Source: Candidatus Hydrogenedentota bacterium | GTDB taxonomy: Bacteria; Hydrogenedentota; Hydrogenedentia; Hydrogenedentales; SLHB01 | Direction of reading: 5' to 3' | Assembly (NCBI GenBank): GCA_020848835.1 | Contig: JADLHJ010000113.1 | Span: 1 to 64,000 of the forward strand | Length of the DNA stretch: 64,000 bases | Part shown: positions 1-64,000 of the stretch, piece after piece | Layout of the letters: each line of letters opens with the position of its first letter | Numbering within the stretch: the first letter of the stretch is position 1 | The notes under the pieces: generated by a model | Databases searched by the model: none | Seen by the model: the letters and a program-made list of their open reading frames with translations, nothing else | Told to the model about the DNA's origin: nothing | Position numbers and translations under genes: made by a program

Positions 1-69
1 AGCTCAGTTGGTTAGAGCAGTGGAATCATAATCCACGTGTCCGCGGTTCGAGTCCGTGCACCGGCACCA
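1..69 (+). tRNA. tRNA with CAU anticodon (Met elongator or Ile2), 5' end cut by window edge
   Basis: The first base corresponds to tRNA position 9. D stem GCTC/GAGC, anticodon stem GTGGA/TCCAC, loop ATCATAA with anticodon CAT, variable loop GTGTC, T stem CGCGG/CCGTG with loop TTCGAGT, 3' acceptor strand CACCGGC, discriminator A and encoded CCA are all present. Only the 5' acceptor strand and position 8 are missing. The anticodon stem lacks the GGG/CCC run of initiators. The inferred pairs 4-69 and 5-68 are G-C, which differs from the C-G pairs of E. coli tRNA-Ile2, so Met elongator is slightly favoured. tilS, whose product modifies CAU-tRNA-Ile2, starts 31 bases downstream. Confidence 0.93.
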
Positions 70-100
70 TTTCTTTTTTCCATCCCCGGAGGCCCGCGCC

Positions 101-1489
101 GTGGGCGACGCCGCGCAGCAACTGCTCCATCGGGTCCGCGCGACCATCGCCAAATACCATATGCTCGCGCCGGGGGAGACCGTTCTGGCGGCGGTATCCG
201 GCGGGCCGGACTCCATTTGCCTGCTCCATGCGCTCGCAGAACTCGGGTATCACCTTCACATCGCCCATTTCGACCACCAGACGCGTGGGCACAAGAGCGC
301 GGAAGATGCCGAGTTTGTCCGGGATGTTGCCGTGCGCTTCGGGTCCCCGTTTCATCTGGAGAGCCGTCCGATTGAGGAAGAGGCGGCTGAGGTGGGGGAA
401 TCCTTCGAGGCCTACGCGCGGGGCGCGCGCTATTCATTTTTCCGGCGCGTGGCGGATTCGACGGGGTGCACGGCCATCGCTACGGGACATCACGCCGACG
501 ATCGCGCGGAGACGGTGCTGATGCGTCTGCTGCGCGGCACATGGCCGGGCGGGCTCGGCGCGATTCCGCCTGTGCGCAACAACGGCGATGGACGGCGCGT
601 GGTGCGGCCCTTGATCGAATGTACGCGCGAAGAAATCATGGCGTTCCTTGCCGATGGCAGTATTGGTTACTGTGAAGACGAGACCAACGCATCGATGCAA
701 CATACGCGAAACCGGGTGCGGCACGAACTGATGCCGGAGCTCGTTGAAAAATACAATCCACGTCTGCGCGACGCGCTCTGCCGACTTGCGGAAATGCAGT
801 ACGACGCGAACGACGTGATTCGCCAGAGGACGGGGGAACTGATTCTCGCGTGTTATCACGACGCTGCGATCGATCTCGTCGAGTTTGCGCGTGGGCCTAT
901 CGCGTGTCAGCGCGAGCTGCTGGCGGATTGCGCGGAACGCAACGGCATCGATATCGAATTCGATCGCATCGAACGCGCGCGCCTGTTTGTTCTGCAGGGA
1001 CCGCAGCACAAGTATTTCGATTTTGGCAACGGCGTGATGCTGCGCAACGAACGCGGCACAACATATATTCTCGATGCCGCGCGGCAAGCGGATGATGGCG
1101 CAACCGAATTGCAGTTGCCGGGGGCGACGCCCGCGATGGGGCTGGTGTTTCATTGCCGCATTCTGGAGCAAGCACCGGCAATGCCGATTCGCGGACTCTG
1201 CAACGCGTCGCGACAGATTTTCGATGCGGATCGGGTGAACGGCGCGGTTAGCGTGCGCGCGCGGCGCGATGGCGATCGCTTCACGCCGCTGGGCATGGAG
1301 CAGCCGAAGAAAATTCAGGACTATATGGTGGATCGCAAAGTGGACCAGCCGCTGCGCGACGCGGTGCCTCTGGTCTGTGTGGACGATCGGATCGCGTGGG
1401 TGGTTGGGCATACGATTGATGCGAGCGTTGCAGTGACGGACGATACAAAACGCTACTTGCTAATCGAGGTCGAAGATGCGCTTGAGTGA
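101..1489 (+). CDS. tilS: tRNA(Ile)-lysidine synthase TilS
   Basis: Converts C34 of CAU-anticodon tRNA-Ile2 to lysidine using ATP and lysine, so that AUA is read as isoleucine. The 462-residue protein has an N-terminal PP-loop ATP pyrophosphatase domain with SGGPDS near residue 34, a GHHADDRAET segment typical of the N-type ATPase core, and a C-terminal TilS domain containing the run RRDGDRFTPLG. I chose the GTG at 101 because GGAGG at 88-92 sits 8 bases upstream; an earlier in-frame GTG at 56 lies inside the tRNA. The 3' end overlaps hpt by 14 bases, so tilS and hpt are probably translationally coupled, an arrangement common in bacteria. Confidence 0.93.
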   Translation: MGDAAQQLLHRVRATIAKYHMLAPGETVLAAVSGGPDSICLLHALAELGYHLHIAHFDHQTRGHKSAEDAEFVRDVAVRFGSPFHLESRPIEEEAAEVGESFEAYARGARYSFFRRVADSTGCTAIATGHHADDRAETVLMRLLRGTWPGGLGAIPPVRNNGDGRRVVRPLIECTREEIMAFLADGSIGYCEDETNASMQHTRNRVRHELMPELVEKYNPRLRDALCRLAEMQYDANDVIRQRTGELILACYHDAAIDLVEFARGPIACQRELLADCAERNGIDIEFDRIERARLFVLQGPQHKYFDFGNGVMLRNERGTTYILDAARQADDGATELQLPGATPAMGLVFHCRILEQAPAMPIRGLCNASRQIFDADRVNGAVSVRARRDGDRFTPLGMEQPKKIQDYMVDRKVDQPLRDAVPLVCVDDRIAWVVGHTIDASVAVTDDTKRYLLIEVEDALE

Positions 1490-2003
1490 ACACCCGTTGA
1501 TTGGCGCCGAGACGATACAGGCGCGCGTGCGCGAGTTGGGTGCGCAAATTACCACCGACTACGCGGGCCGCGAACTGATGGTGATTGTCGTACTCAAAGG
1601 CGGATTGCTGTTCGCCGCCGATTTGTTGCGGGCCATTCGCGTGCCGCTGTCGCTCGAATACATCCGCGCCAAAAGTTATGACGGGGACCATTCGCAGGGA
1701 CATGTGGAGTTGCGTGTGCTGCCTGAACAGCCGCTGCGCGGCAAGCATGTGCTGTTCGTGGAGGATATTTTAGATACGGGCCGCACCACCGCCGCGATCA
1801 TGGACACAGCGAAAGATTCGGGCGCGGCTTCAATCCAGCTTTGCGTGCTGCTGGACAAACCTTCCCACCGCACGACGCCGGTACACGCGGATTATGTCGG
1901 CTTCACGATCGATGACCACTTTGTTGTCGGTTATGGTCTCGACTTCGACGAGCACCACCGGGAATTGCCTGCGATCCATGTGATGGAGAATTCTTTCAAG
2001 TAG
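1476..2003 (+). CDS. hpt: hypoxanthine phosphoribosyltransferase
   Basis: Purine salvage enzyme that joins hypoxanthine or guanine to PRPP. The 175-residue length is normal for the family. The PRPP-binding motif is clear as VLFVEDILDTGRT, and the C-terminal half keeps the HADYVGF and VGYGLDF segments of type I phosphoribosyltransferases. The start lies inside the end of tilS. The gene that often follows in other bacteria, ftsH, is absent here; a palindromic repeat follows instead. Confidence 0.93.
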   Translation: MRLSEHPLIGAETIQARVRELGAQITTDYAGRELMVIVVLKGGLLFAADLLRAIRVPLSLEYIRAKSYDGDHSQGHVELRVLPEQPLRGKHVLFVEDILDTGRTTAAIMDTAKDSGAASIQLCVLLDKPSHRTTPVHADYVGFTIDDHFVVGYGLDFDEHHRELPAIHVMENSFK

Positions 2004-2052
2004 AGCATCGCAAGATTGAGAAGACTTACAACAGAGAAACGCGCGCAAACTC

Positions 2053-2154
2053 ACATCCCCCTAAATCCCCCTTGAAAGGGGGACTTAGGGATGGCCATTG
2101 GACGCCGCAGCTGTTATGTTAAGTCCCCCTTTGAAGGGGGATTTAGGGGGATGT
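2053..2154. repeat. near-perfect 35-base inverted repeat (MITE or REP-like)
   Basis: Arms at 2053-2087 and 2120-2154 are complementary over 35 bases with one mismatch and enclose a 32-base spacer. Each arm itself contains CCCCCTT/AAGGGGG, so each can also fold alone. The element lies between hpt and the secreted methyltransferase gene and encodes nothing convincing. Similar CCCCCTAAATCCCCC repeats are dispersed in several bacterial groups (recalled, not searched). Confidence 0.9.
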
Positions 2155-2201
2155 ATAGTCATGCGGCAAGGCGCGGCCCCAATTTTCGGAGTGGATTTGC
2201 C

Positions 2202-2891
2202 ATGACCCGCCGAATCTATCGTTTGCACGTCGCATGCGTGATTCTTGCGCTTTTATTCTGTCTTCCAACCTTCGGCGACGAACCTGCGCCACGCGCGCCC
2301 GCGCCAGTAATGACGTTTCACGGCGCGGAATGGCTGGAGCGGCCTGAGCGCGAACAGGAAGAGATGCCGGCGGAAGTCATCAAGACGATGGGCCTCAAGC
2401 CGGGAGACGTCGTCGCGGACATCGGTTGCGGCACGGGGTACTTCACGCGGCGCATGGCGAAAGCTGTCGCGCCGGATGGGAAAGTCTATGCGAACGACAT
2501 CCAGCCTGAGTTCATCGAGATGTTGAAGGTGAACTGCGCAAAGGAAGGGATCACAAACTTTGAACCAATTCTTGGCGCGGAGGATGATCCGAAGCTGCCA
2601 AAAGGTGGCATCGATTGGATCCTATTGACCGACGTGTACCACGAATTTCAGCAGCCGAAGCCGATGCTCGCGCGCATGCTCGAAAGTCTGAAACCGGACG
2701 GCAAAGTTGCGCTAATCGAATATCGCCTTCTCGGCGACACCGCGGCGCACATTAAGAAAGAGCACCGTATGTCGGTGAAGCAGGTACTCGCAGAATGGAA
2801 TGAAGCGGGCTTCGAATTGGTTGACTTGCAGGAGTTTCTGCCGTCGCAGCATTTCTTTATTTTCAAACGGGATCCGGACCGCACTAAATAG
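2202..2891 (+). CDS. exported class I SAM-dependent methyltransferase
   Basis: The 229-residue protein starts with basic residues and a hydrophobic signal segment ending near TFGDE. A Rossmann-type methyltransferase domain follows, with motif I DIGCGTGYFTRR and a downstream acidic strand ending in YANDI. This matches the small periplasmic methyltransferases often annotated in Gram-negative genomes; the substrate is unknown. I chose ATG 2202 because the longer reading frame from 2091 runs through the palindromic repeat and lacks a signal peptide at its start. The M16 peptidase gene follows after 25 bases, so the two may share a transcript. Confidence 0.85.
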   Translation: MTRRIYRLHVACVILALLFCLPTFGDEPAPRAPAPVMTFHGAEWLERPEREQEEMPAEVIKTMGLKPGDVVADIGCGTGYFTRRMAKAVAPDGKVYANDIQPEFIEMLKVNCAKEGITNFEPILGAEDDPKLPKGGIDWILLTDVYHEFQQPKPMLARMLESLKPDGKVALIEYRLLGDTAAHIKKEHRMSVKQVLAEWNEAGFELVDLQEFLPSQHFFIFKRDPDRTK

Positions 2892-2916
2892 CGCATTTAT
2901 AGAGGGCTAACTGGTT

Positions 2917-5811
2917 ATGAAACGTATTACTTTACTTCTTGCACTATGTCTTCTTTGCACGCCCGCCTTTGCGGGCTTCAAGGTTGTGCATGAACCCGCC
3001 AACAACGACCCGATGGCGGTGACGATCTACGAGTTGGATAACGGCCTGACGGTGTATCTCACCGAGAACCACCAGCAGCCGCGGTTCTATTCGGAGATCG
3101 TCGTGCGCGCGGGCAGCAAGAACGATCCGGCGGATGCGACGGGGCTCGCACACTACCTCGAGCACTTGCTGTTCAAAGGCACGACGAAGATGGGCACGCT
3201 CGATTACGAGAAAGAGAAAGTGCACATCGACGCGATCACCGCATTGTACGAGGAACACTTCAAAGAAGAAGACCCGGCGAAGCGCGCGGAGATCTACGCG
3301 AAGATCAACGAGGAGTCGAAGAAGGCCGCTGAGTACGCCGTGCCGAACGAATTCGACAAACTATACAAGGCAATGGGCGCGACGGATCTGAACGCGCACA
3401 CGTCCACTGAAGAGACGGTATACAAAGTTGAGTTGCCGTCGAACCGCTTGCAGCAATGGGCGATCATCGAGACGGAGCGATTCACCGCGCCTATCTATCG
3501 TCTGTTTCAGCCCGAACTTGAAATTGTCTACGAAGAAAAGAACCGCTCCATGGACAATAAAGATCGGCTGATTCACGAGGCGGTCGCGGAAAAGCTGTAT
3601 AAAGTTCACCCATATGGACAGCAAACGACCCTTGGTACAGTGGACCACTTGAAGAAGCCCTCGCTCGTGCATATCTCAAATTTCTACGAAAAGTACTACG
3701 TGCCGAACAATATGGCGATCTGTATTTCCGGCGACATCAAGAAAGACGAAGCGATCAAAATCATCGATGCGAATTTCTCGGCGTGGAAGCCGAAGAAACT
3801 GGCAAAGACGGAAGAATGGAAAGAGAAGCCGCTCGAGGGCATCGAGCGCGTGACGGTGAAGTATCCGGGCGAAGAGTATGTGCTGCTAGCATTCCGCACC
3901 GCGCCACAAGACGATAGCGATGCGGACGCGTTGCGCCTGCTGGATATGTCGCTGTCGAACGCCGCGGCGGGCCTGATCGACCTCAATCTCGTGCAGACGC
4001 AGAAGGTGCGCGGCGCGGGCGCGTTTCCCTATCTGCAAAACGACTACGGCGCGCAACTGCTCTTCGGCATTCCCAAGGACGGACAGACGCTTGAGGAAGT
4101 CGAAAAGCTCCTGCTCGAACAGCTTGAGATCGTGAAGGAAGGAAAGCTCGAGGATTGGGTGATCCCCGCGATCATCACCGACTTCAAGAAGCAGCGCAAG
4201 GCTGGTTTGGAATCGGACGAAGCGCGCGTGACCGTCATGCGCGATTCGTATATCGCCTACGAAGATTGGAAACGCACCGTCGAGCAGTTGGACCGTATGG
4301 AGAAGCTGACGAAGGAAGACATCCAGCGCGTGGCGAAGAAATACTTCGGCGGCGATTTTGTGGCGGGACATCGCTTGGACGGGCAATACGATGTGCCGAA
4401 GATCGAGAAGCCAAAGATCGATCTCGTAAAGATCGATCCGGGCCGTCAATCGGACTTCGCGAAGACTATCCTCGCGATGCCGGTCGCGCCGCTGGAGCCT
4501 GTGTTCCTCGACCCGGCGAAGGATTACGCGATCACGGAAGATCCGAATGGTGTGCGGTTCTATTACACGCACAACCCACTGAACGATTTGTTTGCACTGT
4601 CGTTCTCGATTGATGTAGGGACCGATCATGACAACCGTCTCGCAGCCGCGGCGGAACTGCTCGATCTCGCCGGCGCCGGCACGCTTTCGGCGGAAGATTT
4701 GAAAAAGGAATGGTACAAGCTTGGCACCAACTTCACCTTCGGCGCGGGCGATTCGGAGTCTAGCTTCTCAATAGACGGCCTCGACGAGAATTTTGAGAAG
4801 TCGCTGCAACTGTTGATGGAAGTCATCAACAATCCCACGACGGATCAACAAACCGTCGAGCAGTTGAAGCAGATCATCATCGAACGCCGCGAAGATGCGA
4901 AGAAGGATCCGCAGACCATCTCCGCGGCGCTGGGGCAGTTCCATCGCTATGGCGCCGATTCGTCGTTCCTCCGCCTGCTGCCCAGCGACAAAGTGCGCGC
5001 GCTCACGGCGGACGAGTTATTTGGCGCGACGAAGGGTTTGCTTGGGTACAAACACGCGATCTCCTATGTCGGCTCGCTCCCGAAAGAGCGCGTGATCGAG
5101 TTGATCAAAAAGTACAGCGCGGCGAAGGAGGCGCTGAAAGATGCGCCGCCGTATCGCATCAAGAAGATGGCCGAGCCCGCGAAGTCGGAGATTTATTTCT
5201 TCAACAAAGAGACGGCGCAATCGCAGGTGCAGATTGATTTTCCGGGCATGGTCTACGACGAAGCGCGCGTGCCTGCCGCGAACATGTTCAACAATTATTT
5301 TGGTGGCGGCATGGCGGGCCTGGTGTTCCAGGAACTGCGCGAGGCGCGTGCGCTGGCGTATGCGGTGGGCGCGCGTTACGTGACCGGTGCGCGCACCGGC
5401 GATCAGAACTATATGGTCGGCATGATGGGCACGCAGGTGGACAAAACGCCGGAGGCCATTGAGGGTTTTGTGCAACTGTTCGATACGATGCCGGTGTCCG
5501 AAGATCGGTTCGCGATATCGAAGCAGTCGTTGTTAAATAGCTTTACATCTTCGCGCCTCGGCTTCCGCGAAATCCTCGGCACTGTGCGTTCGTGGGAGCG
5601 GTTGGGTTTGCAGCCGGACCCGCGGAAGTCGCGTTACGAACAGGCGTTGAACGCCGACTCGAATCTGATGGTGGATTTCTACAAATCGAACATCGCGGGT
5701 AAACCGAAACTGATTTCGATCACGGGCGATAAGAACAAGATCGACATGGAGAAATTGGCGAAGTTTGGCACGATTCGCGAAGTGACGCAGGACGAGATTT
5801 TCGTGAAGTAA
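2917..5811 (+). CDS. secreted M16 family zinc metallopeptidase, two-domain (pitrilysin type)
   Basis: The 964-residue protein has a signal peptide (hydrophobic residues 5-18, cleavage near AFAG). The inverted zinc motif HxxEH is at residues 79-83 (HYLEH), with the downstream glutamate in the ELEIVYEEKNRSMDN segment. The second half repeats the M16 fold without an intact HxxEH, as in pitrilysin-like enzymes where one half is catalytic and the other is structural. It probably degrades peptides in the periplasm. It ends just before a strong bidirectional terminator. Confidence 0.92.
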   Translation: MKRITLLLALCLLCTPAFAGFKVVHEPANNDPMAVTIYELDNGLTVYLTENHQQPRFYSEIVVRAGSKNDPADATGLAHYLEHLLFKGTTKMGTLDYEKEKVHIDAITALYEEHFKEEDPAKRAEIYAKINEESKKAAEYAVPNEFDKLYKAMGATDLNAHTSTEETVYKVELPSNRLQQWAIIETERFTAPIYRLFQPELEIVYEEKNRSMDNKDRLIHEAVAEKLYKVHPYGQQTTLGTVDHLKKPSLVHISNFYEKYYVPNNMAICISGDIKKDEAIKIIDANFSAWKPKKLAKTEEWKEKPLEGIERVTVKYPGEEYVLLAFRTAPQDDSDADALRLLDMSLSNAAAGLIDLNLVQTQKVRGAGAFPYLQNDYGAQLLFGIPKDGQTLEEVEKLLLEQLEIVKEGKLEDWVIPAIITDFKKQRKAGLESDEARVTVMRDSYIAYEDWKRTVEQLDRMEKLTKEDIQRVAKKYFGGDFVAGHRLDGQYDVPKIEKPKIDLVKIDPGRQSDFAKTILAMPVAPLEPVFLDPAKDYAITEDPNGVRFYYTHNPLNDLFALSFSIDVGTDHDNRLAAAAELLDLAGAGTLSAEDLKKEWYKLGTNFTFGAGDSESSFSIDGLDENFEKSLQLLMEVINNPTTDQQTVEQLKQIIIERREDAKKDPQTISAALGQFHRYGADSSFLRLLPSDKVRALTADELFGATKGLLGYKHAISYVGSLPKERVIELIKKYSAAKEALKDAPPYRIKKMAEPAKSEIYFFNKETAQSQVQIDFPGMVYDEARVPAANMFNNYFGGGMAGLVFQELREARALAYAVGARYVTGARTGDQNYMVGMMGTQVDKTPEAIEGFVQLFDTMPVSEDRFAISKQSLLNSFTSSRLGFREILGTVRSWERLGLQPDPRKSRYEQALNADSNLMVDFYKSNIAGKPKLISITGDKNKIDMEKLAKFGTIREVTQDEIFVK

Positions 5812-5830
5812 CAATCAATCTGTTCATCGC

Positions 5831-5865
5831 AAAAAGCGCGTTACCAAACTGGTAACGCGCTTTTT
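5831..5865. terminator. bidirectional rho-independent terminator
   Basis: A perfect 15-base stem, AAAAAGCGCGTTACC with its complement, encloses a 5-base loop and leaves T runs in both directions. It separates the plus-strand M16 gene from the minus-strand CPBP gene. Confidence 0.95.
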
Positions 5866-5867
5866 GT

Positions 5868-6554
5868 TTATGCCCAGAGCAGATTGTTCAGTACGTGCAG
5901 CGCGATACAGGCCCACAGCGATTGGCTGCGTTCGAAGACGGCGGCGAGCACGACGCCGATGATTGTGATCGATATTGTTAGCATAACTAGGCCAGGGTGT
6001 AGACCTTGCATGTAAAGCCACCCAGGCCAGTGCGCCGCGGCGAAGAGCGCGCCGCTGACGATTGCCGCGCCGAGCCACTCCGAGTGTCCGCGCAAGGCTT
6101 GATACACGTAGCCGCGGAATAGGATCTCTTCGAAGATCGGCGCCCAAATCATAGTTACGGCGATGGTGGCCCAATCGGCTAACGTGTGATCTTCTGAGAA
6201 CGTAAGTGTTCTCTTCTCAACGATCGTTCCGAATAACGTGGTAACGACGAGCCACGCTACGCACAACGCAACCGTGTCGCGCAACGCGCGCCCGCGCGGA
6301 ACGACATCAAGTTTAAGTGCGTGGATTAGAGGGACGCCATGGACAAATCCCAACATCGCAAAGACAGGAAGTCCCCATAGCGCGATTCTCGCCGACTGAC
6401 CGACCAGTTGCTTCATCCAAAACGAATCGATGCCCGCCTCGATTGGCATGAGCACAACAACCCGCACGCTCCACGCGGTATAGAACGCGATCAAGAAAAG
6501 AGCGAGTATGGGCAAAGAGACGTAGGGAAATGACTTCGGCGCCGGCGATTCCAT
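5868..6554 (-). CDS. CPBP family intramembrane metalloprotease
   Basis: The 228-residue membrane protein has several hydrophobic helices. It carries the three CPBP (CAAX protease and bacteriocin-processing) motifs in order: EEILFRG, FAAAHW and HVLNN. These supply the glutamates, histidines and asparagine thought to bind metal in the membrane. The substrate cannot be deduced. Its start codon overlaps the stop of the upstream HD gene in a TGATG arrangement, suggesting coupled translation. Confidence 0.9.
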   Translation of the reverse strand: MESPAPKSFPYVSLPILALFLIAFYTAWSVRVVVLMPIEAGIDSFWMKQLVGQSARIALWGLPVFAMLGFVHGVPLIHALKLDVVPRGRALRDTVALCVAWLVVTTLFGTIVEKRTLTFSEDHTLADWATIAVTMIWAPIFEEILFRGYVYQALRGHSEWLGAAIVSGALFAAAHWPGWLYMQGLHPGLVMLTISITIIGVVLAAVFERSQSLWACIALHVLNNLLWA

Positions 6555-7123
6555 CAGCGCGGGCGCGGATTGCCGGCGTGTGCGCAGATGGCGTCGAAAA
6601 GATCCGAGACGGGTTTGCAGCCGAAATCGTTGAAGTTTTTGGGATTGCCCCAGAATTCCTTTAAGCGCCCGCGGCCTTCTCGTTCATACATCACGATCTT
6701 GATCATCATCTGCGCTTTGTCGAGTCCACGCACGAGTTTCGCTTCGGGTGTCTGCGGATCGTCGAGGTCGCGGTTGTAGTCCGCGTACTTGGATGAAAAG
6801 CCGTTCATCAGCTTTTCCATGATTTCCTGCTCCGCGCAATTCTTCGCTTCGCGCAGGTAGGCATCGCAGGCGGGCATGGGAATGTCCATGAGCAACGCTT
6901 CGGGCAGATCATGGATGAGCGCCATCGTTAACGCGCGCTCGCGATCGAACTGGCCGGGATATTGATCGACGAAGAGCAACGTGAGCACGGCGACGAAATG
7001 GCTGTGCGCGGCCACAGTTTCCGGTTCGGTCACGCCGCGCAACACGAACCCTGCGCGCGCGATGCGGTCGAGCGGGTGTATTTCTTCAAATAGCTGCAAG
7101 ACGCGTTGTTCGAAGGTGTTCAT
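6554..7123 (-). CDS. HD domain phosphohydrolase, YfbR-like
   Basis: The 189-residue protein carries the metal-binding histidine in AAHSHFVAV and the HD pair in LIHDLPEALL, followed by a conserved aspartate in VRGLDKAQMMI. This order matches HD-type 5'-deoxynucleotidases such as YfbR, so a nucleotide phosphohydrolase role is likely but the substrate is inferred. The ATG at 7123 is chosen; a frame extending back to 7246 adds residues unrelated to the fold. It is the first gene of a two-gene unit with the CPBP protease. Confidence 0.82.
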   Translation of the reverse strand: MNTFEQRVLQLFEEIHPLDRIARAGFVLRGVTEPETVAAHSHFVAVLTLLFVDQYPGQFDRERALTMALIHDLPEALLMDIPMPACDAYLREAKNCAEQEIMEKLMNGFSSKYADYNRDLDDPQTPEAKLVRGLDKAQMMIKIVMYEREGRGRLKEFWGNPKNFNDFGCKPVSDLFDAICAHAGNPRPR

Positions 7124-7324
7124 GGCCGCGCAGTATGCCAAATCACGCGCGGACGCCGCGAAAACTCTACCGGCACGGGTAAAATAAGCCCCGTTTGACT
7201 GCCCTATTTCGCGTTCGTATACTGCGAAGGCCTTTTTGCATTGCATTTGCGCCGTGCGCTTCGTGGCCTGTATGCATAGGGCCAGGTAGCGATCGGCGCA
7301 TATCGTTTATGCGGCGGAGTTCGC

Positions 7325-7930
7325 ATGTTTGAAGGTAACGTACTAGTCCTGAACAAGTCCTGGGCCGCGGTGCACATCGCGTCAGCGCGGCGCGCCATGA
7401 CCCTGCTCTACGTGGGCGCGGCGCGGGCGGTGCATCCCAACCACTACTCCTTGCATGATTTCGAGGACTGGGTCGAACTGTCGCAAAACGGTTTGGGCGG
7501 GCGCTATATCCACACGCCGAACCTGCGCATTCGCGTGCCAGAAGTGATCCTGCTCACGCTGTTCAATGGCTTCATTCATCATGAGGTGCGCTTCTCGCGC
7601 CAAAGCATTTTCGAGCGCGACAAGATGACCTGCCAATACTGCGGGAAACATTTCTCGCGTTCGCAGCTCACGATCGATCACGTGATGCCGCAGTCGCGCG
7701 GCGGTGGCGACACCTGGGAAAACTTGGTGCTCGCGTGCCTACACTGCAACGTGCGCAAGGGCAACCGCACGCCCGACGAGGCGAATATGCCGCTGCTGAT
7801 CCGGCCGTACAAGCCCGCGTGGATGCCGCATTTCGGCGCGCGCGTGCCCGTGGATCAGTTGCAGGTATGGAAGAAATTCGTGGACACGAGTCATTGGACC
7901 GTGCCCGCGCGGGAGCAGGCCGCTTCCTGA
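7325..7930 (+). CDS. HNH endonuclease
   Basis: The 201-residue protein has an N-terminal region that begins VLNKSWAAVH and a C-terminal HNH/zinc domain. Two CxxC pairs (CQYC and CLHC) flank the motif IDHVMPQSRGG followed by WENLVLACLHCN. This is the common stand-alone bacterial HNH protein whose cellular role is poorly defined. GGAG lies just upstream of the ATG. No methyltransferase or other restriction-system gene is adjacent. Confidence 0.9.
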   Translation: MFEGNVLVLNKSWAAVHIASARRAMTLLYVGAARAVHPNHYSLHDFEDWVELSQNGLGGRYIHTPNLRIRVPEVILLTLFNGFIHHEVRFSRQSIFERDKMTCQYCGKHFSRSQLTIDHVMPQSRGGGDTWENLVLACLHCNVRKGNRTPDEANMPLLIRPYKPAWMPHFGARVPVDQLQVWKKFVDTSHWTVPAREQAAS

Positions 7931-7936
7931 GTTCGG

Positions 7937-8506
7937 CTACGTCGCTGTCGACGCCAATTGCTTCAAGAGCTCTTCCGCGTGTTTGGCGTCGCGCACATCC
8001 TTGAAACCCAAATCCTCGCGCCGGCGATCACCGTCCATATCGGTCCAATCTTCGTGGGCTATCACCACGTCGCCGAGACCGTTGCGGCCCTCGCGTCGAA
8101 AGACGTTCTTAAGTTTGTCCGGTGTGTACGATCGGACCGTCATGCCCCATAAATAATCAAAGGTGACCGCGCGCCGTTCGGTGATGACGTACGCGCTGTT
8201 CCGGGCCATGTAGTGCGACAGCAAGGGGGCCAACAACATGAACACGCCTATCAGCAAGAACGGCGCGCTGAGCAGCAACGCCACATTCGAGATTCCGGTG
8301 CGTTCGGGTCCATCGATGCCGGAGACTTCGTAGAGAAAAAAAAGGCAGAAGGCGATCCACGGAATGCCAAACAACATGGTGGCGGTCGCCTTCGGCGTGA
8401 AGAACCGCGCCACCGGCATCTCCATCCAAACGATCCGTTCGTCCGGCGCGAGTTCGCGTTCTACCGCCGCGCGCAACCGGCCGGGAAGATGTGTAGTGAT
8501 CGCCAT
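7937..8506 (-). CDS. PH-like domain membrane protein
   Basis: The 189-residue protein begins with an amphipathic region containing LAPDERIVWMEMP, followed by two hydrophobic segments (about residues 41-60 and 75-96). The cytosolic C-terminal part starts SAYVITERRAVTF and has a bacterial PH-domain-like beta pattern. The layout resembles bPH2-type membrane proteins. The function is unknown. It lies 68 bases downstream of the glycosyltransferase genes on the same strand and may be the last gene of that cluster. Confidence 0.7.
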   Translation of the reverse strand: MAITTHLPGRLRAAVERELAPDERIVWMEMPVARFFTPKATATMLFGIPWIAFCLFFLYEVSGIDGPERTGISNVALLLSAPFLLIGVFMLLAPLLSHYMARNSAYVITERRAVTFDYLWGMTVRSYTPDKLKNVFRREGRNGLGDVVIAHEDWTDMDGDRRREDLGFKDVRDAKHAEELLKQLASTAT

Positions 8507-8574
8507 ATCGTTGTTTCCGCGTTGCCCGTGCTCGTTGCGAGGCTACCGCGCTACGGGGACGTACTTCAAGTATA

Positions 8575-9819
8575 TCAGGCCAGCGCGTCCGCGCCTGATT
8601 CTGCAATGCGCTCGCATTCGCTTGCGGCGTTCACTGCGCCGTTGGTCGTGCGCACTTGATCGGCGTATTTGCGCGCGGCGTCGCGGTAGCGATCATTCTC
8701 GACAATATCGCGGAGAATACGCGCGAAACCTGCTGTGGCCGCGCGTTGTTTCAATATCCATTTGCAGAACCCCGCGCGCGCGGCGATGCGCGAATTGAGC
8801 ACCTGCTCGACGTGCGTGGGGACCGCAAGCATGGGCACGCCCGCGGCCAAAGCTTGATACATCGAACCGTTGCCGCCGTGGAAGATCATCGCTGAACAAT
8901 GCAGCAGCAATTCCGCGCCGGGGGCGTACTTCGTGAAGCGAAAGTTTTTGGGCGCGTTGCGCAAGGTCTCGTCGCTGACTTGTCCTGCGGTGGTCACGAC
9001 GTAGCGATAGGGCAGTGTAGACAACGCGCGATACGAGCGTTTAAGAAATGTATCGAAGCTGCCGGTCGATCCCATCGTGATGTAAACGTTCGGCGTCCCA
9101 TCGTCGAGTTCGCCAAACCAATCGGGAAGCGGTGCGGGAAAATCAAAGAGAATTGGACCCACTTGTATCGCGTTGTGAAAGTATGCGCAGGTGTCGTAGA
9201 GGCCGGGGATGTCGGGCGATAAGAGCGGAGCGCCGCGATACAGATCGATCGCGCGCACAGGCTTCACGCCGTGGCGCTTGTACACTTTGTTGCGTTGCGG
9301 GGCGAGAAAATTCCAGTCGTACCAACGCCACCAGTATCGGAAGTAAGGATAGCGCAGCACAAAATCCACCATGTAGGCGTTGTGAATATTGAGCGCGGGC
9401 ACGCCGGCGACGTATGCGGAATTGCTCATGGTCAGCGCGCCGCTGCCGATCACCGCGTCGGGCTGCTCGTCCTTGATGACGCGTATCTGGCTTTCCATAA
9501 TCGCATCGAAATCCGCCCACTTGCGCGGACGCGAAAACTCGATGTACATCCCCGCGAAGCCCCACTTCAGGATCGCGTCCCAGATGTATTCGAAGTTCGG
9601 CTCTTCCGCGTGTACGACGCGGAAGCCGTTGTCCTCGATCATGTGCATGCGCGAACGGCCCTGATCGGCGAGGCGGCCCGCGAAGACGACATCGTGGCCG
9701 CGCGCACGGAGGACCTTTGCGGTTTCGAGTGCGTGCGAAGAATGCGCGATGACGCTGGTCATCGGAAAGAACATGAACTTGCGCTTGCGCGCGGGCGGCG
9801 TGGTATTTAAAGCACCCAT
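8575..9819 (-). CDS. GT1-type (MGT-like) glycosyltransferase A
   Basis: The 414-residue enzyme has a GT-B fold. The N-terminal acceptor domain contains SSHALETAKVLRARGHDV. The C-terminal nucleotide-sugar domain contains IFHGGNGSMYQALAAGVP, the donor-binding signature of macrolide-type and UDP-glucosyl/rhamnosyl GT1 enzymes. It probably glycosylates a small lipophilic product such as that of the NRPS upstream. It is a paralogue of the adjacent glycosyltransferase B, with the same signature and near-identical spacing. The start at 9819 (MGALNTTPP) is preferred to an upstream ATG at 9906, whose added residues read like noncoding sequence over a small repeat. Confidence 0.85.
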   Translation of the reverse strand: MGALNTTPPARKRKFMFFPMTSVIAHSSHALETAKVLRARGHDVVFAGRLADQGRSRMHMIEDNGFRVVHAEEPNFEYIWDAILKWGFAGMYIEFSRPRKWADFDAIMESQIRVIKDEQPDAVIGSGALTMSNSAYVAGVPALNIHNAYMVDFVLRYPYFRYWWRWYDWNFLAPQRNKVYKRHGVKPVRAIDLYRGAPLLSPDIPGLYDTCAYFHNAIQVGPILFDFPAPLPDWFGELDDGTPNVYITMGSTGSFDTFLKRSYRALSTLPYRYVVTTAGQVSDETLRNAPKNFRFTKYAPGAELLLHCSAMIFHGGNGSMYQALAAGVPMLAVPTHVEQVLNSRIAARAGFCKWILKQRAATAGFARILRDIVENDRYRDAARKYADQVRTTNGAVNAASECERIAESGADALA

Positions 9820-9864
9820 ACTGGACTCTATTACGAAAACGTTTAGAGCGATACTTATAGTAGC

Positions 9865-9881
9865 GCGGGCGTCTCGCCTGC
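9865..9881. repeat. short dispersed hairpin, GCGGGCGTCTCGCCTGC type
   Basis: A 17-base imperfect palindrome in the gap between the two GT1 genes. A close relative lies at 21130-21147, where the sequence that follows also ends in CACCCA...TTCAAAA, so flanks are partly shared. Confidence 0.65.
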
Positions 9882-9918
9882 ACCCAATTTCAAAACACAA
9901 GAGCAAGAGATAAAAGAA

Positions 9919-11187
9919 CTAAACCAACGCGTGGCCCGCTGGCTTTGCGTCCCGGGCGATGCGCTCAAAGAGGTCGGCAGCGTTGGCAGCGCCGTTTGTG
10001 GTCTGCACGGCATTCGAGTAACGCTGTGCGGCTTCGCGGTATTTTGGGTTGTCAATCAACTCACGCAGGTTTTTGATCAATGCATTGGTGCGGAACCAGC
10101 GCGCATGCATGCGAATGCAGTAGCCGCGATCGACGGCAAAGTTGGTGATGAGGCCCTGCTCCTGGTGCGACGGCAACGCGAGCATGGGCACGCCCGCGGC
10201 AAGCGCCTGATACATCGAACCGTTGCCGCCGTGGAAGATCATCGCGCTGCACTTTTCCAGCAACTTCGATCCCGGCGCGTAGGCGCAAAGACAGAAATTT
10301 GCAGGGGCCATGCGCGCAGTTTCTTCGGTGACCTGGTTTGCAGTTGTCACGATGAAGCGGTAGGGCAGTTGAGAAAAGGCATCGTAGGTGCGGCGCAGAA
10401 ACGCATCGAGAAAGCCCGTAGAGCCCATCGTGATGTATACGTTGGTCTTTTCGTCGTCGAGTTCGCCATACCATTCCGGAAGTGGCGAAGGATGCTCGGC
10501 GAAGATCGGGCCGACGGTGTGATAATGCGGGAAGTACGATGGGTTTTCGTAAAGCCCTTCCAGATCGGGCGAAACCAGCGGAATCGATCTCAGCAGTCGC
10601 AACGCATTCACCGGTTTCTTAGCGAACGTGTTGAACGCGCGGCGGCGAATGGGTGCGAGATGAATGCCATCATATGCCAACAGTGCGGGATGGTAGAGGC
10701 AGCTTGACGTGAGGAAATGGCTCGCGTAACCATTCATGATTCCCGCCGCGGGGATGCCCGCGATGTACGCGGCAGTGCTCGCGCTGACCGACGCATCGCC
10801 GATGATAACGTGGGGACGCTCGCGCTCGATAGCACGCACTTGACCTTCAATGATTTCCTGTAGCGGCACCCAATTGCGCAGGCGCAAGAGGTCCCAACCG
10901 GAAATCAAAAAGCCGTACTTTTCAAAACGGTCCCAACCGTAGGGTTGATAGGGTTCCTTCGATGGAACGATGCGAAACCCTTCCTCGCGCACAAGCGATA
11001 ATTTCGAGCGCGGATGATCGGGGTCCTCACCAAGGAAAACAACTTCGTGCCCGCGCGCGCGCAGTTCCTTGGCGATTTCAAGACAACGCGACGTATGCGC
11101 GAGGACCCAGGAAAGCGGCGCGAACATGAATTTATAGCGCGGCACAGAATCCACATTCGACGCCGTTGGAATAATCTGCTGCCCCAT
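9919..11187 (-). CDS. GT1-type (MGT-like) glycosyltransferase B
   Basis: The 422-residue GT-B enzyme is paralogous to the next gene downstream. Both contain APLSWVLAHTSRCLEIAKEL-type N termini and the donor motif IFHGGNGSMYQALAAGVPML. It lies 23 bases after the NRPS stop, so it is very likely co-transcribed with it. The start at 11187 (MGQQIIP) is chosen; the in-frame ATG at 11229 (MGASPV) would overlap the NRPS end and cannot be excluded, since neither has a strong ribosome-binding site. The role is inferred to be sugar transfer to the NRPS product or to its glycosylated form. Confidence 0.85.
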   Translation of the reverse strand: MGQQIIPTASNVDSVPRYKFMFAPLSWVLAHTSRCLEIAKELRARGHEVVFLGEDPDHPRSKLSLVREEGFRIVPSKEPYQPYGWDRFEKYGFLISGWDLLRLRNWVPLQEIIEGQVRAIERERPHVIIGDASVSASTAAYIAGIPAAGIMNGYASHFLTSSCLYHPALLAYDGIHLAPIRRRAFNTFAKKPVNALRLLRSIPLVSPDLEGLYENPSYFPHYHTVGPIFAEHPSPLPEWYGELDDEKTNVYITMGSTGFLDAFLRRTYDAFSQLPYRFIVTTANQVTEETARMAPANFCLCAYAPGSKLLEKCSAMIFHGGNGSMYQALAAGVPMLALPSHQEQGLITNFAVDRGYCIRMHARWFRTNALIKNLRELIDNPKYREAAQRYSNAVQTTNGAANAADLFERIARDAKPAGHALV

Positions 11188-11210
11188 CGCCGCGCGTGTT
11201 CGCCCCGCGA

Positions 11211-14200
11211 TTACTGGGGAAGCGCCCATGAACTGCTGTCTGCCGCGTCGAGGCATTTCGCGAGCGTGGCGGCCACGTCCTTTGCCTGCGGGTCGGCGAG
11301 CATGGTGATGTGGTTGCCGGGAATCGGATACACGGCGACGGGCTGCGTGCTGAAGCGTTTCCACCCCAACGATTCGTCCGAGAATATCTTGCGAAATGCA
11401 CCTGATCGCGCGATGGTCGTGAGGTTGTCGCGCAGCATCTGCGGGAGTACGCGCAGCGTCATGCGCCAATTGCGTAACAGGGTCTTCCCAAGATTCGCGA
11501 GCGACTCCTGCAAAATACCCTCGGGAAGCGCAGTGAATAAATCGGCAGTCCGCAGGTAGGCAATCTTGCCGTCGTAGACTTTGGATTGATACTGCATCGT
11601 AGATTGCAGCGTGCGCTTGAAGTTTTCGACCATGCCGCGAATCGCGCCGGCGTCCGCGCTGGGCGCGACAAAGTTAATGCGCTTGAGCGCATCGAGCACG
11701 GTCTGCACTTGTTCATCCATTGGCATGGTGCGCAGCATGGCGTAGCTGATGTTGAGTTTCGTCGCGAAGAAATGTTCGACGAGCAGCACTACACTCGCGA
11801 GCCAGATCGAATCGTTTGTGACATCGACAATGACGCGGTACAACTCCTCGGAACGCGTGCCGGGAATCGGCGACATGCTGTCGAGCATGACGAGCAGCTT
11901 CACTTCCTCGCCCTGCGCGCGAAGTTGCTGCGCCATTTCAAAGGCGATGTTTCCACCGGAGGAATGGCCACCGAGCATGTAGGGACCGTGCGGCCGCACC
12001 TGGCGGATTGCTTCCACGTAGATGCGCGCGGCCTCTGGTATCGAATCAATCACCCTGCCGATACCGTCCACCGTCGGCGCTTGTACGCCGTAGAACGGGC
12101 GCTCCGGATCGAGGTGCGCGACAATGGGCATGTAGCAAAACACCGTGCCGGGCGCCGGATGTACGCAGAAGAACGGCGTCTTCGTTCCCGTCGGGCGTAA
12201 AGGCACGACAATTGGCGCGGGGCCGGAAGTCGCCGCGCGACGGATTAAACCTGCTTGCAATTCAATCGTCGGCGCGTCAAAGAGCGAAGCGGGGGATAGG
12301 CGCACGTCAAAATGCTTTTGGATCTGATCCATCAAATGCACGGCGGAAAGCGAGTGACCGCCGACGTCGAAGAAATGATCCGATACACCGACCGGACTCA
12401 CATCGAGGACGTGCTCCCAAATCTGCTGCAATTCGAGTTCGATGGCGTCGCGCGGGGCCGCGAGTTCGTTGTGCGTCTGCGATTCCCGCTCCGGTTTCGG
12501 TAACGCGGCGCGATCGATCTTGCCGTTCGTATTGAGCGGGATTTCATCAAGCGTCACATATGCGGCCGGCAACATGTATTCGGGCAAGAGCAGCCGCAGG
12601 TAGCCCTTCAGCTCGCCATCGAACTGTTGTCCTGCGCGTTTGGGCACAACGTACGCCACGAGTTTGGTGTCGCCTGTTGCATCTTGACGCGCATCGACCA
12701 CGCACTGATCAATTTCCGGATACTGCTTCAAGACCGATTCGATCTCGCCGAGTTCGATGCGATGGCCGCGTACCTTCACCTGATGATCGATGCGGCCAAG
12801 AAACTCGATGTTTCCGTCTTCGCGGAAACGCACGCGATCGCCGGATTTGTACAGGCGATCGCCGCTGGCACCGTTGAACGGGTTTGGCACAAAAGATTGC
12901 GCAGTGAGTTCAGGACGATTGAGATAACCGCGGCCTACGCCCGCGCCACCGATGTAGAGTTCGCCCGGAACGCCGGGAGGGACCATGCGCATGCGCTCAT
13001 CGAGGACGTAGAGTCGCGTGTTTGCGATGGGTCTTCCGATTGGCGGCGCTTCAACGGTATCGGGTTCGCAAATAGCCTCGGATACGCACACGGTCGTTTC
13101 TGTCGGGCCGTATGCGTTGAAAAAGCGGCGGCCCTTGGCCCAGCGTTTAACCAAATCCTGAGAGCAAACTTCTCCGCCGGACTCGACGATTTTGAGATCG
13201 GGAAGATCCGCATGCGGCAATGCACGCAACAACGAAGGCGTCGCCAATGCTGCATTGATGCGCTCGTCCTTCATCAATTGCAGCACATCATTGGGTGACT
13301 TCACTTTTTCCTGAGGTAGCAAGTAAAGCGTACTGCCGTTTGTGAGCGTAACAAAAATCTCAAGGACCGAAGGATCGAAGTTTAACGAACAGAACTGCAA
13401 CACGCGGCTGCCCGGCGCAAGGCCGTATTTGCGCGTCTTATGCGCGATGAGATTGCAGACGTTTCGATGCTCGAGCATGCTGCCTTTGGGCGTGCCCGTA
13501 GAACCCGATGTGTAGATCACATACGCAAGGTTTCTCGGATGGACTCCATTAACAGGGTCCTTGTCTTCGCGGGTGGCGATGCTGTCCCAATCGCGATCGA
13601 GGCTCACGACCGTTGCGCCGTTGGTCGGTAACGTTTCGCGCCGCGATTCGGTAGTCACGACGAAATGCACTTCGGCGTCTTGCAGCATGAACGCAAGGCG
13701 ATCGACGGGATACGCGGGATCGAGCGGAACGTATGCGCCGCCGGACTTCAGAATGCCAAGCAGACCAATCACCATTTCTGGCGAACGATCCACGCAGAGG
13801 CCGACCAATACTTCGCTTTCGACGCCAACGGATTTCAAATGATGCGCGAGCTGGTTTGCGCGCGTGTTGAGTTCGCGATACGTGAGCGTGCGGCCTTCGT
13901 AAGCGACGGCTATCGCGTCGGGCGTGCGCTCTGCCTGCGCTTCGACCAGTTGATGAATCGTCTTGTCGTCGGGGAACGGCGCATCGGTCGCGTTCCATTC
14001 GACAAGGAGGCGCTGCTTGTCATCGTCGGACAGTAATTCAATATCGCGAATCGGCGCGTCGGGATTGTCGAGCAGGGCGTGCGCCATGCGCTTGTAGTCG
14101 GTGACAAGAAGCCGGCGCATCTCTTCATCGAAAATAGAGCCGTTCACGATGAAGTAGTTGCCGAAATTACCCGTGTTGGGATTCTCGTAGAAATTCAGTA

Positions 14201-15329
14201 CGAGCGGATCAAGCACGTGCTGGAAGTCCGGCCAATGAAAATCGCAGGTGACGCCCGCAAACTGTGGCGCGGGAATGAACAGGCCGTTGAGCAAGACATC
14301 ATGGCCCTGCGTGTGCGCGAGGTTGTGAATGTAATAGGCGCTATTGCGCAGGTTCGCGGAAACTTCCGCGCCGATCTTTGCGATGAGCGTGTTGAGCGAA
14401 TCGCGGTCTTCGATCTCAATCGTCAAGGGCAACACGCCCATGAGAATGCCGTTGATCTGTTTGCGGCTGTCGTCGCGGCGGTTGTGGAAAGGCATGCCGA
14501 GCGAGGGTCTGCGCACGTCACAAATGCGGTTGAGGTACGCGAAGGTGATCGCGGCGAAGATGTTGAACTGCGCCGCGGGCGCGGACTTCGACGACGCGGA
14601 GACGTTCTCGATCATCGTACGAATCTGGCGCGAGATCTTCTCGCCCATATCCACATCCGCGCGGTGGATGGAACCAACGAGGCGTGGGACCGGTTTGCCA
14701 TAGAACGAAATCGGGTCCGGCTCCTGCGCGAACTTTTCTTCCCAGTACGCGCGCTGTTTCGGATCCGCGAGCACACCTCGTTGCTTCGTTTCCTCTTCAA
14801 CGTAGGACTGAAAAGACGGGAACGGTTCGAAAGCATCGAGCGAACCGGATAGCGCAGCTTCATAGAGCATCGCCATGTATTGAATGGCGATGAGGAAAGA
14901 AAACATGTCACAGATTATGTGATGCTGGCAGAAATACCAGACGTATTTTTCTTCCTCGAGTTTAACAAGTACAACGTCGAACAAGCGCACTTCGAAATTG
15001 AATCGTGTATGGCAGCGTTTGTCCGCCCACGACTTGTACGCGGCTAGCGGATCGGACTCTGCCGAGAAATCGTAGAATTCCGGCGTGTAATCGATGTGAT
15101 CCTGCACGCGCTGCATCGGCGCGCCACCATCGATCGTGATCGCCGTGCGCATGATGTCGCTGCAGTCGAGAAACTTTTGAAAGGCGGCGTTGAACGCTAC
15201 GCGATCAATATGCGCGGGAATGATGACACCAAGCGCGGAATGATACAGGGGCGTATCCGGGTTGAGTTGTTGACTCAACCACAATGCCAACTGCGTGCGC
15301 GTGAGGTTTGACCGATCAAACGCGTCCAA
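11211..15329 (-). CDS. single-module nonribosomal peptide synthetase, C-A-PCP-TE
   Basis: The 1372-residue protein has one complete module. The condensation domain (about 1-430) has the catalytic HHIICD at 136-141. The adenylation domain (about 450-950) has YTSGSTGTPKG at 606-616, NAYGPTETT near 738, GELYIGG near 789 and NTNGKIDR near 933. The carrier domain has GGHSL with the phosphopantetheine serine near 993. The thioesterase has GGHSSGG with nucleophile near 1123 and a histidine near the C terminus. A lone module with an N-terminal C domain and a releasing thioesterase suggests condensation of an acyl or carrier-bound donor with one amino acid. Aligning the pocket to GrsA by eye did not give a substrate I trust. 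It is flanked by glycosyltransferases and a hydrolase on the same strand. Confidence 0.95.
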   Translation of the reverse strand: MDAFDRSNLTRTQLALWLSQQLNPDTPLYHSALGVIIPAHIDRVAFNAAFQKFLDCSDIMRTAITIDGGAPMQRVQDHIDYTPEFYDFSAESDPLAAYKSWADKRCHTRFNFEVRLFDVVLVKLEEEKYVWYFCQHHIICDMFSFLIAIQYMAMLYEAALSGSLDAFEPFPSFQSYVEEETKQRGVLADPKQRAYWEEKFAQEPDPISFYGKPVPRLVGSIHRADVDMGEKISRQIRTMIENVSASSKSAPAAQFNIFAAITFAYLNRICDVRRPSLGMPFHNRRDDSRKQINGILMGVLPLTIEIEDRDSLNTLIAKIGAEVSANLRNSAYYIHNLAHTQGHDVLLNGLFIPAPQFAGVTCDFHWPDFQHVLDPLVLNFYENPNTGNFGNYFIVNGSIFDEEMRRLLVTDYKRMAHALLDNPDAPIRDIELLSDDDKQRLLVEWNATDAPFPDDKTIHQLVEAQAERTPDAIAVAYEGRTLTYRELNTRANQLAHHLKSVGVESEVLVGLCVDRSPEMVIGLLGILKSGGAYVPLDPAYPVDRLAFMLQDAEVHFVVTTESRRETLPTNGATVVSLDRDWDSIATREDKDPVNGVHPRNLAYVIYTSGSTGTPKGSMLEHRNVCNLIAHKTRKYGLAPGSRVLQFCSLNFDPSVLEIFVTLTNGSTLYLLPQEKVKSPNDVLQLMKDERINAALATPSLLRALPHADLPDLKIVESGGEVCSQDLVKRWAKGRRFFNAYGPTETTVCVSEAICEPDTVEAPPIGRPIANTRLYVLDERMRMVPPGVPGELYIGGAGVGRGYLNRPELTAQSFVPNPFNGASGDRLYKSGDRVRFREDGNIEFLGRIDHQVKVRGHRIELGEIESVLKQYPEIDQCVVDARQDATGDTKLVAYVVPKRAGQQFDGELKGYLRLLLPEYMLPAAYVTLDEIPLNTNGKIDRAALPKPERESQTHNELAAPRDAIELELQQIWEHVLDVSPVGVSDHFFDVGGHSLSAVHLMDQIQKHFDVRLSPASLFDAPTIELQAGLIRRAATSGPAPIVVPLRPTGTKTPFFCVHPAPGTVFCYMPIVAHLDPERPFYGVQAPTVDGIGRVIDSIPEAARIYVEAIRQVRPHGPYMLGGHSSGGNIAFEMAQQLRAQGEEVKLLVMLDSMSPIPGTRSEELYRVIVDVTNDSIWLASVVLLVEHFFATKLNISYAMLRTMPMDEQVQTVLDALKRINFVAPSADAGAIRGMVENFKRTLQSTMQYQSKVYDGKIAYLRTADLFTALPEGILQESLANLGKTLLRNWRMTLRVLPQMLRDNLTTIARSGAFRKIFSDESLGWKRFSTQPVAVYPIPGNHITMLADPQAKDVAATLAKCLDAADSSSWALPQ

Positions 15330-15367
15330 CGCTATGACTCCGTTCGTCCCTGATTACGAGGAGGTTG

Positions 15368-16321
15368 TTATTCGGTAACGGCCACGGCTTCGGAACGCGG
15401 CTCGACCGTGCGCCCGGTCGCCGTGTTCGCCGGTGTAAGCGGCACACCCAAACGCCGCAGTACCGGCCGGATTTCGTTTGCGAGCGTCGTGGCGAGTTCG
15501 CCGCGCTCCTTCAGATATCCGGGGCCATTGTGCCGGCCGGTGCGCAGCGGTACGAGCTTCACACCGGGAATCGATTTGCAAAGTTCTGCCTGGGCCGCAT
15601 CGGGCCGGCAGCGCGCACCATAGATAATCGTGCCGCTGGGGCGCGGTTCGGTGTCCCGGTAACGCGGGTAAACATCCCAAAAGGAGCGGATGTCGGAACG
15701 CGTGAGCGTATGCGCAATGACATTTGCGGCAAGCGCGACGAGGACCACTTCGATGTAATCGAGCGGGCGCGTGAACAGTAGGCCAAAATCCGCGAGCGCG
15801 CGGAGTTGCGGTCCCAAACCTGTCCAAACCGTCTCCGGAAACGCGGGGCTAAACCCGATCACGTGATCGAAGCCGCAACGCGTGCCGAAATAAAACGCGG
15901 CGCTGCCGCCACCGGATGCACCCATGCCGATATTGACGCGCGCGCCCAGTTGATTCTTCAATTCGGATACTTTTTTTGTGTAGTACTCGAGGCCATCCTG
16001 CGAGCCGCTGGGCGCGGTATGGTATGCGGAGCGGCGCAGTTCGCGGATGAATACGAAGTTCGCGTTGTGGCCGATGCCGTCGAGTTGCTTGCGGAACTCG
16101 AAGCGCGGCTCGCCCGCGAAAAGAACATCCATGCCGGAGAACACAAAAATGGTAACGTCCGCGCCATTGTCGTAGATGCGGAAGTATTCGGATTCGTCTG
16201 TGATCGCGCTGCTGCCCTCGAAAACCTGGAAAGTCCCTTCCTGTTCCATGTTGCGCGCAAGGCTCGGCAGGAACAGTTTGGTCAGGACGCGAAACGATTT
16301 TTCTTTGATTGCAGTGATCAC
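15368..16321 (-). CDS. alpha/beta-hydrolase fold protein of the NRPS cluster
   Basis: The 317-residue protein has the nucleophile elbow GMGASGGGSAAFYFG near the middle and a candidate catalytic histidine in RTGRHNGPG near residue 270. There is no signal peptide. It could be an acyltransferase, a proofreading thioesterase or an esterase for the NRPS product; the sequence does not decide. It lies 38 bases upstream of the NRPS and 12 bases downstream of the GT4 gene, so co-transcription is likely. Confidence 0.75.
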   Translation of the reverse strand: MITAIKEKSFRVLTKLFLPSLARNMEQEGTFQVFEGSSAITDESEYFRIYDNGADVTIFVFSGMDVLFAGEPRFEFRKQLDGIGHNANFVFIRELRRSAYHTAPSGSQDGLEYYTKKVSELKNQLGARVNIGMGASGGGSAAFYFGTRCGFDHVIGFSPAFPETVWTGLGPQLRALADFGLLFTRPLDYIEVVLVALAANVIAHTLTRSDIRSFWDVYPRYRDTEPRPSGTIIYGARCRPDAAQAELCKSIPGVKLVPLRTGRHNGPGYLKERGELATTLANEIRPVLRRLGVPLTPANTATGRTVEPRSEAVAVTE

Positions 16322-16333
16322 GTGTTTTGACTC

Positions 16334-17470
16334 TTAGTGGCGCTGATTGCCCAGTACGATTTCATATCCCTCGCGGACTGCGCGCGCCTGCGCGTCCAGC
16401 GAGAAGGTGGAGACAGCTTTATCGCGTGCGGCGCGGCCCATTTGCGCGCAACGCGCAGGGTCCACGGCAAGTTGCTGCAGTGCCGTAAACAACCCATTGG
16501 GCGAACCGTCGCAAACAAATCCGTCTACACCAGCATTCACAATCTCGGGCAACATGCCGCGATCGGAGACCACCGCCGGTTTGCCCATGGCCATCGCCTC
16601 GCGCACCGCGCGGCAGGTGCCGTCGCTGCCCGGAACCAGAAACACCTTCGTGTCGAAGGCCTTTACCATGCCTACGTAATCATCCCCGCTGACGTACCCC
16701 GGAAAATGTACGCGCTCTGACAGCCCGAGTGCGCGTGCGGGCGCCTTCCCGACCGATTCCTGGTTGGTGCCACGACCGACTACTATAGCATGTGCGTCCA
16801 CCCCCTCGTCAGTGAGGAGGCGGATTGCCTGGAAGAAGTCTTCGTATCGCCGGTGCGTCTGCATACGTGCAACAATGCCTATCACAAAAGCTTGCGCCGA
16901 AATTCCTAATCGTTCCCGTCCATCGGGGACTTGCCGGGCGGGGTCGAAACGCCGCACATCTATAGCCCCTGGAACTACTTGCATAGACTCAAGGGGGTAT
17001 CCATAGGTTTCAAGGTCGTGGCGGAGGGCCACTTGGGAGGGCTGGTAAATGCGGGCCGTTCCTTTAATTAGGGGGCGGTGCCTGCGCAGGTTGGTCATGC
17101 CAAGCCCTTCGTAGCTGCTGCGCACTACGGGGATTTTCAGCTTTCGCGAGGCGGCCAAGGCGATGCGGTGGTCGTTGTCGAGGTGGCAGTGGATCAGGTC
17201 GTAGGGACGCTTAGACAGAAAACTGGAGAGCGCCCGCGCGTCCAGAAAATTCGCGAAGGGGTTCTCGTGCTTGTTCAGGCGGAAGTCGAGGATCGGCTCG
17301 ATGCCGCGCTCCCGGGCCGTATCGCGCAGGGTGTGCTGCCGGCCTTTGGGTAGATCGGGAAACGCCAAGTCCGCCTCAACGCCGAGCGTGCGCAACGTGA
17401 CGCAAAGATTCAACGCCAACTCGGCGGGACCGGTGAACTTCGCGTTGCTAAAAAGGTGGAGGACTTTCAT
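16334..17470 (-). CDS. GT4 family glycosyltransferase
   Basis: The 378-residue GT-B glycosyltransferase has an N-terminal MKVLHLFSNAKFTGPAE start, a central GIVARMQTHRRYEDFFQA segment typical of GT4 nucleotide-sugar binding, and a C-terminal active-site region reading DGTCRAVREAMAMGKP. The usual E-x7-E motif is D-x7-E here, so the first acidic residue is conservatively replaced. It starts 18 bases after the smc stop codon, placing the biosynthetic cluster directly downstream of a housekeeping gene. Confidence 0.88.
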   Translation of the reverse strand: MKVLHLFSNAKFTGPAELALNLCVTLRTLGVEADLAFPDLPKGRQHTLRDTARERGIEPILDFRLNKHENPFANFLDARALSSFLSKRPYDLIHCHLDNDHRIALAASRKLKIPVVRSSYEGLGMTNLRRHRPLIKGTARIYQPSQVALRHDLETYGYPLESMQVVPGAIDVRRFDPARQVPDGRERLGISAQAFVIGIVARMQTHRRYEDFFQAIRLLTDEGVDAHAIVVGRGTNQESVGKAPARALGLSERVHFPGYVSGDDYVGMVKAFDTKVFLVPGSDGTCRAVREAMAMGKPAVVSDRGMLPEIVNAGVDGFVCDGSPNGLFTALQQLAVDPARCAQMGRAARDKAVSTFSLDAQARAVREGYEIVLGNQRH

Positions 17471-17488
17471 GGCTGTAACACAGCCGCG

Positions 17489-20400
17489 CTATTTCCCGTT
17501 AAACTTCACGCTGACCAATTGCGATACGCCTCGTTCCTGCTGGGTCACGCCGTAGAGGGCGTCGGCTTTGGCCATGGTCTGTTTGTTGTGGGTGATGACA
17601 ACGAACTGGCTTTGGTCGACGAACTCTTCCAATAAGCTGAGGAAACGGCCGATGTTGGCGTCGTCGAGGGGCGCGTCCACTTCGTCCAGCACGCAGAAGG
17701 GGCTGGGCTTGGCTTTGAAAATACTGAAGAGCAGCGCGACCGCGGTCATCGCACTCTCACCGCCGGAGAGCAGCGAGATCGACGTAGGCTTCTTACCGGG
17801 AGGGCGCGCTTCGATTTCAATGCCGCTTTCGAGCGGATCGTCTTCGCTCACGAGGTAAACGCGCGCCTGGCCGCCGTTGAACAAGCGGCGGAAGAAATGG
17901 CCGAAGTTCTCGCCGATCTTGTTGAACGTTTCCATGAACATATCGCGGATGCGCTTGTCGCTGCGTTCGATCACGCCGAGCAATGCTTCACGCGCCTGGT
18001 TCAGATCGCGCATCTGCGTGTGTAAGAACGCATGGCGCTTCTCGAGTTCTTCGTACTCTTCGATCGCGGTGAGGTTCACATCGCCCATCTTTTGCAATTT
18101 GCCGCGGATGTCCGTGACGAGTTGCGTGCGCGTGTCTTCGTCGTATTCGTCGGTGCCGACCTGCTCCGCGTTGAGCGCCGCGAGGGACACGGCGTATTCG
18201 CTGGCGATGCGTTCCTGGAAAAAGCCTACGCGGTCTTCGTCGTGGCGCAACGCCATCTCGATGCGGTGTACGTCCGCCTGCGCGCCACGTGCAATGTCGC
18301 GCTGTTCTTTGAGTTCCCTGTCGAGCGCGTCGGTTTCATCGAGCAAGGTCTGCAACTGGTTCTGCGCTTCGACGGCCTTCTTCGACGCTTCTTCGCGCGT
18401 CTCCGAAAGACCTGACGAACGCTCTATCAGTTGCGTGACCTCGTGGTCGACGTTTTCCTGCTCTTTGGTCAGCGTTTCGATCAACTGATCGCGCTGCTCC
18501 GCCGCGGCGAGGGCCTGATCGCGGTCGCGCGACTCACGCTGGCGATCGCGTTCGATTTCTTCCAAGCGCTGCACGAGCGCGGCTTGGTTTACGCGAAGAT
18601 CGGCAAGCTCGCTCGCGAGGACCGATAGTGTCTCACGCGCGGACGACGCGGCTTCCTGTGCGTCGGACATTTCGACTTGCAACGCTTCATCGCCGCTCTG
18701 GATCGTGTCCGCGCGCAGCATCGCTTCTTTGCGCTGATCCTCGAGTTGGTTGCGGCGCGCGCTGAGTTCGTCGCGCTGGCGATCGATGGCGTGGCCCGCG
18801 TCAACGACATTGTCTAGTTCAGTGCTCTGCCGCGCGATGTCCACACCGAGATCGTTGATCTCCTTGCGGAGCGCGTTAAGGTTCGTTTCGAGTTGCGAAA
18901 TTTCGGATGACGCCGCGGCGATTGCCTGATTGATTCCATTCCGTTGATCGACCAGCGCGCCGAGGTCTTGTTCCATCGTGCGCACGCGGTCTTCGAGTTC
19001 GGTAATTTCCGCGCTACGGCCGAGTAGGCCGCGGCTTTCGTGTTTCGTGCGGCCACCCGTCACCGCACCCGCGGACGACACGACATCGCCGTCGAGCGTA
19101 ACGAGGCGCGGGTGGTGCTGGCGGCTGCGCGTGATGCGGATCGCGTCGTCGAGCGTTTCGACGATGACGGTGCTGTGCAGCAGGTATTCGACGGCGCTTT
19201 GCAGGCGCGAATCATAGCGCACGAAATCGATCGCAGGGCCGACGACACCGGCTTGTCCCGCGAGTGCGCTGCTATCGTCGCGCATGCCGCCGCGCATGGT
19301 GTCGAGCGGCAGGAAGGTAACGCGGCCCGCTGTATTGCGCTTGAGAAATTCGATCGCTTGCTTCGCGTTGTCGGCATTTTCGGATACAACGTTGTTGATG
19401 TTGCCGCCAAGTGCCGCTTCGATCGCGCGCTCGTATTCTTTGTCGGAAGAGAGCAGATCGCCAACAGGGCCGATGATTCCGCGCAGTTCGCCAGCGTCGC
19501 GCGCTTTCATCACCGCCTTCACGCCAAACGCGAAACCTTCGTAGGTGTCGCGCAATTCACGCAACGACTTCAGGCGTGCATCGACGCTGCTCTTCTCTTC
19601 GCGCATCACGCGCCAGCGTTCGTCTACTTCCTGCAAACTCTTCTGGTGGCCCGTGCGCGCGGAGACGGTTTGTTCGCGGCGCGAATCCTGATCGGCGTAA
19701 GACGCCAGCTTTTCCGATTCCGCACGGCGCGCCGTCTCAAGGATTGCAAGCAATTCTTCGCGACGCTTGGTCAGGCGGTCCTGATTCTCGTATAAGCCTG
19801 TCAATAACCCATCGACGCTCGCGATACTTTCCGCGAGCGTTTCCAACGCAGACTGCGTGCGCGCGCGATCCGTTACGCGCTCGGTAACCTGCGCGCGAAT
19901 CTTTTCTAAATTGGCATCCGCCTGCGATACCAATTCAAGCGCCGTGGCGTGCGCGGCATTTTTCTCCGCGATTGCCTGTACACCCGCGTCGATCTCCGCG
20001 CGGGCGATGATGGCACGCTCATCGGTCTGCGCAGTCTGCGCCGCGAGTGTTGCGGCGCGCGCGAGCAGTTCATCACGATCGGAGTTGGCTTCCTCGCTGC
20101 GGCTTTTTGCGTATTCCATTTGCTGACGGTGCAACGCAATCTGCCGTTCGATCTTGTCCATCTCAGACTCGATCTCGTACACCGCTTGCTGCCGCGTGAG
20201 CCGCACACGTTCGACTTCGAGCCGTTGCAATCCGATCTCTTCGTGGCGCGCTTCAAGCGTGGAGATGCGTGCGGATACGCCTTCATATTGATCGCGCGCA
20301 ACGGCGAACTCGCCGCGCAGCGTTTCGATCTCCGACGTTAAGCGAACAAATTCCATCCACGCCGCGCGGATTTCGATCTCGCGCAGTTGTTCGCTGAGTT

Positions 20401-21049
20401 CGCGGTAGCGAATCGCCGCATTCACCTGGCGTTTGAGCGAGCGCATCTGCCGCTCGACTTCGTTCACGATATCGCTGAGGCGCAATAGATTCTGCTCGGC
20501 GGATTCGAGACGGCGGATCGCGAGCTTTTTGCGCGTCTTGTATTTGATGATCCCCGCGGCTTCCTCGAACAAATAGCGGCGGTCTTCGGGCTTCGAGGAC
20601 AGGATCATGTCCATCTTGCCCTGGCTCACCATCGAATAGGCCTGAGTGCCGATGCCGGTGTCCATGAACATCTCATGGATGTCCTTGAGGCGGCACGGCG
20701 CTTTGTTGATCAGGTATTCGCTTTCACCCGAGCGATACACGCGGCGCGTAATCTGCACTTCGGAGAAATCGACGGGCAATTTGGAATCGGAGTTATCGAA
20801 AGTAACCGACACTTCCGCCATGCCTGCGGGGTGGCGGTTTTCGCTGCCGTTGAAGACGACGTCCTGCATGTGCGAACCGCGCAATTCCTTCGCGCGTTGT
20901 TCGCCCAGCACCCAGCGCAGCGAATCGAGGATATTGCTCTTACCGCAACCGTTCGGCCCGACGATCGCAGTGATCCCCGGTTCGAGACGGACCATCGTGC
21001 GGTCCGCAAAAGATTTGAAACCAATCAGCTCAAGCTGTTTGAAGTACAT
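17489..21049 (-). CDS. smc: chromosome segregation protein SMC
   Basis: Condensin ATPase that organises and segregates the chromosome. The 1186-residue protein has Walker A GPNGCGKSN at 31-39, a long coiled coil interrupted by a hinge (around 510-660), and the C-terminal signature LSGGESAMTAVALLF and Walker B FCVLDEVDAPLDD. The length is standard. No scpA or scpB genes are in the window. It lies between ymdB and the glycosyltransferase/NRPS genes. Confidence 0.97.
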   Translation of the reverse strand: MYFKQLELIGFKSFADRTMVRLEPGITAIVGPNGCGKSNILDSLRWVLGEQRAKELRGSHMQDVVFNGSENRHPAGMAEVSVTFDNSDSKLPVDFSEVQITRRVYRSGESEYLINKAPCRLKDIHEMFMDTGIGTQAYSMVSQGKMDMILSSKPEDRRYLFEEAAGIIKYKTRKKLAIRRLESAEQNLLRLSDIVNEVERQMRSLKRQVNAAIRYRELSEQLREIEIRAAWMEFVRLTSEIETLRGEFAVARDQYEGVSARISTLEARHEEIGLQRLEVERVRLTRQQAVYEIESEMDKIERQIALHRQQMEYAKSRSEEANSDRDELLARAATLAAQTAQTDERAIIARAEIDAGVQAIAEKNAAHATALELVSQADANLEKIRAQVTERVTDRARTQSALETLAESIASVDGLLTGLYENQDRLTKRREELLAILETARRAESEKLASYADQDSRREQTVSARTGHQKSLQEVDERWRVMREEKSSVDARLKSLRELRDTYEGFAFGVKAVMKARDAGELRGIIGPVGDLLSSDKEYERAIEAALGGNINNVVSENADNAKQAIEFLKRNTAGRVTFLPLDTMRGGMRDDSSALAGQAGVVGPAIDFVRYDSRLQSAVEYLLHSTVIVETLDDAIRITRSRQHHPRLVTLDGDVVSSAGAVTGGRTKHESRGLLGRSAEITELEDRVRTMEQDLGALVDQRNGINQAIAAASSEISQLETNLNALRKEINDLGVDIARQSTELDNVVDAGHAIDRQRDELSARRNQLEDQRKEAMLRADTIQSGDEALQVEMSDAQEAASSARETLSVLASELADLRVNQAALVQRLEEIERDRQRESRDRDQALAAAEQRDQLIETLTKEQENVDHEVTQLIERSSGLSETREEASKKAVEAQNQLQTLLDETDALDRELKEQRDIARGAQADVHRIEMALRHDEDRVGFFQERIASEYAVSLAALNAEQVGTDEYDEDTRTQLVTDIRGKLQKMGDVNLTAIEEYEELEKRHAFLHTQMRDLNQAREALLGVIERSDKRIRDMFMETFNKIGENFGHFFRRLFNGGQARVYLVSEDDPLESGIEIEARPPGKKPTSISLLSGGESAMTAVALLFSIFKAKPSPFCVLDEVDAPLDDANIGRFLSLLEEFVDQSQFVVITHNKQTMAKADALYGVTQQERGVSQLVSVKFNGK

Positions 21050-21129
21050 CTATATCAACCAACCCCGCATCAAAATAGTCGATGCATCGTATTGCCGCGA
21101 TGCGCGATAAACGTATTGCTTATTGTGGT

Positions 21130-21147
21130 GCGGGCGTCCTCGCCTGC
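21130..21147. repeat. short dispersed hairpin, second copy
   Basis: An imperfect palindrome GCGGGCGTCCTCGCCTGC in the ymdB-smc gap, related to the copy at 9865-9881. Both are followed within 25 bases by CACCCA and TTCAAAA. Confidence 0.6.
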
Positions 21148-21234
21148 ACGCTTCTGCACCCACTTCAAAAACTGCAGCCCAGACGGCCACACCATAATGG
21201 CTTTAAGCACCGAAGCCATTACATCGTTTTTTAA

Positions 21235-22017
21235 CTATCGATTTTCCACGTATACCCGCGTGATTGAATTCGACTTTCCGGTAGCATCGTCGATATCAAT
21301 CACCACACCATTCAACGCAGGCCGTCCCTCGGCAACGGTATGTTTGCCGGGAAGACCGGTCATAAACTTTCGAATACTCTCCGCAGCGTCGAGACCGATC
21401 ACCGAATCGTGCGGACCGGTCATACCCACATCCGTGATAAACGCCGTGCCTCTCGGCATGATGCGTTCATCCGCGGTCTGCACGTGTGTGTGCGTGCCCA
21501 CAATCGCGCTGCACTTGCCATCCAGATGCCACGCCATCGCAGCCTTCTCGGCCGTTGCTTCCGCGTGAAAATCGACAAACACCACCGGGGTCTGCGCGCG
21601 CAACTCGCCGCACAAATGCGCGCCCACCACAAACGGATCGTCGAACGCTTCCATGTACACGCGACCGATCAAATTCACGATCGCCGCCTTGCGCCCGTCC
21701 GGCAGTGTAAACACCATGCTACCGCGTCCGGGCACCCCTGCGGGATAATTCGCGGGCCGGATCACCTGCGTCATTGAATCGATCTCGGGCAGCAGTTCTT
21801 TCTTGCGCCACGTATGGTTGCCCATCGTGATCACCTGCACCCCGGATTGAAGCAACTCGCGAATCAGCGGTGGAGTCGCCCCCAAACCGCCCGCGGCATT
21901 TTCCCCGTTTGCGATCGTCAAATCAATGCGATGCTCTTCACGCAACGCAGGCAGCAGACGCTTGACGCAGTCCCGCCCGGCGCCCGCGACGACGTCGCCG
22001 ATAAACAGAATCCGCAA
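21235..22017 (-). CDS. ymdB: YmdB-family metallophosphoesterase (TIGR00282 type)
   Basis: The 260-residue protein begins MRILFIGDVVAGAGRD and contains ANGENAAGG, TMGNHTW and GTHTHVQTADE, the dimetal-site motifs of this family. Characterised members hydrolyse 2',3'-cyclic nucleotides. Adjacency to rny (12 bases) is widely conserved and suggests a link to RNA turnover. The gene is on the rny-smc transcription unit. Confidence 0.93.
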   Translation of the reverse strand: MRILFIGDVVAGAGRDCVKRLLPALREEHRIDLTIANGENAAGGLGATPPLIRELLQSGVQVITMGNHTWRKKELLPEIDSMTQVIRPANYPAGVPGRGSMVFTLPDGRKAAIVNLIGRVYMEAFDDPFVVGAHLCGELRAQTPVVFVDFHAEATAEKAAMAWHLDGKCSAIVGTHTHVQTADERIMPRGTAFITDVGMTGPHDSVIGLDAAESIRKFMTGLPGKHTVAEGRPALNGVVIDIDDATGKSNSITRVYVENR

Positions 22018-22029
22018 CGGCGGCCCCGG

Positions 22030-23598
22030 CTACTTCGCCAATTCGGTGGCGCGCGTTTCCCGGACTACCGTGACGCGAATCTGGCCCGGATACGTCATCT
22101 CGGCTTCGACGCGCCGCGCAACGTCACGCGCAAGCTGCAAGGCCTCCGCGTCGTTTATGCGCTCCGGCAATACCGCAATGCGGATCTCACGACCCGCCTG
22201 CAAGGCGTAGGAACGATCGACACCGGGGAATTCGTTTGCGATCTTTTCAAGCTGTTCGAGACGCTTGATATAAGTCTCGACCGTCTCACGGCGTGCGCCG
22301 GGGCGTGCCGCGCTGAGCGCGTCCGCCGCCTGCACGATTAGCGCCATGACGGTCTTCTGTTCCATTTCGTTGTGATGTGCGCCCACCGCGTTGGCGATGG
22401 CATCGGTCTCACCAAACTTCTTGCAAAAGTCGTGACCGATGATCGCGTGCGAACCTTCCATCTCGTGGCTCACGGCCTTGCCGATATCGTGGATCAGCGC
22501 GCCGCGTTTGCACTCGGCGATGTTCATGCCTAGTTCGGCAGCCATAATTGCGGCTAGGTGCGCGACTTCCATCGAGTGCTTGAGCACGTTCTGGCCGTAA
22601 GACGTGCGGTAGCCAAGGCGTCCCAGCAACTTCACGAGTTCCGGGTGAAGACCGTGCACATCGACTTCAAGGCAAGCCTGTTCACCCATTTCCTTGATGG
22701 TCTGCGCGAGTTCTTCTTTTACTTTTTCGACCACTTCCTCGATGCGCGCGGGGTGGATGCGCCCATCGGAGATCAGGCGTTCGAGCGAGATACGCGCGAC
22801 TTCGCGGCGCACCGGGTCGAACCCGGAGAGGATAACCGCCTCGGGCGTGTCGTCGATGATGACGTTGATGCCCGTCGCCGCCTCGAGCGCGCGGATGTTG
22901 CGCCCTTCACGGCCGATGATGCGCCCCTTCATTTCGTCGGAGGGCAACGGCACCATCGACACCGTCGATTCGGTCACATGGTCTGCGGCGCAACGCTGGA
23001 TCGCCTGGCCGATGATCCACTTTGCCTTCTTGTCCGCGTTTTCGACCAGCTCTTCTTCGACGCGTTTCAGGCGTAGGGCCGAGTCGCGGCGTACTTCCGT
23101 CTCAAGCTGGTGGAACAGCTCCTTACGGGCATCGTCGGCACTAAGGCCGGAAATGACTTCCAGCTTCTGGGTCTGGTCGGCGATCAGCGCTTCGAGGCGT
23201 TCGCTCTTTTTCGTGAGCGACGCATCCCGCTGCTGCAGGTCGCGGTCCTTTTGCTGGATTTCGAGCGCCTTCTTCTCGATTTGCTCGGCGCGCTTGTCAA
23301 CAGTGTCTTCTTTCGCGACAATGCGCTTTTCTAGCGCGACCAGCTCCTTGCGGAGTTCCCGCGCTTCGCGTTCCGCTTCTTCCCGAAGTTGGATACGCTG
23401 TTCTTTGAGGGTTGTGTTGGACTCTTTGAGGATCGAGGCCGCTTCTCGTTCTGCGTCAGAAATGGTCTGGGCCGCCTGGCGGCGCGCCGTACCCATCAGA
23501 TTCTTGCCCATAATACTGGCGCCAAGCACGGTTGCGATGACGCCAACGAGTATACCGGCCCCAATCCAAACGATAATCATGATCGTTGGATCAGGCAT
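22030..23598 (-). CDS. rny: ribonuclease Y
   Basis: Endoribonuclease that initiates mRNA decay at the membrane. The 522-residue protein has an N-terminal transmembrane helix (about residues 5-25), a long coiled coil to about residue 200, a KH domain with [15 protein letters not shown], and an HD domain with [10 protein letters not shown] and [13 protein letters not shown] lies 9 bases upstream of the ATG. A strong promoter lies about 260 bases upstream, beyond a structured leader or ncRNA. Confidence 0.96.
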
Positions 23599-23639
23599 GG
23601 AAAAACCTCCGTCCCAATAAGGATGACTAAACTACCCGG

Positions 23640-23849
23640 TTCGTCCCCGATGACGGACCAGAGGGAGGAGGCCCTGCGGCTCAAAATACTACAACTAGCT
23701 GTCAGTTATGACTTTGGAAAGGGATAACCCTTGCTCCGAAAACATTCCCTAACGCTAACAAAACCGCTGCCGCGGTGAGCTACACACATCCGACCGGTTC
23801 CCCTGTCACGAGGACTCAACAAATGGGGCGACGCCGCTGGCTCCACCCC
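23640..23849 (-). ncRNA. candidate structured RNA upstream of rny (6S-like location) or long rny leader
   Basis: This roughly 200-base minus-strand region has no convincing protein but is preceded by a near-consensus sigma-70 promoter. Reading from about 23849 downwards it contains three hairpins: GGGGTG with CGCCCC, ACCGC-GGCA-GCGGT, and AAGGG-TTAT-CCCTT. The segment CAAGGGTTA resembles the 3' side of the E. coli 6S RNA bubble, and 6S genes are often found near zapA or rny in other bacteria. I could not fold a full 6S rod, so a long rny leader is an equal possibility. The 3' end is a guess. Confidence 0.4.
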
Positions 23850-23855
23850 GTGTGA

Positions 23856-23884
23856 AGTATAGGTATCGGTTCGTCTAATGTCAA
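23856..23884 (-). promoter_or_regulatory. consensus sigma-70 promoter for the RNA/rny region
   Basis: On the minus strand, -35 TTGACA (23879-23884) and -10 TATACT (23856-23861) are separated by exactly 17 bases. Transcription should begin near 23849. The -35 matches the consensus completely and the -10 differs by one base. Confidence 0.85.
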
Positions 23885-24020
23885 TCTCACGAAAGAGATC
23901 GTACCTCCGGATGTCGGGACTTTTGGTCCGTCGGGAGAGAAGAGAAATTACCGGACAAAATTGCCATTTCTAAAAACGCCGGGTGCGTGCTAAGCTATCC
24001 AATGGGCAGGGGGATACGTA

Positions 24021-24485
24021 GTGAAGGCTGAGCTCGTCAATCCGTTCATTGAAAGTATCTTTGAATTGTTCAACACCATGCTTGGCGCGAAAGTCGAACG
24101 CACAGGCATGCGCATCTCTGACGGACAGAAGCAGCCCGCCGAAGTCATGGCTTTGATTGGTTTTAGTGGGGTTGTGCAGGGCACGGTCGGTTTGGCTCTG
24201 CCCACCGAAACCTGTTCGGCAATGATTGATCGGCTGCTTGGCCACGCCGCCGACTACAGTCCAGACACCATCAGCGACACCATTGGGGAGCTGGTAAACA
24301 TCGTCGCGGGGTCGGCCAAAGCAAAAATCTCACTTAAAGTCCATGAAACATTAGATTTAAGCCTGCCAATCGTCTTTACCGGCTCCAGCTACGAAGTATA
24401 TTCCCCGTCTAATGCCACCTGGCTTGAAGTTCCCTTCTCGAGCGAACTAGGCGACCTTTCACTTCGCCTAACTTTCCCTGACTAA
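24021..24485 (+). CDS. cheX: chemotaxis phosphatase CheX
   Basis: Dephosphorylates CheY-P in chemotaxis. The 154-residue protein has the CheC/CheX pattern with a single active helix DTIGELVNIVAGSAK, where the glutamate and asparagine form the ExxN phosphatase motif. It begins with GTG behind AGGGGG. No other che gene is in the window. It is transcribed divergently from the rny region. Confidence 0.9.
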   Translation: MKAELVNPFIESIFELFNTMLGAKVERTGMRISDGQKQPAEVMALIGFSGVVQGTVGLALPTETCSAMIDRLLGHAADYSPDTISDTIGELVNIVAGSAKAKISLKVHETLDLSLPIVFTGSSYEVYSPSNATWLEVPFSSELGDLSLRLTFPD

Positions 24486-24604
24486 CACGCTTACAAAGAC
24501 CCCCGGTTTTACTGCAATTTTTTATGCAACTTTGAGGGTACGGTAGGGTATACTACGCGGTAAGTTGTACAAGGGGTAGGTGTAACTGGTGTAGGCACAC
24601 TTTT

Positions 24605-24627
24605 GATTGCCAAGCAAACCGGCAATC
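24605..24627. repeat. short hairpin upstream of the DUF1501 operon
   Basis: GATTGCC and GGCAATC form a perfect 7-base stem around a 9-base loop, about 100 bases before the first gene of the secreted operon. There is no T run, so a terminator is unlikely; it could be a leader hairpin. No other feature stands out in the 244-base gap. Confidence 0.45.
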
Positions 24628-24729
24628 TACGCAAGACACGTAAATACCCGGAAAGTTCAAAAGGTTTCCCAAACACCCCGATGCGATCGGGCAGCGCGGT
24701 AGGGAATTACCACGGAGGTTGCTGTACCC

Positions 24730-26046
24730 ATGGAACGCTGCGATTCGGTTGGTTGCCAAGGCTACCAAAACACTTTTATGAGTTCGCGCCGTGACTTTCT
24801 CAAGGTCGGCTTTATCTCCGGTCTTGGTCTTACCCTTGGCGACTACTTCCGTCTGGCCGACGCACAAGCCGAAGGTACCGCCAAGGCAGAGTCCTGCATC
24901 TTCATCTATCTCGCGGGCGGCATGACGCATGTCGATACCTTTGACCCGAAGCCTTACTCGCCGATCGAATACCGCGGTGAACTCGGTTTCGCGAATACGA
25001 ACACCGGCGAAGTGTTCGGCGCGTCGATGTCGCGCATGGCCGCGATCGCAGACAAGCTCACCGTCATTCGTTCCATGACCCACGGCGAAGCGGCGCACGA
25101 GCGCGGCACGCACAATATGCTCACCGGTTTCAAACCCAGCCCGGCGATCGTATATCCGAGCATGGGTTCCGTGGTGTCGCACGAGTTCGGTCCGCGTAAC
25201 GATCTTCCCGCGTACATCGCCGTGCCAAGCGCCAGCGATCCCTTCATGGGCACGGGATATTTGAGTTCAGCGTTTGGCGCGTTCAGCGTCGGCGGCGAAC
25301 CCGTGAACCAAGGCTTCCAGGTCCGTGACCTCAACCTCGCAGGCGGTGTATCGCCGGAGCGCATGGAAGCCCGCAAAGGTCTACTCAACGCGGTCGATCA
25401 CCACTTCGCGTCGATGGAAAAAACCGATGTCCTCGAGGCCATGGACAGCTATTACCAGCGAGCCTACGCACTGATCAGTTCGCAGAACGCGCGCGAAGCG
25501 TTCAACGTCGTTGCAGAACCAGACGCGGTGAAAGACGCCTACGGCCGCACGGCAATGGGCCAGCGCCTCTTGCTTGCGCGCCGCCTCGTAGAAGCGGGTG
25601 CGCGCTTCGTTACGGTCGTTGACGGCGGCTACGACATGCACGTGAACGTTAAGGCCGGTATGCAAAGCACCGGCGCGCAGATGGATCAGGGCGTGTCCGC
25701 ATTGATCACAGACCTCGCGCAGCGCGGCTTGCTGGAAAAGACGCTGGTTGTACTCTCGACCGAATTTGGCCGCACGGTGCGCATCAACAAAGATGCCGGC
25801 CGCGACCATTGGCCGAAGGCGTTCAGCGTGGTACTGGCGGGCGGCGGCTTGAAGGGCGGCGTGATACACGGCGCAACCGATGCTTACGGTTCCGAGCCGT
25901 CAAAAGATCCGGTGGGTCCCGCGGATGTATCGGCGACGATTTTCAACCAGCTCGGTATCGACGTCCACAAGAAGCTGATGAGCGACGGCAACCGTCCGAT
26001 CGATCTCGTCCGCGATGGAAACGTAATCGCGCCGATCGTCGCGTAA
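24730..26046 (+). CDS. Tat-exported DUF1501 protein (sulfatase/phosphatase superfamily)
   Basis: The 438-residue protein has a twin-arginine signal, SSRRDFLKVGFISGLGLTLG, with the arginines at 20-21. The DUF1501 body contains LAGGMTHVDTFDPKP, SMTHGEAAHERGTHNMLTG and STEFGRTVRINKDAGRDHWP, motifs shared with alkaline-phosphatase-superfamily metal sites. Tat export implies folding or metal loading in the cytosol. In Planctomycetes and relatives DUF1501 genes pair with DUF1549/DUF1553 genes, as here. GGAGG at 24714-24718 supports the ATG at 24730; the ATG at 24778 is an alternative. The biochemical function is unknown. Confidence 0.9.
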   Translation: MERCDSVGCQGYQNTFMSSRRDFLKVGFISGLGLTLGDYFRLADAQAEGTAKAESCIFIYLAGGMTHVDTFDPKPYSPIEYRGELGFANTNTGEVFGASMSRMAAIADKLTVIRSMTHGEAAHERGTHNMLTGFKPSPAIVYPSMGSVVSHEFGPRNDLPAYIAVPSASDPFMGTGYLSSAFGAFSVGGEPVNQGFQVRDLNLAGGVSPERMEARKGLLNAVDHHFASMEKTDVLEAMDSYYQRAYALISSQNAREAFNVVAEPDAVKDAYGRTAMGQRLLLARRLVEAGARFVTVVDGGYDMHVNVKAGMQSTGAQMDQGVSALITDLAQRGLLEKTLVVLSTEFGRTVRINKDAGRDHWPKAFSVVLAGGGLKGGVIHGATDAYGSEPSKDPVGPADVSATIFNQLGIDVHKKLMSDGNRPIDLVRDGNVIAPIVA

Positions 26047-26062
26047 AGTAAGGTAGGCCGTT

Positions 26063-28453
26063 ATGCGAAGCGTAATTCGGGCCGCGGGTGCCGCGGCCAC
26101 GATGGCAATCTTGTTCTCCACATTGGCGTGGGCCGTTGCGCCCTCGCTTAGCGACATCCTTCCGCGCGGCGGAACCCGGGGCGGCGTCGTGGAAGTGGAC
26201 TTCCACGGCGGCAACCTCGCCGACGCCGTAGACATCATGTTTCACGATACCGGCATCACCGTTGCCGAAATAGGCGCGGCCGAAGCCGGCAAAGTCCACG
26301 TGAAGCTGAACATCGCACCGGACTGCCAACTCGGCACGCACGCAATGCGCGTTCGAACGAAGACCGGGGTCACCAATCTCAAACTCTTCAGCGTTGGCGC
26401 GCTTACCGAAGTGGATGAAAACGAAGCCGCCAACAACGATCAAAAAAACCCTGTCGTGCTCGCGCTCGGTACCACGATCAACGGCCAAACAACGAACGAA
26501 GACGCAGACTATTTCGCCTTCGATCTAGCCGCAGGCGATCGCCTCAGCGCGGAAGTCGAGGCAATTCGCCTTGGTGGTCCGCTCTTCGATCCGAAATTGC
26601 GGCTCTTCGATCCCGCGGGCCGTGAAGTGGTCGCGGAAGACGACACGCCGATGATGGTGCAGGACGCCGCCTTTGTCTATGAAGTGAAGGAAGCGGGCCG
26701 TTACACCATTGCAATGAGCGAAGCGGCGTTCGGCGGCGCTGGCGGGTACTACTACCGCTTGCATGTCGGGAAATTCCCGCGCCCAATGGCAGTGACGCCG
26801 ATGGGTGGCGCGCCGGGTTCTGAAGTAAATGTTACGTGGCTGGGCGATCCGGCGTTGACGGCGCAACCCGTCGCGGCGCCGCAGCCTTCTGTGATGTCCA
26901 CGGTTGTGTTCGCCTCGAATGACTCGGGAATATCGCCAACCCCCGTTCCGTTCCGTGCAAGCGCATTGCCGGGAACCCTTGAAGTTGAACCAAACAATGA
27001 TGCCGCAACCGCTACAGTAGGCGCCGCGCCAGGCGCCTTCGATGGCGTGATCAATCAACAAGGCGACATCGACTTTTACAAGTTCGAAGGTACCGCGGGT
27101 CAGGTCTACGACATTCGCGTGTTCGCGCGCGAAATGGGATCGCCGCTCGATAGTGTCGCAGTAATTCTGAATCCGTCTGGTAGCGCGCTGGCCAGCAATG
27201 ATGACGCGGTCGGCCCCGATTCGTACATGCGCGTGACGCTTGCCGAAACCGGCGCGCACACCGTCTACGTGAACGATCACCTCTCGCGCGGCGGTCAAAC
27301 ATTCGCATACCGCATCGAAGTGTCGCCGGTGACGCCCACGCTGAGTTTCAGCACAAACATGGGCGCTGGCAATTTCACCTACGAACCCGCGAACTTGACG
27401 GTACATGCGGGCAACCACAATTTCATGCTGGTCAACATCGCGCGCGCAGAATTCGACGGGCCGCTCAGCCTCACATTTGACGGGTTGCCCCAGGGCGTGA
27501 CAGCAGACTTCGATCCGATAGTCGCGGGACAGACCGTTGTCCCCGTGGTGTTGACTGCAGCCGCGGACGCGCCGGTTGCGGGATCCATGATCGCGTTCAA
27601 CGGAAAGCTCGAGCAAGAAGGCACGAACGTGACCGGTGGCCTCAAACAGGATGTCGTGCTGATATACGGCGACAACTTGGTGATCTTCCAAACGCGCCGT
27701 GTCGAGCGACTTGCGACGGCGGTCGGTGAGGCTGCGCCATTCTCGATTGAAATCGTGCAACCCAAAGTGCCGCTTGTACAAAACGGCACGATGAATCTGA
27801 AAGTCGTCGCCAAGCGCAACGAAGGATTTACCGCGCCGATCAATCTGCGTACCTTGTGGATGCCGAGTGGCGTAGCCGCGGGCACCGCGGACATTCCCGA
27901 AGGCGGCACCGAGGCAGCACTGTTCATGAACGCCAACGGCGGCGCGGCAGTAGGTACGCACCGCATCGCAGTCATCGGCACCAGCTCGGGCTATACCGTG
28001 AGCACCGCGATGACACCAATCATGGTCGCTGCTCCATGGGTGACCTTCGATGTCGCAACGGCGGAAAGCGAACAAGGCAAGCCCGCGCAATTGAAAGTCA
28101 CGGTGAACCAGCTGGCCGCATTTGATGGCAGCTTCAACGCTGAGTTGCTGGGTCTGCCGAAAGGCTGCACCACGCCGGCACAGACCTTCACCAAAGACAC
28201 TAAGGAACTTGTGTTCCCGATCGAAGTGGCCGCGGACGCGCCGGTGGGTAAGTTTGGCAATTTGTTTATTCGCGCAGTGATTCAAAAAGACGGTGAAGAC
28301 GTGTTGCACCAGTGGGGCGGTGGACAGTTGGCCGTGTTCGCGCCATTGCCACCTGCGGCAGCGCCCGCGCCAGAAGCGGCGCCGAAACCGGAAGAAAAGA
28401 AACCCGACGAACCCGCGCGCAAAACGCGTTTCCCAGTGGCAGCGGCGGGATAG
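26063..28453 (+). CDS. secreted protein with two PPC (pre-peptidase C-terminal) domains
   Basis: The 796-residue protein has a signal peptide (residues 1-24), an N-terminal Ig-like region beginning PSLSDILPRGGTRGG, a PPC-like beta-sandwich at about 120-245 (DEDADYFAFDLAAGDRLS type) and a second at about 305-420 (GDIDFYKFEGTAGQVYD). Further beta-rich repeats follow, with a Pro/Ala/Glu/Lys-rich tail. There is no protease domain. It probably acts as an extracytoplasmic binding or scaffold protein. It lies 16 bases after the DUF1501 gene. Confidence 0.85.
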   Translation: MRSVIRAAGAAATMAILFSTLAWAVAPSLSDILPRGGTRGGVVEVDFHGGNLADAVDIMFHDTGITVAEIGAAEAGKVHVKLNIAPDCQLGTHAMRVRTKTGVTNLKLFSVGALTEVDENEAANNDQKNPVVLALGTTINGQTTNEDADYFAFDLAAGDRLSAEVEAIRLGGPLFDPKLRLFDPAGREVVAEDDTPMMVQDAAFVYEVKEAGRYTIAMSEAAFGGAGGYYYRLHVGKFPRPMAVTPMGGAPGSEVNVTWLGDPALTAQPVAAPQPSVMSTVVFASNDSGISPTPVPFRASALPGTLEVEPNNDAATATVGAAPGAFDGVINQQGDIDFYKFEGTAGQVYDIRVFAREMGSPLDSVAVILNPSGSALASNDDAVGPDSYMRVTLAETGAHTVYVNDHLSRGGQTFAYRIEVSPVTPTLSFSTNMGAGNFTYEPANLTVHAGNHNFMLVNIARAEFDGPLSLTFDGLPQGVTADFDPIVAGQTVVPVVLTAAADAPVAGSMIAFNGKLEQEGTNVTGGLKQDVVLIYGDNLVIFQTRRVERLATAVGEAAPFSIEIVQPKVPLVQNGTMNLKVVAKRNEGFTAPINLRTLWMPSGVAAGTADIPEGGTEAALFMNANGGAAVGTHRIAVIGTSSGYTVSTAMTPIMVAAPWVTFDVATAESEQGKPAQLKVTVNQLAAFDGSFNAELLGLPKGCTTPAQTFTKDTKELVFPIEVAADAPVGKFGNLFIRAVIQKDGEDVLHQWGGGQLAVFAPLPPAAAPAPEAAPKPEEKKPDEPARKTRFPVAAAG

Positions 28454-28509
28454 TTGTAGATCTAGTCTGAAAGTTGGTTGGCAGTAACGGAAGGCCGGAG
28501 ACCCCTGAC

Positions 28510-30930
28510 GTGAAATTCGCAGTTCGTATTAGCATATGCATCGCGGCGTTGTGCACCTGCGCCGCCGCCGAACCGTTCGCAGCGTATCCCTCCGCGATAT
28601 CGCTCGAAAACCAGACCGACGTACAGCGCATGGTCGTTGTCGAGTCGCGCGCAGATGGCGTGACGCTCGATCGCACGCCGGAAGCCACAGTAACCTTCGA
28701 CAAGGAAGGCATCGCAAAGTACGAGAACGGCAGCTTCATCGCCGTCGGTGACGGTGAAGCGGTTGCCACGGTTACACACGGTGACAAGACGTTGACCGTG
28801 CCGGTGAAAGTTGCGAACGCGACCGTACACCCGCCCGCGAGCTTCCAAAACGACGTTGAACCCGTGCTGATGAAAGCGGGTTGCAATGCCGGTTCGTGCC
28901 ACGGCAGCGCGTCGGGCAAGAACGGTTTCCGCGTGTCGCTGTTTGGATTCGATCCCGCAGTCGATTACATCAATCTCACACGCGACAACCGCGCGCGCCG
29001 AATGAACGCAGGCAGCCCTGAAGACAGCCTGATGCTCCTGAAGGGCACCGGCGACGTGGTGCACGACGGCGGTTCGCGTTTCCAGAAGAACGACGCGCTC
29101 TACAACATGCTGCACAAGTGGATCGCGGAAGGTGCGAAGAACGATCCGGCGCCGCCGCCTTCGCTGACCGGCGTCGAGATTCTGCCGAAGTCCGCCGTGC
29201 TCGAAGGCAAAGGCGCACAACAGCGCTTCGTCGTGCGCGGTTTATATTCGGACGGTTCGGATCGTGATGTAACTAACCTCGCGATCCTGAGCTCTAGTGA
29301 CGACCTGACCTGCCCGCTTGATGTTCCAACGGCGACAACCACCGCGGCGGACCAGGGCGAAGGTTACGTCATGGCGCGCTACGGCAGTTTTGCCGTCGTG
29401 TCGAAAGTCATCGTAATTCCGCAGGGCCTCACCATGGCTTGGCCGGAAGACGCGAAGCCCGTGAACTATGTGGATGATTTCATTTTCGACAAATTGAAAA
29501 AACTTCGCGTGCTCCCCGCCGCGACCTGTGACGATCAAACGTTTATCCGCCGCGCGTATATGGACATCCTCGGCATCTTGCCGACCGCCGAAGAAACACG
29601 CGCGTTTCTCGCCGATACCGCCGCGGACAAACGGACAAAGATGGTAGACACCCTGCTCCAACGCCCGGAGTTTAATGAACTGTGGGCCATGAAGTGGGCC
29701 GATCTGCTGCGCGTGCAGACCGTCGCGAACCAGGTCGATCGCAAGGCGCTCAACCGTTACAACGACTGGCTGCGCAGCGCCATCACGACGAACAAACCCA
29801 TCGACCAACTCGTCCGTGATCTGCTCTCGTCGCAAGGCGGCAACTTCACGTCGCCCGCAGTGAATTTCTACGTCGCCGAACCGAACCCCTTGCAAATGGC
29901 GGAAAACGTTGCGCAAGTCTTCATGGGCATCCAGCTAAAGTGCGCGCAGTGCCACAATCATCCCTTCGAACGATGGACGATGGACGACTATTATTCGTTC
30001 TCCGCGTTCTTCGCACAGGTTGGACAAAAAGGTTCGAGCGATCCCCGTGAGCGCATCATCTTCGATCGCCGCGGCGGCGAAGTGAACCACATCAAAGACG
30101 GTCGCGCGATGGCCCCGAAGTTTCTCGGCGGCGCGACGCCGGACTGTAACGGCAAGGATCGCCGCGCGGTACTCGCCGACTGGCTCACCGCGCCGGACAA
30201 TCCCTGGTTTGCGAAGTCCATCGGCAACCGCGTGTGGCAACAGTTCTTTGGTAAAGGCATCACCAATCCGCCAGACGACGTGCGCGTGACCAACCCGCCG
30301 ACGCACCCGGAACTGGAAGACGCCCTCGCGAAGCGCCTGATCGAAGTGAAATACGATCTGCGCGCGATCGTGCGTGACATCTGCACTTCGTACACGTACC
30401 AGATGTCCACCCAGCCGCGCGATGCCAGCGTGACCGACAAAAAGAATTTCGCGTATCAGAGCGTCCGCCGCTTGGGCTCTGAACAATTGCTCGACGCGAT
30501 TGCAAAAGTCACGGACAGCAAAGTGAAGTTCCCCGTGCTGCCGCTTGGCGCAAATGCGGTGCAGGTCGCGGACGGTAATAGCGGGAATTATTTCCTCGGA
30601 TTGTTTGGCCGCCCCGCGCGCTCAACCGTGTGCACCTGTGAACGCCGCGCAGAACCTACGCTCGCACAGGTCTTGCACCTGATCAATGGAGACACGATGA
30701 CCGGTGCGCTGAACTATCCCGGCGGACGTTTGGAAAAACTCGCAAGTTCACAACTGACCCCTGCGCAAATGGCGGAGGATGTCTGGCTCGCGGCCTACTC
30801 GCGCACGCCGACAACCGATGAATTGTCGTACGTAGAAAACTATCTGAACACCGCGGCCGATAAGAAGACCGCACTCGAAGACGTCATGTGGAGCGTATTG
30901 AACTCGAAAGAGTTTGTGTTTAATCACTAG
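28510..30930 (+). CDS. secreted DUF1549/DUF1553 (PSD1-type) protein with heme-like CxxCH motif
   Basis: The 806-residue protein has a signal peptide followed by an Ig-like BIG_2-type region, a segment with CNAGSCHGSASGKNGF, a second Ig-like region, then DUF1549 (around WPEDAKPVNYVDDFIFDKL through FMGIQLKCAQCHNHPFERW) and DUF1553 (around WLTAPDNPWFAKSIGNRVW to the C terminus). CAQCH is a canonical c-heme motif and CNAGSCH is an expanded one. These families are typical of Planctomycetes; the function is not established. The GTG at 28510 with GGAG upstream yields a good signal peptide and is preferred to the ATG at 28474. Confidence 0.87.
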   Translation: MKFAVRISICIAALCTCAAAEPFAAYPSAISLENQTDVQRMVVVESRADGVTLDRTPEATVTFDKEGIAKYENGSFIAVGDGEAVATVTHGDKTLTVPVKVANATVHPPASFQNDVEPVLMKAGCNAGSCHGSASGKNGFRVSLFGFDPAVDYINLTRDNRARRMNAGSPEDSLMLLKGTGDVVHDGGSRFQKNDALYNMLHKWIAEGAKNDPAPPPSLTGVEILPKSAVLEGKGAQQRFVVRGLYSDGSDRDVTNLAILSSSDDLTCPLDVPTATTTAADQGEGYVMARYGSFAVVSKVIVIPQGLTMAWPEDAKPVNYVDDFIFDKLKKLRVLPAATCDDQTFIRRAYMDILGILPTAEETRAFLADTAADKRTKMVDTLLQRPEFNELWAMKWADLLRVQTVANQVDRKALNRYNDWLRSAITTNKPIDQLVRDLLSSQGGNFTSPAVNFYVAEPNPLQMAENVAQVFMGIQLKCAQCHNHPFERWTMDDYYSFSAFFAQVGQKGSSDPRERIIFDRRGGEVNHIKDGRAMAPKFLGGATPDCNGKDRRAVLADWLTAPDNPWFAKSIGNRVWQQFFGKGITNPPDDVRVTNPPTHPELEDALAKRLIEVKYDLRAIVRDICTSYTYQMSTQPRDASVTDKKNFAYQSVRRLGSEQLLDAIAKVTDSKVKFPVLPLGANAVQVADGNSGNYFLGLFGRPARSTVCTCERRAEPTLAQVLHLINGDTMTGALNYPGGRLEKLASSQLTPAQMAEDVWLAAYSRTPTTDELSYVENYLNTAADKKTALEDVMWSVLNSKEFVFNH

Positions 30931-30964
30931 AGATGTACTCGTTGAAAATATGGAGTAGTTGACG

Positions 30965-31405
30965 ATGCGTGCTTTGCTGTTATTTGTTGCCATGTTGATG
31001 GTTTGCGCGTCATTCGCGCTGGCGGAAGAGGCCGCGGCTGCGCCTGCAGCGCCCGCGCCGGAAGCGGCCCCTGCCGCGCCACCCGCGGAAGCAGCACCCG
31101 CTGCGCCCGCAGCACCGGAAGTGGATGCCGTGCTCGACGAACTGTCGAAGGTCGGCCCCGATGCGTTGAAGGCGCGCGTGGAAGAAATCAAGAAGCAGAT
31201 CGCTGACCTGCAAGCGCAGGCAAAAACCTTGCGGGATCAGGCCGCCGAAGCCGATGCGAAGGCCGCAACTATTACAGCGCGCGTCGCAGCGATTGAAGCA
31301 TTTACCGCCGCGGTGACGGCAAAGCCCGCTGAACCCGCGCCAGCTGCTGAGCCTGCGCCCGCGCCTGCCCCTGAAGCGGCTCCGGCACCCGAAGCAGCGA
31401 AATAG
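30965..31405 (+). CDS. small secreted Ala/Pro-rich protein with coiled coil
   Basis: The 146-residue protein has a signal peptide (to about residue 20), an Ala/Pro/Glu-rich linker, a central heptad-like coiled coil (about residues 50-115, including RVEEIKKQIADLQAQAKTL) and another Ala/Pro tail. The central part aligns by eye with the N-terminal coiled coil of the next gene's product: both run VDA..D through a leucine-rich heptad to a DAKA segment. It may pair with that protein. I know no family name for it. Confidence 0.8.
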   Translation: MRALLLFVAMLMVCASFALAEEAAAAPAAPAPEAAPAAPPAEAAPAAPAAPEVDAVLDELSKVGPDALKARVEEIKKQIADLQAQAKTLRDQAAEADAKAATITARVAAIEAFTAAVTAKPAEPAPAAEPAPAPAPEAAPAPEAAK

Positions 31406-31435
31406 TAGTAAGAAACCAGAAGCGGAGTGGACGTA

Positions 31436-33208
31436 ATGCGCAGTTTGTGTAACTCGACCTTGCGAATCGCAACAGCGACGGCATTAATGCTCGCGTCTAT
31501 TGCCGCACCCGCAGAAGATGCGGCGGCACCAGCCGCGCCTGCACCCGAAGCGGTCGATGCGGCCATTGACAAAGTAATCGCCCTCGATCCCGCAGTAGTC
31601 GCAGCGAAGTTGGCAGAGTACAAAGCGCAACTCGCGGAACTTCAGAAAACATCCGCCGAACTCAAAAAGCAGGCAGACGAACTCGATGCAAAAGCCGTTG
31701 CGGAAACCGCCCGCCTGGATTCAATCAAAGAGCGCGTGAACGCGTTGGTGTTGTCCTTGGGCGAAGCGCCCGCCACAACGGAAATGACCACAGCCGCGGC
31801 GCCTGAAATGAAAGAAGAAGCGATGATGGCCGCAGCCCCGGCGCCGACCGAAGCGCCTGCCGCGGAAATGGCCGCGGACGTGAAGCCGACGGTCACCTTT
31901 AACGATCATATCCAGCCGCTGCTCAAATCGAAGTGCGTAAAGTGTCACAACCAGGACACGCAGCGCGGCGGTTTCGCGTTGGACAATTTCGCGAGCCTGA
32001 TGCAGGGCGGTGGTTCGGGCGCGGTGATTGCCGCAGGTAACGCAGACGGCAGCCGCCTGTTTCGCCTCATCAGCGGCGCCGAAGAACCGAAAATGCCGCC
32101 CAGCGGCGACGGCTTCAGCCCCGAGGAACTCGCAAAAATTAAAGAGTGGATCACCATCGGCGCACCCGTCGATATGAACGCGAAGATTGCGAAGGCCGAA
32201 AGCAAGACGATGGAAGCCACGCAAGCATTCGTTGCGGCTGCAATCGTCGATGGACCGCCGCCCATGCCGGAAGTTGCGCTCGCAGCGCCCGCGCCGGAAA
32301 ACGCAAAACGCGTCGTTGCGCGCGCGGTCGCCACAAATCCGCGTTCCTCTTTGATGGCGCTCGCCGGATACAAGCAAGTCATCCTCTACGATCTCGATAA
32401 ACACGCAATCCTCGGCGCGCTTCCCTTCCCCGAAGGCGAGATCTTTTCACTCACGTTTAGCGTCAGTGGCGAATTGCTCGTCGCCGGTGGTGGCGTATCC
32501 GGCGATTCCGGATGCGCGGTCGTATGGAACGTTCGCAAAGGCGATCGCGCGGGCAAGTTCGGCGAAGAGTACGACGCCGTGATGGCCGCCGACATCAGCC
32601 CCGATCATTCAAAAATAGCCATCGGTATGCCGACGAAAAAAGTAAAAGTATTTAACGTCGCCGACAACACCGAAGCCTACAAGATCGAGGATCATACGGA
32701 CTGGATCTACTCCGTGAAGTTCAGCCCCGACGGCGAATTGCTCGCGACCGCGGACCGCGCGGGCGGGTTGTTACTTTGGCAAGCGGCAAACGGCCGCCCT
32801 GTCGAAGCCTTGCGCGGGCACACGGGCGCAATTCACGACCTGTGCTACAGCGCCGATTCCGCACTGCTCGCATCCGCCAGCGCGGACGGTACGGTGCGCC
32901 TCTGGGACACCTGGAAATATACTCAGGCCGCGCAATTCGCTGCGCACGCAGGCGGCGTGTTGGGCGTTGATTTCGCCGACAACAACGAATTGCTAACCAC
33001 CGGCATCGACGGTCAGACCAAGCGTTGGGACACCGCGGGCAAGAACCTCGCGACCTACGCGGCGCTGCCCGATTGGGGCTACACCGCGCGCTTCGGCGCG
33101 AAGGACGCAATCGTCCTCGCAGGCGCATGGAACGGCGTCGTCGAGTTATGGGAAACAGCCTCCGGCAACAAAGTCGGCGAAGTGCTCACCAGCGCCTCGC
33201 AGTCGTAA
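31436..33208 (+). CDS. secreted PSCyt1 (cytochrome c-like) and WD40 beta-propeller protein
   Basis: The 590-residue protein has a signal peptide, an Ala/Pro-rich coiled coil (about 25-120) homologous to the preceding small protein, a planctomycete-type cytochrome c domain (TFNDHIQPLLKSKCVKCH with the CVKCH heme motif and a later KMPPSG that could supply the Met ligand), and a C-terminal WD40 propeller (about 290-590) with repeats such as SVKFSPDGELLATADRAG and LRGHTGAIHDLCYSADS. A GGAG 9 bases before the ATG at 31436 supports this start. It is the last gene of the operon, ended by the hairpin at 33229-33265. Confidence 0.9.
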   Translation: MRSLCNSTLRIATATALMLASIAAPAEDAAAPAAPAPEAVDAAIDKVIALDPAVVAAKLAEYKAQLAELQKTSAELKKQADELDAKAVAETARLDSIKERVNALVLSLGEAPATTEMTTAAAPEMKEEAMMAAAPAPTEAPAAEMAADVKPTVTFNDHIQPLLKSKCVKCHNQDTQRGGFALDNFASLMQGGGSGAVIAAGNADGSRLFRLISGAEEPKMPPSGDGFSPEELAKIKEWITIGAPVDMNAKIAKAESKTMEATQAFVAAAIVDGPPPMPEVALAAPAPENAKRVVARAVATNPRSSLMALAGYKQVILYDLDKHAILGALPFPEGEIFSLTFSVSGELLVAGGGVSGDSGCAVVWNVRKGDRAGKFGEEYDAVMAADISPDHSKIAIGMPTKKVKVFNVADNTEAYKIEDHTDWIYSVKFSPDGELLATADRAGGLLLWQAANGRPVEALRGHTGAIHDLCYSADSALLASASADGTVRLWDTWKYTQAAQFAAHAGGVLGVDFADNNELLTTGIDGQTKRWDTAGKNLATYAALPDWGYTARFGAKDAIVLAGAWNGVVELWETASGNKVGEVLTSASQS

Positions 33209-33228
33209 TTCACAGGTAAAATAAACGC

Positions 33229-33265
33229 AAAGGCCCTTCCGGCCAGAACCGGAAGGGCCTTTTTA
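33229..33265. terminator. strong bidirectional hairpin terminator
   Basis: A stem AAAGGCCCTTCCGG with its complement around a 6-base loop, followed by TTTT. It ends the DUF1501-to-PSCyt1 operon and, read on the other strand, the 42-residue small gene, each within about 25 bases of its stop. Confidence 0.94.
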
Positions 33266-33288
33266 CTTTAGTTCAAATCAGCCTTTTT

Positions 33289-33417
33289 CTAACTGTCTTC
33301 CCCGCTGTCATCATCATCGTCGTCATCTCCGTCTGGATTGCCCGCGAACGCGAAGACCGCGTCCAAAAGCTCGAGAATGAACGCGAAAATTTGGGCAAGA
33401 AGTGCGCTGATATCCAT
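33289..33417 (-). CDS. small 42-residue protein with hydrophobic N-terminal half and poly-Asp tail
   Basis: The frame encodes a hydrophobic stretch MDISALLAQIFAFILELLDA and VFAFAGNPDG, followed by seven aspartates and SGEDS. GGAGG lies 8 bases upstream of the ATG, and the terminator at 33229-33265 follows the stop. The hydrophobic half could form a membrane or amphipathic helix; the acidic tail could bind metal or a basic partner. The ideal ribosome-binding site and isolated position make it a likely real gene. I do not recognise a family. Confidence 0.65.
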   Translation of the reverse strand: MDISALLAQIFAFILELLDAVFAFAGNPDGDDDDDDDSGEDS

Positions 33418-33575
33418 CGATCAAACCTCCCATGTTGAGGGCGAGATTGAGTCGCCCCCGCTGTTGATCCCGCGACAATACAACCGAAGGTGGGAGTGTG
33501 TTACATAGTAAGCACAGTACGAAAAATTAGTGGCGCGGAACAATTTGCCGCCGAAAATACGGCACTACGCACAAT

Positions 33576-34442
33576 TCACAGCCGCGTGATTTGCACGTCC
33601 ACACTGATCGTATGTTCCCCGCCGCCCAGCACCACGCCGCGCACGGGCGATACATCGTCATAATCGCGGCCCCACGCGACCGTGATGTGCAGATCGCTGG
33701 GAATCATGTTGTTCGTGGGATCGAAGTCGATCCATCCAAAACTGGGACAAAATACCGATAACCACGCATGCGACGCTTGCGCGCCGGTGAGGCTCGGCGC
33801 TCCAGTTTGATCGCCCCCGCAAATGTAACCGCTCACGTAACGCGCTGGCACGCCGATCGATCGCAGGCAACCGATCTGCAAATGCGCGAAGTCCTGGCAC
33901 ACGCCGCGCCGGCTTTGCATCACTTCATCCAACGGCGTGGAAACGGTTGTCGCCGCCGGATCGTAGGTGAAGTCGCGATGAATGCGCGCGGTGAGATCGG
34001 AGACTGCCGCGAGAAAGGGTCGTCCCGCAGGAAACGACGGCAAAGCATACGCCTTCAGGATCGGCGCGGCCGCCACAAACTTGGAATCGAAAATAAATTG
34101 AAATGCATCCACGTTCTCGACAGCGCGCGCGGCGTCCACTGCAAGTTGCCAGTCCGGCGAAAGATTCAAATCGAGATACTCGACGGGCGACACTTCCACT
34201 TGCGCACGCAGCGTCACCTCCATGCTGCTGTGCGGTTCCTGCACGGTGAAGTAGGTGACTTCATTGCCAAACGCGTCCGCGCGCGGATCGGAGAAGATCG
34301 CGCTCGCCGGCGTCACGTCGATGTGCCGCTCGATACATTTCTGATTGCGATCGTTGCGCGGCGAAAGGTGCGCGCGGTTGTAGCAAATCGGCACGGTCTC
34401 GCTGTAATCGTAGCGTGTAGTGTGGCGCACGTCGTAGATCAT
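33576..34442 (-). CDS. transglutaminase-like cysteine protease-fold protein
   Basis: The 288-residue protein has an N-terminal beta region beginning MIYDVRHTTRYDYSETV, typical of bacterial transglutaminase-like proteins, and a catalytic core with Cys in RRGVCQDFAHLQ, His in ASHAWLSVF and Asp in GWIDFDPTNN. The start overlaps the stop of the upstream ATP-grasp/alpha-E gene as ATGA, so translation is coupled. The trio transglutaminase, circularly permuted ATP-grasp and alpha-E is a known conserved neighbourhood, proposed to make or handle a peptide modification; the product is unknown. Confidence 0.9.
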   Translation of the reverse strand: MIYDVRHTTRYDYSETVPICYNRAHLSPRNDRNQKCIERHIDVTPASAIFSDPRADAFGNEVTYFTVQEPHSSMEVTLRAQVEVSPVEYLDLNLSPDWQLAVDAARAVENVDAFQFIFDSKFVAAAPILKAYALPSFPAGRPFLAAVSDLTARIHRDFTYDPAATTVSTPLDEVMQSRRGVCQDFAHLQIGCLRSIGVPARYVSGYICGGDQTGAPSLTGAQASHAWLSVFCPSFGWIDFDPTNNMIPSDLHITVAWGRDYDDVSPVRGVVLGGGEHTISVDVQITRL

Positions 34443-36997
34443 GCGCGCGCGCCCCGGCGTATCGTGGTGTCCGCGCGCGAGAACTGTGTGTGGCTGAAAT
34501 AGTGCCAGGCCAACGCATCGGAAACATCGCGCAACGTCTGCGCCCACTCGAAGAGACGCACCTCGAGTGCCGCGCGGCGGCTTTGCGACGCAACGGCGGC
34601 AAGCTCGAAGATATCGGCAAGCTGCAAGTCGGCGGAAAGCCGCGTGACAAGCTGTTGCTCGCGACTTGCAAAAGGATATGACTTCTCGCGCGGCAGCGCT
34701 TCGATGTGCCGCACGAGGCGAGCCGATTGAAACGCAACCGCGCGCGGGTTCGACTCGTCCGTGATCAACAAATCCAGCACAGCGGGTGTCTGGAGGTTGC
34801 CGCCATAACGCGATCGAAAGGTCATCGCGCTGTCGGAGATTTCCAGCGCTGCCTGCAACACCGCCGACTCCGGCTCAATCGGTATGACCAGGCATGATCG
34901 CAACAACTCGAATGTGTTCAGCGTACGCTCGACGCGGCGGCCAATATCGAGGAAACGCCAGCCGTGGCCGCGCGTCATGTTTTCCGTCGCGAACCCGCTG
35001 AACGCCGCGAGATCGGTTATGATCTGATTGAGCAACGCCAGGGCCTCGCCCGCGCGCGGTGGCCGCGCACCACCATCCGGCAGGTCTTCCATGAGCCGGC
35101 CCAGGATGCGCCAGGTATCGAGCGACAAGCGATCGCGCACCACCCACGCAACATTGTTGAGAACGGCAAAGGTCGTGCTGACGCTGTTGTTCCAGGACCG
35201 ATCGAAAAGCGCGGCGATGACGCGACGTTCGACGCCGCGCAGATCGGCTTCGTCTTCGTAGCCGTTCTTTCCCGGTGCGCAGGGCAACACCAGCGCGAGG
35301 CTGCGCACGATTGCCGGCAACTCGCGGCCGGAGGAACTGCTTGCTTCGTCCGTCAAACGCGAGAGCACGCAGCGAATGATGCGCGAAGTGCTTTCGATGC
35401 GTTCCAGATAACGTCCCAGCCAAAACAAATTGTCCGCTGCTCGGCTGGGAAGATTGCTCATCGTGCGTTTGATGTCAATGCGTTTGCCCGCGTTGGGCAG
35501 GAGTGTATGCGTATCGACAGGCCCGCTCGTGAGCGCCCAGGTGTCTTTGCTGCCGCCGCCTCGCTGCATCGAAATGACGAGCGAATCCGGCGAGTCGCTG
35601 AAGCGCGTGAGCCCGCCTGGCATCACCGCATATGCGTCTTGTTCGCCCGCGACCGCGTAGGTGCGCAACATCGCATGGCGCGGCGCGAGCCCCTGCGGTG
35701 TCCACATGGGCACCGTCGAAGGCACAATACGTTCCTGCGCGACGTAATCGAAAGGACGCGCGCGAATCGCGTCGATGAGATTGTCGCGTTCCCGCGGGTT
35801 CAGCGATTGCACGACCGTCGGGTTCCAGCCGCGCCCCGAAAACGCCGGCGCGACCAGCAGCGAATCGAAACGTTCCAGCGCGGCTTTCATATGTTCAGGA
35901 TTCGCACACCACCAGGTTGTTACGGATGGCATGGACAGTTCTTGCTTCAACAAGTGGCGACACAAATCCGGCAAGAGCGCGCGCAGCGCTGGTGCCTCCA
36001 ACACGCCGCAACCGAGCGCGTTCCCAATCGCCACGTTGCCCGCGTACGCCGCCTGGACCAACCCCACGAGACCCGAGGCACTCTCCGTGCCGAAGTCCAG
36101 CGGATCGCAGAGCTGATCGTCCACACGCCGGAAGATCACGTCCACGCGCGACAACCCCTCAAGCGTTTTCAGATACACGCAGTTGTCGCGCACGGTCAGG
36201 TCGTCGTTTTCCACAAGCGTGAAGTTCAAATACCGCGCAAGGTACGAGTGCTCGAAATACGTCTCATGCGTAGGCCCCGGCGACATGAGGACAATTGTCG
36301 GATTGTCGCGGTTCGACAATGCCAGTTCGCGCAGCGTCGTGCGCAGCCGTTCGAAGAACGCCGCCAGCCGTTGCACGCCGCACTCCTGCGTGATGGTGGG
36401 AAAAATGCGGGTGGTGACCAGCCGGTTCTCCAGCGCGTAGCCCGCACCCGAGGGGGCCTGTGTGCGGTCCGCGACGACCATCCACGCGCCGTCCGCGCCG
36501 CGCGCGATGTCCGCGGCATAAAAATGCAGCCAGCGGTCACGCGGCACCCGCAGACCAAGGCAAGGCAACAAGAATGCCGGGTTTGCATATACAAACTCAG
36601 CCGGCACGATCCCGTCCCGCACTAGCGTTTGCGGGCCATAGAGGTCGCGCAGCACCGCGTTCAAGAGCGCCGCGCGCTGGGCAATGCCGCGATCGATTTC
36701 TTTCCATTCCCGCTCGGAAATAACCTCCGGCACCAGGTCGATGGTCCAGGGCCGGTGCGACACGCGCGCGTCCCCGTAGACGTTGTACGATACGCCGTCC
36801 TCTTCGATGAGGTCCATCGCCTGTTGGTGCCGCCGCTGGAACTCGACCGCGCCAATGCGATCGATGTGTTCGGCATAAGCCTGCCAGTGCGGGCGCAGCG
36901 CGCCGTCCGCGTCCGACATCTCGTCAAACGCGCCGGGTTTTGCGCGGTAGCCACGCGCGAGCGACTCGCCCGCTATGTCGGCCTTTTGTGTCGCCAT
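34439..36997 (-). CDS. fused circularly permuted ATP-grasp and alpha-E domain protein
   Basis: The 852-residue protein joins two proteins that are usually separate neighbours. The N-terminal half (about 1-490) is a circularly permuted ATP-grasp of the DUF404/DUF407 type, with GVSYNVYGDA, LPCLGLRVPRDRWLHFYAADI and a C-terminal FDYVAQERIVPSTVPMW region. The C-terminal half (about 520-850) is an alpha-E domain (DUF403) starting SRAADNLFWLGRYLERIEST. ATP-grasp enzymes form amide or peptide bonds via acylphosphates. The substrate is unknown. It is coupled to the transglutaminase-like gene downstream. Confidence 0.92.
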   Translation of the reverse strand: MATQKADIAGESLARGYRAKPGAFDEMSDADGALRPHWQAYAEHIDRIGAVEFQRRHQQAMDLIEEDGVSYNVYGDARVSHRPWTIDLVPEVISEREWKEIDRGIAQRAALLNAVLRDLYGPQTLVRDGIVPAEFVYANPAFLLPCLGLRVPRDRWLHFYAADIARGADGAWMVVADRTQAPSGAGYALENRLVTTRIFPTITQECGVQRLAAFFERLRTTLRELALSNRDNPTIVLMSPGPTHETYFEHSYLARYLNFTLVENDDLTVRDNCVYLKTLEGLSRVDVIFRRVDDQLCDPLDFGTESASGLVGLVQAAYAGNVAIGNALGCGVLEAPALRALLPDLCRHLLKQELSMPSVTTWWCANPEHMKAALERFDSLLVAPAFSGRGWNPTVVQSLNPRERDNLIDAIRARPFDYVAQERIVPSTVPMWTPQGLAPRHAMLRTYAVAGEQDAYAVMPGGLTRFSDSPDSLVISMQRGGGSKDTWALTSGPVDTHTLLPNAGKRIDIKRTMSNLPSRAADNLFWLGRYLERIESTSRIIRCVLSRLTDEASSSSGRELPAIVRSLALVLPCAPGKNGYEDEADLRGVERRVIAALFDRSWNNSVSTTFAVLNNVAWVVRDRLSLDTWRILGRLMEDLPDGGARPPRAGEALALLNQIITDLAAFSGFATENMTRGHGWRFLDIGRRVERTLNTFELLRSCLVIPIEPESAVLQAALEISDSAMTFRSRYGGNLQTPAVLDLLITDESNPRAVAFQSARLVRHIEALPREKSYPFASREQQLVTRLSADLQLADIFELAAVASQSRRAALEVRLFEWAQTLRDVSDALAWHYFSHTQFSRADTTIRRGARA

Positions 36998-37073
36998 GCA
37001 TCAATTCCCAAAGGCGCGATAGTGTAGCAAAAGCGGGCATCGCGAGACTCATCGCAACTTTAGTGCGTACAGC

Positions 37074-37155
37074 GTGCTCGTGCTCCTGCTCGTCATCGTA
37101 CTCGCACTCGATACTCGAACAGATCGAGAACGATGACGAGCAGGAGCACGAGCAC
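37074..37155. repeat. 82-base palindromic repeat element, copy 1
   Basis: Perfect 26-base arms at 37074-37099 and 37130-37155 surround a 30-base core that includes ACTCGATACTCGAAC. The arm starts GTGCTCGTGCTCCTGCTCGT. A second copy in opposite orientation lies at 61618-61698. Confidence 0.93.
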
Positions 37156-37268
37156 GAAAAGTGGGCGCCGCCAACCATCTTGCAACAATTCTGGCGCGTT
37201 TGCGCCGCAATCCCGTATAGTGGCGCGGGCTAACCTGACAGACAAACCACGTGAAGGAGCACCGCGCC

Positions 37269-38540
37269 ATGCCAACGATTTCACGCCGTTCGTTCATACA
37301 AGCCAGCAGCGCCGCTGCCGCAGCCTACGCAGTCGCCGGTTCCGCGCACGCGGCTGCGGGTGACCGTGTGCGCCACGCCGTCATCGGCGTCGGCGGACAA
37401 GGCGGAAACCACGTGAAGGCATTTGCCTCCATGGAACATTGCGAACTTGTCGCAATCGCCGACGTGGACGCGGAGCGCCGCGAACAGGTCGCAAAATTAA
37501 TATCAGACAAAGCCACTGTAAAACAGTATGAAGATTTTCGCGAACTGTTGAAGGACGAATCGATCCAAAGTGTCAGCATCGCGACACCCGATCATTGGCA
37601 CACGCCCGTCGCGTTGGCTGCCCTCAAAGCCGGCAAACACGTTTACGTCGAAAAACCCTGCTGCCACAACATGAAAGAAGGCGTGCTACTCGCCGCCGCG
37701 CAGAAGAAAACCGGATTGTGCGTGCAACACGGCACGCAATTTCGCAGCACCCAGGCCGCCCGCGAAGGTATTCAACAACTGCGCGACGGCGTCATTGGCA
37801 CCGTGCGCATGGCGAAGGCAATCAACCACCAGTTCCGTGGCCCTATCGGACGAAAACCGGATAGTGAACCGCCCGCGGGCCTGAACTACGACATGTGGCT
37901 CGGCCCCGCGCCCGTGCGCCCGTTCTCGGAAAACCGTTTCAAGTACAACTGGCATTGGCATTGGGACTACGGCACCGGCGACATCGGCAACGACGGCGTC
38001 CACCAGATCGATGTCGCGCGCTGGGGACTCGGCGTCGGATTGCCAAAAGCAGTGGGTGCGTCCGGCGGACAACTTTTCTACAACGACGATCACGAAACGC
38101 CCGACACGCAAGTCGTCACCTACGAGTACGACAATTGCTATCTGCTCTACGAAATGCGCCTGTGGACTGATTACCTGCTCGAAGGCCACGACAACGGCGT
38201 CGTGTACTACGGCGACAAAGGCACGCTCGAAATCGGGCGCAACGGCACGACAATCAAACTAATCGATAAGGAACCGCAGAAGATCGAAGGTGGCGCAGAT
38301 CTCGCCGCAAACGTCCGCAACTTCCTCGACGCTGTGAAAGAAAAGGATCCCTCGAAACTCAACGCGCCCATCTCCGAAGGCGTGCTGTCATCGCAGCTCT
38401 CACTACTCGGCAACGTCGCCACGCGCGTTGGCCGAAAACTGACTTTGGACATCGACAAAGTCGAGTGCATCAATGACGACGAAGCAAACAAACTCTTCTC
38501 GCGCGAATACCGCAAGGGTTATGAATTGGTGGAAGTATGA
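37269..38540 (+). CDS. Tat-exported Gfo/Idh/MocA family oxidoreductase
   Basis: The 423-residue protein has a twin-arginine signal (SRRSFIQASSAAAAAYA). A Rossmann NAD(P)-binding domain follows with VIGVGGQGGNHVKAF, then the family's Lys motif in YVEKPCCHNMKEG and a C-terminal alpha/beta substrate domain containing GTGDIGNDGVHQIDVARW. Such exported members are abundant in Planctomycetes and relatives and probably act on sugars or sugar acids. AAGGAG at 37254-37259 fixes the ATG at 37269. The stop overlaps the start of the beta-helix gene as ATGA. Confidence 0.92.
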   Translation: MPTISRRSFIQASSAAAAAYAVAGSAHAAAGDRVRHAVIGVGGQGGNHVKAFASMEHCELVAIADVDAERREQVAKLISDKATVKQYEDFRELLKDESIQSVSIATPDHWHTPVALAALKAGKHVYVEKPCCHNMKEGVLLAAAQKKTGLCVQHGTQFRSTQAAREGIQQLRDGVIGTVRMAKAINHQFRGPIGRKPDSEPPAGLNYDMWLGPAPVRPFSENRFKYNWHWHWDYGTGDIGNDGVHQIDVARWGLGVGLPKAVGASGGQLFYNDDHETPDTQVVTYEYDNCYLLYEMRLWTDYLLEGHDNGVVYYGDKGTLEIGRNGTTIKLIDKEPQKIEGGADLAANVRNFLDAVKEKDPSKLNAPISEGVLSSQLSLLGNVATRVGRKLTLDIDKVECINDDEANKLFSREYRKGYELVEV

Positions 38541-40582
38541 TAAGAGGATTTTCGGCACGCCTATTCTTTCTTTGTGTTCTCCCTGCCGTTGGAGTACTGC
38601 ACGCCGAATCGGAAAACGTAGTTTTGTCTGGTATGGAGCCAGCTCACATGTTGCTGGTTTCACCCAATGAGCCGAACTCGCTGGAAAACGCTTTAAAGGA
38701 GTTACGAGAACGCCGAACGGGCGATCAAGCGAAGGAAAAACAATATTCTATTGCAGTCGCGTTCGAGCCCGGATCTTACGAGATTACGCATCCCATTGAA
38801 CTTGGTCCTGAAGATGGATTCAGCTCGTCCGACGTGTTTCCTCGGCTTTCATTTTGTGTACGAAATGCTGAGTCAGGCAAATCAGGTGAAGTGCATTTTG
38901 TCGGGGGCAAGACCTTAAGGAACTGGAAGCTGGTTAATGACAAAACCGCGCTGGATAGACTGCCAAACGACGATGCGCGCAAGGCCGTCATGCAGTGCGA
39001 CCTCAAAGCACTCGGCATCACCGACTACGGCACATTAAAGCGCCGAGGCTTTGGTCGTCCTACTGAACCCGCCGCGCTCGAACTTTTTTTTGACGGGCAA
39101 CCGATGACGCTCGCGCGCTGGCCAAACAACGATTGGGCGCGCATCGCCGATGTGCCGGCAGGCGCTGAAGGTAAGTTCATTTACGAAGGCGATCAGCCCG
39201 CGAAATGGAGCAGGCCGGGCGAAGTGTGGATACATGGTTATTGGACATGGGATTGGGCGGACTCGTTTGAACAAGTGGGTTCAATCGACCCGCAAACAAA
39301 AGAAATTTCAACCGTCGCGCCGCACGGCGTGTATGGTTACAAGAAAGGCGCGCGATTCTACGCACTCAACATCCTCGAAGAGCTTGATCAACCTGGCGAG
39401 TACTACGTCGACCGCGAATCCGGTGTGCTCTATTTCTGGCCGCCAAAACCCATCGACAGCGCGCCCGCGCAGGTTTCCCTGCTTGAAGGCCCAATGTTCA
39501 TCATCAACGGCGCGCAAAACGTTTCCATCAACGGCATCACCTTCGAGTGTACGCGCGGAGCGGGCGTGCAAGTGACCAACGCGGATCGCGTTACGGTTTC
39601 AGACTGCACCTTCCGCAATATCGGTACAAACGCGATCACCATGGACGGTAAGGACAGTTCGATCAGAAACTGTGTCATGTACAACCTCGGCGACGGCGGC
39701 ATCTCGATCAGCGGCGGCGATCGCATGACCCTAACGCCGGGAAATCTCGTAGCTGACAACAACGAGATTCACGACTACAGCCTCACTGTGCGCACCTACA
39801 CCTCCGCGATCAACGTTTCAGGCGTCGGCAACACCGTCTCGCACAATCTTATCTACAACGCCCCGCACATGGCCATCGGTCTCGGCGGAAACGACCATAT
39901 CATCGAGTACAACGAAGTCCACCACGTCTGCATGGAAACGCACGATGCCGGCGCGTTCTACATGGGACGCGACTGGACCCAGCGCGGCAACGTCGTTCGC
40001 TACAACTTCATGCACGAAATGGGCAACGGCGACGTGCAGGCGATCTATCTCGACGACTGGACCAGCGGCGTGATGGTCTACGGAAACATCTGCCACGGCG
40101 CGCGACGCGGCGTGCTCGTCGGTGGCGGACGCGACAACATCATCGACAACAACATCTTCGTCAACTGCGGCACCGGCGTGCACATCGATCAACGCGGACT
40201 CGGTTGGGCCAAGAACTATTTCAACGGTGAAACGCCCACGCTCTTCGACCGCATGAAAGACGTTAAAGGCGATCAACCGCCCTACACCGATAAATACCCG
40301 GAATTAAAAACGTTATTGAACGATGAACCCGTCCTGGCCAAAGGCAACAAGGTAATCCACAACATCAACGTCGGCGACAACTTCCTCGACCTCACCGACG
40401 GCCTCACGGAAGAAACGCCCTACCTCGAGATCAAAGACAACTTCACCGAAGGAGATCCCGGCTTCCTCGACGCAGCCAAACACGACTACCGCCTCAAACC
40501 CAATTCCCCCGCCTTCGGCAAAGGTTTCAAGGAACTGCCCTTTGAAAAAATGGGCCGAAACGGGCCAAGTATCTTGAAATGA
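38537..40582 (+). CDS. secreted right-handed parallel beta-helix protein
   Basis: The 681-residue protein has a signal peptide (MIRGFSARLFFLCVLPAVG, cut near HAES), a beta-rich N-terminal part with VHFVGGKTLRNWK, and from about residue 310 a run of beta-helix coils (INGAQNVSINGITFECTRG, NADRVTVSDCTFRNIG and further). This fold is used by polysaccharide lyases and glycoside hydrolases. No specific catalytic signature was recognised. Translational coupling to the exported oxidoreductase suggests a joint role in polysaccharide breakdown. Confidence 0.85.
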   Translation: MIRGFSARLFFLCVLPAVGVLHAESENVVLSGMEPAHMLLVSPNEPNSLENALKELRERRTGDQAKEKQYSIAVAFEPGSYEITHPIELGPEDGFSSSDVFPRLSFCVRNAESGKSGEVHFVGGKTLRNWKLVNDKTALDRLPNDDARKAVMQCDLKALGITDYGTLKRRGFGRPTEPAALELFFDGQPMTLARWPNNDWARIADVPAGAEGKFIYEGDQPAKWSRPGEVWIHGYWTWDWADSFEQVGSIDPQTKEISTVAPHGVYGYKKGARFYALNILEELDQPGEYYVDRESGVLYFWPPKPIDSAPAQVSLLEGPMFIINGAQNVSINGITFECTRGAGVQVTNADRVTVSDCTFRNIGTNAITMDGKDSSIRNCVMYNLGDGGISISGGDRMTLTPGNLVADNNEIHDYSLTVRTYTSAINVSGVGNTVSHNLIYNAPHMAIGLGGNDHIIEYNEVHHVCMETHDAGAFYMGRDWTQRGNVVRYNFMHEMGNGDVQAIYLDDWTSGVMVYGNICHGARRGVLVGGGRDNIIDNNIFVNCGTGVHIDQRGLGWAKNYFNGETPTLFDRMKDVKGDQPPYTDKYPELKTLLNDEPVLAKGNKVIHNINVGDNFLDLTDGLTEETPYLEIKDNFTEGDPGFLDAAKHDYRLKPNSPAFGKGFKELPFEKMGRNGPSILK

Positions 40583-40695
40583 GTGATTTACATGGTTGGG
40601 TGGCGGTTAAAAATGAACGATAAAGCTTGAAGTATAAAAATCTTCGCGGCCTGTTCGTTATATTTGGTAGTGTGCATCACCGAGGATAATCCACA

Positions 40696-41181
40696 ATGCC
40701 AACGCGAGAAATTTCCGAAGGCCGCAAGATCCTTTTTTACATCGGCGGCATTATTGCCGTCGTTGGCTTCTTAACATTTGGATCGGTATTCGTTTCCGGC
40801 GCGTTGAACTTCGGCAATTTCGACAACTTTGAAGCGCGTGGACGTAGCATGGGCCTGCGCGCAATCGGCGGCATGGGGCTAATTGTTGCGGGAATGGTCT
40901 TGCAAGGGATCGGTCGTGTAGGTCTTGCGGGGTCTGGCGTAGTCCTCGATCCACAGCGAGCACGCAAGGATATCGAGCCATGGTCGCGCATGCAGGGAGG
41001 CATACTCAAGGATACGCTAGGCGAAGCCGGACTTGATCTCAGCAAGATTGGTGGCGCGAGCGTTCCAGCGCCAGTAGACTTCGACGAAAAGCTACGAAAA
41101 CTTCATCAACTCCACCAAGACGGCATTCTCAGCAAGGAAGAATACGAGCGCGAAAAGGCGGAGCTCCTCGCTAACAATTAA
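40696..41181 (+). CDS. membrane protein with C-terminal SHOCT domain
   Basis: The 161-residue protein has two hydrophobic segments (about residues 12-34 and 54-74) and a C-terminal SHOCT domain ending LHQDGILSKEEYEREKAELL. SHOCT is a short oligomerisation module often placed at protein ends. The function is unknown. The stop region overlaps the convergent recQ stop by 4 bases. Confidence 0.85.
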   Translation: MPTREISEGRKILFYIGGIIAVVGFLTFGSVFVSGALNFGNFDNFEARGRSMGLRAIGGMGLIVAGMVLQGIGRVGLAGSGVVLDPQRARKDIEPWSRMQGGILKDTLGEAGLDLSKIGGASVPAPVDFDEKLRKLHQLHQDGILSKEEYEREKAELLANN

Positions 41182-43343
41182 CCGCCGTTGCGAATACAGG
41201 CCAAGCACACGCGAATCTGGATGTACGAAGCGTCACCATTCAACGCGTCGAATATGGATTTGAGCCGCCCGTCCCCGCCTTCATTCACGGCAAAGCGTAC
41301 ACGCTCCAATATCTCAATACCCGCCCAAGGTTCCGGGTCGGATATGTTCGCGGCCTCGATATACTCCGCCAAATACTCCCCTACCGTTGAAGGCGCGCGC
41401 TGCAACTGTTCGCAGACTTCTTCAACGCTGAGCCGCGCCGCAAAAAGTTTCGCCGCCGCGTCGCGCATGTCCTGTTTGCTTCGTCGTGCCGGCTTCGTGG
41501 GCAGTGCTACTTGAGTGTCGCCTTCGATATCGCGGGCTTCGCAGAACTCTTGAATGACTTGTATAAACTGCGCGCCGAAATCTTCCGCTTTGCGTTCGCC
41601 TATACCGTGCACCTGTCGCAGCGCCGCAAGCGTCACGGGTTTCTTTGCGGCCATGTCGTTGAGCGAAACATCGCTGAGAATAACGAAGGCCGGAACGCTA
41701 CGCTCGTCCGCAATGCTGCGGCGGAGCGCCCGCAGTTTCTCGAATAACTTTAGGTCAACGGGACTTGCAGGCTTCGCGGCCAGCTTTCGCTCCCGCTCGC
41801 GCTCCCGCGGCGCGCGCTTAACCACGGCAGAAAAACGAACGCCGCTCAGCTTCGGATCTTCCGTGAGCCGCGGGCCGTCGGCGAGTACGTTGTATTGGCC
41901 GCGTTTAACGAGATATTCCTGATCGACAAGTTGATCGATCCACGCGCGAATCGCGGCCTCGTCTTGGTCTTGTAGTGCGCCATACGATGACAACTGCGCC
42001 GCGCGACTGGACAAGACGCGATCCTCCCGCGAACCGGCCAACACCTGCATGGTGAATTTTGGCCCGGCGTAATCGCCAATCTGCCGCGCGCAATCGATGA
42101 TCGTGCGCGCTATCGAAATCGAGTGCTCGTCAGCTTCCGAAACATCGAGACACACATCGCAGGCGCCGCAACGCGGCTTCGCGTAGGTTTCTCCAAAGTA
42201 GGCGAGAATCGATTTGTGGCGGCATTGCATGCGCCTCGCGAACTGCAGCATGTCCTCCAACTTCGCAAGTGCGATGGGCGCTGCGTCGCTTTCTTCCTTC
42301 TCCAGAATGTTCTTCCACAACATGAAATCTGCATTTGAATAGACCAGCCAACACTCCGATTCAAGCCCGTCACGTCCAGCGCGCCCTGTTTCCTGTTGGT
42401 AATGCTCGATAGACTTCGGCAGGCCCGCATGAATCACGTAACGCACGTTTGATTTGTCTATCCCCATGCCAAAAGCGACCGTGGCGACGATAATGTTTGC
42501 TTCGTCGCGCGAAAACGCTTCCTGATTGCGTTTGCGGACCTCGTCGCCCATGCCCGCGTGATACCCCAATGCTCGGTACCCTTTGACCTGTAACTTGGCG
42601 CAAAGATCCTCGACATTCTTCCGGCTGATGCAATACACCAAACCGGATTCGCCGGAATGATTGCTAATTATCTCGTCGACCTGATCGATCAGACTTCCAC
42701 GCTGCAACACGCGATAGGTCAAGTTTGGGCGATCAAACGATCCCACGATGACCTTCGGATCGCGCAGCGTCAATTCCGAAACGATATCGTCGCGCACCTG
42801 CGGCGTCGCAGTCGCAGTGAACGCATGCAGCGCCACCTCGGGAAACGCATCGCGCAGGGTGCGCAATTGGCGATATTCAGGACGAAAGTCGTGTCCCCAA
42901 TGGCTGATGCAATGCGCCTCATCAATCGCGACAAACGACACACCCAACCCGCGCACGTACTCGATGAACGCTGGTTGCACCAAACGTTCCGGCGAAACGT
43001 ACAGCAGCTTTACTTCGCCTGAACGCAACGCGCGATCCACCGCTTGCTTTTCCGCAAGGGTGAGTCCGCTGTGAATCGCTTCGGCCCGCACACCATTGGC
43101 CTTCAGCGCATCCACCTGATCTTTCATAAGGGAAATAAGCGGCGACACGACAATAGCGATGCCGTCGCGCATCAGCGCGGGCACCTGAAAACACAGCGAT
43201 TTACCGCCGCCTGTGGGTAGCACCACGACCGAATCGCGCGAATCGAGTGCACACGCAATCGCGTCGCCCTGCAAGGGACGCAACGCGTCGTAGCCCCAGT
43301 ATTGTCTTAAGGTGCCGAGAAGGTTTGAATCAGCGGTGGGCAC
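41178..43343 (-). CDS. recQ: ATP-dependent DNA helicase RecQ
   Basis: The 721-residue 3'-5' helicase has Walker A PTGGGKSLCF, DEAH box AIDEAHCISHWGHDFRP, the zinc-binding RecQ C-terminal region with CRHKSILAYFGE and CGACDVC, an HRDC domain beginning LFEKLRALRRSIADE, and a further C-terminal helix-turn-helix-like region (LSVEEVCEQLQRAPSTVGEYL). All core motifs are intact. It lies 15 bases downstream of ppk1. Confidence 0.96.
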   Translation of the reverse strand: MPTADSNLLGTLRQYWGYDALRPLQGDAIACALDSRDSVVVLPTGGGKSLCFQVPALMRDGIAIVVSPLISLMKDQVDALKANGVRAEAIHSGLTLAEKQAVDRALRSGEVKLLYVSPERLVQPAFIEYVRGLGVSFVAIDEAHCISHWGHDFRPEYRQLRTLRDAFPEVALHAFTATATPQVRDDIVSELTLRDPKVIVGSFDRPNLTYRVLQRGSLIDQVDEIISNHSGESGLVYCISRKNVEDLCAKLQVKGYRALGYHAGMGDEVRKRNQEAFSRDEANIIVATVAFGMGIDKSNVRYVIHAGLPKSIEHYQQETGRAGRDGLESECWLVYSNADFMLWKNILEKEESDAAPIALAKLEDMLQFARRMQCRHKSILAYFGETYAKPRCGACDVCLDVSEADEHSISIARTIIDCARQIGDYAGPKFTMQVLAGSREDRVLSSRAAQLSSYGALQDQDEAAIRAWIDQLVDQEYLVKRGQYNVLADGPRLTEDPKLSGVRFSAVVKRAPRERERERKLAAKPASPVDLKLFEKLRALRRSIADERSVPAFVILSDVSLNDMAAKKPVTLAALRQVHGIGERKAEDFGAQFIQVIQEFCEARDIEGDTQVALPTKPARRSKQDMRDAAAKLFAARLSVEEVCEQLQRAPSTVGEYLAEYIEAANISDPEPWAGIEILERVRFAVNEGGDGRLKSIFDALNGDASYIQIRVCLACIRNGG

Positions 43344-43358
43344 GATGCGCGGACGGCA

Positions 43359-45389
43359 TCAATTCGGCGACGGAGTTGGCGCTTCGAGCAGCTTGGCATG
43401 GTGCGCGAGGTCGCGGTAGTACTGATAGGTTTCCATTTGCGCCTGGTGCGAGCCTACGCCGTTGACGATGTATTTGTTCGATTGGAACTCGTCGAGCTCG
43501 CGCGCCTTGAAGGTATCGGCGACTTGCAACGCGACGACATCCACGACCTCCTGCATCAGGTGCGGATCGAGAATTGGAAACGCCACTTCCACGCGCCAAT
43601 CGAGGTTGCGCTCCATCAGGTCCGAAGAACTCATGTACACCTTGCGATCTTCGCCTCGACCGAAAATGAAAATGCGCTGGTGTTCGAGAAAACGATCGAG
43701 GATCGAGATCGCACGAATATTCGGGTGCGGCAGCATCGCGTAGGTTGTGCGCACGATGAGGTGCATCTGCACGCCCGCATCCGCCGCCTCGCGGATTTTC
43801 GCGATCACTTTTTCATCGGTGAGGTGGTTCACCTTCAGGCAAATATAACCGTCCGGTCCCTTCGCCTTTTCCCGCGCGATCAGTTTCATAATCATCTTGC
43901 GCGTGGTGAACGGCGATACCATGAGGTGCTTGAATTTCGGCTCGGTAACCGTATGCATTTTCGATGCGCGATCGAGGAAATCGAATACCTGCGCGGCCTC
44001 TTCCGTCAACCGCTTATCCGCGGTGAAAAGCATGCAGTCCACGTACAGACGGCCCGTTCCCTCGTTGAAGTTACCGGTCGAAAAGCCCGCGATGGATCCG
44101 CCCTTGCGTTTGATCAGCAGAATTTTCGCATGTGTCTTCATCGGCGGCACGCCATAGGCCACTTGCGCACCCAGCTCGGTCAAGAATTCGGAAATCTTGA
44201 TGTTGTTTTCTTCGTCGAAGCGCGCCTGCAACTCGATCATCACGAATATTCGTTTGCCGTTGCGCGCAGCGTTCGCCAGCGCATTCACAATCTGCGAACG
44301 CCGCGCCACGCGATACATCGTCATCCGGATCTCTTCCACCTTCGGATCGATTGCCGCTTCGCGCAGTAAACGCACCACGTGATCAAAAGACTGATACGGA
44401 TAGGTAATGAGAATGTCCTGCTTACGAACGATGTCCATCATCGGCGTGCGATCGTTCGCATCGAGAACCGGGTGTGGCATCGGATCGAGCTTGGGATACG
44501 CGAGGTCCGGGCGTGAACACGGAAACTTAATAAGGTCTTTCATGTTGTGATAACGCCCGCCGGGGATCAGCGTGTCGTCCTGAATGATGCGCATTTCCTT
44601 CTGCAGCATCTTCAGCATGCTCGAAGGCATCGTCGCGTCGTACACCAATCGCGTCGGACGCCCGCCCTTGCGCTGCTTCAGCACGCGCTCCATCTTGCGC
44701 ACGTAGCCCTCGGAGAAATCGTTGTCGATATCGAGTTCCGCGTCACGCGAAATCTTAAATTCATACGCTTCGATCTTCTCGTAATCGAAAATATAAAACA
44801 CGCGATCGAGCGAATAACGGATCACATCGTCCACATACATGATGTTGCCGTTCGGCAACTGCACGAAGCGCGGCGCCTCCGGCGGAATTTCGAGTACTGC
44901 GTAGCGCGTCTTCTCGCCCCACATCTTGATTGCGAAATATACCGCGCCGTCCTTAAGTGCCGGGAAAGTCTGGCCGTCACGAATCAGAATTGGCACAACG
45001 AAGGGCAGCACGTTGTCGCCAAAGAAATCGCAGACCCACTCTTTCAACTGCTCGGACTGGTTGGCGAGATCGGCCTCGGTGATGATCTTGACACCTTCGG
45101 CCTCAAGGCCTGAGATGATCTCCGCGTAGGCCGCGCGAAAACGCTCGTCCAATTCGCGGGTCTTGTCGCCGATGATCTCGAGCACCTCCGCCATGCCCTT
45201 CTTGCCCATCTCAAGCCGGCGGTGAATACTCGCGACGCGCACCTTGAAGAACTCGTCCATGTTCGACGAGAAAATCCCGAGGAACTTGAGCCGCTCCATC
45301 AGCGGGCTGCGGCGGTCCTCCGCCTCCTGCAATACGCGCTCGTTAAACGAAAGCGTGGAGATTTCGCGAATTTGGAAAAGGTTGTTCAT
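43359..45389 (-). CDS. ppk1: polyphosphate kinase PPK1
   Basis: Makes inorganic polyphosphate from ATP. The 676-residue length is normal. It starts MNNLFQIREISTLSFNERVLQEAED, has the catalytic histidine in MKTHAKILLIKRKGG, and the second conserved histidine in RFLEHQRIFIFGRG. The ATG at 45389 is preferred over an upstream in-frame ATG at 45428. Possibly co-transcribed with recQ. Confidence 0.96.
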   Translation of the reverse strand: MNNLFQIREISTLSFNERVLQEAEDRRSPLMERLKFLGIFSSNMDEFFKVRVASIHRRLEMGKKGMAEVLEIIGDKTRELDERFRAAYAEIISGLEAEGVKIITEADLANQSEQLKEWVCDFFGDNVLPFVVPILIRDGQTFPALKDGAVYFAIKMWGEKTRYAVLEIPPEAPRFVQLPNGNIMYVDDVIRYSLDRVFYIFDYEKIEAYEFKISRDAELDIDNDFSEGYVRKMERVLKQRKGGRPTRLVYDATMPSSMLKMLQKEMRIIQDDTLIPGGRYHNMKDLIKFPCSRPDLAYPKLDPMPHPVLDANDRTPMMDIVRKQDILITYPYQSFDHVVRLLREAAIDPKVEEIRMTMYRVARRSQIVNALANAARNGKRIFVMIELQARFDEENNIKISEFLTELGAQVAYGVPPMKTHAKILLIKRKGGSIAGFSTGNFNEGTGRLYVDCMLFTADKRLTEEAAQVFDFLDRASKMHTVTEPKFKHLMVSPFTTRKMIMKLIAREKAKGPDGYICLKVNHLTDEKVIAKIREAADAGVQMHLIVRTTYAMLPHPNIRAISILDRFLEHQRIFIFGRGEDRKVYMSSSDLMERNLDWRVEVAFPILDPHLMQEVVDVVALQVADTFKARELDEFQSNKYIVNGVGSHQAQMETYQYYRDLAHHAKLLEAPTPSPN

Positions 45390-45495
45390 GGGCACTTCAC
45401 TATAAAAAATGCCGGGGAGTCTGCGCAATCATTCAAAAGCCTATGGGAATACGTACCGCTAACACACATTTATGAGGGATCCTGTACCCCAGCCG

Positions 45496-47442
45496 CTACG
45501 GCCCCGTCCCCGAATCCCCAATCTTCGCACGCAGTACCGACGTCGCTGTGCCGAAGAGCCAGGTTCCGCGCTCGCTCTCCGTCACGAACCGCGCATCTAC
45601 CGCCGCGACACACGGCGTCAACACATTCCCTGGCACCTCCCAACGGTATAACACGCCCTGCGCAAGCCAATAGGGCGACCCATCCTGCCCGTTGCGGACC
45701 GCCGCCGGAATTCCCACCGGCGATGCACCTTTGTAAAGCGTCGCGCCCGTGGCGGTATCAATCAACGCGATCTCGTTTCCGCTAGAAACGACCAACACCC
45801 CGCCTGAAGTTACACCGTGTACGGTCACCACGTCCGCGCCCGGCCAAACATCCAGCCAGTGCACGACCGTGCGCGCCACAGGATCGAACGCATAAATCAG
45901 CGCGCTTGGCTGAGTTGGCGGATGGCTCCGCATCTGACCCCAGCGGTCCGTACCGCCCCACACCAGTTTGGTCTTGACATCGTACGCCAGACTGGGCAAG
46001 TTCTGATCCTTGATAAGATGGTGATAGACATCCACCTGCTCTGTTGTGGGATCGATTACCGCGAGCGCACCGCCCAACTTGCTGTACTCGCTGTCGGAAC
46101 TGATGTACACCAGAGTGCCATCCGTCACCGCTGCGCGCGGCCGCGTCTGCGCATAGCGTTCGCCAAGCGCAAAAAACTCGCGTGGATTGTTGCCAAACCC
46201 AAACGGTGCACGCGGATCGTATACGGACAAAATCGACCCCGTGTAAATCCCGAGGTAGCCCTTACCCTGCAACCCCACCGCACACATCGGCTCACCGCCC
46301 GTTCGCGCGACAACGGTCTCCGATTCACGCACCGCCCCAGTCGCGGGATCGATCGCGAACAGGTTCTGTTGGCTGTAATTAGCGCCGATGACGCAGTCCC
46401 GCGCGATCGCTTCAAGAAACATGATCCCGTTTCCGCCCGGCGCGCGATTGTCGAGTTGGCCCTTCGTGAACCCGCCGGTCGAGATATCGTATCGAAACAT
46501 TCCGCCAAAGTAACTCACACCGGCGATCCCGTCATCGCACGCTTTCAGCCACCAAGATGGCTCCGACGGAATCCCCGTATCGCCCAGTAGTTTGGGCTTG
46601 GTATCGCCAGCGAATTCCCACACACGGCCCGACGGGTTTGTTACGCCATACACCTTTTCACCGTGGCGTATGGAACCAGCCATGGACTTGTCGCCGGTCA
46701 TGGCAGCAATATCGAATTCGCAGCCGATTGCATCCCCGGTGGGCAATTCGATCTTCGACAAATCGCGCGTGTTGGGATCGAATCGCATCCAAACTTCATC
46801 GGGGCCCCACGCCCTGAAACGAATGCACCCGTTTATGTCTTCGCTCAAATTCGTCACATACGTCGTATTCGGCACGAGCTTCTCGCGCACGTCCCATCGA
46901 TTCGTCGCCGGGTCATACTCACCAAACGCTGCATTCGGATAGGTACCGAAATACACGCGCCCATTCGACGCGCCAAGCGCGTCCCACGTGTAAACCGACT
47001 TGTCGGTGTCTGTCTCTATCGTGGAAAAAGTCCGCGTCTGCCAACTGAACCGATATGCCCGCGCGTTGGCATACGGCATGAAATAAACATCGCCGCTCGG
47101 CACCATCGCCGCACAATGCGAACCGTTGTCGTTGTTCGGCATGTCGATGCGTTGCACCGAGAGATCGCGGCAATTGATCAGAAACAGCCAGTTCGCTTTC
47201 GTGGAATAGCTGAATGAAAACAGCCCCATCGTGTATCCGTCGGGAAAGTGCAGCGGGCGGCGCGTGTACCCCAGCAATACACGCACGGAAGGCGTCGCCA
47301 GGTGCTCGGCCTTGGGCAATTGATCGACGGAAATCGCGGCAACGCTGGGCGCGCTGCGAAGCGCATGATTCGCAGGTATTTCCGCGTAAGCCACAGTAGC
47401 AGCAAGAGAAACCGCTACAACGGATGCCAGACGTCGCGTCAT
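45496..47442 (-). CDS. secreted beta-propeller protein
   Basis: The 648-residue protein has a signal peptide (MTRRLASVVAVSLAATVAYA) and repeated propeller-like blades, with motifs such as GRVYFGTYPNAAFGEYDPAT and LGGALAVIDPTTEQVDVYHH. These resemble the propellers of sugar-lactone or PQQ-like sensors. No catalytic motif was identified. The start overlaps the stop of the upstream gene as ATGA. The pair is probably exported for carbohydrate binding or processing. Confidence 0.8.
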   Translation of the reverse strand: MTRRLASVVAVSLAATVAYAEIPANHALRSAPSVAAISVDQLPKAEHLATPSVRVLLGYTRRPLHFPDGYTMGLFSFSYSTKANWLFLINCRDLSVQRIDMPNNDNGSHCAAMVPSGDVYFMPYANARAYRFSWQTRTFSTIETDTDKSVYTWDALGASNGRVYFGTYPNAAFGEYDPATNRWDVREKLVPNTTYVTNLSEDINGCIRFRAWGPDEVWMRFDPNTRDLSKIELPTGDAIGCEFDIAAMTGDKSMAGSIRHGEKVYGVTNPSGRVWEFAGDTKPKLLGDTGIPSEPSWWLKACDDGIAGVSYFGGMFRYDISTGGFTKGQLDNRAPGGNGIMFLEAIARDCVIGANYSQQNLFAIDPATGAVRESETVVARTGGEPMCAVGLQGKGYLGIYTGSILSVYDPRAPFGFGNNPREFFALGERYAQTRPRAAVTDGTLVYISSDSEYSKLGGALAVIDPTTEQVDVYHHLIKDQNLPSLAYDVKTKLVWGGTDRWGQMRSHPPTQPSALIYAFDPVARTVVHWLDVWPGADVVTVHGVTSGGVLVVSSGNEIALIDTATGATLYKGASPVGIPAAVRNGQDGSPYWLAQGVLYRWEVPGNVLTPCVAAVDARFVTESERGTWLFGTATSVLRAKIGDSGTGP

Positions 47443-49097
47443 TCCGCGTATACCGCAAACAGTTTCGCCGAACGCATCCGAAACGCCACGTGCAGCCGTT
47501 GGCCATTCAATGCGCTCAAATCGCCGCTTCCCTTCCATGTTACCTCGATCGCTGTATCGTCACCCGTAATCGGATCCGATTCTTCAAACGACCTTCCCGC
47601 AATCGGCGCAAACGAAGCATCCCGCAACTCGACCCTCACTTCGCCCGCGCGAGCCGTCTGAACATTCAGGAGAATCTTGTTCCCCTGCAGCGTGACGCGC
47701 GGCGTATTGAAATATCCTTCTTCTACCGCTTCAATCGCCGCGATCCGGTCCGCTTTCCACCGCGCGGTCCCCTGGTTTCCTTCCACAAACCCCGCGCGCG
47801 GAAACTTGTGCGGATAGTTGTACGCGTTGTACAGCAGCATCAAATCACCATCCGGCGCGCGCACGAACGACGGCGGTGCAATCACAAAATGTGAATCCCA
47901 ATCGTTCGCTGCACCCGGCAAGAGGATCGCCTCGCGCGAAACAAAGTCCCACAACACACCATCGCGGCTCGACGCGAGCCGAATCGCGCTATTCTCCACG
48001 CGCCGATCGTAAGCCGTCACAAACATCAGATGAACTTCATCGCGTCCGGGATAACGCGCCATCGCGTTTGCATAAAAATCGACAACCGCCGATTCGTTCG
48101 CCCCCCCACGCAATACCGGACGCGCCAACGGAAAATCCAAAAACGTGTCGCTCTCCGACCGTCCAATCGAACGCCGCCCGAATTCCCACAGCCGCGTATA
48201 CAAAACATACTTCTTAATGCGTGTATCGTAAAACACAACCGTCTGCGTATCCGCGTCGTGCAAGAAATCTGGTTCCGGGATCACGCGCCATGACACGCCA
48301 TCCGCGGACACCGCCGGAAACAACACATTCGCGGACACCTCGCTTACGCGCGAACTCAGCGGTTTGCCTTTCGACTCCGCAAACGCCTTCAGTTTCTCCG
48401 GCGTCGCACTTGCCAGAATGGTCGTCTTGTATCGCTCCGACGGATCCGTACTCGGATCAACAAACACCGTGCCCGACGCCGCGACCGCCAGCGACTCCGG
48501 CCGTTGAAACATCCCGCTCTCACGGCACGCATCGAGATTCGCGATATACACCAGATTCGTGCTCGGCTGATCGCGGAATGCGCTCGCATTCAACAGCGGT
48601 TTGCGCCAAGTCTTCAAATCGTCCGATTCCGCATACGCAAGCCCGCCCGCGCAGTCGTACCACACGCGATACACCTTCGCGCTATCGTCAAACAACAACG
48701 TATGCGCCTTGCGCTTACCCTCTTCCCACGGAAATTCCGCCGGCAACAAATCGGAAAACACGCCGCGCTTCTCCGCCGGCTGCGCGCGTATCGCCACGCC
48801 ACTCGGAACACCCATCGGTATCGGATGCGCCTCCTCCGGCGATTTCAATCCATGCGGATCGTTTAGTGGAAGCGTGTTCCCATCCGGCCCCACCCAATCG
48901 ATCTGTCCGCCATCCACCATCGACCAATCGAGAAAAAGTAGTGGTGTATGGTTTAGAACTATTTCCGCGCCTGCGCTATCGAGATCGAGAAAAGTCTCCT
49001 GCGTCTTGTGCTCGCTCTGGAGTAGTGTCGCGTCTTCGCTCAATGCCTGCAGGCATGCGATGAACGTAAGGCCGACGATGTTTCGCAGCACGCACAT
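47439..49097 (-). CDS. secreted GH32/GH43-like five-bladed propeller protein
   Basis: The 552-residue protein has a short signal peptide (MCVLRNIVGLTFIACLQALS). The body has glycoside-hydrolase-like propeller motifs, including KVYRVWYDCAGGLAYAESDD, and ends with a beta-sandwich tail (RLHVAFRMRSAKLFAVYAE) typical of planctomycete glycosidase-like proteins. The acidic residues for catalysis could not be assigned. The upstream ATG at 49130 is possible but gives a poorer signal peptide. It is coupled to the propeller gene downstream. Confidence 0.75.
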   Translation of the reverse strand: MCVLRNIVGLTFIACLQALSEDATLLQSEHKTQETFLDLDSAGAEIVLNHTPLLFLDWSMVDGGQIDWVGPDGNTLPLNDPHGLKSPEEAHPIPMGVPSGVAIRAQPAEKRGVFSDLLPAEFPWEEGKRKAHTLLFDDSAKVYRVWYDCAGGLAYAESDDLKTWRKPLLNASAFRDQPSTNLVYIANLDACRESGMFQRPESLAVAASGTVFVDPSTDPSERYKTTILASATPEKLKAFAESKGKPLSSRVSEVSANVLFPAVSADGVSWRVIPEPDFLHDADTQTVVFYDTRIKKYVLYTRLWEFGRRSIGRSESDTFLDFPLARPVLRGGANESAVVDFYANAMARYPGRDEVHLMFVTAYDRRVENSAIRLASSRDGVLWDFVSREAILLPGAANDWDSHFVIAPPSFVRAPDGDLMLLYNAYNYPHKFPRAGFVEGNQGTARWKADRIAAIEAVEEGYFNTPRVTLQGNKILLNVQTARAGEVRVELRDASFAPIAGRSFEESDPITGDDTAIEVTWKGSGDLSALNGQRLHVAFRMRSAKLFAVYAE

Positions 49098-49162
49098 TTC
49101 AGAAATTGCAGGATGTGGGGAGTTTGGCAATGGGTAGGTCGCTTTAAGTAAGTGGCAGTGAA

Positions 49163-49888
49163 TTATTTTGGCGCTAACTGGAGCTTTATCGTTGTCACGT
49201 CGTCATTGGGCGTTAACCTTAAACCAATCGTTAATTCCGCCTTTCGCGGACATGGCTTGTAAAACGCGATGTCTAACTTTCCGGTTGTCTTTGAATGGAC
49301 CGTAAAGTACCTGTCTCGTGCACTTTCCTTCTGACTAACAAAGTGAATAGTCTCGCCATTTTGTATGAACGGTTTGCCCACTTTGCTCTCGTCGCCGGAG
49401 TCGCGCGCCAATATATACACCTCGGAAGGATTCACGCGAAATGTCATGAAGCGCGTCGTCTTCTTATTTGCTTCTGACATTTCGAGCGGGTCTTCGAATA
49501 CCAACGCGATGGATCTCCAATCTATCTTAATCGCCTCATCTTTTTTGTTCGTGATGGCAATGTCCAGGTCAATTCTATCCGCGGCATCCATGAGGTTCTC
49601 ACCCGAAATGGCGTGCAAGACAGTCACGGAAATATTGTCAAACTGCACCTCCTGAAACTTGGTAGTCAAGGAGGCATAATTTTCAGAGATTGATTGCGAT
49701 ATAGATTGAATTGGTACATCGGCTGGCAGCAGCTTTAAATCGCCCTTACCATTCTGTGAGACGGATGCGCTTTTTATCGCCAGACGCGTATAACCTCCGC
49801 ACGAGGAAAGCAAAAATAGGAAGACTAGGACAAGAGACGCGCGAGAAATTTCTGGCACACAACACCAAATCAACCGATTTGATAACAT
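49163..49888 (-). CDS. hypothetical lipoprotein
   Basis: The 241-residue protein has an N-terminal hydrophobic segment ending in a lipobox (FLFLLSSCGG), so it is predicted to be lipid-anchored. The rest is beta-rich with no family I recognise; the middle section (DLDIAITNKKDEAIKIDWRS) is reminiscent of LEA14/WHy beta-sandwich proteins. Several starts are possible (49888, 49897). Its 5' end overlaps that of the divergent acetyltransferase gene. Confidence 0.7.
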   Translation of the reverse strand: MLSNRLIWCCVPEISRASLVLVFLFLLSSCGGYTRLAIKSASVSQNGKGDLKLLPADVPIQSISQSISENYASLTTKFQEVQFDNISVTVLHAISGENLMDAADRIDLDIAITNKKDEAIKIDWRSIALVFEDPLEMSEANKKTTRFMTFRVNPSEVYILARDSGDESKVGKPFIQNGETIHFVSQKESARDRYFTVHSKTTGKLDIAFYKPCPRKAELTIGLRLTPNDDVTTIKLQLAPK

Positions 49889-50441
49889 GGAGCGCATGCT
49901 TTCACTCCGATTGGCCAAGGCCGACGATACCGAGAGTATACGCGAACTCATCGCCGCCTCAGTCCGCGGCCTCAGCAACGGCTTTTACACACCCGCGCAG
50001 ATCGAAAGCGCCCTCGTCCATATCTTTGGCCCGGACACCGCGCTCATCAACGACGGCACCTACGCCATCATCGAATCGAATGGCGTAATGGCCGCCGCCG
50101 GGGGCTGGAGCCGGCTGGGCACGCTCTGCGGAGGCGACCAGTTCAAATCCAAACCCGAATCCCGCCTCGATCCTGCAACAGACCCAGCGCGCATCCGCGC
50201 CTTCTTCGTCCACCCCGATTTCGCGCGCCGCGGCCTCGGCCGCATGCTCTACGCCTGGTGCGAAGAGCAGGCCCACCGCGCAGGGTTCAAAGCCTTCGAA
50301 CTCATCGCCACCCTCCCCGGCGAACCCCTTTACACCGCACTCGGTTTCCAACCCCTCGAGCGCTACACCCTCCCCACACCCGATGGCGTCGGCCTCCCCG
50401 TCGTGCGCATGACCCGCAGCATCGCCCCCATCGAGGAGTAG
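49887..50441 (+). CDS. GNAT family N-acetyltransferase
   Basis: The 184-residue protein has the GNAT core with the acetyl-CoA pyrophosphate-binding motif VHPDFARRGLGRMLYAWCEEQA, and a late FELIATLPGEPLYTALGF segment. The substrate is unknown. The start codon (49887) overlaps the divergent lipoprotein start; the ATG at 49896 is also possible. It is unlikely that both genes use their longest starts. Confidence 0.85.
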   Translation: MERMLSLRLAKADDTESIRELIAASVRGLSNGFYTPAQIESALVHIFGPDTALINDGTYAIIESNGVMAAAGGWSRLGTLCGGDQFKSKPESRLDPATDPARIRAFFVHPDFARRGLGRMLYAWCEEQAHRAGFKAFELIATLPGEPLYTALGFQPLERYTLPTPDGVGLPVVRMTRSIAPIEE

Positions 50442-51131
50442 GCGCCACGGCCCACATAGAAATCATGACGCTGGTGATGGAACTCGAAAGCGTCAAATCC
50501 GGCCCCAGTGACGATTCCAATAGAAAAACCTAAAATCGGTCGGCGAGAGCATCCTCGCCTGCTACCTTGAAGCCTATCCGCGCTTCAAAGAATGGAAGAG
50601 GCGCGACCAGCTGGTGTACCGCTCTTTATCCCGAAGGGATTATTGCGTGCAGCCCAGGGTTGGCCCGCCAGAGTCGCTTCGACGCAGGCGGGCCAACCCT
50701 GGGTAAAACGGTATCGAATCGGACTGAACCCTGTAAGGGTTCTGGCAGCACCTGCCAAAAGCTCTCTTGACGATAACATTATAATTTACAATAACTTACG
50801 ACATATCTTGTCAACTGAATATGGGTCGTTTCGCACACGGATTCTGCGTCAAACGTAAAGCCCGCAAACTAAATATGGCTTAAATCGCAACGCAGTTCTC
50901 GACCCAAAGCCGCCGTTACGCGTTTACCCCTTGAATCCCAACGGCCCTTCTTTACGTTCTATGTGATCTTTCGTGGCAACCCGAATGCGCCTTCCCTTCG
51001 TGTCCTTCGTGACTTCGTGGTGAATCATCCGAGTGCAACGCCGTGGGCTTAGGTATAGGAGCGGAAGCTCAGGTGCTACAACCCCGCGCGGTAACTTGCC
51101 GCCCCCTTGAAATTTGAATACCCTCTCGCCG
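50442..51131. other. 690-base gene-free region rich in repeats
   Basis: I see no convincing gene here. It holds a 17-base perfect inverted repeat at 50653-50703, a GGCGAG...CTCGCC hairpin near 50539-50557, and the AT-rich stretch 50773-50800. The promoter of znuA should lie in its right part, but I could not identify a good -35/-10 pair or an operator. Confidence 0.7.
50653..50703. repeat. perfect 17-base inverted repeat in an interspersed element
   Basis: CCCAGGGTTGGCCCGCC at 50653-50669 is complemented exactly at 50687-50703 across a 17-base spacer. The flanks (ATCCCGAAGGGAT at about 50629-50641 and ACCCTGTAAGGGTT near 50729-50742) are themselves palindromic. This layout resembles short interspersed elements that produce spurious frames reading IPKGL and NPVRV in planctomycete-like genomes (from memory, unverified). 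Confidence 0.85.
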
Positions 51132-52034
51132 ATGAAAACACGTATCTTCGTTTTGCTCTTGGCGACGGCGCTCGCGGCGGGGTGCGGCGCACCCGAAAAC
51201 TCGGCGGGCCCGCATTACGTCACGACGATTAATCCCCTCCGCGCGATCCTCGCGGAGGTCGTGGGCAGTCGCGCCGAGGTCAAGGTGTTGCTCGCGCCGG
51301 GGGCCTCGCCGCATACCTACGAGCCGCGCCCTTCCGACGCGATGGCCGCGGAATCGGCACTGGCCGTGTTCTACGCATCCGAGGATGTCGATGCCTGGGC
51401 CGCGAAGCTTCCCGCGAAAGAGCGCATCGCGATGTTCGCGTTCGTGCCGGAGTCCGCGCATCTTGCTTACGAGGAAATCGAGCACGCGCAGGAGGGCGAA
51501 CACGATGATCATCACCACGACCACGGAACCGACAACGGCCACTTCTGGTCGGATCCAAGCGTGGTGAAAGCGATCTTACCGGAGTTGGTGAAAAAACTTT
51601 CGGCGCTCGATCCCCAAGGCGCGCAGACTTACGCGCAAAACGCCGCCAAGTTCGCCGCAGACCTGGACAAACTGGACACCGAAATGAAAGAAGCATTTAT
51701 AGGGTTGGACAATCGCCCCGTGTTTATGTTTCATCCGTCGTGGACGTACTTCATGCACCGCTACAACCTCGCCGTCGCGGGCATGATCGAGCCCTCGCCG
51801 GGAAAAGAGCCTACGCCGAAGTTCATCTCGGAACTCATCGAAACTGCAAAGGCGAAGAACGTCCGTGCTGTATTCACCGAACCGCAACTGCCACGGCGCC
51901 CCGCTGAGGTGATCGCGGAGGCATGCAAACTTCCCGTGTTTGAGATCGATCCTAACGGTGGCGTGGAAGGGCGTCGCACGTATCGCGAGCTGATCGAATA
52001 CAATGCAGACATGTTGAAGAAAGCCCTGCAATGA
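51132..52034 (+). CDS. znuA: zinc ABC transporter substrate-binding lipoprotein ZnuA
   Basis: The 300-residue protein has a lipoprotein signal (ALAAGCG), cluster A-1 metal-binding family features with histidines in PHTYEPRPSD, NGHFWSDP and MFHPSW, and a His/Asp-rich loop (EHDDHHHDHG) between the first two, typical of zinc rather than manganese binders. It captures Zn(II) in the periplasm. It overlaps znuC by 4 bases. No Zur site was found. Confidence 0.93.
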   Translation: MKTRIFVLLLATALAAGCGAPENSAGPHYVTTINPLRAILAEVVGSRAEVKVLLAPGASPHTYEPRPSDAMAAESALAVFYASEDVDAWAAKLPAKERIAMFAFVPESAHLAYEEIEHAQEGEHDDHHHDHGTDNGHFWSDPSVVKAILPELVKKLSALDPQGAQTYAQNAAKFAADLDKLDTEMKEAFIGLDNRPVFMFHPSWTYFMHRYNLAVAGMIEPSPGKEPTPKFISELIETAKAKNVRAVFTEPQLPRRPAEVIAEACKLPVFEIDPNGGVEGRRTYRELIEYNADMLKKALQ

Positions 52035-52783
52035 CCTCGCACGCAATTGAAGCCGAACGCGTCAGCGTGCGCTTCGGCGATCACGATGCGTTGCGTGGCG
52101 TAAGTTTCGCGGCGCCGGAGGGTGCGTTCGTCGCGCTCATCGGTCCGAACGGCGCGGGCAAGACCACGCTGCTCAATGTCATTCTGGGTCTGCAATCCGT
52201 CAGCAACGGCAGCGTGAAGCTCTACGGCAACCTGCCGCAACAATTGCCCGCGCAATCGCTCGGCTACATACCGCAAGTGAAAACGCTCGATCGGTCCTTC
52301 CCGGGCCGCGCAATTGAACTCGTCGTCACCGGCATCCGCCGTTCGTGGCCGTGGCGCATCAGTTCAAGCGAACGCGACGCGGCGCTAAAGGCGATGGAAC
52401 GCACCGGCGCATCGCGCGTGGCCGATCGGCCCATTGCAAAACTCTCCGGCGGCGAATTGCAGCGCGTGTACCTCGCGCGCGCGCTCGTGCGCAAACCGAA
52501 GTTGCTCGTGCTCGACGAACCTGGCGCGGGGATGGACGCCGCCGGCGAAGCGGATATGTACCACATCCTCGAACACTACCGCCGCGATCACGGCGCAACC
52601 ATACTCATGATCACGCACGACTGGGAAGGCGCGCGCACGCACGCCTCGCATGTATTACTGATGGATCGCGGCCTCGCGGCATTCGGCGCGCCCGCGGAAG
52701 TCGCCCGCGAAGATCGCCTGCTGCAAGTCTTCGGCTACGCCGGCCACAAAGCCGCGAGCCACGGAGGCGCGCAGCATGGGTAG
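52031..52783 (+). CDS. znuC: zinc ABC transporter ATPase ZnuC
   Basis: The 250-residue ATPase has Walker A IGPNGAGKTT, signature LSGGELQRVYLARA and Walker B LLVLDEPGAGMD. The start overlaps znuA (ATGA) and the end overlaps znuB by 8 bases, so the three are translated together. Confidence 0.94.
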   Translation: MTSHAIEAERVSVRFGDHDALRGVSFAAPEGAFVALIGPNGAGKTTLLNVILGLQSVSNGSVKLYGNLPQQLPAQSLGYIPQVKTLDRSFPGRAIELVVTGIRRSWPWRISSSERDAALKAMERTGASRVADRPIAKLSGGELQRVYLARALVRKPKLLVLDEPGAGMDAAGEADMYHILEHYRRDHGATILMITHDWEGARTHASHVLLMDRGLAAFGAPAEVAREDRLLQVFGYAGHKAASHGGAQHG

Positions 52784-53570
52784 CTCGCTGTCGGATCTGG
52801 TGCGCAATGCGTTGATTGGCGGCATGCTCGTTGGGTTTGTCGCAAGCTATTTTGGCGTGTTTGTCGTGCAGCGGCGCATGGCGTTTCTCGGCAGCGGTCT
52901 CGCGCACGCAGCATTTGGCGGTATCGCGCTCGCACTGTTCGCGAATATCGAGCCGATCTACGTTGCAATTCCGTTCACCGTCGTATTCGCAATCGCGATC
53001 GTCTGGATCCGCGAAAACAGCGTGCTTGCGGAAGACACGGCCATCGGCGTCGCGGTCGCGGTCGCTATGGCGTTGGGCATCGTGTTTCTACAGTTCAAAG
53101 ACAATTTCGCCGACGCGCAGGCGTATCTGTTCGGAAGCATTTTGTTTATCTCCGGGCCGGAGCTTGGCATGGCCGCAGCGATGGCGTGTGTGACGCTCGC
53201 GACATTTCCGCTCTGGAGTTCATGGGCATACGCGACGTTCGATCGAAGCCTCGCGCAGACGGACCGATTGAAAGTCCGTACACACGATTACACGCTCGCT
53301 GTCGCCCTCGCGGTGGCGATTGTGGTTTCAATCAAGCTGGCTGGCATTTTGCTGATCTCCACGTTCCTCGTTCTGCCCGCCGCCACTGCGCGACTACTGT
53401 CCCGATCGTTTCTTCAAATGACGGTCGTCTCGGTTCTTATCGGTACGCTGACGCCGGCAGCGGGCTTCTATCTCTCGTTGATTCCAGATTGGCCGCCCAG
53501 CGCGACGATCATTTTTCTTCAATCCGCGTTATTTGTGGTTGCGCTCGGGGTGCGCCGGGTTGCACAGTAA
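52776..53570 (+). CDS. znuB: zinc ABC transporter permease ZnuB
   Basis: The 264-residue protein has about eight hydrophobic helices and the ABC-3 permease pattern, including RMAFLGSGLAHAAFGGIAL near residue 31 and LLISTFLVLPAATARLL late. It forms the membrane channel for ZnuAC. Confidence 0.93.
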   Translation: MGSSLSDLVRNALIGGMLVGFVASYFGVFVVQRRMAFLGSGLAHAAFGGIALALFANIEPIYVAIPFTVVFAIAIVWIRENSVLAEDTAIGVAVAVAMALGIVFLQFKDNFADAQAYLFGSILFISGPELGMAAAMACVTLATFPLWSSWAYATFDRSLAQTDRLKVRTHDYTLAVALAVAIVVSIKLAGILLISTFLVLPAATARLLSRSFLQMTVVSVLIGTLTPAAGFYLSLIPDWPPSATIIFLQSALFVVALGVRRVAQ

Positions 53571-53594
53571 TTTGGAAGTAGAGAGAACTGAATA

Positions 53595-53948
53595 ATGAAC
53601 AAATGCAATCGACACCACGATCATGAACACGACCACGGTCCCGACTGTGGCCACACCGCCGTCGATCACGACGGGCATACCGATTACCTGCGCGACGGTC
53701 ATCTGCTGCATCCGCATGGCGATCATTACGACGACCACGTAATTGAAATCTCTGCGGCGAATCCCGATCAATGCACCAAAGGCCATGCGTGCAGCGCGCA
53801 CGACACGAGCCATGTCCACGGCCCGGGCTGTGGTCATGAAGCCGTGCCGCACGGCGATCACGTGGACTACTTGGTTGATGGTCATTTGCACCATCCCCAC
53901 GGCGATCATTGCGACGACCACGGCCCGGTGCGCATTGTGAACGATTAA
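53595..53948 (+). CDS. His-rich metal-binding protein with internal duplication
   Basis: The 117-residue protein consists of two related units of about 37 residues. Unit 1 contains HGPDCGHTAVDHDGHTDY and DGHLLHPHGDHYDDH; unit 2 contains HGPGCGHEAVPHGDHVDY and DGHLHHPHGDHCDDH. It is dominated by His and Asp with a few Cys, so it is very likely to bind Zn(II). It has no signal peptide. It lies 24 bases after znuB and probably acts as a zinc buffer or store of this operon. Confidence 0.85.
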   Translation: MNKCNRHHDHEHDHGPDCGHTAVDHDGHTDYLRDGHLLHPHGDHYDDHVIEISAANPDQCTKGHACSAHDTSHVHGPGCGHEAVPHGDHVDYLVDGHLHHPHGDHCDDHGPVRIVND

Positions 53949-53967
53949 GCGAGGCGCTATCTGTGCC

Positions 53968-54897
53968 ATGACCGCAACCGCTACAACGCAATTCGAAAAC
54001 CACCTCACCGCGGAAAAAGGTTTTTCGATTCACACCGTTCGCGCATACGTGAAGGATCTCGAGCAGTTCTGTGACTACGTTATCGCCGGGCCGCATTCAT
54101 TCTCGCGCCCCATCGATGAACGCCCCCCTGCATCCATCGAAGCATTGCGCCGCGCAAACAAAACCGATGTCCGCGCATTCCTTGCGCACGTGCAAACCGC
54201 GGGCGGCACGTCGCGCACCTCCGCGCGCAAGCTCGCGTCTATCCGCGCGGCATACAAATTCTTCATGCGGACCGGCTCAGTCGAATTGAATCCCGCAGAA
54301 TCGTTGCGCTCGCCGAAACTCGCCAAGGATTTGCCGGGCGTGCTGAGCATTCCTGAAGTGACGGCGCTGCTCGAAGCGCCCGATGTGAAAGAGCCGCTCG
54401 GCTTGCGCGATCGCGCGGTGATGGAAACGTTGTATTCGAGCGGCATTCGTGCGGCGGAATGCGCGGGCATGCGCATGGGCCAAATGGATTTAAGCAGCGG
54501 CACGATGACCGTGCTCGGCAAGCGCAACAAGGAGCGCATTGCGTATCTCGGCAGTTGCGCAACGAAAGCGATCGAAGACTACTTGCGCGTGCGGCATGAA
54601 TTAAACCACCCGGATCACGACCGCGTGTTCGTAAACTTTCGCGGTGGCCCACTTACCACGCGCAGCATACAGCGCATCATCGAACAATACGTGCGCCAAG
54701 TCTTGCCGCACCACCGCGACATCTCGCCGCACACCTTGCGCCACACCTTCGCCACGCACATGCTCGACGCCGGCGCCGACTTGCGCGTAGTGCAGGAGTT
54801 GCTTGGTCATGAAAGCTTGTCCAGCACGCAAATCTATACACACGTCAGTATCGAGCGCTTAAAAGAAGTCTATAAACAAGCGCACCCGCACGCATGA
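53968..54897 (+). CDS. tyrosine recombinase, XerC/XerD type
   Basis: The 309-residue protein has an N-terminal SAM-like core-binding domain and a C-terminal catalytic domain with the Arg in SSGIRAAECAG, Lys in GKRNKERI, HxxR in HTLRHTFATHM, a late GH (LLGHESLSS) and Tyr in TQIYTHV. Size and motifs fit XerC/XerD chromosome-dimer resolution; which of the two cannot be decided. No phage or integron genes are nearby. Confidence 0.92.
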   Translation: MTATATTQFENHLTAEKGFSIHTVRAYVKDLEQFCDYVIAGPHSFSRPIDERPPASIEALRRANKTDVRAFLAHVQTAGGTSRTSARKLASIRAAYKFFMRTGSVELNPAESLRSPKLAKDLPGVLSIPEVTALLEAPDVKEPLGLRDRAVMETLYSSGIRAAECAGMRMGQMDLSSGTMTVLGKRNKERIAYLGSCATKAIEDYLRVRHELNHPDHDRVFVNFRGGPLTTRSIQRIIEQYVRQVLPHHRDISPHTLRHTFATHMLDAGADLRVVQELLGHESLSSTQIYTHVSIERLKEVYKQAHPHA

Positions 54898-54934
54898 ATA
54901 CTAATTTCAATACGGCGCCCCTACAAGTAGCGCC

Positions 54935-55065
54935 GCACCAGGTAGCGCCTCGCTCGCCGAGCGCGGCGCGTCTCGAAGACGTACTCTACGTAAATCTCGC
55001 GCAAACTTCCGTATGCCAGCTGCGCTTCCCGTGCCGCGCTCGGCGAGCGAGGCACTACCTGGTGC
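54935..55065. repeat. inverted repeat built from the GTAGCGCCTCGCTCG dispersed motif
   Basis: Arms at about 54935-54969 and 55031-55065 are nearly complementary over 35 bases with about two mismatches, around a 61-base spacer. Each arm includes a CGCTCG..CGAGCG hairpin. A third, single copy of the motif lies at 61121-61154. Confidence 0.85.
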
Positions 55066-55093
55066 GCAGCATAAGCGTATAATTACCTAACGT

Positions 55094-56188
55094 ATGACCG
55101 CAGCGATCCAACAGATGTTCCCTTGCCGCCAGTGCGGGGCGAAGCTCGAGTATCAGCCAGGCACGAGCGCGCAGCGTTGTCCGTATTGCGGCGCGGAAAA
55201 TGCAATTGAACATTCCGCGGAAACAATTCACGAACTCGATTACAACGCAGTCCTCGCGGATGCCGCGAATACTGCTGAAACAATCGATGTTATCACGGTG
55301 AAATGCACGGCGTGCGGCGCGGAATCCACCAAGCCGCCGAACGTCACGGCGGGGCAATGTCCCTTCTGCGGCGCGGACATCGTTGCGACCGGTTCGTCGG
55401 TAAAGCGGATCAAGCCCAAAGCACTCCTGCCTTTCGATATCGATCACAAGCGCGCACGCGATCTGTTCAAAGAATGGATCCGGTCGCTGTGGTTCGCGCC
55501 AAACGCGTTGCGGAAACTCGCGCGGCAGGATAGCCCGATCAATGGCTTGTATTGTCCCTATTGGACATACGATACCCACGTGACCACGCACTACACCGGC
55601 ATGCGCGGCGACGACTATTGGGACACGGAAACCTACACGACGCGCGAGAACGGCCAAACCGTTACGCGCACGCGGCAAGTGCGCAGAACGCATTGGACGC
55701 CAGCGAGCGGCATGGTGTTCAACCAGTTCGACGATGTACTCGTCGTCGCTAGCGAATCCCTACCGCGCAAATTCGCGCAAGCGCTGGAGCCGTGGGACTT
55801 GGAAAAACTCGTGCCCTATCAGGACGCGTACCTCGCAGGATTTCGCGCGGAGAGCTATCAGGTCGATTTGCCGATCGGTTTCGAGCGCGCAAAAGAAATC
55901 ATGGCGCCTACGATTCATCAAACGATCTGCAGCGACATCGGCGGCGATCGCCAACAGGTATCGTCGCAAGATTCAAACTACGCAGACATCACGTTCAAAC
56001 ACGTGCTGTTGCCTGTATGGCTCAGCGCGTATCGTTACCGAAACAAGATCTATCGCTTCCTCGTAAACGCACGCACCGGCGAAGTGCAGGGCGAACGACC
56101 CTGGAGCTGGGCAAAGATCACGCTGGCGGTGCTTGCGGGATGCGCATTGGCAGGAGGGATTGCGTATTGGATCGCGCAATCGCAATAA
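55094..56188 (+). CDS. zinc-ribbon protein with C-terminal membrane anchor
   Basis: The 364-residue protein has two zinc ribbons at the N terminus: CRQC paired with CPYC, then CTAC paired with CPFC. A large central domain follows, with conserved aromatic segments (NGLYCPYWTYDTHV, RTHWTPASGMVFNQFDDVL), and a C-terminal transmembrane helix (about residues 340-360). It resembles the TFIIB-type zinc ribbon membrane proteins of bacteria. The function is unknown. Confidence 0.8.
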   Translation: MTAAIQQMFPCRQCGAKLEYQPGTSAQRCPYCGAENAIEHSAETIHELDYNAVLADAANTAETIDVITVKCTACGAESTKPPNVTAGQCPFCGADIVATGSSVKRIKPKALLPFDIDHKRARDLFKEWIRSLWFAPNALRKLARQDSPINGLYCPYWTYDTHVTTHYTGMRGDDYWDTETYTTRENGQTVTRTRQVRRTHWTPASGMVFNQFDDVLVVASESLPRKFAQALEPWDLEKLVPYQDAYLAGFRAESYQVDLPIGFERAKEIMAPTIHQTICSDIGGDRQQVSSQDSNYADITFKHVLLPVWLSAYRYRNKIYRFLVNARTGEVQGERPWSWAKITLAVLAGCALAGGIAYWIAQSQ

Positions 56189-56199
56189 GTAGCTGTTTG

Positions 56200-57225
56200 C
56201 TAAATTCTTTCCAATAATCCCTTCAACGCGTCCACCCAAACCGGATGGGCATTCAAGCAGGGGACAAACTGAAACGCTTGGCCGCCGTTGGTGAGGAAGT
56301 CGGCCTTTGCGCGCATCGCAATTTCTTCAAGTGTTTCGAGACAGTCCGCAGTAAACGCAGGACAAATTACCGCGAGACGTTTCACGCCCTTCTTTGGCAA
56401 TTCCGGCACGACGACGTCCGTATGCGGTTTGATCCACGGATCGCGACCTAGCCGAGATTGGAACGACACCGAGTATTGTTCTTGCGAAATGCCGAGCTTC
56501 GCGGCAAGCAGGCGGCTGGTGGCGTAACACTGTGCTCGGTAGCAAAATTGGTTGGCATCGACGATCGCGTCGCAGCACGACCCATTCGCCAGGCAATGCG
56601 CGCCGGTCTTGTCGCTCTTCTTCACGTGCCGCTCGGGCAGGCCGTGGTAACTCATCAACAACAAATCCGGTTTGAATGCATCGAGATACGGATCGACTAC
56701 CGCGGCCCACGCATCGATAAAGGTCGGCTCGGCGTAGCACGGCGGCAACACCGAAATCGGCGGCACGTTCCAGCGTTTGCTCGCAATTGCGTAGACGAGT
56801 TCTATCGCGGAACCATTCGCGGCCGAGGAGTACTGCGGAAACAACGGCGCAATGATCAAGCGATCAATGCCTGTCGTCATCAGTTGATCGAATCCGGCCT
56901 CGATCGACGGATTGCCGTAGCGCATGCCGATCGCGAACTCTACGTTCGGCATCTTTTGTTTCAGCGCATCCTTCAATTCATTCGATATCACCAGCAGGGG
57001 CGAACCTTTGTCCGTCCACACCTGGCTATACGCGTGCGCGGATTCCTTCGGGCGCTTCCGGAGAATGACGAGGTTCAGCAATAACCACCGCACGATAGGA
57101 TTGATGTCGAGCACACGCGGATCGGAGAGAAACTCCTTGAGGTATACGCGCGTCTCCTCCGCGCGCGGCGCATCGGTGGTGCCGGTGTTGATCAGCAGGA
57201 CGCCTACGCGCTCGTTTGGAGTCAT
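56200..57225 (-). CDS. hemH: ferrochelatase
   Basis: Inserts iron into protoporphyrin IX (or coproporphyrin III). The 341-residue protein begins MTPNERVGVLLINTGTTDAP and has the catalytic histidine in LLMSYHGLPERH, a conserved Cys/His-rich region, and the late ADCLETLEEI motif with the second metal-site glutamate. The length is normal. Confidence 0.95.
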   Translation of the reverse strand: MTPNERVGVLLINTGTTDAPRAEETRVYLKEFLSDPRVLDINPIVRWLLLNLVILRKRPKESAHAYSQVWTDKGSPLLVISNELKDALKQKMPNVEFAIGMRYGNPSIEAGFDQLMTTGIDRLIIAPLFPQYSSAANGSAIELVYAIASKRWNVPPISVLPPCYAEPTFIDAWAAVVDPYLDAFKPDLLLMSYHGLPERHVKKSDKTGAHCLANGSCCDAIVDANQFCYRAQCYATSRLLAAKLGISQEQYSVSFQSRLGRDPWIKPHTDVVVPELPKKGVKRLAVICPAFTADCLETLEEIAMRAKADFLTNGGQAFQFVPCLNAHPVWVDALKGLLERI

Positions 57226-57268
57226 GTGGTCCTCATCCTGTCGCAGGGCATTTGAAGAACGAAAACGA

Positions 57269-59013
<1,745 letters not shown>

Positions 59014-59052
59014 GGCGGCTACCTCCACGGTTACGGGCGCAAGGCCCGGCCG

Positions 59053-59142
59053 TTATTTCTTCTTGTGACGGTTCGCGCGACGACGCTTTTTCCGCTTGTG
59101 CTTCGCGATTTTTGCGCGGCGCACTTTTCTTCCGCCTGCCAT
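59053..59142 (-). CDS. 29-residue basic protein, AURKAIP1/COX24 (mS38-like)
   Basis: The tiny protein begins MAGGRKVRRAKIAKHKRKKR and continues RRANRHKKK. The Lys/Arg/His pattern with a conserved KHK and NRHKK matches the mS38/AURKAIP1-COX24 ribosomal domain that occurs as short bacterial proteins. GGGAGG lies 5 bases before the ATG. It may be a small-subunit ribosomal protein. The stop lies 39 bases before the DUF1844 start, forming one unit with that gene and purA. Confidence 0.8.
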   Translation of the reverse strand: MAGGRKVRRAKIAKHKRKKRRRANRHKKK

Positions 59143-59185
59143 GATGGCCTCCCTTGTTACCTAGACTTCATGCGTATAACAGGAG

Positions 59186-59232
59186 CACGGGCGTCTCGCC
59201 CGTGATTCGACAATCGCGGGCTGGAAGCCCGC
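59186..59232. repeat. paired hairpins between the small basic gene and ndk
   Basis: Two adjacent palindromes: CACGGGCG...CGCCCGTG (59186-59204) and GCGGGCT...AGCCCGC (59216-59232). They belong to the dispersed GGGCGTCTCGCC-type hairpins found elsewhere in the window. Confidence 0.7.
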
Positions 59233-59241
59233 GCCCCTTTA

Positions 59242-59697
59242 TCAGTCGTTCTTCATCCACTTCTCGTCCGGCATCACGTGGTCGAACAATTCTTCCGGAC
59301 GAAAATAAATCGCGATCTCTCGCGTCGCTGTGTCCACAGAATCCGACGCATGCACGAGATTGTTCTGCACAGTCAAACCGTGATCGCCGCGGATTGTGCC
59401 GAGGTCGGCTTCCTGGCTATTCGTCGCGCCGTTCATCTTGCGCACCGCCGCCACGGCGTTCTCGCCTTCCCAAACCATCTGCACGGTCGGGCCCGAGGTG
59501 ATGAAATCGACAAGCGCGGGGTAAAACTTCTTGCCTTTATGCTCGGCATAATGTTGTTCCGCGAGCGTGTTCGACACGATCTGCAACTTCATGCCGACCA
59601 GCTTCAGGCCCTTGCGCTCGTAGCGCCCAATAATCTCACCACAAAGCCGCCGCCCAAAAGCATCCGGCTTGATCATCACAAAGGTACGTTCAATCAC
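59242..59697 (-). CDS. ndk: nucleoside diphosphate kinase
   Basis: Transfers gamma-phosphate between nucleoside di- and triphosphates. The 151-residue protein begins MIERTFVMIKPDAFGRRL and carries the phosphohistidine in NLVHASDSV. The length is standard; all core motifs are intact. Confidence 0.97.
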   Translation of the reverse strand: MIERTFVMIKPDAFGRRLCGEIIGRYERKGLKLVGMKLQIVSNTLAEQHYAEHKGKKFYPALVDFITSGPTVQMVWEGENAVAAVRKMNGATNSQEADLGTIRGDHGLTVQNNLVHASDSVDTATREIAIYFRPEELFDHVMPDEKWMKND

Positions 59698-59851
59698 ACT
59701 GCTATCCTTGCTCGGTCAACACACGGGAAGTTGCAAGCCCAGACAGGGCACGCCCGTATCAACCCCAAACCAAAAGGGAAAAAACGCGCACAAGCCGCGC
59801 GGGCCAATAGCGTAGCAAATACCGGCTTTGTCCCGCAACCGTCAAACGTAA

Positions 59852-59936
59852 AGCCGATTTGGAATCGGCTCATCTCTTTCTATTACCGCGAGCGCCCATT
59901 CGTGACCACAAATAACGAGCCGATTTCCAAATCGGC
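59852..59936. repeat. paired AGCCGATTTGGAATCGGCT-type hairpins
   Basis: Hairpins at 59852-59870 and 59919-59936 are each palindromic and also complementary to one another. They lie in the gap between the divergent ndk and secreted coiled-coil genes. Confidence 0.85.
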
Positions 59937-59983
59937 GCTACACACCCGTTGACAGCCCCACGGTCCCTTGTTACGCTTTGGTT

Positions 59984-60919
59984 ATGCGGTGGTTATGGAT
60001 TGTTACCGGGTTCCTGGCCTTTGGCGCCAACGCGGAAAACCTTCTCAAAAACGGCAGTTTTGAGGTGGTGTCCAGCGGCGCGCCGTCCGACTGGAGTGTT
60101 TTTGTCGAACCGAAAGACGGCGCGGCCTCGTTCTTCGACCAGCGTGTCGCCAAGGAAGGCAGCAGTTCCGTCAAGCTCTCACTCGATTCTCCCTATATTG
60201 AGGACCCCGCCAACAACTGGAGCCAAAACGTCCTTGCCGACGTCCGCGGCAAACACCTGCGACTGAAGGGCAACATCAAGACGGACAACGCCTCCGAGGC
60301 GGCCATCTGGGTGCAGTGTTATTCCAAGAGTCCCCTCAAACTGTTACTGCAGGAATCCACGTCTTCCCGCGGCCTGCTGACTGGCACGAACGATTGGACG
60401 CCGGTCGAGGTGGACTTTACTGCCCCGGCGGATACGGATTTTGTTGTGGCGCGGTGCGTGCTGCGGTTCCGGGGTGTTGCGTGGTTTGACGACATTTCGC
60501 TCGAAGCCGAGGCTGCGCCGGCTTCTACGCCCGCGCCTGCACTGCCGAAGCCCGCCGCTGCCAAAGACGCGCCAGTGTTGAAAATGCCAACACCACCCTC
60601 CATGCCAGACTTGCCGGACCTACCCGCATCGGCGTCAGCCAAACCGGCCGACCTAAAGGCGGCCGTCTCTGACGAGCTACTCAGAGCGACCGAAGAAATG
60701 CGCAAAGTGAACTGGCAGCTCCGCCAGTCTAATGCGGCTATGTCTAAGCAACTGGAAGAGTTACGCGCGCAGGTCGAGAGTCTGAAGCGGCAAGTTGCCG
60801 AAACCAATGCCGCTGCCAAGGTATTAAAAGAAGAACAGTCCAAACCCGTCGAACGCGAAAAAGCAGTAGAAGTCCCGCCGCCCCCACTCATACCCGATGA
60901 GGACACAGCCGCGCCATGA
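59984..60919 (+). CDS. secreted carbohydrate-binding-like and coiled-coil protein
   Basis: The 311-residue protein has a signal peptide (MRWLWIVTGFLAFGANA), an N-terminal beta-sandwich of CBM4/9-like type starting NLLKNGSFEVVSSGAPSDW (about residues 20-180), a Pro/Ala linker, a coiled coil (about 225-285, e.g. LEELRAQVESLKRQVAETN) and a Pro-rich end. The function is unknown. The stop overlaps the start of a 59-residue membrane peptide gene (ATGA). Confidence 0.75.
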   Translation: MRWLWIVTGFLAFGANAENLLKNGSFEVVSSGAPSDWSVFVEPKDGAASFFDQRVAKEGSSSVKLSLDSPYIEDPANNWSQNVLADVRGKHLRLKGNIKTDNASEAAIWVQCYSKSPLKLLLQESTSSRGLLTGTNDWTPVEVDFTAPADTDFVVARCVLRFRGVAWFDDISLEAEAAPASTPAPALPKPAAAKDAPVLKMPTPPSMPDLPDLPASASAKPADLKAAVSDELLRATEEMRKVNWQLRQSNAAMSKQLEELRAQVESLKRQVAETNAAAKVLKEEQSKPVEREKAVEVPPPPLIPDEDTAAP

Positions 60920-61095
60920 TCAGCATGCTCATGCCCGTCACCATCTCCCTCGTAATGGCAATCGTCGCCGGGGCAGTCGTGTGGCTGGTATGGAGCGTGA
61001 TTGAGAACCTGTTGGCGAAGCGCGGAAAAAAAGAGCACCACGAAGAAGCGCCGGTTGCACCTTCCGAGAACACGGAAACTGCCGACCAACATTAG
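60916..61095 (+). CDS. 59-residue single-span membrane protein
   Basis: The frame begins MISMLMPVTISLVMAIVAGA with a single hydrophobic helix (about 5-30), then a Lys/Glu-rich tail (KRGKKEHHEEAPVAPSEN). It overlaps the secreted coiled-coil gene by 4 bases, so it is probably co-translated and may be its membrane partner. No family is recognised. Confidence 0.7.
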   Translation: MISMLMPVTISLVMAIVAGAVVWLVWSVIENLLAKRGKKEHHEEAPVAPSENTETADQH

Positions 61096-61120
61096 CGCGC
61101 CACGCCGAAAGTGCGCGGCA

Positions 61121-61154
61121 GTAGCGCCTCGCTCGCCGGAGCGCGGCGCGTCTA
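61121..61154. repeat. third copy of the GTAGCGCCTCGCTCG dispersed motif
   Basis: The motif GTAGCGCCTCGCTCGCCGGA and what follows match the arm at 54942-54973, with one inserted base. It lies between the 59-residue gene and the release-factor-like gene. Confidence 0.8.
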
Positions 61155-61187
61155 GAACAGTGGCACCGCGTTCAGGCGAACTCTGCG

Positions 61188-61535
61188 CTACTCAGCAGCG
61201 CGCCTGCGTCGCCGGTCCTTCTGCTTTCTCAACTTCGCGATGCGCTTCGCTTCAGGGCTTTCTTCGCCGAGTTGCTGGGTTTCGAGCAGTTCGCACAGGC
61301 GCCGCCGCGCGAAGAAACGATTTAAGGTCTGCGACCGTTCCTTGGTCATTTTTACTTCGAGGCCGCTGGGCTTGTGCACTAGGAGCACGCCCGACTGCGT
61401 CTTATTGACATGTTGACCGCCAGGCCCGCTGGCTTTGATAAATTGCTCAGTGAGGTCGGCCTCGCGGATGCCGCAGGCTTCCATGCGCCGAAGCAGTTCT
61501 ATTTCCTTGGATTGGGATACACCAAACTTTGACAT
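61188..61535 (-). CDS. short GGQ release-factor-like protein
   Basis: The 115-residue protein has the peptidyl-tRNA hydrolysis motif in KASGPGGQHVNKTQSGV and the Lys/Arg-rich C-terminal tail (KRIAKLRKQKDRRRRR) found in ArfB-like and prfH-like stand-alone release-factor domains. It probably rescues stalled ribosomes. No strong ribosome-binding site precedes ATG 61535; a longer frame to 61718 runs into a repeat and is rejected. Confidence 0.82.
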   Translation of the reverse strand: MSKFGVSQSKEIELLRRMEACGIREADLTEQFIKASGPGGQHVNKTQSGVLLVHKPSGLEVKMTKERSQTLNRFFARRRLCELLETQQLGEESPEAKRIAKLRKQKDRRRRRAAE

Positions 61536-61617
61536 GATAGGAAGGCTATCGCAATGGACCCGGACTTGCCAAGGCTGAACCGGCTTATCCGATTCAATAT
61601 TGACCGATCTTCTTTGC

Positions 61618-61698
61618 GTGCTCGTGCTCCTGCTCGTCATCGTAGTCGATCCGTTCGAGTATCGAGTCCGAGCACGATGACGAGCAGGAGCACGAGCA
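61618..61698. repeat. palindromic repeat element, copy 2
   Basis: Perfect 25-base arms at 61619-61643 and 61674-61698 surround a 30-base core at 61644-61673. The reverse complement of this core matches copy 1 (37100-37129) at most positions, including ACTCGATACTCGAAC. The copies thus lie in opposite orientation. Confidence 0.93.
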
Positions 61699-61833
61699 GG
61701 AAAGAGCGACTCTCCCAAACCCGAACTGAGTTAGACGGGTAGCGCGGATCAGTGAGCTAACGCGTCCGAAAAACAAAAAACGACCCTACCGTTCTTGGCC
61801 GGGCCGTTGTCGCCAAGTAATGTGTGTGCGGTG

Positions 61834-62025
61834 TTACGCGGCTATGTTCAGATTCTGGCCCACATCTGAATTCGCCACAAGGGACTGAATCAGGGTGAGG
61901 GCCGCGGTACCTACATCGCGCGCTACCTGCACTTGTTTCTTCAGGGCCGCCGCCTGATACGCGATCGCCAGTTCGGCGCTGCTCGAGGGGGTGACTCCCG
62001 AAGTTATTCCAGTTATGCCAGCCAT
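61834..62025 (-). CDS. YjfB-like putative motility protein
   Basis: The 63-residue protein begins MAGITGITSGVTPSSSAELA and ends with NSDVGQNLNIAA, matching the layout of YjfB family proteins (central LKK..V..AALTLIQS helix and GQN.. ending). GGAGG lies 5 bases upstream of the ATG. A sigma-28-type promoter upstream supports a flagellar role. An extended start at 62142 lies within the promoter and is rejected. Confidence 0.78.
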   Translation of the reverse strand: MAGITGITSGVTPSSSAELAIAYQAAALKKQVQVARDVGTAALTLIQSLVANSDVGQNLNIAA

Positions 62026-62080
62026 TTGGACCTCCGTATCCGAAGCTGGGCAGCCCGTTATGGGCTTGTCTTCACTCCGT

Positions 62081-62108
62081 CTATCGGCAGACAAGCGGAA
62101 AAACTTTA
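62081..62108 (-). promoter_or_regulatory. sigma-28 (FliA-type) promoter of the YjfB-like gene
   Basis: On the minus strand, TAAAGTTT (62101-62108), 12 bases, then GCCGATAG (62081-62088). The known FliA consensus is TAAAGTTT-N11-GCCGATAA, so the match is complete at -35 and one base off at -10 with one extra spacer base. It sits about 56 bases upstream of the YjfB-like start. Confidence 0.75.
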
Positions 62109-62138
62109 GGGCCGGACACCATAAACATGTCCGGCCCT
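62108..62138 (-). terminator. rho-independent terminator of the ceramidase-like gene
   Basis: AGGGCCGGACA and its complement form an 11-base perfect stem around a 9-base loop, followed on the minus strand by AAAGTTTTT. It lies 29 bases after the ceramidase-like stop codon and abuts the -35 element of the next gene. Confidence 0.85.
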
Positions 62139-62166
62139 GCATTAGTACCGAAATGTCTATACTGTT

Positions 62167-63453
62167 CTAAGATTTAGCGCCGGTCGGCCGCGGCGATTCT
62201 TCCACCAGCTTCAGGCTTTCGTCGATCAAGATTGGCCCAGTTTGTTCGCCCAACGAGGTCCGGCTCACATAGTTGTAGCGCTCGAAGCTCTGGAAGTCCT
62301 CCTTGGTCAGGATATAACCGAAGGCGTCGTTCGTCAGCCCGAGCAAGAAGTTCTGTTCGCCGTGCATTTTGCGCTTCAGGTAGAAGCCTATGTTCGGCAA
62401 GGCTTCACCGGGAATCGTGAGCATCTGGGCGGTGCCGAAATTCACCAAGTTGACGGTCGTACTGATCGTGCCGTCGGCGTTCAGCGAGGCTTTCATCGGC
62501 GAATACGCAACGATGAACTTCATACCTTCGGACTCAATCGGAAACGTCACTTTTTTTGCGCCGCAATACAGCATGGGATCTTTCTGTTCCGGCTTGTCCT
62601 TCACAATGCGCAGCGCCTCATCGGCCAAGAGATTGCCGATGCGGATGCACTCCTCCCAGGTCTGGACGTCTTTGCCGTCTTCACCGCGGCAATCGGCGGT
62701 GACCATGCCACCTTGCGCGCCATTCATGAAGATGGCCATGCCGCCGCCCTGCTCGGCGATCCGATCGTGAAATGGTCCGATCACATCGGGGCTGAGAATC
62801 CCCTGTCCCGGCCCGATGACTTCGGGGTGGATGGCATAGTTCACGAAGGTGGCGACGGCTTTTCCGTCCGTGCCGATGAACTGAATCACGTTACAGCGGC
62901 GGTCGTAAAGGGCCGGTGCATAATAGTTGTATGCAATCTTTTCGGCGATTTTATCTTCGGCAATTTTTGCGGACACCGGCACCAGTTTGCCGTTTGCTTC
63001 ATTGATGCATTTCGCAATCTTTGCGCAGGACGCTTCGATGTACTTCATGTCCGCGAGCGTCTCGCCTTTTTCATTGATCGGAAACGCATACATGTCCGGC
63101 GCACTGTGCACGTGCGTGGAGCCGATCATGATGTTTTCCGGCTTGATGCCCTTCACCTGTTCGCGCACTTTATTGCCGACGGTGCTCGAGAAGCCAAGGT
63201 ATGGCACGCTCACGATGGCGATCTTCGTGCCGCTGTTCTCAATCACCAGCGCGCGCGCTTCGAGCTCACCTTTCTTTTCCTTCGCCGCGGGTGGACGTTC
63301 ACCCGGATCGGGTACGCCCCCGGAAACCGGCAGCAAGGGATCCGGCGTCACGTTTACCGACGCAATACCAATTTTCAATTCGGCGAGTGCTGGATGACTC
63401 GCCGCGATGCACAGCGCGAGCGCCAGCAGCACAAATACAAAACGTTTTGACAT
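62167..63453 (-). CDS. secreted neutral/alkaline ceramidase-like hydrolase
   Basis: The 428-residue protein has a signal peptide and the neutral/alkaline non-lysosomal ceramidase N-terminal fold. Likely zinc ligands are in GSTHVHSAPDMY and NYAIHPEVIGPG. It is shorter than characterised ceramidases (about 650-700 residues) and lacks their C-terminal domain, so sphingolipid hydrolysis is not certain; similar short proteins are common in Planctomycetes-like genomes. A rho-independent terminator follows. Confidence 0.85.
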   Translation of the reverse strand: MSKRFVFVLLALALCIAASHPALAELKIGIASVNVTPDPLLPVSGGVPDPGERPPAAKEKKGELEARALVIENSGTKIAIVSVPYLGFSSTVGNKVREQVKGIKPENIMIGSTHVHSAPDMYAFPINEKGETLADMKYIEASCAKIAKCINEANGKLVPVSAKIAEDKIAEKIAYNYYAPALYDRRCNVIQFIGTDGKAVATFVNYAIHPEVIGPGQGILSPDVIGPFHDRIAEQGGGMAIFMNGAQGGMVTADCRGEDGKDVQTWEECIRIGNLLADEALRIVKDKPEQKDPMLYCGAKKVTFPIESEGMKFIVAYSPMKASLNADGTISTTVNLVNFGTAQMLTIPGEALPNIGFYLKRKMHGEQNFLLGLTNDAFGYILTKEDFQSFERYNYVSRTSLGEQTGPILIDESLKLVEESPRPTGAKS

Positions 63454-63622
63454 GGCCCTAAACCTTACGTTGCGCCCGGATGGGCAAACTCACCGCAGAA
63501 GCAAAAAATGGTGTCACGAAGTTTGGCGCGAATACAACCGCGTTGCAACGCACAAACTCTGCGACACATAAATAAGGCACGAAATAAACAATTTCGCCAC
63601 GCTGATCCTATGGCCAAGTTGC

Positions 63623-64000
63623 TTAGATGTCCTGAACGACGCCGCCGCCGCGCCAATCATGTTGGCCGTCCGATTCGCGACTGAAGCCGCCACTCACGCT
63701 CGAACTCTTGCCACTGGCGGTACAACTTTCGCCGCCACTAACGCTCGCATTCTCATTGTTTGCGATGTTCGACAATCCACCGCTCACGCTCGCATTCACC
63801 CCGCTGGCCGTATTCTTATTTCCGCCGCTGACGCTCGCGCCGGTGTTGGTTGCGTCATTTTCGGAGCCACCGCTCACGCTGGATCTGGCGCCACTCGCCG
63901 TGTTGCCTTCCCCGCCGCTCACGCTGGAATAGTCACCGCTCGCTTCGTTTGCGGCGCCGCCGCTTACGCTGGAATATTGCGCGACAGCTTCGTTCGAATA
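63623..64000 (-). CDS. partial protein of tandem 15-residue SVSGG repeats (YadA-head-like)
   Basis: The open frame enters from beyond the right edge and ends at 63623. It is made of at least seven 15-residue units of the form SSVSGGxxNxASGxx, e.g. SSVSGGEGNTASGAR and ASVSGGNKNTASGVN. The pattern matches left-handed beta-roll repeats like YadA/Hep_Hag heads of trimeric adhesins. The last unit diverges and the protein ends HDWRGGGVVQDI, without a membrane anchor in this part. The N terminus is outside the window. Confidence 0.8.
   Translation of the reverse strand, partial: YSNEAVAQYSSVSGGAANEASGDYSSVSGGEGNTASGARSSVSGGSENDATNTGASVSGGNKNTASGVNASVSGGLSNIANNENASVSGGESCTASGKSSSVSGGFSRESDGQHDWRGGGVVQDI

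What the first reader, a model, noticed from the sequence alone, without database searches (positions are those of the whole stretch)
8575..17470. Compact one-module NRPS cluster with three glycosyltransferases and a hydrolase
One complete C-A-PCP-TE module is flanked on one strand by a GT4, an alpha/beta hydrolase and two tandem GT1 enzymes. The simplest product would be a glycosylated, acylated amino acid or dipeptide. I do not recognise this combination as a described pathway, but cannot search.
Basis: partly seen in the sequence, partly recalled or inferred. Interest (0 to 1): 0.75.

Follow-up and report, generated by a model that had tools for sequence, protein, structure and literature searches.

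The report
One-module NRPS glycolipid-like cluster in Hydrogenedentota
An uncultured bacterium carries a small, intact and conserved set of genes that probably links an acyl group to one amino acid and then adds sugar; the chemistry is familiar, but the gene combination, which includes a hydrolase family found only in this lineage, was not found described.

Summary
On the minus strand, 17470-8575, lie GT4, an alpha/beta hydrolase (HYD), one C-A-T-TE NRPS and two GT1 genes; the NRPS and HYD active-site motifs are intact. The genome belongs to candidate phylum Hydrogenedentota.

Two corrections follow from comparing relatives. First, the GT4 is not a cluster gene. It is a near-universal gene of the order (56 of 68 genomes) that usually sits directly after SMC in a conserved RNaseY-YmdB-SMC-GT4 block. 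The variable insert is HYD-NRPS-GT1a-GT1b (8575-16321). Second, the insert is not unique to this genome: six genomes of the same family carry the NRPS at this same site, and HYD and NRPS are under purifying selection.

HYD has no Pfam, NCBIfam or PDB sequence match. It folds as an alpha/beta hydrolase with an invariant Ser-Asp-His, and was found in 23 of 68 genomes of the order and none of 318 outside it. In other families of the order HYD is translationally coupled to a GT1 without an NRPS, so HYD+GT1 looks like the older pair, to which an NRPS was added.

Best reading: biosynthesis of a glycosylated N-acyl amino acid (aminolipid). The product is unproven. New variant of a known kind, moderately interesting.

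The parts
15368..16321 (-). HYD: lineage-restricted alpha/beta-hydrolase-like enzyme, catalytic S136/D241/H264
   Evidence: conserved next to NRPS in 5 genomes and next to GT1 in other families
11211..15329 (-). One-module NRPS, C-A-T-TE, 1372 aa; pocket residues D P L L V S A V C K (anchored by hand)
   Evidence: orthologues in 6 genomes
9919..11187 (-). GT1a glycosyltransferase (EryCIII/MGT-like donor half), the GT1 whose closest relatives accompany the NRPS in G005/G021 and occur in G024
8575..9819 (-). GT1b glycosyltransferase; its clade-mates are GT1 copies elsewhere in G000 and G001, not the NRPS-linked ones
16334..17470 (-). GT4 glycosyltransferase; order-wide SMC-linked gene, probably not part of the pathway
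   Evidence: 56 of 68 order genomes, following SMC in 9 of 12 inspected loci that lack the NRPS
17489..23598 (-). Conserved housekeeping block upstream: RNase Y (22030-23598), YmdB-like phosphodiesterase (21235-22017), SMC (17489-21049)
23856..23884 (-). Sigma70-like promoter match TTGACA-17-TATACT (11 of 12) upstream of RNase Y, the only minus-strand match in 7900-24200
   Evidence: consensus match only

Best explanation
HYD-NRPS-GT1a(-GT1b) is a small biosynthetic insert placed after the conserved SMC-GT4 block in one family of Hydrogenedentota. The NRPS loads one amino acid (A to T). Its N-terminal C domain condenses that amino acid with an acyl donor made elsewhere (acyl-ACP or acyl-CoA), and its TE releases or cyclises the N-acyl amino acid. 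One or two GT1 enzymes then glycosylate it. HYD is a Ser-Asp-His enzyme that trims or transfers the acyl or aminoacyl group on the glycoside; it is inherited from an older HYD+GT1 partnership of the order. Shown: the genes, intact motifs, conserved order, purifying selection, and HYD-GT1 coupling without an NRPS elsewhere. Inferred: the acyl donor, the amino acid (an aromatic or large hydrophobic residue is my guess), the order of steps, and the reaction of HYD.
For: C-A-T-TE with all motifs intact. EntF, a whole C-A-T-TE chain, is among the better PDB matches of both the C domain and the TE. An Sfp-sized (226 aa) PPTase is encoded in the genome. The NRPS sits at the same site in 6 genomes, with HYD in 5 and a same-strand GT1 directly after it in 4 (G000, G005, G021, G008). 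dN/dS: HYD 0.114, NRPS 0.104. HYD and GT1 co-occur in 15 of 23 HYD genomes against 3 of 45 without HYD (Fisher p 6e-7; by genus p 9e-4). HYD-GT1 overlap by ATGA in three other genomes. Other HYD copies lie beside AMP-binding (PaaK-like or acyl-CoA) ligases, a PlsC-like acyltransferase, GT2 and GT9, so acyl activation plus glycosyl transfer is the recurrent context. In G005/G021 the A-domain pocket is D-A-S-T-V-A-A-V-C-K, close to aromatic-type codes as I remember them.
Against: No acyl-CoA ligase, ACP, ketosynthase or exporter lies in the insert. The pocket code differs between orthologues (DPLLVSAVCK, DPCLISAVCK, DASTVAAVCK, DAMLVVAVYK), so the amino acid may not be conserved. G008 has NRPS and GT1 but no HYD at the locus, and in G001 the nearby GT1 is on the other strand and only 39% identical to GT1b. 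No MbtH was found, although many A domains do not need one. The C-domain donor type was not determined.
Confidence: 0.5

Rival explanations
1. The NRPS acts like EntF or SwrW: the TE holds and oligomerises several acyl-aminoacyl units into a macrolactone, and the GT1s glycosylate the ring. HYD is then the esterase that opens it.
For: Same C-A-T-TE layout as EntF, which is a hit for the whole protein, the C domain and the TE, and as serrawettin W1 synthetase SwrW (PMC7767323). An esterase partner would fit an ester-linked product.
Against: Macrolactonisation of this kind needs a hydroxy amino acid (Ser/Thr) or a 3-hydroxyacyl group. The hand-read pocket code is not Ser-like, from memory. No receptor, exporter or iron genes were seen in the insert.
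Confidence: 0.15
2. HYD is an external proofreading (type II) thioesterase for the NRPS carrier domain.
For: Type II thioesterases are alpha/beta hydrolases commonly found beside NRPS genes (general knowledge).
Against: HYD does not match Pfam Thioesterase PF00975, while the NRPS's own TE domain does. Most of its 29 copies have no NRPS beside them.
Confidence: 0.1
3. HYD+GT1 is an RhlA-RhlB-like pair: HYD makes a hydroxyacyl acceptor and GT1 glycosylates it, and the NRPS adds an amino acid to the same glycolipid.
For: Two-gene alpha/beta-hydrolase plus GT1 order with ATGA overlaps, parallel to the rhlAB operon (PMC6669457). Weak GT1 similarity to solved rhamnosyltransferases.
Against: Foldseek's 50 best hits for HYD are mostly esterases, lipases and dehalogenases, with no RhlA listed. 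No sequence hit in PDB. GT1 similarity is stronger to calicheamicin and macrolide glycosyltransferases.
Confidence: 0.15
4. The genes are unrelated neighbours carried in one transcription unit with SMC, not one pathway.
For: The GT4 is an independent gene. GT1 and HYD both occur separately elsewhere. The only minus-strand promoter match lies upstream of RNase Y.
Against: The HYD-NRPS-GT1 order is kept in G005 and G021 with NRPS identity to the window down to about 50%, and HYD-GT1 linkage recurs in other families at different sites.
Confidence: 0.1

Closest known systems
Serrawettin W1 (serratamolide) synthetase SwrW
   Same: A single C-A-T-TE NRPS making a small aminolipid (PMC7767323; PMC3353980)
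   Different: No lineage-specific hydrolase or GT1 partners are described in the passages read; SwrW's own sequence was not compared here
Enterobactin synthase EntF
   Same: C-A-T-TE domain order; hits for the whole protein, the C domain and the TE
   Different: Different context: no catecholate genes in the insert; GT partners and HYD are absent from EntF operons (general knowledge)
Rhamnolipid RhlA-RhlB pair
   Same: Two-gene order of an alpha/beta-hydrolase-fold enzyme and a sugar transferase; works-like analogy only (PMC6669457)
   Different: No detectable relation of HYD to RhlA in sequence or in the fold-search hits listed; an NRPS is added
Macrolide/calicheamicin-type GT1 glycosyltransferases (TIGR01426, CalG1)
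   Same: Donor-binding half matches
   Different: Far below the family cut-off (97.8 against 260 bits); acceptor half not recognised, so the acceptor is unknown

Membership tests
Unimodular NRPS (C-A-T-TE) | One each of condensation, adenylation, carrier and thioesterase domains in that order | tested here: met
   Pfam hits above cut-off for all
Unimodular NRPS (C-A-T-TE) | Catalytic motifs intact in every domain | tested here: met
   HHxxxD, YTSGSTGxPKG, GGHSL, GHSSG, NGKID
Unimodular NRPS (C-A-T-TE) | A PPTase in the genome able to activate the carrier domain | tested here: inconclusive
   One PF01648 hit over cut-off, 226-aa gene: present, but its activity on this carrier domain is untested
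SwrW-type aminolipid synthetase | C domain accepts a 3-hydroxyacyl donor; A domain loads Ser | not testable with these tools
   Donor unknown; the hand-read A pocket DPLLVSAVCK gives no reliable substrate
Alpha/beta hydrolase superfamily (HYD) | Nucleophile elbow G-x-S-x-G, acid and His in the alpha/beta order | tested here: met
   G134-S136-G138, D241, H264 invariant in 27/27; fold matches
Type II thioesterase (PF00975) | Match to the thioesterase family | tested here: not met
   No Pfam or NCBIfam hit for HYD
RhlA (rhamnolipid) | Sequence or structure similarity to RhlA | tested here: inconclusive
   No PDB sequence hit; RhlA not among the 50 best fold matches shown
MGT macrolide glycosyltransferase (TIGR01426) | Score above the curated cut-off | tested here: not met
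   GT1b 97.8 and GT1a 95.5 bits against 260
Known MIBiG cluster | Matching gene set and product | not testable with these tools
   MIBiG and antiSMASH not available; text searches of open-access papers found no described Hydrogenedentota cluster of this kind

The most novel reading that the evidence does not exclude
HYD founds a new lineage-restricted enzyme family that, with GT1, makes an acylated glycoside peculiar to Hydrogenedentota. In this family an NRPS has been inserted between the two genes, and the set is expressed with the SMC/RNase Y operon, so the product would be a constitutive envelope glyco-aminolipid, not an inducible secondary metabolite.
Probability: 0.2. Interest if true: 0.6.

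Novelty: new variant of a known kind. Interest (0 to 1): 0.38.

Why it matters
No described natural-product pathway from Hydrogenedentota was found in the papers searched. At four genes this cluster is small enough to express whole, and HYD is a testable founder of a family with no Pfam model. The comparison also shows a natural experiment: the same hydrolase and glycosyltransferase with and without an NRPS between them.

Tried and rejected
GT4 as a pathway gene: rejected, since it is found in 56 of 68 order genomes and is linked to SMC. GT1a/GT1b as a recent tandem duplication: rejected by the tree. HYD as a classical type II thioesterase: rejected on family match. HYD spread widely in bacteria: not found in 318 genomes outside the order, and the genome-contig scan gave only Hydrogenedentota plus one weak 75-residue Streptomyces hit. 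Searching papers for the exact pocket code gave nothing. The full HYD alignment was too divergent for the DNA scan, so a closer subset was used. Plasmid collection: only distant GT1 matches (roughly 24-34% identity in the rows listed), uninformative.

Full report
Observation. The window is contig 113 of a 6.13-Mb, 120-contig genome assembly. The closest matching public records of the HYD gene are MAGs of Candidatus Hydrogenedentota. On the minus strand I find, in transcription order, RNase Y (22030-23598), a YmdB-like phosphodiesterase (21235-22017), SMC (17489-21049), GT4 (16334-17470), HYD (15368-16321), an NRPS (11211-15329), GT1a (9919-11187) and GT1b (8575-9819), with gaps of about 12-38 bp between GT4, HYD, NRPS and GT1a. 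The NRPS contains one C, A, T and TE domain, each above its Pfam cut-off, with catalytic motifs intact.

HYD. No Pfam, NCBIfam or PDB sequence matches at normal thresholds. Some relatives give sub-threshold hits to UPF0227 and alpha/beta-hydrolase models. Across 27 homologues G134-x-S136-x-G138, D241 and H264 are invariant. An AlphaFold model from eight sequences (pLDDT 77.5) matches alpha/beta-hydrolase-fold proteins among the listed hits, chiefly lipases, esterases and dehalogenases, at modest TM-scores (0.38-0.53). So HYD is very likely a Ser-Asp-His alpha/beta hydrolase; what it acts on is unknown. It was found in 23 of the 68 genomes of this order and in none of 318 genomes outside it.

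What belongs to the cluster. The GT4 has single strong matches in 56 of 68 order genomes and follows SMC in nine of the twelve order loci lacking the NRPS that I opened; in two it does not, and in one the contig begins at GT4. It is part of an old RNaseY-YmdB-SMC-GT4 block. The NRPS orthologue is present in six genomes of one family (G000, G001, G005, G008, G021, G024), always directly downstream of that block, with HYD between in all but G008. A same-strand GT1 follows in G000, G005, G021 and G008. In G001 a diverged GT1 lies about 1 kb further on the opposite strand behind a short-chain dehydrogenase; in G024 the contig ends inside the NRPS. G018 has SMC-GT4-HYD without the NRPS. The insert is therefore HYD-NRPS-GT1.

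Constraint. Against sister genome G001, dN/dS is 0.114 for HYD and 0.104 for the NRPS, near the GT4's 0.117, though synonymous sites are close to saturation (dS 1.3-1.9). NRPS frames are open in relatives. These are functional genes.

An older pair. In families f4, f7 and f11 HYD is followed by the same GT1 family with no NRPS between (L038, L053-L056). In three of these the two genes overlap by ATGA. HYD and GT1 co-occur far more than expected (15 genomes with both, 8 HYD only, 3 GT1 only, 42 neither; Fisher p 6e-7; collapsed to genera p 9e-4, not corrected for deeper phylogeny). Other HYD copies adjoin a GT2, a PaaK-like AMP-binding enzyme with a GT9, a PlsC-like acyltransferase with an acyl-CoA synthetase, or a sulfotransferase. 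The recurring theme is acyl activation or transfer together with glycosyl transfer. I infer that the NRPS joined a pre-existing acyl/glycosyl machine.

GT1 history. In an ML tree GT1a groups with the GT1s of G005, G021 and G024 (99/97), while GT1b groups with copies elsewhere in G000 and G001 (100/99). The tandem pair is thus two old paralogues; GT1a is the better candidate for the core pathway. Donor halves match antibiotic GT1s (CalG1, OleD-type), the acceptor halves do not.

Chemistry. Pocket residues, anchored by hand on conserved motifs, read DPLLVSAVCK in the window, DPCLISAVCK in G001, DASTVAAVCK in G005/G021 and DAMLVVAVYK in G008. The third resembles aromatic codes as I remember them; the window's own code gives no safe prediction. 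One Sfp-sized PPTase and no MbtH are in the genome. With a lone N-terminal C domain the minimal product is an N-acyl amino acid, released by TE and glycosylated by GT1a/b. The known system that works most like this NRPS is the SwrW aminolipid synthetase (C-A-T-TE; PMC7767323), and EntF is the nearest solved module of that layout by C-domain score. Neither is known to me to pair with a HYD-like enzyme.

Verdict. Real, intact and conserved. It is ordinary in its building blocks and new as a combination as far as I could test; the product is unknown. MIBiG was not available, so novelty rests on text searches and on the lineage restriction of HYD.

Noticed in passing
window 17489-23598 and loci L105, L108-L111, L113, L118, L119: RNaseY-YmdB-SMC-GT4 is a conserved synteny block across the order (YmdB or RNase Y lie off the contig or the stretch in some loci); an SMC-linked GT4 of unknown role is itself unexplained.
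   Followed up: partly
L102:882-6365 and L103 (G000 contigs 49 and 54): The same genome has at least two further NRPS loci: a 1827-aa protein with two C domains and a TE, and one with two A domains and a TE. One-module C-A-T-TE paralogues also occur in G005 (L116) and G024 (L121).
   Followed up: partly
L158:5365-9425 (G000 contig 27): A third GT1 copy sits beside a 737-aa fusion of a PlsC-like acyltransferase and a serine hydrolase, an esterase and an alginate-export-like protein; the neighbourhood is conserved in G001 (L159).
   Followed up: partly
L052, L058, L059: A second HYD subtype lies beside a PaaK-like adenylate-forming enzyme and a GT9 in three genomes.
   Followed up: partly
window 23856-23884: A strong sigma70-like promoter match (11 of 12) upstream of RNase Y, while the region has fewer promoter matches than its shuffles (3 against a mean of 6.5).
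   Followed up: no
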